A stretch of DNA of 22,435 nt from a virus, in the IMG/VR virus record IMGVR_UViG_3300030329_002163, positions 1 to 22,435 of that record; one strand, written 5' to 3'. This document shows, in pieces, positions 1 to 22,435 of the stretch. Every line of letters starts with the position of its first letter. The stretch's first letter is position 1. Position numbers and translations under genes: made by a program. Under the pieces are notes generated by a model that saw only the letters and a list, made by a program, of their open reading frames with translations, did not search any database and was not told the origin of the DNA.

Positions 1-191
1 GCAGCATCTGGGTCTTTATTTGTACCTTGTACCACTATGGCACCAGTATTTGTACCAGTAGAACCAGACCATACAATATTAATTGACATATGATCAATCG
101 TTGTGGTAACTGTAGCTGAACTGTTGGCACTTGTGTCTAGATCAATACCGTCTAGCATTTTATAAGTATAGATAATATTCTTTCTGCCCAC
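1..191 (-). CDS. N-terminus of a probable virion/tail protein (cut by window edge)
   Basis: The gene begins with GTG at 191-189, preceded by AAGGAG at 203-198 with a 6-base spacer, and stays open for 63 codons to the left edge. The first residues read MGRKNIIYTYKMLDGIDLDT. They are followed by a Thr/Ser-rich stretch and then short beta-strand-like segments such as INIVWSGSTGTNTGAIVVQG. That Trp-Ser-Gly...Thr-Gly pattern looks like the beta-sandwich domains of phage decoration or tail proteins, but it is not diagnostic. It follows the internal virion genes in the same direction, where short-tailed phages often keep fibre or other structural genes. The rest of the gene is outside the window, so the product is unassigned. 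The start and the reading frame are well supported. Confidence 0.6.
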   Translation of the reverse strand, partial: MGRKNIIYTYKMLDGIDLDTSANSSATVTTTIDHMSINIVWSGSTGTNTGAIVVQGTNKDPDA

Positions 192-253
192 TGAAAACTC
201 CTTATGAGTACAGGGTTATAGCCCTTAGTTTCTACCCTTGTATTTATATTATA
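192..253 (-). other. 62-base intergenic leader, AT-rich
   Basis: One of the longer gaps in the window. It holds the ribosome binding site of the next gene (198-203), an AT-rich run directly after the upstream stop (about 234-253) and a short GGG...CCC inverted repeat (213-224) with only 3 to 4 paired bases. A weak promoter could sit in the AT-rich run, but I see no convincing -35/-10 pair. The inverted repeat is too short to call a terminator. Confidence 0.3.
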
Positions 254-2635
254 TTATGATCTATTCAAATCTCTACGATTACTGACTTTTTCTAGTTCAG
301 TAGCCTGAGATTGAGATAAATCTAGCTTATCAGCCGCTACAGCAGAAATAGCTCCCCCTGCTTGAGATTCTTGTGCTTCTTTATAAAATGACTGCAATCC
401 TCTAATTGATTCAGGTTCTAGGGCTAAATCAGTAGGCATGTCCATAAGTATGCCTAATTGCAATCTATGTTTGTAACTCGTCTTTCCTCCAGACTTTTCA
501 AGAGCGTCATAAACACTTGATTGCATTTCTGAGTAAAGAGTGGGGTAAACAAATCGTATTGCTTCTATACCTTCTCTGCTTATACTTGCACTATTTAGGT
601 CTTTTAAGACTGAAAGAGGGTCTTGAACTGCTTTTACATATTTCTTAAATTTATAAATTTCTTGATCAGAAATAGGATAAGATTTCTTTAAAAATGGATT
701 AACTTGTAAAGTTTTTCTAGGTAGTTTAGAGTCTAAAAATACAAAGGCTCTACCTGCTACCTGTTTGAGTTGTCCATATGTTTTAGGAGCACTAGACTGT
801 AAGTTAGCATCTAGCATCATTTTATTCATAAGAAAAGGATTGGCGTTAATTTTATCAAAATTATTAGCCATGTTTATAACAGCTTCCTGTTCATTTTTAG
901 GTTTCCCTAATACTAACTCTCCTTCAGTTTTTCTAGACAAAGGATTATTAGTTAAAACAGCAGCAGAAATAGCAGGGTATTTGTCAAATTTTGTTCTTTT
1001 AAAAAAATTATTAACTAACCTAGATACCTTACTAGAGACCTTAGTATTACTACGTTCTATATCAGCTAAGACCATCATTTTATTTTTAAGGTCTGATTGA
1101 GCAAATGCAGAAGTCATTCCTGCTAACCCACTTACACTTTTTATAGGAGCTAGACCCAGAGTAAAAGCACCAAAACCAAAAAATACGTCTCTTAACTTTG
1201 AAAAAACACTTTTATCTGGAGCTGATCTATTAAATTGATTAACAAATGTTGCTAAGCTATTGTAATCTAATAACTCTTTCTGAAGTTTCTCACCTAGAGG
1301 ACTTCTAACTCTAGCAGCTAAATCTACTAATTCTTCTCTAAACCCTCTTCCTAAAGCTCTATTAATGTCTTGAACTATAGTAGGGTCTCCTAGTTTATCG
1401 TATTTACCTAATTTATGATATTCTACTTTTATTTTTTGTAGATCATCAGCAGTATAACGAACATCGTCTAGTAAATCACTTGTAAGATTGTCAAGTTCTT
1501 TGTCTATTAAAGCTACTTTTTTTCTTGCGTCATCACTAAGAGGTTTACCTGTTTTTGGGTTTAAAAACTTAGGTCTTAGTTTTTCCAACTCATCTACTTG
1601 TCTTTGAGCTACTTGATTAAGCTTAGGAAATATGTTAGGGTCGGTAATCTCTTCATCTATAGCCTTAACGGTTTTTCCTATATTCTTTCCTATTTTTTTT
1701 AAATAAGACCTAGAACTATTTAATAAATGAGAATTAGAAGCTAGAGAATAACCAACGCCTCCATCTTTCATAGCCTTAGATAAAACTTCGGGAATGTTTT
1801 GAGCCATTTTAGGTTGATCTACCATTAATCTTTCTATTTGATCGTCTGCAAAACCACCAAGTTTCATAGAATTATAAACAGGGTTTGTCATGTTTTGCTT
1901 AAAATTATCTATCTTCTCAACACCTACTCCTACTATTTTACTTCCTTTTATCTTAGGAACAACTATAGAAACTGTTTGTCCTATGCCTCCTAAAGAACCA
2001 CCGACAAGACCACCAAATAAAGCACCCCTACCTGCATAAGCAGCTAGATTTTCTGCATTAAATTCCGCATTACCTAGGGCATTTTCTTCTATAAGTTCAC
2101 CAACTCCGTAAAAAGTACCTTCTACTGCTGAACCTGCACCTTTAGCAACACTCTTTCTTAAAACTTCTCTAGCAAAGTTTTTCTTTCCAGTGTCTTTGAT
2201 TAATTTTTTAAGACCTGAAGCAGTTAGTTTTTCTACTGCTGCTGCGCCTTTAGCTGCTGTAGCTATTCCTTTTCCTGCTGCTCCTGCACCTTTTGCAAGT
2301 AAAGAACTACCTCCAGAAAATAAAGCTGGACCAGCAATACCAACAATTTCTCCTGCTAAAGCTGCGCTCTTGTTTCTTTTTCTTCTTTCTCTAAGAGCTT
2401 CTTTAAAATCATCACCAAGAGCTGCATAAGCTTGGTCACTAAGACCAAACGTAGCTGAAGATACAGCAGACTCTACAAAGGTTCTTATCCCAGAGTCTCC
2501 ATATTTTTCAGTTAATTCTTCCTGTCTATCTAGAAGCTGCATATCCTCTTCAGAAAAAGGACCTTCTACAGGAGTAGTTTCTTCCTTTTTCACACTAAGA
2601 CTTTCTAGATATTTTTTATCTTTTTCTGTTAACAT
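254..2635 (-). CDS. Internal virion / DNA ejection protein (793 aa)
   Basis: A large protein with no enzymatic motif that I can see. Residues about 50-66 read RTFVESAVSSATFGLSD, and residues 92-135 form a Gly/Ala-rich hydrophobic stretch (AALAGEIVGIAGPALFSGG and following). Further Gly-rich hydrophobic patches lie at about 198-228 and 483-512; the rest is helical and charged. The TFGLSD plus GE-x-x-G pattern is one I associate with internal or ejection proteins of short-tailed phages, and the amphipathic Gly/Ala patches would suit insertion into a membrane during DNA delivery. ATG start at 2635 with AGGTG upstream, 7 bases after the preceding stop. It closes the block of three large virion genes, as internal core proteins do in T7-like genomes. 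The role is inferred from position and composition; a structural role is much surer than the exact function. Confidence 0.65.
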   Translation of the reverse strand: MLTEKDKKYLESLSVKKEETTPVEGPFSEEDMQLLDRQEELTEKYGDSGIRTFVESAVSSATFGLSDQAYAALGDDFKEALRERRKRNKSAALAGEIVGIAGPALFSGGSSLLAKGAGAAGKGIATAAKGAAAVEKLTASGLKKLIKDTGKKNFAREVLRKSVAKGAGSAVEGTFYGVGELIEENALGNAEFNAENLAAYAGRGALFGGLVGGSLGGIGQTVSIVVPKIKGSKIVGVGVEKIDNFKQNMTNPVYNSMKLGGFADDQIERLMVDQPKMAQNIPEVLSKAMKDGGVGYSLASNSHLLNSSRSYLKKIGKNIGKTVKAIDEEITDPNIFPKLNQVAQRQVDELEKLRPKFLNPKTGKPLSDDARKKVALIDKELDNLTSDLLDDVRYTADDLQKIKVEYHKLGKYDKLGDPTIVQDINRALGRGFREELVDLAARVRSPLGEKLQKELLDYNSLATFVNQFNRSAPDKSVFSKLRDVFFGFGAFTLGLAPIKSVSGLAGMTSAFAQSDLKNKMMVLADIERSNTKVSSKVSRLVNNFFKRTKFDKYPAISAAVLTNNPLSRKTEGELVLGKPKNEQEAVINMANNFDKINANPFLMNKMMLDANLQSSAPKTYGQLKQVAGRAFVFLDSKLPRKTLQVNPFLKKSYPISDQEIYKFKKYVKAVQDPLSVLKDLNSASISREGIEAIRFVYPTLYSEMQSSVYDALEKSGGKTSYKHRLQLGILMDMPTDLALEPESIRGLQSFYKEAQESQAGGAISAVAADKLDLSQSQATELEKVSNRRDLNRS

Positions 2636-2642
2636 AAATCAC

Positions 2643-5360
2643 CTAGACGGCTAAAGGTTCACTTGGGTCCCACCACTTGCCAGGTGTTCCACCTTTTTCT
2701 ACATGTTCTTTTTCTTGAAATATAAGTTGATCTACTACTTTTCTTCTATTAACAGGAACATTACTTAGGTTTCTTCTTTTAAGCATTTGAGCTATTCTTC
2801 GTTCATTTGGAGATACTGGTAGAGCAACTCCGTCTGATCTTAGTTTTTGCCTTACTCCGTAGTTAACTTTCATCATAAGATTTCTTATTTTAGCTATCTC
2901 TCTTTCATCAGTAGTAAAAAGACGATTAGGATCTCCAAGAATTTTCTTAGCTTGTTCTCTTTCTTGGTCAGTCATAACACCTGGACCAAAGAACTCAATC
3001 CTAAGATTACCAACTAACCTATCTCTTAGAGACTCAGCTTCAGCTCTGTCTTGAGAAAATAAAGCACCAAATGGATTAAAAGTACCCTGTTCTAAAAAAG
3101 AAACTTTATCCACATAACCTATTAAATCATTTAAACCGTCTATAGTCTGTTGAGCATTAGCTACATATTCTTTAACTTTATTAGCTCTAGAGACTCCACC
3201 CTTAACATAATAATTAAGACCGTCTCTACCTTTTATGACAGATTGTTCAATTTTCATTTTTGGTAAGTTAACTGAGATAATAGAAAGTTCTTTATCAGTT
3301 AAACCTCTTGTGTTTACAGCTTCTAAAAGCAATTGATTATAGTCTTTCTGAGCTAGTTTTTTAGCAGCTTTTTCACCTTTCTTTTGATATGATAAAGATA
3401 ACCTCTCTAAGGTGTTTCTCTTGTCTATTTCTTTTGTAGACCTAGCAAGTCTTCTGGCTAAAACAGCTACTTTAAAGTTTGCAGCAGCTAATTTCTTACC
3501 TTCTTCAGTTTGACCAAGCTTTTGAGCTTCTATGTCTTTTTTTACTGCATCATCTAGTCTTTTTATAAAAACATTAGGAGTACCATACTTAGAAGCACCA
3601 TAAGCTCCAGCAGCTAATCCAACCAAAGATACTATTTTATTAAATGTGCTTTGGTTCTTATAAAATCTATTAGGGTCTATAGTAGCAGCTTTCATCGCCT
3701 GAGCTACGGCTGCGTCCTCTGCCTCTCTTAGTTTTTTTTCATCTTGTAATTGTCTTATGTCTAAAAATTCTTTTTTAGTAAGTTTTCTTAAATTTTTACC
3801 AGGAGCAGCTTGAGTTGTAGTATCTTTAACAACTTTGTCTTCTTCCCATGTGCCAGAAGCTCCTCTAGGCTCTTTAGTAGGTTCTTTACCTAATCCTAAA
3901 GCTTCTCTCATCATAGGACCAGGAGGCGTTCTAGGATCACGACCACCTTGAGCTACCATGTCCTCTGGTTCAGGTCTGTCAAATTGTTTTATAAGAGAAC
4001 TTACTTCTTCTCTAGTAGTCTTACCATCAGATATAAGAGCTATTATTTGTTTTCTATCTTCATAAGTTTTCCCACCTTCTACATACTTTTTAACTACAGA
4101 CTTTACGTCTATTTCTTCTGTCTCAATTTTAGGTTCAGGTTGAGGAACAAAACCAGGTATTCCTGGGACTGTTGCAACTCCCTCTTGATACTCTGGACTT
4201 TTGATGTATTCAGGAGTAGATTCTATAAGATAGTCTCTCATCCAAGAATCGTCATATTCGTCTATAACTTCTTCATCGTTGCTTCTCATCCAAGAGTCTT
4301 CATATTCGTCTACGACTTCTCCACCGTTGTCGTATTTTTTAACTTCTCCACCTTCTGCTCCTGTCCAAAACTGGTCCTGCTCTGATTGATAATACTCTGG
4401 TTCACCTCCAGCATAAACACCGTAAGGAACTGATTGATCTACTGGTATTGTCTCTTCCAACTCTATGTCTTCTACTTCTATGTTTTGTTCAGGTTTTTTA
4501 ACCTCTTGTTTATCAGTACTAACATCAAATATTCTATCTCCAGGGTGATAATACTTTGGTTTTTCCCCAGGTAGACTTCCTGGTTTTTCTAAATCTTTAG
4601 CTGTATAACCATGTTTTTTCATCCAAGACTGCACCTTAGATTTATCTCTAGGAATAACAGTAGGGTCTTCTAGGTTATCTTTAAATTGTTTAGAAGGTTT
4701 AGAAGGTTTAGAAGGTTTAGACACAGGAGCAGAAAATTTTCCATATTTTCTAATAGTTTCTTTTTCATCTACTTGTAATAAACCATGTTTTTTAGCTAAA
4801 TCGTGATAAGCTGTCCCAGGAAGTAGGCTATATTGTTTTCTATAAGCTGGGGTAGCACTTCTTTTATAAACACTTCCACCCATTTTATTTCCCCATGGCT
4901 GAAAACCATTAGCTACATATAGGTGATAAGCTGCTTCCATATTTTTAGCAGGGTCTTTTAATTCTTCAAAATTATCTATTTTCATTTTAGTTTTTAAAAA
5001 AGGTAAATTAACTCCTCTGATTTGAAATAGACCATAACTGTGTTTTACAGGAGGAACAGGTTTAGAAGTGTCATAAGCTCTCCTACCATTTTTCTTAGTG
5101 TAAATTTTATACTTATCACCTTCAGCATCTGCATAGCCCTTGCTTTCTCTAATCATTATTTTCATGAACATGTCTTGCTCATCTTTAGAAAGTTTTCCCA
5201 AAGGACTATTTTTAAATACTTCTTTTAATTTATATTTTTTTAAGTTATTCCTTAAATTATAAATATTAGGTTTCATATCCTGAATCTCCTTCCAAGTCTT
5301 GCTGCTTTCGGCAATTGCCGTACTTCCTAATAGGAAAAAAATTAAAATTGCTTTGATCAT
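2643..5360 (-). CDS. Virion-associated lytic transglycosylase / internal virion protein (905 aa) with signal-peptide-like N-terminus
   Basis: Residues 1-17 (MIKAILIFFLLGSTAIA) look like a cleavable signal peptide with an A-x-A site. Residues about 55-160 resemble an SLT/lysozyme-like fold: candidate catalytic Glu72 in MIRESKG, the SYGLFQIRG motif at 108-116, and NMEAAYHLYVANGFQPWG at 140-157, which matches the conserved helix of lytic transglycosylases. Next come a KPS repeat (about 215-224), an acidic low-complexity region with two DEY-x-DSWMR copies (351-375) and GGEV motifs (337-348), then a charged helical C-terminal half with a small hydrophobic patch near 576-590. The domain would cut peptidoglycan glycan strands so that DNA and ejection proteins can cross the cell wall, as T7 gp16 does. 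ATG at 5360, 20 bases after the upstream stop, behind a weak GAGAG-type site. The hydrolase fold is likely; the meaning of the signal-like N-terminus is open. Confidence 0.75.
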   Translation of the reverse strand: MIKAILIFFLLGSTAIAESSKTWKEIQDMKPNIYNLRNNLKKYKLKEVFKNSPLGKLSKDEQDMFMKIMIRESKGYADAEGDKYKIYTKKNGRRAYDTSKPVPPVKHSYGLFQIRGVNLPFLKTKMKIDNFEELKDPAKNMEAAYHLYVANGFQPWGNKMGGSVYKRSATPAYRKQYSLLPGTAYHDLAKKHGLLQVDEKETIRKYGKFSAPVSKPSKPSKPSKQFKDNLEDPTVIPRDKSKVQSWMKKHGYTAKDLEKPGSLPGEKPKYYHPGDRIFDVSTDKQEVKKPEQNIEVEDIELEETIPVDQSVPYGVYAGGEPEYYQSEQDQFWTGAEGGEVKKYDNGGEVVDEYEDSWMRSNDEEVIDEYDDSWMRDYLIESTPEYIKSPEYQEGVATVPGIPGFVPQPEPKIETEEIDVKSVVKKYVEGGKTYEDRKQIIALISDGKTTREEVSSLIKQFDRPEPEDMVAQGGRDPRTPPGPMMREALGLGKEPTKEPRGASGTWEEDKVVKDTTTQAAPGKNLRKLTKKEFLDIRQLQDEKKLREAEDAAVAQAMKAATIDPNRFYKNQSTFNKIVSLVGLAAGAYGASKYGTPNVFIKRLDDAVKKDIEAQKLGQTEEGKKLAAANFKVAVLARRLARSTKEIDKRNTLERLSLSYQKKGEKAAKKLAQKDYNQLLLEAVNTRGLTDKELSIISVNLPKMKIEQSVIKGRDGLNYYVKGGVSRANKVKEYVANAQQTIDGLNDLIGYVDKVSFLEQGTFNPFGALFSQDRAEAESLRDRLVGNLRIEFFGPGVMTDQEREQAKKILGDPNRLFTTDEREIAKIRNLMMKVNYGVRQKLRSDGVALPVSPNERRIAQMLKRRNLSNVPVNRRKVVDQLIFQEKEHVEKGGTPGKWWDPSEPLAV
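4236..4320 (-). repeat. Pair of imperfect 37-base direct repeats in the transglycosylase gene
   Basis: Copies at 4236-4272 and 4284-4320 match at 33 of 37 positions by hand comparison. They encode the two DEY-x-DSWMR segments separated by a short acidic linker. They lie in the acidic low-complexity region downstream of the hydrolase domain and keep the frame, so this looks like an internal tandem duplication of about 48 bases. Confidence 0.75.
4691..4720 (-). repeat. 9-base tandem repeat encoding a KPS linker
   Basis: Three perfect copies of TAGAAGGTT (plus strand) at 4691-4717 continue into a partial fourth. They encode KPSKPSKPSK, a flexible, positively charged linker just after the transglycosylase domain. 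The copies are in frame and could change in number by slippage. Confidence 0.75.
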
Positions 5361-5380
5361 TAATCACTCTCTTGTTCATG

Positions 5381-7978
5381 TTACTTTCCTACTCTTCTTT
5401 CAAGTTCTTCAATCCGTCTCATGAGTTCGCCTTGAGCAGCTACTACTGAGCCGTAACCTCCAGAAGAAGGAACTTTGAACTGACTTTTTAACACAGAAGG
5501 AGGTTTAATGTCAACAGCACCACCCATTTGAAAGTGTCTGAATTTACGTCTAGCTCCACCAAATTTTGCATCTTTAGCAGCTTTATCATGAAATCTAGAC
5601 TCTGGTTCATAACCAATGGATTCCCTAAATGCCTTTTTAGGACGAACATAAGCTTCTCCACCTTTAGCCATGGGAAGTTCCGGTTCTTGAAAAAACTTTC
5701 CAGGTTTAGCACCCTGCATAAGTTTGTTTATTAGTTTATCTTTTTCTGCTATTTCTTTGTTTTTTCTTTCTAAAAGAGCTTGAACTTTTTGTTTATTCAT
5801 CCCAGGTTCTTTTCCTAACATTCCTTTGTTTCTTTTACCTAACTCATTCATTAAAATTTGTAGTGATCTTTTTTTACCTTCTTTAACTTCTCCACCATTA
5901 TCAAACTTTTGAACTCCATCCATTCCATCTTGTAGTTTATATAAAAAGTCTACACCCTTAGCTCTCTCTTCTTCTTTGCCATTTGCACCCATGGCTTTAC
6001 CTAAACCACGTACAGCAGAGGCTTTGATTACAAATTCTCCATCAGATAATCGGGCAGGAATAGAGTCTGAAGTTTCTGTACCTGGTCCTGAGATATAACC
6101 ACCATCAGCTTTCCACCATTTAAACTTTTTACCTAGTTGATCAATTACAGGTAAACCTGCTACAAACGCATTTAAACCTGTAAGCCATAGAGGTTGTCCA
6201 GTTTTAGAGTCTGTTTCAACTTTTTTTCCTTCTGCCCTATCTCTTCTATCTTTTCTTTCTTTCAATAAAGCTGTTTGAACTTCAGGTCCAAACTTAAGAT
6301 CAAAATTTTCTTGCATTCTTCTTAGCATTAGTTGTTTTTGACCAGCACTAATAGGTAATGCCCTAATTTGTGACATATGCATTGCTAAGGTTTGTTCTCT
6401 TATTTTACGAGCTTCTCTTTTAACTAACTCATCTCCTAATTCGTCGGCAGTAGGAGCATCAGGGTCAGCAGGTTCTATAGGCACAAGATAATCAACTTGT
6501 TGTTGTACAGGATCGCCTCCTCCAGGTTGAGGAGTAGGATCAACGTCTTGTGGTTCTTCGTCTCTTGGATCTACAGAGTCAGGAGACTCTTCTTGAGCTT
6601 CTTCAGCTAAAGCTTGTTCAGCATCATCTTTCGTAGCTTGCATATCAGCAGCTTGCAATACTTTACCAGTTCCCCATCCAGCTAAAGTACCTAAGGCACT
6701 TGCCCCTGGAACTCCTAAACCTTCTAGTCCTAAACCAACACCTGAAAGTACATTAGGTACAGTAACCCCAGAAGGAATACTATCTTTACCGTACATATCA
6801 GCCCATTCAACATCGTCTATCAAACCTCTACTATAATCTATTTCAGCCATTTTTTTTCTTAGCATCTTTTGTCTATTAGTATAACTTTCAGTTTGTCGTT
6901 TGTCTTCAGCATCTATATAACCTTGCTTTTGAGCAATTTTATCTTGTCTTTCTTTTTCTTGCTCGTCTTGAAAAGTTTGAATCTCACCTTGACCTATCAT
7001 TAACCCTGTACCACCGCCAGCGGCTTCTTCAGCTTCTCGCATTTCTTGAACACTTTTATAACCTTTTGAAGCTGCTAACTCTTCTTCTTGAGCATCCCTA
7101 ACTTGTCTTGACATTCTTTCTTCAGGTGTGCCTTGCTCTGCGTATTCCTGTCTTAGTTGATCTACACTAATACCATAAGCAGCGGCTTCCTCGGCTTCTT
7201 GCTCTTGTTCTTCTGGAGTTTGCATTCCAGGTTTGTATAGTTTACCATCAATTATGACAGGTCTTCCAAGTCTTCTAGCTTCTTCTACACCTCGTTGTTT
7301 CTTAGAATCATCATAGTCTCTTCTTAACATACCAGCTTTTTGTTTACTACCAAAAGCTGCAACATCTCCAGTGTAGAGAGTGTCTGCAATTTTTTCTAAA
7401 AAACTTCTATTGTCAAGAGCGTCTGTCTCTCTTTCAGTTTTTTCTTGTAACTCTTTTTCTCTTTTTGCGTCTAAAGCTTGTCGTTGTTTTTTTAATTCAG
7501 CTTTTCTTTTAGCTTTCTGTCTTTCGTCATGTTCTTTTGCTGCTTGTTTTGCTAGTCTATCTCTTTCCGCTTTTTCTTTTTTCATACGATCTATAGCTTG
7601 TTGCGGAGTTTCACCTTTTGGAGGACCTCCACTTGGAGCTGGATCTGTATCTGGGGGAGGAGATGAGCCTGTATTTCCTTGTCCTGTATTACCTTGTCCT
7701 GTATTTCCTACTGGGAGTGCTCCAGTATTTATAGCAGTTTGATACTGACTTTGTGGAACATTTACTATAGTTCCATATACTGGATCTCTGACTGGTACTG
7801 TTGGTTCAGGAGTTTGAGTAACATTTGTACCTGTACCTGTACCTGTACCTGTACTTGTACTTGTACTTGTACTTGTACTTGTACTTTTATTTGAAGGTGA
7901 AGGTGTACCTTTAAAGCACTTAAGGGGTCCTGTTGCCCATAATTTAGGTCCGACTAGTTTTGGTTTTATAATTTGCAT
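5381..7978 (-). CDS. Large putative internal virion / tail structural protein (865 aa) with GG-x-V motifs
   Basis: The frame extends 24 bases further upstream to 8002, but I choose the ATG at 7978: GGAGG lies 6 bases before it, and it starts 1 base after the preceding stop. The N-terminus has a repetitive (ST)6(GT)4 tract, a GNTGQ repeat and a Pro-rich stretch. A long charged helical region follows (about 125-390, likely coiled coil), then a Gly-rich hydrophobic segment (about 395-440) and an acidic Pro-rich linker. Residues 626-660 include GGYISGPGTETSDSIPARLS and continue to DGEFVIKASAVRGLG, a motif I recall from tail or tape-measure-like proteins of many phages. More GG motifs follow (FDNGGEV, AKGGEA, QMGGAV), then a short C-terminal helix. 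No enzymatic domain is visible. Its place between the tail gene and the transglycosylase gene argues for a virion protein, probably packaged inside the head and ejected. Confidence 0.65.
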   Translation of the reverse strand: MQIIKPKLVGPKLWATGPLKCFKGTPSPSNKSTSTSTSTSTSTGTGTGTGTNVTQTPEPTVPVRDPVYGTIVNVPQSQYQTAINTGALPVGNTGQGNTGQGNTGSSPPPDTDPAPSGGPPKGETPQQAIDRMKKEKAERDRLAKQAAKEHDERQKAKRKAELKKQRQALDAKREKELQEKTERETDALDNRSFLEKIADTLYTGDVAAFGSKQKAGMLRRDYDDSKKQRGVEEARRLGRPVIIDGKLYKPGMQTPEEQEQEAEEAAAYGISVDQLRQEYAEQGTPEERMSRQVRDAQEEELAASKGYKSVQEMREAEEAAGGGTGLMIGQGEIQTFQDEQEKERQDKIAQKQGYIDAEDKRQTESYTNRQKMLRKKMAEIDYSRGLIDDVEWADMYGKDSIPSGVTVPNVLSGVGLGLEGLGVPGASALGTLAGWGTGKVLQAADMQATKDDAEQALAEEAQEESPDSVDPRDEEPQDVDPTPQPGGGDPVQQQVDYLVPIEPADPDAPTADELGDELVKREARKIREQTLAMHMSQIRALPISAGQKQLMLRRMQENFDLKFGPEVQTALLKERKDRRDRAEGKKVETDSKTGQPLWLTGLNAFVAGLPVIDQLGKKFKWWKADGGYISGPGTETSDSIPARLSDGEFVIKASAVRGLGKAMGANGKEEERAKGVDFLYKLQDGMDGVQKFDNGGEVKEGKKRSLQILMNELGKRNKGMLGKEPGMNKQKVQALLERKNKEIAEKDKLINKLMQGAKPGKFFQEPELPMAKGGEAYVRPKKAFRESIGYEPESRFHDKAAKDAKFGGARRKFRHFQMGGAVDIKPPSVLKSQFKVPSSGGYGSVVAAQGELMRRIEELERRVGK
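7668..7712 (-). repeat. Three 15-base repeats encoding GNTGQ units
   Basis: CCTGTATTTCCTTGT at 7668-7682 is followed by a copy with one change (7683-7697) and a diverged third (7698-7712). They encode the GNTGQGNTGQGNTG segment of the 865-residue protein. They lie about 115 bases from the hexanucleotide tract, so the first 115 codons of this gene hold two separate repeat arrays. Confidence 0.7.
7827..7886 (-). repeat. 10-unit hexanucleotide tandem repeat (coding Ser-Thr / Gly-Thr)
   Basis: On the plus strand there are four GTACCT units (7827-7850) followed by six GTACTT units (7851-7886), 60 bases without interruption. In the coding frame they read AGT ACA six times and GGT ACA four times, giving (ST)6(GT)4. 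Units are multiples of three, so gain or loss changes protein length without a frameshift. The block change from one unit to the other fits local expansion after a point change. Confidence 0.9.
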
Positions 7979-7979
7979 T

Positions 7980-8330
7980 TCAAGCCTCCAAAGCTTCTGC
8001 ATCTTCTATATTAATTGTTAAATAAATATAATTCCTATCAGTAGAGTGTAGTTTACAATTATTTCTTAAGTACAAACTTAAAAGTTTTAATGGGTTTTTG
8101 TTGGTTATTGCAATAGCACCCATTAAGTATGTGTAATTATTATCTTTAGCTACTTTCGCCATTTCTCTTATATACCTTTTTGCCTCTCTAAATCCTCTAT
8201 ATCGAGAGTCAACATAAAGCTCCTCTATAAAAAGATGTTGAGGGCATAGTTTATATTGATAAAAACCATACTCATCTTCTACTACTGTAGAATCTTTTAA
8301 CTCTTTGACGTAATTTGCGTAATGGGACAC
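7980..8330 (-). CDS. Small GNAT-fold-like protein (116 aa), acetyltransferase activity doubtful
   Basis: Starts with GTG at 8330, preceded by GGAG with a 5-base spacer and 8 bases after the tail gene stop. The order of elements recalls GNAT acetyltransferases: strand FIEELYVD (34-41), the motif-A-like loop SRYRGFREA (42-50), helix KRYIREMAKVAKDN (51-64), strand YTYLMGAIAI, then NKNPLKLLSLYLRNNCKL (78-95), as in the NP-x-A-x-x-LY helix. The acetyl-CoA loop, normally R/Q-x-x-G-x-G/A, is degenerate: Arg48 stands where Gly or Ala is expected, so catalysis is uncertain. T7-group phages also carry a small protein of this kind just before the internal virion genes (gp13 family, from memory), which fits this position. 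The fold call rests on motif pattern only; the function is not known. Confidence 0.55.
   Translation of the reverse strand: MSHYANYVKELKDSTVVEDEYGFYQYKLCPQHLFIEELYVDSRYRGFREAKRYIREMAKVAKDNNYTYLMGAIAITNKNPLKLLSLYLRNNCKLHSTDRNYIYLTINIEDAEALEA
7985..7989 (-). promoter_or_regulatory. Ribosome binding site that fixes the start of the 865-aa gene
   Basis: GGAGG on the minus strand with a 6-base spacer to the ATG at 7978. This supports the internal ATG rather than the one at 8002, which would overlap the preceding gene and shows no comparable site. Confidence 0.7.
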
Positions 8331-8338
8331 ACTAGCTC

Positions 8339-11300
8339 CTAAGTTATTTTTAAAGAACCAAACACTCTTTGCTCTTTGATTCTGAAGTCTCCTTTTTTGA
8401 CTCCTACTATAAAAGAAAGGTTAGAAAGATTAAAACCTGGACCTGCTGATTCAGAGTTTCCTGCTGGGTTAGAACCTTCTACTTCTGTAATTTGTATTTT
8501 TATAGCTTCACATTTTTGTTTTTGAAAGTTTAATCTTATTTGGTACTGATTATTATCCTTACCACCGTAAGCTATAGCTGTGTGACCTGAAGCATCACTA
8601 GTGCTAGGGTCTCCATACTTATCTTGAGTTCCAGTTGTAGGACCTCCATAAGGATACCATTGAGTATAACCTGCTACATCTATAAGTTTTTCCTCATGCC
8701 AAACATCATCATAATTATAAGCTACTTTAATCTGAAGCTTATGAGGAGACCTATATTCTCCAAGTATAAGCATTCTGTAAACTCTTTGAAAACCTTGAAC
8801 TCCTGCAAATGAGAGCCATCCAGTTGTAAGTTTAATAGGAACCATGGCTCCATCAAAACTAGCTGTTGTACTTACCTGTTTATACACTTTATCTTTAAAA
8901 GTAGCAAGATGATAATCATTTCCTACTAAACAAGAACTATTTCCTCTATGATCGTCGTAAGTGTACCACATTTCTAAAAAGTAATTATAAATTATAGTAG
9001 GTCCATCAGAAGATAAAAACCTTACTTCGTTTTTCTTAGAAACTACAGTAGCTTTAGTTATTGTCAAGTCATTATAGTCTTCAGCAGGAGCGCCAATATA
9101 CTCCAGACCTTGACTTCTGTTTAGAAGATAAATCCCTTTGTTGGACATAAACATAAGTCCTTTAGGCGTAGAAGCTACCCCATTAGCAAATTTACATCCT
9201 ATGTCTGTAGTAACTAATTGGGGATCTATATAATCGTTTTGTTCCCCTGTGTCTACAGGACCTTCTCCAGCAATCATGTAAATGGCTCTTTCTTTAAACA
9301 CTATTAGTTTATCATCCATTGCCTTCATGGCTACTATTTTACCACCTAAAGTAGGAACTTCTAAAACTAGTTCATTAGCAAACTCAACAGGAGCAGGGCT
9401 AAATACTTGTCCTCCTATGAGTTTTGAATATTTAACAAGATCAGGACTGTCTTCTAAACCTGCTACAAAGACTCTGTTTTTAAAAGTTGTTATTATAGAA
9501 GCTGCTCCAACTACGCTATTTTCTAATATTCCTCCAAATGTATAAAGTATTTCATTGTCTTGTAATGAACTATCACCAATAGTATCTCTTATTTTTATAT
9601 AATTACGTTCTTTATTATTACTACTAGCAAGGACTGTAGAACTTATAGCTTGATCACTAACTTTGTAATGAGCTAACCCTCCGTCTGTAGTACGATACAG
9701 TTCTATAAATGTAGAATATTGGTACTTAGCAGTTAAGTTTACAAAAGGTATTAGTATGTCTATGTTGTCATAATCAACAGGATTTTTAAAAGTAAAAACA
9801 TCAGACAAGCCTGATCTGTGAATTTTACCAGAAGCATCTTCATACCGATAAACGGCATAGTAACTATAAACTGCATTCTGGGGAAATTTAGCACCAGAAG
9901 TAGTCATATTTGTAGTGTCTATAAACAACTTACTAGGACGAGATACAAAGTTATATTCTTGAAACCTCATCTGGTCACTTCCAAATACTTGACTTCCTGC
10001 TACTAATAAATTTCCTGCTACTTCTACACTTTGATTTGCTACGGAATAGTCATAGGTAAGTTTAGTTATTGAAGGAACAGCTAGAGTAAAAAAAGCTTTA
10101 TCGTTAGATTGTATTCTTCCTAAAGTATTAGTAGGTAAATGAATACTGCCTGAGCTATGTTTACCAACACTAGCTAGACCTGATAAACCTTCTGCTCCAG
10201 CTTCAAAAGGATGATAAGCATCAGCAGTACCATAACTTACTACTCCTACTGGTCTGTTTATAGTTGTGTCATAATCTTCAAATGCGTATAAATAATAAGA
10301 GTTTTGATCTCCTGGGTTTCTACCAACAAGAACTATAGGGTCTCCATCTACTAAATAAGGCTTAGCCGCTAAACCTGCTCCTACACAAGCATACGCATAT
10401 GCATAATTTCCTGCTGAACTTCCATCAATATTTGCAAATTGTCTGTATAATGTAGTTCTTTGTTTGTTCCAAACAGGAAAATCTGCATAACTTATATCTT
10501 GAAACGTAGTAGTACTGCTTCCTGTTTGTTTAATATTAGCCGTACCTCCGCTAAAAGATGTAGCTAATAAGTTTCCTACAGCATAAGTTCCTGTGGTGTT
10601 GTCTATAGTCCAAAGTCTGTTATTATTAGTTGAAGATGTAGCAGTTATATCAAAAGTACTGTAAATATCATAGGTTAATCCACCTGTACCACCTGTACTC
10701 CAATTATTATCTCTTGCTATTCCTATTATAGACGTAGGACCAATAGGTAAATTAAATTGATTGCCAGTTGAACCACTATGAGTGAAAGATGTGTTTACAT
10801 GAATGTTCATACCTAGTTCATCAAAAGTAGTTACAGCTAACATAGTTGAATCCCCAAAAGTAAAACAAAAACCTCCCTCATCTTGTGTGCTAGTATAAAC
10901 TCCATTTTTTCTCGGATTTGTAGTTATAGGAGTAACTCCCACGGCTGTAACAGCAGTACTAGTACTAGTAAAAGAAGATTGAAAACCTAAAACGTCTCCT
11001 ACAGTAGGGTCAGTGTCAAAAAAAACAGAAAGAATTTGAGCTTCTCCTGAGGTAGTTTTGTGAACTACAGCAGCCGCTGTACCTGCTTCATTACTTGTTA
11101 CATCATAAACTTTATCTGCGTGAGTTTGTGTTAATCTAGTCCACGAAGTAGACGTAAGTTCATCATAGTCTAAAGGACTAGCCATGTTATAAACTACATA
11201 ATAATTGGTACTGTCTTTTTCAATTGCAAATTTTACTATCTTATCCCCTAAAGAAATAATCTTAGGTTTATCATAAGCAGTTGATGATATAGATGCAAGA

Positions 11301-11794
11301 GACACTAAATGCGTATCATCTAAAACATTTCTAACAACTATATAAACTGGAGCAGTAGTTGATGAAGTTATTAAAGAAAACACAGAGTAACTATAATCTC
11401 CCTTAACTACCACATTATGGTGAACACAATCATAGGCTTGTTGTTGAGTAATCCATTGAGTTTCAACTTTAGCAGGAGAGTATTTTCCTTGAAATATTGC
11501 TTTTCCTAATCCTTGAAAGTTAGAGAGTGCTTTATTATCTGTAAGAATGTGTAATTCGTCTTTAAAAGAAGTAATTGCTTGAATATTAGTTATAGGATAA
11601 GTCGTAGTACTACTTGTATAACCATACCGTTCTTGAACTTTTTCGTAGCCTTCTCTTTTTTCTATTTCACCATACTTAGAAACTTGAATATTTTCAAGAG
11701 TTTCTAAAGACCCAGGAGGGTCCTGTTTAGGGTCAATCTTTTGATTAATCCCTTTTGCTAATGGTACAGCTACTCGTCCTTTTTCTAAAGCCAT
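8339..11794 (-). CDS. Tail tube / packaged-DNA stabilisation-like protein (1151 aa)
   Basis: The N-terminus has the signature seen in podovirus tail proteins of the T7 gp12 / P22 gp10 type: KGINQKIDPKQDPPG (about 14-28), then LENIQVSKYGEIEKREGYE, comparable to the G-x-x-QQPD...N...G...RP pattern of gp12. The body is beta-rich and full of Ser, Thr, Asn and Gly. The segment DKLIVFKERAIYMIAGEGP in the central to C-terminal part and the downstream KGIYLLNRSQG are typical of the propeller-like core. Such proteins sit under the portal-adaptor ring and plug or extend the short tail. At 1151 residues it is much longer than P22 gp10 (about 470) or T7 gp12 (about 790). The extra length appears to be beta-rich material in the first half, possibly an added receptor-facing domain. 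ATG at 11794 behind AAGGG, 9 bases after the upstream stop. Confidence 0.75.
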   Translation of the reverse strand: MALEKGRVAVPLAKGINQKIDPKQDPPGSLETLENIQVSKYGEIEKREGYEKVQERYGYTSSTTTYPITNIQAITSFKDELHILTDNKALSNFQGLGKAIFQGKYSPAKVETQWITQQQAYDCVHHNVVVKGDYSYSVFSLITSSTTAPVYIVVRNVLDDTHLVSLASISSTAYDKPKIISLGDKIVKFAIEKDSTNYYVVYNMASPLDYDELTSTSWTRLTQTHADKVYDVTSNEAGTAAAVVHKTTSGEAQILSVFFDTDPTVGDVLGFQSSFTSTSTAVTAVGVTPITTNPRKNGVYTSTQDEGGFCFTFGDSTMLAVTTFDELGMNIHVNTSFTHSGSTGNQFNLPIGPTSIIGIARDNNWSTGGTGGLTYDIYSTFDITATSSTNNNRLWTIDNTTGTYAVGNLLATSFSGGTANIKQTGSSTTTFQDISYADFPVWNKQRTTLYRQFANIDGSSAGNYAYAYACVGAGLAAKPYLVDGDPIVLVGRNPGDQNSYYLYAFEDYDTTINRPVGVVSYGTADAYHPFEAGAEGLSGLASVGKHSSGSIHLPTNTLGRIQSNDKAFFTLAVPSITKLTYDYSVANQSVEVAGNLLVAGSQVFGSDQMRFQEYNFVSRPSKLFIDTTNMTTSGAKFPQNAVYSYYAVYRYEDASGKIHRSGLSDVFTFKNPVDYDNIDILIPFVNLTAKYQYSTFIELYRTTDGGLAHYKVSDQAISSTVLASSNNKERNYIKIRDTIGDSSLQDNEILYTFGGILENSVVGAASIITTFKNRVFVAGLEDSPDLVKYSKLIGGQVFSPAPVEFANELVLEVPTLGGKIVAMKAMDDKLIVFKERAIYMIAGEGPVDTGEQNDYIDPQLVTTDIGCKFANGVASTPKGLMFMSNKGIYLLNRSQGLEYIGAPAEDYNDLTITKATVVSKKNEVRFLSSDGPTIIYNYFLEMWYTYDDHRGNSSCLVGNDYHLATFKDKVYKQVSTTASFDGAMVPIKLTTGWLSFAGVQGFQRVYRMLILGEYRSPHKLQIKVAYNYDDVWHEEKLIDVAGYTQWYPYGGPTTGTQDKYGDPSTSDASGHTAIAYGGKDNNQYQIRLNFQKQKCEAIKIQITEVEGSNPAGNSESAGPGFNLSNLSFIVGVKKGDFRIKEQRVFGSLKIT

Positions 11795-11803
11795 TATAAA
11801 CCC

Positions 11804-12469
11804 TTAGTTTTGTAATCTATACCATTTAGAACTTCCGTCACATACTACTATGGCATGACCGTAGTTTGTTGAAATAGTAAAATTTCCACCTGCTGTACCA
11901 CCGTCTATAGTGTCTGTACCTGCTGCTGTAATGGTTACGGCTCTTGTACCTGCTGCTCCTCCACCGTCTTTAAAGGCATAAAATCTACCAGCTCCTACAG
12001 TAGAAGCAGAAGGTAAGGTTATGCCAACCGTAGTTGTACCTGTACCAGCAGCATTTATAAAAGAATTAGCTGAACTAGCAGCAATTGTATGAGTAGAGTT
12101 TGTTCCAGTTGTGTAGTAATTAAAATATCCAAAATCACCTTTAACTGCTCCGTCTTTTGTAATTTGAACAGCAGTAGAAGTGTTTCTCCAATATAAATCG
12201 TTTCCTTTACTATATAGTGATCTAGAAGTAGTTGAAGCTGAGCCTTGATCTTCAAAGACTGAGTACTTAAGTTCAGTAGCACTATACCCATTAAACTCAA
12301 CATCAGCATTTATATTAAGACCAGCAGAAGGAATACTCTTACCTTGAGTACTATGGTCATGATCATCTAGGTCAATAAAAGCATTATTTAAAACAGTAGC
12401 CCAGGTTGACCCTAGCGTAGAACCTACATCAGGTAGGGTTAGATTTAAATATGTTCCTGAGTTTGCCAT
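11804..12469 (-). CDS. Short tail appendage / fibre-like protein (221 aa)
   Basis: N-terminal LNLTLPDVGSTLGSTWATVL (8-27) followed by LDDHDHSTQGKSI (34-46). The TW...LN...D-x-HDHS-x-G pattern is common at the start of phage tail fibre and needle proteins, where His-x-His can bind a metal in a trimer. The rest is a Gly/Thr/Ser-rich beta region ending in HAIVVCDGSSKWYRLQN, a typical fibre-tip ending of the form VVCDG-x-x-W. ATG at 12469 behind AGGAG with a 6-base spacer, 9 bases after the previous stop. Its place between the adaptor and the tail protein fits a short tail component. The appendage role is inferred from motifs; adhesion specificity cannot be judged. Confidence 0.6.
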   Translation of the reverse strand: MANSGTYLNLTLPDVGSTLGSTWATVLNNAFIDLDDHDHSTQGKSIPSAGLNINADVEFNGYSATELKYSVFEDQGSASTTSRSLYSKGNDLYWRNTSTAVQITKDGAVKGDFGYFNYYTTGTNSTHTIAASSANSFINAAGTGTTTVGITLPSASTVGAGRFYAFKDGGGAAGTRAVTITAAGTDTIDGGTAGGNFTISTNYGHAIVVCDGSSKWYRLQN

Positions 12470-12478
12470 TATATTCTC

Positions 12479-12802
12479 CTAAAATATCCAAAAATTTGTG
12501 TCTGTTGTTGCCGTTGAACCTCTTAAGATTAAAACCTTGTCTCTGTTTTTATTAACAGTAGAAGATTCATAAATTTCCCCAGTTTCATTTTTTCTGACCA
12601 CAATCCAACCTAAAGGCTCTCTACCTAATTTATGGTTTACTATTGTGTCTGCTGTACCTACGTCTATATTTTTAATTAAAACTCCATCTATGATTGCAGA
12701 GTTAGCAATTTGCTTAAGAGCCGTATTAACATTACTTTGAGTTTGAGTAATGTTTGAATTCTGAGGATCAATTTGTTTAACAAATGCTTTTATACCAGCC
12801 AT
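12479..12802 (-). CDS. Small tail-associated structural protein (107 aa)
   Basis: The N-terminal half is helical (IKAFVKQIDPQNSNITQTQS onward). Residues 55-69 read VNHKLGREPLGWIVV, a version of the H-x-LGR-x-P-x-GW pattern frequent in phage tail fibre and baseplate proteins. The end is beta-rich with Trp-Ile-Phe. The start overlaps the adaptor stop by one base (TAATG), with AGGAG 6 bases upstream, so translation is probably coupled to the adaptor. It sits beside the fibre-like 221-residue gene. Structural role likely; exact place in the virion unknown. Confidence 0.55.
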   Translation of the reverse strand: MAGIKAFVKQIDPQNSNITQTQSNVNTALKQIANSAIIDGVLIKNIDVGTADTIVNHKLGREPLGWIVVRKNETGEIYESSTVNKNRDKVLILRGSTATTDTNFWIF

Positions 12803-13527
12803 TAAGTACTCCTAGTGTAAAAAAACTCATTGTTAACTTTATAAACATCGGTAACAGTTATAGGACTACCTGCGTCTCTATTACTAGCAGCTTGTTCTAT
12901 TCTTTTTCTCATGTCTAATTTTTGAGCTAAAAGAACTCCTACATCACTTTCTTCTTTTTGTAAACAGTTAATAGCTGCTGAAATAACTACATACTCAGCA
13001 TAACCATTTATATCATCAAACTTAGTAGTAGACGTAGCTGGAGTAGTGCTATCAAACTGTTGCGCAGTTGGAATGTACCAAATCCTAATGTCAGTAGCTC
13101 CGTCTGGTTCAGGTATAAATTCTATGTTTGAACCTACTAATCTGTATCTTACGTTGGTTAATCCTAGGAGACCCCAAGAACCCCAATTTTGATTTAAATT
13201 TCTTTCACTAAAATTAAAAGGTTCTAGAGTAAACCACTCACTACCGTTTAATTTAGCATCCATACCTCTGAGTTTGTAAAAATTTGTTATGTTAGGTCCA
13301 GAGGTAGAACTTGCAATAGGGTACGAAGAAGTACCTGCTACTGTAGTAAAAGTATCAGTACTAACATAATAATCTTGTCCATAAGTTTGAATCAATAGGT
13401 CGTGTAGCTCTGCTATTCCTGCATTTAAATAGGTTTGTACCTCGCTGTCACCTACAAAGTAATTATCTACCATATCAGCACGTTGCCGTACTCGTGTAAC
13501 GAGATCTTTTTCCATTATCTCTGCCAT
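12802..13527 (-). CDS. Head-tail connector / adaptor protein (241 aa)
   Basis: The N-terminal helical region reads LVTRVRQRADMVDNYFVGDS (9-28), followed by a helix with LNAGIAELHDLL (about 32-43) and a beta-rich centre. This is the pattern of phage connector proteins that dock under the portal (P22 gp4 and T7 gp11-type adaptors): a helix with R-x-x-A, a D-x-EV-x-x-YLN helix, then strands such as YYVSTDTFTTVAGTSSYPIA. The C-terminal part contains a second helical segment (AEYVVISAAINCLQKEESDV). Position after capsid and decoration genes and before tail genes fits the role. The ATG at 13527 has only a GGGGG site 4 bases upstream, close behind a terminator-like hairpin, so translation or readthrough may be limited. 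The family is a confident call; subfamily is not. Confidence 0.7.
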   Translation of the reverse strand: MAEIMEKDLVTRVRQRADMVDNYFVGDSEVQTYLNAGIAELHDLLIQTYGQDYYVSTDTFTTVAGTSSYPIASSTSGPNITNFYKLRGMDAKLNGSEWFTLEPFNFSERNLNQNWGSWGLLGLTNVRYRLVGSNIEFIPEPDGATDIRIWYIPTAQQFDSTTPATSTTKFDDINGYAEYVVISAAINCLQKEESDVGVLLAQKLDMRKRIEQAASNRDAGSPITVTDVYKVNNEFFYTRST

Positions 13528-13535
13528 ACAACCCC

Positions 13536-13561
13536 CAAAAGAAGGAGGGCTTTCGCCCCCC
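13536..13561 (-). terminator. Terminator-like hairpin between the charged-protein gene and the adaptor gene
   Basis: Minus strand: GGGGGGC, GAAA tetraloop, GCCCTCC, then TTCTTTT. Stem arms are plus 13555-13561 and 13544-13550, seven pairs including one G-U. The same sequence on the plus strand would have an A-C mismatch, so it folds better in minus-strand RNA. The U tract is interrupted by one C, so termination may be partial, which downstream tail genes in the same direction would require unless they have their own promoter. Confidence 0.65.
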
Positions 13562-13563
13562 TG

Positions 13564-13851
13564 TTATTCTTTAACACATTTTTTGATGAACATCTTGAGA
13601 CACTTAGAGAACTCTTCTTTGTACTCCATTTCGTCTCCTTCACCTTTGACACATTTTTTGATAGCGTCTAACATTCCATCTACTTCTTCTCTATAATGCT
13701 CATAGACTTCATGTTCTTCATGTTCAGGTTTTTCCATAAACTCTTCGTTATGGTCTTTACCCTCTTCATAGGAACTTTTTCCATTTTTCATCTTTTCGAT
13801 GATAATAGAAATCATACCTCCTTTATCTTTTTTAGGACCCATCATAATCAT
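13564..13851 (-). CDS. Small highly charged protein, unknown function (95 aa)
   Basis: Not recognised. It is rich in Glu, Lys, Met and His, with an acidic middle (HNEEFMEKPEHEEHEVYEHY, 34-53) and a helical C-terminal part that contains IKKCVK twice (68-73 and 89-94) plus a third Cys between them. The N-terminus MIMMGPKKDKGG is basic. ATG at 13851 with AAGGAG 7 bases upstream, 11 bases after the decoration-like gene and directly before a terminator-like hairpin. The same operon segment as the capsid decoration candidate suggests a head-related or assembly role, but nothing in the sequence proves it. A small acidic protein between capsid and connector genes could also be a chaperone or minor virion protein. 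Confidence 0.5.
   Translation of the reverse strand: MIMMGPKKDKGGMISIIIEKMKNGKSSYEEGKDHNEEFMEKPEHEEHEVYEHYREEVDGMLDAIKKCVKGEGDEMEYKEEFSKCLKMFIKKCVKE
13574..13662 (-). repeat. 14-base perfect direct repeat in the charged-protein gene
   Basis: ACACATTTTTTGAT (plus strand) occurs at 13574-13587 and 13649-13662, 75 bases apart and in the same frame. It encodes the two IKKCVK segments, so it reflects either a helical repeat unit or an old internal duplication. Confidence 0.6.
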
Positions 13852-13862
13852 TGTTAGACTCC

Positions 13863-14288
13863 TTAACTAGCACCTACGCCTGGTTGGTTAGAGTTTTTAA
13901 CAACAATCATTAATTTCATAATGTCTCCGTTTTTAACTTCCTTCCTAACACCTTCTTTATCTAATACAAATATTTTAATTACTCCATCACTAGATACAGT
14001 TTCAGCTTCTATTTGAAACCCTAAACCACCTGTAGCAGTTATCGCAGTACCATCTAAGATAATACCATCAACAAATAGTAAAGAGGAGTATTTATCTGCA
14101 TCTCCACCTGGAACACCAAGAGTAATGTCATACTCTCCTTCTGCTGAACGAGAGATAGACTTGATACCTACACTTTTACTATTGTCTAATTCAGCAGCTC
14201 CAGACCCATCTGTAATTGCAGCATGTAAAAATAAAAATTTAACTTCTTTATCTAAGGCTTGTAGCCTGTTAAAACTTCTGTTTGCCAT
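13863..14288 (-). CDS. Candidate capsid decoration / head protein (141 aa)
   Basis: A beta-rich protein without enzymatic motifs. Residues about 43-65 include GIKSISRSAEGEYDITLGVP, and the C-terminal part has SSDGVIKIFVLDKEGVRKEV then KNGDIMKLMIVVKNSNQ. The alternation of G-x-Y-x-ITL, a V-I-KIFVLD strand and an NG-x-x-MKLMIVVKNS strand is a pattern I recall from small head proteins placed directly after the major capsid gene. ATG at 14288 with AAAGGAG 7 bases upstream. It follows the capsid terminator, so its expression needs readthrough or a separate promoter; no clear promoter is visible in the 84-base gap. Head decoration is inferred mainly from position and fold-like pattern. Confidence 0.55.
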   Translation of the reverse strand: MANRSFNRLQALDKEVKFLFLHAAITDGSGAAELDNSKSVGIKSISRSAEGEYDITLGVPGGDADKYSSLLFVDGIILDGTAITATGGLGFQIEAETVSSDGVIKIFVLDKEGVRKEVKNGDIMKLMIVVKNSNQPGVGAS

Positions 14289-14333
14289 TTCATTTCTCCT
14301 TTAGTCTGAGTGTAATACAACACGCAGCTTGAC

Positions 14334-14359
14334 AAAAAAGGAAGCCCCGAAAGGCTTCC
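14334..14359 (-). terminator. Rho-independent terminator after the major capsid gene
   Basis: Minus strand: GGAAGCC, a TTTCGG loop, GGCTTCC, then TTTTTT. Arms are plus 14353-14359 and 14340-14346, T tract 14334-14339. The perfect 7-base stem and six uridines make a textbook terminator, 13 bases after the capsid stop. It would cap the portal-scaffold-capsid message and stabilise its 3' end. Confidence 0.92.
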
Positions 14360-14372
14360 CATTATTTAAAAA

Positions 14373-15572
14373 TTATAGTGCAATCCTAACATTGTAACCA
14401 GGACCTCTACACCCTAACTGAGCGTAGTAACCAACTCTAACTTCAACAGAGTCAGCAGTAGAATCTCTTAGAAACTTAAGACCGTCTGAGTCTAAAATCT
14501 TTGGAGCTTTACCAAGAGAGTAAAGTTTCCAAACATCCATTTGTAACATATAAGCTACATCTTTAGGACAGTTTTGATCTGGAACTACTTTGATAGGTCC
14601 TCTAGGTCCGTGGATTAAAACACCTCTAAATCCAATTTCAGGACTTACTTTAACGTCAACATAAGAAACTTTAGAACCTAAAGCTTTTTCTAAGTCAGCA
14701 AAGTTAGAGTAGTTCATGAAACAAACATCAGGCTTTCCACCTTCTCTAGCAACTCTAGCAGCAGCACCAATTAAAGCTTCTTCAAGAGGAAGAGAAGAAC
14801 CAGAAAAACGAATACCACCTAAACGAGTAGAATCTACACTTCTATCAACTCCAAAAAAAGCAGTAGAACCTGGAGCAGAAGAAGGAAGCCAAGCTCCTAA
14901 ACCAGAAAGTTTAGCATCCTTGTCACCATCAATATAGATAGCTTCAGTAGCAGTAGCACCTGAAGCAGCGTTAACAATAACAACACCAGTGTCTCTATTT
15001 ACTGATATGACTTCTTTGTTATTGGTAGCTGTACCAAAGTTTAACTGCATACCAATTTCAAAATTAGTAACATCATCAATGGTAGCTAGAGTAATAGTAT
15101 CGTTAGAAGCAGTAGTGGTAGCTAGTGAACCAACAACACCGATTTGACCTGAACCGTCTCCGAAAAGAGAGATAGCTAGAGACCGAGTAGCAGACTCGAT
15201 AGCTCCATCAATTTCAACAGTAGCAGCTTCCATGAATGCGTTAGCATTACCTTTAGAAGCTTCAATAGTTTCATTAGCGATAGAAGCTAGAGAGTAGTCA
15301 GATACTCTAGTAAGTAAAAATGCTTTTAACTGAGTACTGGTTTTGTTGTGTTGAGCATCAGCAAAAGTAGCAGATCGACCTTGAGGAATCCCATACTTGA
15401 TAGGAAGCTTGAGGTTTTCACCACCAAAATTTTCATATTTAGAAATCATAGCGAGAAATGGATTATCCTTGTAAACCATGTTCTCAATTCTTTCTTGAGT
15501 GTAATGCTGTTTTAAAGCTCCAGCAAAGCTAGTCATATTTAGACTTGTTTCTAATGCAGGTGTGTGTGCCAT
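14373..15572 (-). CDS. Major capsid protein, HK97 fold (399 aa)
   Basis: Forms the icosahedral head. The N-terminal part has MTSFAGALKQHYTQERIENM (13-32) and YKDNPFLAMI, typical of N-arm and E-loop entry. A beta-rich insertion runs from about 147 to 215 (SNDTITLATIDDVTNFEIGM through AIYIDGD), which resembles an extra surface domain. The P-domain helix is EEALIGAAARVAREGG with VCFMNYSNFADLE. The C-terminal part reads GPRGPIKVVPDQNCPKDVAY then MLQMDVWKLYSLGKAPKILD, the classic late strand pattern of phage capsid proteins. The ATG at 15572 has AAAGGAG 7 bases upstream in a 32-base AT-rich gap after the scaffold gene. A strong terminator follows. No cleavage site for a prohead protease is evident. 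Confidence 0.88.
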   Translation of the reverse strand: MAHTPALETSLNMTSFAGALKQHYTQERIENMVYKDNPFLAMISKYENFGGENLKLPIKYGIPQGRSATFADAQHNKTSTQLKAFLLTRVSDYSLASIANETIEASKGNANAFMEAATVEIDGAIESATRSLAISLFGDGSGQIGVVGSLATTTASNDTITLATIDDVTNFEIGMQLNFGTATNNKEVISVNRDTGVVIVNAASGATATEAIYIDGDKDAKLSGLGAWLPSSAPGSTAFFGVDRSVDSTRLGGIRFSGSSLPLEEALIGAAARVAREGGKPDVCFMNYSNFADLEKALGSKVSYVDVKVSPEIGFRGVLIHGPRGPIKVVPDQNCPKDVAYMLQMDVWKLYSLGKAPKILDSDGLKFLRDSTADSVEVRVGYYAQLGCRGPGYNVRIAL

Positions 15573-15604
15573 TTTAGAACTCCTTTAAATTTAATATAAA
15601 TATT

Positions 15605-16486
15605 TTATTCCCATTTTAACATTCTGGCTGCTAAAGCCTTACTTTCTTCATCTGATAATAACTTTTTTTCTACTCTTTCATTCGCCTGAGCAGACATGGC
15701 GTTAGACAATGTTACTTGCGACTGTCTTGGAGTTTCTGGCTCTCGTTGGTCTCTTTGTGAAAGACGATTTTTTACTTTGCTAAGATTTAATAACTTCTCA
15801 GCTTCTTCTTCTAAATAACTCTCAACGGCTTGAGCAGCATCTTTTATATCAAGGATTCTACCTGTTTCGTTATAGTGCTCCTCTATTACTTCATAAATAA
15901 CTTCATTTGCTTGATTGTGAGCTACATACTCATATTCATCTTTATTAGACGAGACAAAACTATCTATCTCGTTCATAAAACCTCTTTGTATGTCGTCATA
16001 ACGCCTTTGTTCATCACTTTTTTCTTTATCTAATATTCTTTTTTCTAACTCTTCGTACTTTGATTTGTAACCATTTTCCAGTTCTTCACGCATTAACTTC
16101 ATTTGCATATCAGGAGTAAGTTTTCCATCATTCAATGCTAATTCAGTTAATTTATCATAGCTAAGACCCATATCCTCTAATGCTTTAAGAGGGTTTTGTT
16201 TTAACCTATACTCCAGAGGAATGTCTGGTTCTTTTTTAGGTTCAGGTTTTTTGTTAAAGAAGTTAAATTTTTCCTCTAACTCAGCTATGCGGTTTTCGTA
16301 CTCTGCTTCTTTTGCTCTAATGTCTTTTTCTCGTCTGCTCAAAGCAGCAAACTTACGTGAAAAATCATTACTTTTTTCTGAATCTTTAGCTGCATCTAAG
16401 GATTGTTCTACTTCTTGTTCAGCAGATTCTTCAGAATTTTGGTTCATAACTACATCATTAAGATGTTCATGACTGTTGGTCTCCAT
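15605..16486 (-). CDS. Capsid scaffolding protein (293 aa)
   Basis: Guides assembly of the major capsid protein and is lost from the mature head. Highly charged and almost entirely helical: acidic N-terminus (SEESAEQEVEQSLDAAKDSE, 19-38), coiled coil about 42-77 (FSRKFAALSRREKDIRAKEA and on), a hinge with KKPEPKKEPDIP, a second coiled coil about 130-165, and a C-terminal helix ending LLSDEESKALAARMLKWE. The basic-plus-hydrophobic C-terminal helix is where scaffolds of P22 type bind coat protein. Position between portal and capsid is canonical. ATG at 16486, AAAGGAG 5 bases upstream. Function is called from composition and gene order rather than a catalytic motif. No protease domain is fused to it. 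Confidence 0.82.
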   Translation of the reverse strand: METNSHEHLNDVVMNQNSEESAEQEVEQSLDAAKDSEKSNDFSRKFAALSRREKDIRAKEAEYENRIAELEEKFNFFNKKPEPKKEPDIPLEYRLKQNPLKALEDMGLSYDKLTELALNDGKLTPDMQMKLMREELENGYKSKYEELEKRILDKEKSDEQRRYDDIQRGFMNEIDSFVSSNKDEYEYVAHNQANEVIYEVIEEHYNETGRILDIKDAAQAVESYLEEEAEKLLNLSKVKNRLSQRDQREPETPRQSQVTLSNAMSAQANERVEKKLLSDEESKALAARMLKWE

Positions 16487-16551
16487 TTTTACTCCTTTAG
16501 CTTAAAGGGCTTAGCCCGATCTAATGATCTATTATTGTATTCTTATTATAA
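16487..16551 (-). other. 65-base intergenic region between portal and scaffold
   Basis: AT-rich immediately after the portal stop (about 16520-16551), then GGGCTAAGCCC (16507-16517) followed by TTTA, then the scaffold ribosome binding site. The AT-rich part could contain a promoter for scaffold and capsid, whose products are needed in large amounts, but no clear -35/-10 pair is seen. The hairpin has only four pairs. Confidence 0.35.
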
Positions 16552-18495
16552 TTACTCTATAATTTCTTCTTGCTCCTCTATCATAACTTCTTCTTCTGGT
16601 TGTATTTGTTCTTTCAATAGGTTGTCGTCACTTAAATCTAAAGCTCCAGAAAGTAAAAAATCTTCCTCGGCTGGAATATTTTCAGCTACTTCTGCTGCTG
16701 CTGTTCTTGCTCCAGCTTCTGCTAATTGCTGGGTTAAGTCTTGAGGACTTGGTTGTTCAGCTCTGGCTTTCTCTATTAAGTTTTGACAATCTTCCATATA
16801 CTGTCTTAAAAGTTCAAGACGGTCTTCTGGAGCACCTTGATATTTGTACATTAAATATGCCTGTTGTGTTTTTCTTACAGCATTTTCTAAGTTTTGATAT
16901 GGTTCAGGTGGAAAATACTCTCCTTTATCCATCATATCCTCAATAAGTCTTTCTAAATTATTAGCATCAGCATTTAACAAATTCATAGTAGATTCTAAAT
17001 CTGGAAAATCTAATAATTTAAGAGCGTCTTCTTTTGATAAAAAACCTGCTGCTATGAGGTCTGTTATGTCTGCTAATCTAGCTGCTGGACTACTTGCTAA
17101 AGCTGAAGTAGGATAAGCTTGCATTAAATACTTATCCTTGTCCATGTTTACATCTTCCCATCTAATGGTTTCTACAAATTTACCATCTTTGGCTTTAACT
17201 TTAAAATCTCCTTCAGCAAGGTATAAGTCTCTAGCCATGTCTATCATAATTTCAGCAGCTTCCATAAAAGTATTTTCATACCTTTTAGCTACTGCCATAA
17301 ACCTTTCTGTTTCTAAATCGTTATACTCTCTTAAGGCTTTACCTGAGTCTAACCCAGCAGGTTTTAGGGATTGAGCCGCTAGTTGAGAAATGCCAGAAAT
17401 TTCATAAGCTCTTTGATATAAACGATCTAAGTGAGCAAACAAATCAGGTGGTATAGAACCTAAAGGAGCATAAACAGGAGGAGTTCCTGCGTACTTTATA
17501 ACTCCACCGATTCTGTTATTAAGGTGAGAAGAAACAATTTTAGAACTTGCTTCAACTAAAAGTTTAGGGACAGATACAAGGTGCATTGAAACTTGTATTG
17601 TTCTTAAAATTTTATTAATCTCTAATTGAATACCTTGTAATTGTTCAGCCAAACCTTGACCAAAAAAGCCTACAGGTCTAAGACCCCATCTAAAAAATAC
17701 AAATGGAAAATAATCTTTATCATAGTCTTCTTCAAAAAGAGTAGCACTAGAGATACAAATAGTATGTTTACCGTCTTTAGATTTTGGTCCAGAGGGTAAA
17801 TGCCAAGATTCTATAACTTTAATCATGTCTTTAGCTGTTGCAGATTGACCATAACTTTGAGCGTCTGGGTAAGAAGCTGAGTCTATTTGTAATTCAAAAT
17901 CTGGAAACATTGCTTTAAGAACAGATTTTTCAATATACTTAACTTGGTGCATTTGTCTAGGTTTTCCATAATAAGACTCAATGTCATCTACTTTTATTTC
18001 ATCTATTATAACTCTTTCTGTCTTAATTTGACCATCTTCTATGTAAATTTTAATACAACCTGAACCAAAAATACAAGCATCTTGGAACGCCATTGAAGCT
18101 TTTGCATAAAAGTCAGAGTATGAGTAAATACCTTCTACAAATTTTGTTAATTTTTTAGCTTTAGTTTGCAGACTAAAATCCCCACCAGAGGTGAGGAATG
18201 TAGCTTTTGGTTTGTTTTTAGTTATTTTTGATACGACTGTATCTATCAAAGATTGAATAACATTTAAAGTTACTCTATTAGTGGTATTATAAGAGCTTTC
18301 AATTCTACTATAGTTATAAGCTCCTAGCCCAACTTGGTCATAGTTACCATATAACCTAGCATATCGAATATTGTCTGTTTCTCTATATTGTTGTCTACTA
18401 TCTAGAGCAGTTACATAGGCAAACAACTCTTGATATAAATTATTTTTATTTGCCAACCACCACTTGCTTCCGTTAATTTCAGAAAAATTATCCAT
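16552..18495 (-). CDS. Portal protein (647 aa)
   Basis: Forms the dodecameric ring through which DNA enters and leaves, docking the terminase. The N-terminal region (KWWLANKNNLYQELFAYVTA and on) is followed by the portal hallmark of a helix before MAFQDACIFGSGCIKIYIED (135-154), with paired Cys and a GSG-x-x-KI-x turn. Next are the clip/wing-like region and the stem helix segment QGIQLEINKILRTIQVSMHL with VSVPKLLVEASSKIVSS, the part that lines the channel in P22/T7-type portals. The C-terminus is Ala-rich and ends in an acidic tail (EEEVMIEEQEEIIE). The length matches podovirus portals. ATG at 18495, AGGA 6 bases upstream, 8 bases after the 76-residue gene. The family call is secure from motif pattern and position between terminase and scaffold. 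Confidence 0.86.
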   Translation of the reverse strand: MDNFSEINGSKWWLANKNNLYQELFAYVTALDSRQQYRETDNIRYARLYGNYDQVGLGAYNYSRIESSYNTTNRVTLNVIQSLIDTVVSKITKNKPKATFLTSGGDFSLQTKAKKLTKFVEGIYSYSDFYAKASMAFQDACIFGSGCIKIYIEDGQIKTERVIIDEIKVDDIESYYGKPRQMHQVKYIEKSVLKAMFPDFELQIDSASYPDAQSYGQSATAKDMIKVIESWHLPSGPKSKDGKHTICISSATLFEEDYDKDYFPFVFFRWGLRPVGFFGQGLAEQLQGIQLEINKILRTIQVSMHLVSVPKLLVEASSKIVSSHLNNRIGGVIKYAGTPPVYAPLGSIPPDLFAHLDRLYQRAYEISGISQLAAQSLKPAGLDSGKALREYNDLETERFMAVAKRYENTFMEAAEIMIDMARDLYLAEGDFKVKAKDGKFVETIRWEDVNMDKDKYLMQAYPTSALASSPAARLADITDLIAAGFLSKEDALKLLDFPDLESTMNLLNADANNLERLIEDMMDKGEYFPPEPYQNLENAVRKTQQAYLMYKYQGAPEDRLELLRQYMEDCQNLIEKARAEQPSPQDLTQQLAEAGARTAAAEVAENIPAEEDFLLSGALDLSDDNLLKEQIQPEEEVMIEEQEEIIE

Positions 18496-18503
18496 GAAAT
18501 GTC

Positions 18504-18734
18504 CTAAGTATTAGAAGACCAAAACATGAGTTCATCGTCTTCTTGTTTTTGTATCTGTTCGTTTTCATGTTCAGACTCGTCTAGGTGCTTTTGCAAGTCT
18601 TCTACGTTAGCGAGTCCTTCTACTAGCCCGATTTCAGAAAGCTCGAACTCTATTTCTTTTGATCTAAATGATTTTACTTTATTATTTTTGCACCATATAA
18701 TAAAGGACTTCACGTCATTAAGATGATCTAACAT
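18504..18734 (-). CDS. Small acidic protein between terminase and portal (76 aa), unknown function
   Basis: Not recognised as a named family. The N-terminal half (HLNDVKSFIIWCKNNKVKSF) looks like two short helices around a hydrophobic core, then a strand/helix with EIEFELSEIGLVEG. The C-terminal half is acidic (DESEHENEQIQKQEDDELMF). ATG at 18734 behind AGGAG with a 5-base spacer, 8 bases after the terminase stop and 8 before portal. Tight placement implies co-expression and a possible role in packaging or portal assembly. It could be a terminase partner, but small terminases usually precede the large subunit and are larger. Confidence 0.6.
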   Translation of the reverse strand: MLDHLNDVKSFIIWCKNNKVKSFRSKEIEFELSEIGLVEGLANVEDLQKHLDESEHENEQIQKQEDDELMFWSSNT

Positions 18735-18742
18735 GTCCTCTC

Positions 18743-20224
18743 CTATTGTTCATCTATTATATTATCTAATTCTTGCATATCCTGCTCATATAATTTCTCT
18801 AACTCAAAGGCATATGGGTCCTTTTTGCGTTCCTCACATTCCCTAGCTTCTTTCATTTCTAACTCTTTCATGTAAGCGTCTGACCCTTCTTTCGGTTGGG
18901 CTTTTGGCTTTTCAGATAGATAATGACGACATTCTCTCCAAGCATAAAGGACAGCATCACAAATATCCGAGTGATAAGTGTCTGAAATCCTTGGTCTTTC
19001 TGGATTACGAATTTTCGAGTCCTTGTCCCATTGTACCAACATGCAATCCTCTTCAAATAAAGAACTCTTGAAGGCTTTAAATTTTTCAGTTCGTAAATCA
19101 TCGTTTAATAACTCAATAAACTCTACTTTTCGGGTCTTGTCAGCAGCCTCGATATTAAGACCATGCCTCATTCGAAGCTCCTCTTGGATCTTTTTTCCTA
19201 AGGCTCCTGCGTCCATGACCATTCGTATGGGGTTATACAAGTCCTTGTATTCATTTATAGCAGCCACTAATTGACTAATGTTTTGTTTGTTTTTAACATG
19301 TTCGTCCACCAAGTAGACTCGCTTATAGTGCGTATTGTAACCGATAACAGCGATAGCATCACTGTCATTGTAGCCAATATCAATACCAATAATATAGTGC
19401 CACTCCCCTTCAGTAGGGAGTTTATCAAAGATGTTTTTTGCTTTATTGAATTTAAATACGAGTGCATCTTTATCCTCCACCCATTTACCAAATGTTTCTC
19501 TTATATAAGATGGGTCTGACTCATCAATTCCTCTTATAACTCTTTCTTCTGTTAATATTTCCTCTAAATTTAACTGGGGAGGATTGTGCATATAGGGATT
19601 ATCAAAAGCTGTCCAGTGGTGTGCTTTCCAGTTTTTTGATTGAGAATACTCAAAAAATATTCCTGCTTTAACTGGACCTGGAGTTCCTGTTAAATATAAT
19701 TGTCCTCTTTTGTCCCTTAAGGCTGGGATGATGATGTCATTTATCAACTCCTTTAGATAGGACCGGAAGGATTGACACTCATCTATGTAACACTTCATTA
19801 GTTTCCATCCTCTAAACTTTTCTATCTCGGTTCTATCTTTGGCTCCTGCTATGTAAATTTTAGACTTGTTAGGAAACGCTATAGTTAATCTAACATTATC
19901 CATTTTACATTCTAGTTCATACTCTTCTATAATCTTAACCAAATCAGACCAAATAATAGCTCTAGCTTGTTGCTGAGTTATAGTAATGTAAAGCAGGTTG
20001 ACTTCATCACTTTTAAGAGCAGTATCTATCATGTCAGCAGCTATACCGACTGTTTTACCTGCTCTACGAGAACATACAGCATTTCTAAACCTGGAACCTG
20101 AGCCACGAAAAAAGTCAACCTGTTTCTCAAAACAAAAATCTTTAAAGATAAACTTAGGTTTCTCAGCTTTTGTCTTCCTTTTATGAAGCTCCGCTATCAG
20201 GGCTTCCCTGTTTACGTTTTGCAA
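18743..20224 (-). CDS. terL: Terminase large subunit (493 aa)
   Basis: The ATPase-nuclease that cuts concatemeric DNA and drives it into the procapsid. Walker A-like CSRRAGKT at 51-58 (ATP binding), Walker B at 145-150 with Asp148-Glu149, and the coupling motif TGTPG at 179-183. The RNase H-like nuclease domain has IGIDIGYND (Asp282), MVMDAGALG (Asp338) and HSDICDAVLYAW (Asp420/Asp423), the expected metal-binding acids. The gene has no upstream ATG: it starts with TTG at 20224-20222, supported by GAGGTG at 20237-20232 with a 7-base spacer. Its first 44 bases overlap the oxygenase gene. The C-terminal 50 residues are charged and may contact the portal. All key motifs look intact, so it should be active. 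Confidence 0.95.
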   Translation of the reverse strand: MQNVNREALIAELHKRKTKAEKPKFIFKDFCFEKQVDFFRGSGSRFRNAVCSRRAGKTVGIAADMIDTALKSDEVNLLYITITQQQARAIIWSDLVKIIEEYELECKMDNVRLTIAFPNKSKIYIAGAKDRTEIEKFRGWKLMKCYIDECQSFRSYLKELINDIIIPALRDKRGQLYLTGTPGPVKAGIFFEYSQSKNWKAHHWTAFDNPYMHNPPQLNLEEILTEERVIRGIDESDPSYIRETFGKWVEDKDALVFKFNKAKNIFDKLPTEGEWHYIIGIDIGYNDSDAIAVIGYNTHYKRVYLVDEHVKNKQNISQLVAAINEYKDLYNPIRMVMDAGALGKKIQEELRMRHGLNIEAADKTRKVEFIELLNDDLRTEKFKAFKSSLFEEDCMLVQWDKDSKIRNPERPRISDTYHSDICDAVLYAWRECRHYLSEKPKAQPKEGSDAYMKELEMKEARECEERKKDPYAFELEKLYEQDMQELDNIIDEQ

Positions 20225-21041
20225 ATTCTGACACCTCTTTTTTAGAAGTTAGAGTTTTTAAATATTCTTCAGTATTCTGGTCTGACTTCATTCTAAAAGA
20301 CTTATCAAACATTTTTCCGTTTTTAAGTACGGCATTCCAGTGAGAGTTAAAAGCTATAGACCTTCGTTCTCCTGAACCTTTAAATGGGTAAACTGTATGC
20401 AAGAGGTTAGATGGAAATGTTACCAACTTGCCTGGTTCAGGCATGAAGGATAGAGAACCTTTTTCCATTCCAGTTGGACAAGCTGTTTTGTAGATAAATT
20501 CAATCATTCCGTCTCTTTGGTGTTTATACTCTGGTAACTTTCCTACTTTTGATCTATCCGAAAAATCTGGAACTTTTAACCAGAGTACAGAGGATAGATC
20601 ACAATAAGTATGAAAGTGGACTGGGTTGTACTCATCTGCAAATTGACTAACTATCCATGCGTGGTCTATTTGAATTTCTAGCTGTTTCAGTTCATGACCG
20701 TCTGAAGTTAAAGCGTTCCATACGTAGTTGTAGAGCATACCTTGTAGATAATCAAAAGCTCCAATCTCTTTTAGTTGATCATTACTAATCCAGGGTTCTT
20801 CAGCAATTTGACCTACTAAGTTTTTGCCCCAGTCTACCCTATCTCTGTCTTCAAGAATTTCATCTGTCTTCTTTATCAAAGCTTGAGTTATTTCAGATGG
20901 CATGTGAAATAGACCTACGGATGGACCAAAAGGTTTTAGTAATCTGAAATCAGTGTTCTTAGCTAGACGCTCTAGGCGTTCTTTATTTGACTCGTTTGCT
21001 TTTGCTTCCTGTCTTGCTTTTTTTGCTTGTTTACCACTCAT
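20181..21041 (-). CDS. 2OG-Fe(II) oxygenase family protein (286 aa)
   Basis: Resembles phage 2-oxoglutarate/iron(II)-dependent dioxygenases. The double-stranded beta-helix motifs are YNPVHFHTYCDLSSVLWLKV (138-157), with candidate iron ligands His142 and His144, then KLVTFPSNLLHTVYPF (205-220) with the distal ligand His215, then ERRSIAFN (225-232), whose Arg227 should bind 2-oxoglutarate. This is the layout of the putative 2OG-FeII oxygenase family with H-x-H...FPS-x-x-x-H...R-x-S-x-x-FN. The usual H-x-D/E is H-x-H here. The first about 30 residues are Lys/Arg-rich and helical. Such enzymes hydroxylate protein or nucleic acid side chains; the substrate cannot be read from sequence. ATG at 21041 with AGGAG 5 bases upstream, directly after the 104-residue gene; its tail overlaps terL by 44 bases, so the two are probably co-translated. 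Confidence 0.82.
   Translation of the reverse strand: MSGKQAKKARQEAKANESNKERLERLAKNTDFRLLKPFGPSVGLFHMPSEITQALIKKTDEILEDRDRVDWGKNLVGQIAEEPWISNDQLKEIGAFDYLQGMLYNYVWNALTSDGHELKQLEIQIDHAWIVSQFADEYNPVHFHTYCDLSSVLWLKVPDFSDRSKVGKLPEYKHQRDGMIEFIYKTACPTGMEKGSLSFMPEPGKLVTFPSNLLHTVYPFKGSGERRSIAFNSHWNAVLKNGKMFDKSFRMKSDQNTEEYLKTLTSKKEVSEFAKRKQGSPDSGAS
20232..20237 (-). promoter_or_regulatory. Ribosome binding site supporting the TTG start of terL
   Basis: GAGGTG on the minus strand inside the end of the oxygenase gene, 7 bases before the TTG start. There is no alternative in-frame start before the conserved ATPase region, so this site decides the start. Confidence 0.7.
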
Positions 21042-21042
21042 G

Positions 21043-21357
21043 TTAGCTCCTATAAGCTGTACGTTTTATTTTGGGTTTTTTAATTACGCTTGGAGTACCA
21101 ACTATATCCCTTTCTTCCTTATCTTTAACTTCTTGCTCTAGTTTCATAGGAGACTTAAGATAGACACAAGATACGTTAGTTAAAGGAATAAGAACGTGGT
21201 CCCTATCTGATTTGATAGAGACTACATTTAAATTTTCAATCAATTCTAACTCTAATGGTTTTCGATTGTTAATTTGTCGAGAAGCAAAAAACGTCTCGTT
21301 GGTTTTTTCAAACATTACCGATTGGTAACATCTGATTGAATCTATTTTGTATTTCAT
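21043..21357 (-). CDS. Small beta-rich protein upstream of oxygenase (104 aa), unknown function
   Basis: The frame is open to an ATG at 21372, but I take the ATG at 21357. GGAGGAG (21370-21364) lies 6 bases before it, and the ATG shares one base with the stop of the protease gene (TAATG). The N-terminal 70 residues look like a small beta barrel: RCYQSVMFEK, TFFASRQINN, LELELIENLNVVSIKS, HVLIPLTNVSCVYL. The pattern (short strands, then V-x-IPLTNV-x-x-VYL) recalls SH3- or LSm-like barrels in phage proteins, but I cannot name a family. The C-terminal part is Lys/Glu-rich and likely disordered (EQEVKDKEERD ... KKPKIKRTAYRS). Its place before the oxygenase and terminase makes a packaging or DNA-binding role possible; it is one candidate for a missing small terminase, without direct support. 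Confidence 0.6.
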   Translation of the reverse strand: MKYKIDSIRCYQSVMFEKTNETFFASRQINNRKPLELELIENLNVVSIKSDRDHVLIPLTNVSCVYLKSPMKLEQEVKDKEERDIVGTPSVIKKPKIKRTAYRS

Positions 21358-22004
21358 TAATATCTCCTCCAAAAGGGTACGAATTTATATTTTATTTTTT
21401 TCACAACTAAGCTGAATGATTTTATTTCATCTATGATGTTAGCCTTAAGAGCTTCATTAGCGTCCCACCACTTATCATCTTTATAGATTTCAAAAAACTC
21501 TTTGGGGTCTACGCCCATTCTTTTTGATATTTCATCTAACACTAATTTATCAAAAAAGTCAAGAGCTTTAAACAATTTTTTATTATTTTCAGTTCTTTTA
21601 GGTCTACCATATCCTACCTGTACTAGGTGGTGCATGTAGGTAGAGTTAGAACTTCCTATTCTTTTGTCACAGTATTGTAGGATTATAAATCCCATAGAAT
21701 AGGCATTACGAACAAAACAATTAAACTCATAACCTAAACTTTTTAGGTATTTCATTTCTTCAATTATTTCTAACCCGATGTGAACTGAGCCTCCACCTGA
21801 GTTAATAACCATGTCAATTACTTTGTCTTTTCCGTTTACTCTTGCTGCGGTTTTGAAGTCTTTTAAGGTAGGGTCTATACTGTAGCCATTAATAGCTCCA
21901 ATAGAAACATCATACTTATTCTCTAATACTTCTTTTCTTTCGATTGATAGAAAGGTGCCTAAAAATAGCCCCCCCAACAAAGCTAGGGTCAGTAGTTTTT
22001 TCAT
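21357..22004 (-). CDS. Membrane-anchored or exported ClpP/SppA-like serine protease (215 aa)
   Basis: ClpP-fold peptidase. Visible elements: oxyanion-type loop MVINSGGGSVHIG (65-77, as in ClpP INSPGGSV), nucleophile Ser103 in RNAYSMGFIIL, His125 in STYMHHL, and Asp177 in DDKWWDANEA, which lines up with the catalytic Asp of ClpP (DRFLSAPEA). The C-terminal IIDEI also fits the family. The triad therefore appears complete. Residues 1-20 (MKKLLTLALLGGLFLGTFLS) form a signal peptide or membrane anchor, which ClpP lacks and SppA-like enzymes can have. There is no obvious lipobox. A hydrophobic/basic tail (about 198-215) ends the protein. ATG at 22004 overlaps the preceding stop (ATGA), with GGAGGAG 8 bases upstream. 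Candidate roles are proteolysis of envelope proteins or, less likely, prohead maturation, where a signal sequence would be unexpected. Confidence 0.72.
   Translation of the reverse strand: MKKLLTLALLGGLFLGTFLSIERKEVLENKYDVSIGAINGYSIDPTLKDFKTAARVNGKDKVIDMVINSGGGSVHIGLEIIEEMKYLKSLGYEFNCFVRNAYSMGFIILQYCDKRIGSSNSTYMHHLVQVGYGRPKRTENNKKLFKALDFFDKLVLDEISKRMGVDPKEFFEIYKDDKWWDANEALKANIIDEIKSFSLVVKKIKYKFVPFWRRY
21364..21370 (-). promoter_or_regulatory. Ribosome binding site that fixes the start of the 104-aa gene
   Basis: GGAGGAG on the minus strand, with a 6-base spacer to the ATG at 21357. It overlaps the codons that would encode the first residues of the longer reading, which makes the upstream ATG at 21372 unlikely. 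Confidence 0.75.
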
Positions 22005-22291
22005 TCGTCTGTCTCCTCCGATTCTGGTTTTCTTGCGATCAACTTAGTGTCGTCGCCGTATTGTTCTAATAGAGCCTGAATTGACTCTAGCTTGTCCTTT
22101 GTTTGTAGTTTTAATTGTCTTATATCCCATCTAAAATGTCCTGAGTCTATCAGCTTTAGACCGTTACGTTCTCTATGGGAGTTACGTTTTGCTATACGGT
22201 CTACTTTTTTGAATACTTCATCTATTAATTCTATACTAATTTCCATCATATTGCAAGCTACTTCATGACTGCGATTTTTAAAAGATTTCAT
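22001..22291 (-). CDS. Small charged helical protein between two ClpP-like genes (96 aa)
   Basis: Not recognised. It is rich in Lys, Arg, Glu and Asp and predominantly helical: NMMEISIELIDEVFKKVDRI (14-33) is an amphipathic helix, and a second helix around QLKLQTKDKLESIQALLEQY (59-78) could pair with it. The C-terminal tail KPESEETDE is acidic. ATG at 22291 with GGAG 6 bases upstream. Its start overlaps the preceding ClpP-like gene by 14 bases and its stop overlaps the next by 4, so all three are probably translated in a coupled set. A partner or regulator of the proteases is possible from position only. Confidence 0.6.
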   Translation of the reverse strand: MKSFKNRSHEVACNMMEISIELIDEVFKKVDRIAKRNSHRERNGLKLIDSGHFRWDIRQLKLQTKDKLESIQALLEQYGDDTKLIARKPESEETDE

Positions 22292-22435
22292 CTATAACTC
22301 CATACTCTAAGCATTCATCTGGAGTCAAGTAAAAGTTTTTCTTGTAGGTCTTATCGTACCAAAAGTCTGCATCCTTGTTACTCAACTCTGCCATCCAAGA
22401 ACACCATTGGCGTTCCTGTTTTTCAACTTGATCTA
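22278..22435 (-). CDS. C-terminus of a second ClpP-like protein (cut by window edge)
   Basis: The last 51 codons of a gene entering from the right. The ending KKNFYLTPDECLEYGVIDEI matches the C-terminal signature of ClpP and phage ClpP-like proteases (x-F-L-S/T-x-x-E-A-x-EYG-x-x-D-x-I). In ClpP the catalytic Asp precedes this as D-R-F-L-S-A-P-E-A; here the aligned residue is Asn (NFYLTPDEC), so the triad may be altered, or another nearby acid may serve. Ser and His motifs lie outside the window. Stop TAA at 22280-22278. It is followed directly by the 96-residue protein and the membrane-anchored protease, so two ClpP-fold genes sit side by side. It could be a prohead protease subunit or a host-ClpP-like partner. 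Confidence 0.6.
   Translation of the reverse strand, partial: DQVEKQERQWCSWMAELSNKDADFWYDKTYKKNFYLTPDECLEYGVIDEIF

Follow-up and report, generated by a model that had tools for sequence, protein, structure and literature searches.

Two ClpP-fold proteins, designated A and B, are encoded on the minus strand at the right-hand end of IMG/VR record IMGVR_UViG_3300030329_002163, and they are best explained as separate enzymes of different compartments rather than as partners in one ring (we estimate a probability of about 0.6 for this reading as a whole). The analyzed stretch of DNA (hereafter the window) is the complete record, of 22,435 bases. Protein A, which has the ClpP fold and a Ser-His-Asn triad, would reside in the cytoplasm and act in capsid maturation or in another processing step that involves no docking of a Clp ATPase. 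In protein B, the N-terminal segment would serve as an inner-membrane anchor and leave the ClpP domain on the periplasmic side, where B may cleave proteins or peptides of the envelope independently of an ATPase.

Gene order in the window

A is cut by the contig end, and the window retains its C-terminal 51 codons plus stop (22278–22433, minus strand); the frame reads ...TYKKNFYLTPDECLEYGVIDEIF*, with the stop at 22278–22280. The next gene on this strand (22001–22291) encodes a 96-aa protein with no significant family match, and is followed by the gene of B (21357–22004; 215 aa). The start of B is supported by (i) a GGAGGAGA site, (ii) an ATGA overlap and (iii) the lack of other start codons in codons 10–65. 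Continuing from B on the minus strand are genes for a 109-aa protein, a 2OG-Fe(II) oxygenase, the large terminase, a 76-aa protein and the portal; next come a gene for a probable scaffold protein and the genes for capsid and tail, with matches of SU10/P22 type. The oxygenase gene (20181–21041, minus strand) separates the ClpP pair from the terminase.

When the terminase was compared with annotated phages, the sole matches were the Pelagibacter phages Skadi (26% identity), so this collection contains no close isolate. No ClpP is named in the annotated stretch of Skadi, which includes one “putative protease” feature only. Elsewhere in the window, a 905-aa protein (2643–5360, minus strand) has a signal-peptide-like start (MIKAILIFFLLGSTAIA) and weakly matches the lysozyme-like family SLT_3 (E 0.002, under the cut-off).

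Protein A has a fixed Ser-His-Asn triad

A ClpP-like C-terminus had been predicted at the right edge of the window. The frame and the PF00574 match bear this out: the fragment alone gave E 1.8e-4, under the curated cut-off, and a complete copy from a related locus (L014, 187 aa) gave E 1.8e-25 and 90.3 bits, above the curated cut-off of 20.2. In the complete relatives of A (187 aa), Ser and His occupy the ClpP positions, and Asn replaces Asp in 26/26 sequences aligned to E. coli ClpP (the E. coli sequence in our alignments served residue mapping only). A thus departs at the third place from the Ser-His-Asp triad of ClpP/S14. The Asn noted in the original prediction is encoded in the window by an AAC codon (22335–22337, minus strand), and it recurs in all 36 distinct A ORFs; since it is invariant, it represents a fixed feature rather than decay. 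Median pairwise dN/dS was 0.057 for A and 0.069 for B, indicating purifying selection on both genes. This value for A, together with the constancy of Asn, ruled out that A is a decaying gene.

The Ser-His-Asn triad is shared with Listeria monocytogenes ClpP1 (Asn172), as is a reduced N-terminus: A is devoid of the ClpP N-terminal segment that precedes the first helix. On its own, ClpP1 forms mostly inactive heptamers, and within the ClpP1/2 heterocomplex it is aligned in an active conformation (PMC5361862). For this reason the label “inactive” cannot be read from the sequence of A, which does not by itself establish loss of activity. ClpP1 differs from A in being a cellular protein that works in the ClpP1/ClpP2 heterocomplex with ClpX, whereas A has no ATPase cleft and its neighbor B looks exported. 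Only 2 of 8 ATPase-loop cleft positions are hydrophobic in A, compared to 8/8 in E. coli ClpP. Most residues of the ATPase-docking cleft are therefore replaced, and similar losses are common among phage ClpP-like proteins.

It is very unlikely that A is incorporated into the ClpP rings of the host and changes proteolysis there, with B unrelated to it. The predicted cytoplasmic location of A would suit such a role, as would its resemblance in the triad to ClpP1, which acts through hetero-oligomers. However, A is far from cellular ATP-dependent ClpP (TIGR00493, 58.6 bits; equivalog cut-off 308.6), and most of the ATPase-docking residues are missing. The N-terminus of the A sequences examined has a 17-residue Kyte-Doolittle (KD) mean of about 0.2, and contains no hydrophobic segment. 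The structure model of A has a mean pLDDT of 61.7, a quality insufficient for fold comparison.

Protein B has a Ser-His-Asp triad, a hydrophobic N-terminus and a cysteine pair

Beyond the 96-codon gene, a second ClpP/SppA-like protein had been predicted. The ClpP part of this assignment stands, as B scored 49 bits with PF00574 (curated cut-off 20.2), and its model (mean pLDDT 80.7) matched solved ClpPs in a Foldseek search with E 4e-12. The SppA part does not: membership of B in SppA/S49 was rejected at 15.4 bits with PF01343 (cut-off 24.9). SppA is a membrane-anchored, periplasm-facing protein of ClpP-like fold. Both the anchor and the periplasmic orientation are proposed for B as well, which differs from SppA in its PF01343 score and in its ClpP-type Ser-His-Asp triad. 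B also scored below the cut-off of TIGR00493 (32.7 bits, compared to 308.6), and 5/8 of its ATPase-loop cleft positions are hydrophobic.

Alignment of B sequences revealed invariant Ser103 (21696–21698, minus strand, as for all codons of B given here), His126 (21627–21629) and Asp177 (21474–21476), which form the predicted Ser-His-Asp triad. Ser103 and Asp177 had been named originally together with His125. Both histidines are invariant, but it is His126 that aligns with His122 of E. coli ClpP; Asp177 aligns with E. coli Asp171. Two further invariant residues, Cys96 (21717–21719; Ser-7) and Cys112 (21669–21671; Ser+9), lie on either side of Ser103, and the pair is present in 39/39 distinct B sequences. 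A Cys96-Cys112 disulfide may stabilize the protein.

Residues 1–20 of B (21945–22004) constitute a putative signal or signal-anchor segment. As originally proposed, the N-terminus is hydrophobic, and this holds for all 31 aligned members (17-residue KD mean 1.9–2.7). In the model, residues 2–18 are a helix preceding the core, and the segment is therefore probably not buried in the fold. In the B proteins of L052, L054 and L055, the charge pattern around the helix is ambiguous, and an outward C-terminus is not clearly predicted.

Phage ClpP-fold proteins are usually labeled as head maturation proteases, and this is also the best PHROG of both A and B (phrog_94). It is improbable, in our estimate, that both are capsid or prohead proteases, the hydrophobic N-terminus of B serving to bind the prohead or being cleaved, with no export. 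This explanation would agree with the PHROG assignment, the shared ClpP (S14) fold and the gene order, the terminase, portal, scaffold and capsid genes standing immediately downstream of A and B. However, both proteins fall below the 120-bit cut-off of NF045542, the NCBIfam model of ClpP-related head maturation proteases (A, 81.6 bits; B, 45.2 bits), and they differ from this family in the Asn of A and in the signal segment and Cys pair of B. The association of signal and Cys pair described below would also be left unexplained.

Recurrence of the A-B gene pair

The search for the same pair in related phages was successful, and its recurrence exceeds chance: it is present in 48 fetched loci from a group of uncultured phages, which do not equal 48 genomes because several are on shared contigs. 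B follows A in every A/B-family locus of sufficient length. The only locus of this family with A and without B, L038, stops 204 bases past A. The distance from the end of A to the start of B is 258–288 bases in A/B-family loci, and about 1.3 kb where a FabF-like gene replaces the 96-aa gene.

The latter arrangement characterizes one clade (L055, positions 2544–3794; L052; L054; L087), in which the replacing gene encodes a FabF-like beta-ketoacyl-ACP synthase of 410–424 aa; the L055 protein scored 458.6 bits with TIGR03150. A GNAT-like acetyltransferase gene is located directly upstream of A in the A/B family (L014, 4728–5186).

A and B are of separate ancestry

In phylogenetic analysis, forcing A and B into one clade lowered the log-likelihood by about 20 units (p-AU 0.026). 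In a second tree, for which cysteines were masked and three long branches omitted, the decrease was about 18 units (p-AU 0.023); long branches limit both trees. For either tree, the AU test thus rejected a recent tandem duplication of one ClpP. A group comprising B and other exported proteins was not rejected (p 0.75; 0.31 with cysteines masked).

Each type was also found without the other. Locus L091 encodes, near a terminase gene, a relative of A (52–57% identical, also with Asn) that has no B beside it; the same contig also encodes a ClpP of the lipoprotein type, in the vicinity of an SLT gene. In L225, an exported ClpP is encoded upstream of a GNAT-like gene (4542–4949) and the terminase gene, with no A within the 8.2 kb.

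These results bear on the two options offered in the original prediction: (i) a mixed ring at the membrane or (ii) two enzymes at different sites. In the former case A and B would be a hetero-oligomeric ClpP-type protease, in which B activates the Asn-bearing A (as in Listeria ClpP2/ClpP1) and anchors the barrel on the cytoplasmic side. The constant order of the two genes is in line with such a complex, as are the triad and shortened N-terminus that A has in common with Listeria ClpP1. However, since A and B are not sisters and each type exists without the other, the mixed ring is disfavored; it also requires a cytoplasmic B domain, against which the export-linked cysteine pattern speaks. We consider it unlikely. 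The second option, two enzymes at different sites, is better supported, because B has a hydrophobic N-terminus in all aligned members and an invariant Cys pair that accompanies export signals in other phage ClpP-like proteins.

Export signals and cysteine pairs in other phage ClpP-like proteins

All ClpP-like ORFs of these loci and of the others fetched were classified by a hydropathy rule for the signal and by the two cysteine positions. In 123 phage ClpP-like ORFs outside A/B, the third triad position was occupied by Glu (70), Asp (50), Asn (1; L246) or Lys (1; L175), with one gap. Six of the 123 have the Cys pair, and each of these six also carries an N-terminal signal; the pair is absent from all 116 ORFs classified as signal-less (including the fragment L131). 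The sole exception to the association was L243 (3923–4780), with a clear N-terminal signal and no Cys pair. The Fisher p of 1.6e-9 overstates this association because (i) related ORFs are not independent, (ii) the hydropathy threshold was chosen after the data had been seen, (iii) the idea of a Cys pair arose from B, L100 and L098 themselves, and (iv) L183 and L184 are L100 homologs found by an L100-seeded query. L175 (from a whole-record search) and L225 are more independent additions.

Like B, these six proteins (L098, L100, L175, L183, L184 and L225) combine a ClpP match, an N-terminal signal and cysteines at Ser-7/-8 and Ser+9, and B, with the N-terminus and Cys pair conserved as described above, falls within the proposed grouping of exported phage ClpPs with a Cys pair. 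They differ from B in belonging to other phages, in having Glu (Lys in L175) for Asp, and in their lipobox motifs (L098, L175) or cleavage-type signals assigned by eye (L100, L183, L184, L225). In addition, three are encoded beside SLT transglycosylase genes.

Such genes, confirmed by Pfam in these three cases, lie within 2 kb of 3/7 signal-bearing ORFs, compared to 0/116 others (p 1e-4). The cases are not independent, L100 and L184 being related, and SLT genes near the 116 may be missed, since the SLT motif was formulated once these three proteins had been inspected. We therefore treat this neighborhood as a lead. No SLT gene was found near B in the lineage of the window, and an envelope or lysis role of B would rest on the gene neighborhood of other phages. 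That B helps to breach the envelope is thus a tentative suggestion. Equally speculative is the wider proposal that a ClpP-fold protease, exported, disulfide-bonded and working without an ATPase, serves phages with Gram-negative hosts in degrading or remodeling the envelope, and that it is encoded in some lineages beside a lytic transglycosylase and paired in that of the window with a cytoplasmic Ser-His-Asn ClpP.

The scattered set of signal-bearing, Cys-paired proteins suggests a second use of the ClpP fold outside the cytoplasm, where an ATP-driven unfoldase is absent. Should B act in the envelope, the means by which phages are known to breach Gram-negative cells would be extended by a protease. 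In A, the constancy of Asn provides a natural test of Ser-His-Asn triad function in a lineage where this residue is the rule.

No description of an exported phage ClpP was found in the open full-text literature as judged by the titles and abstracts listed, which leaves its absence unproven. A search of genome contigs yielded a single match, L173, without signal or Cys pair. Among annotated phages, no exported relatives of the L175 protein were found, and most of the matches listed for L098 and L100 are capsid or head maturation proteases.

Two further arrangements were observed. In the phage contig L061, which also bears a clamp-loader-like gene, two ClpP-like genes (1922–2518 and 4326–4865) are about 1.8 kb apart, and both have, by eye, Asp at the third triad position. 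The record of L014 (G001) encodes two small proteins (23094–23396 and 23478–23813, minus strand) that resemble exported proteins on visual inspection; one of them has a lipobox-like SLSSC motif.
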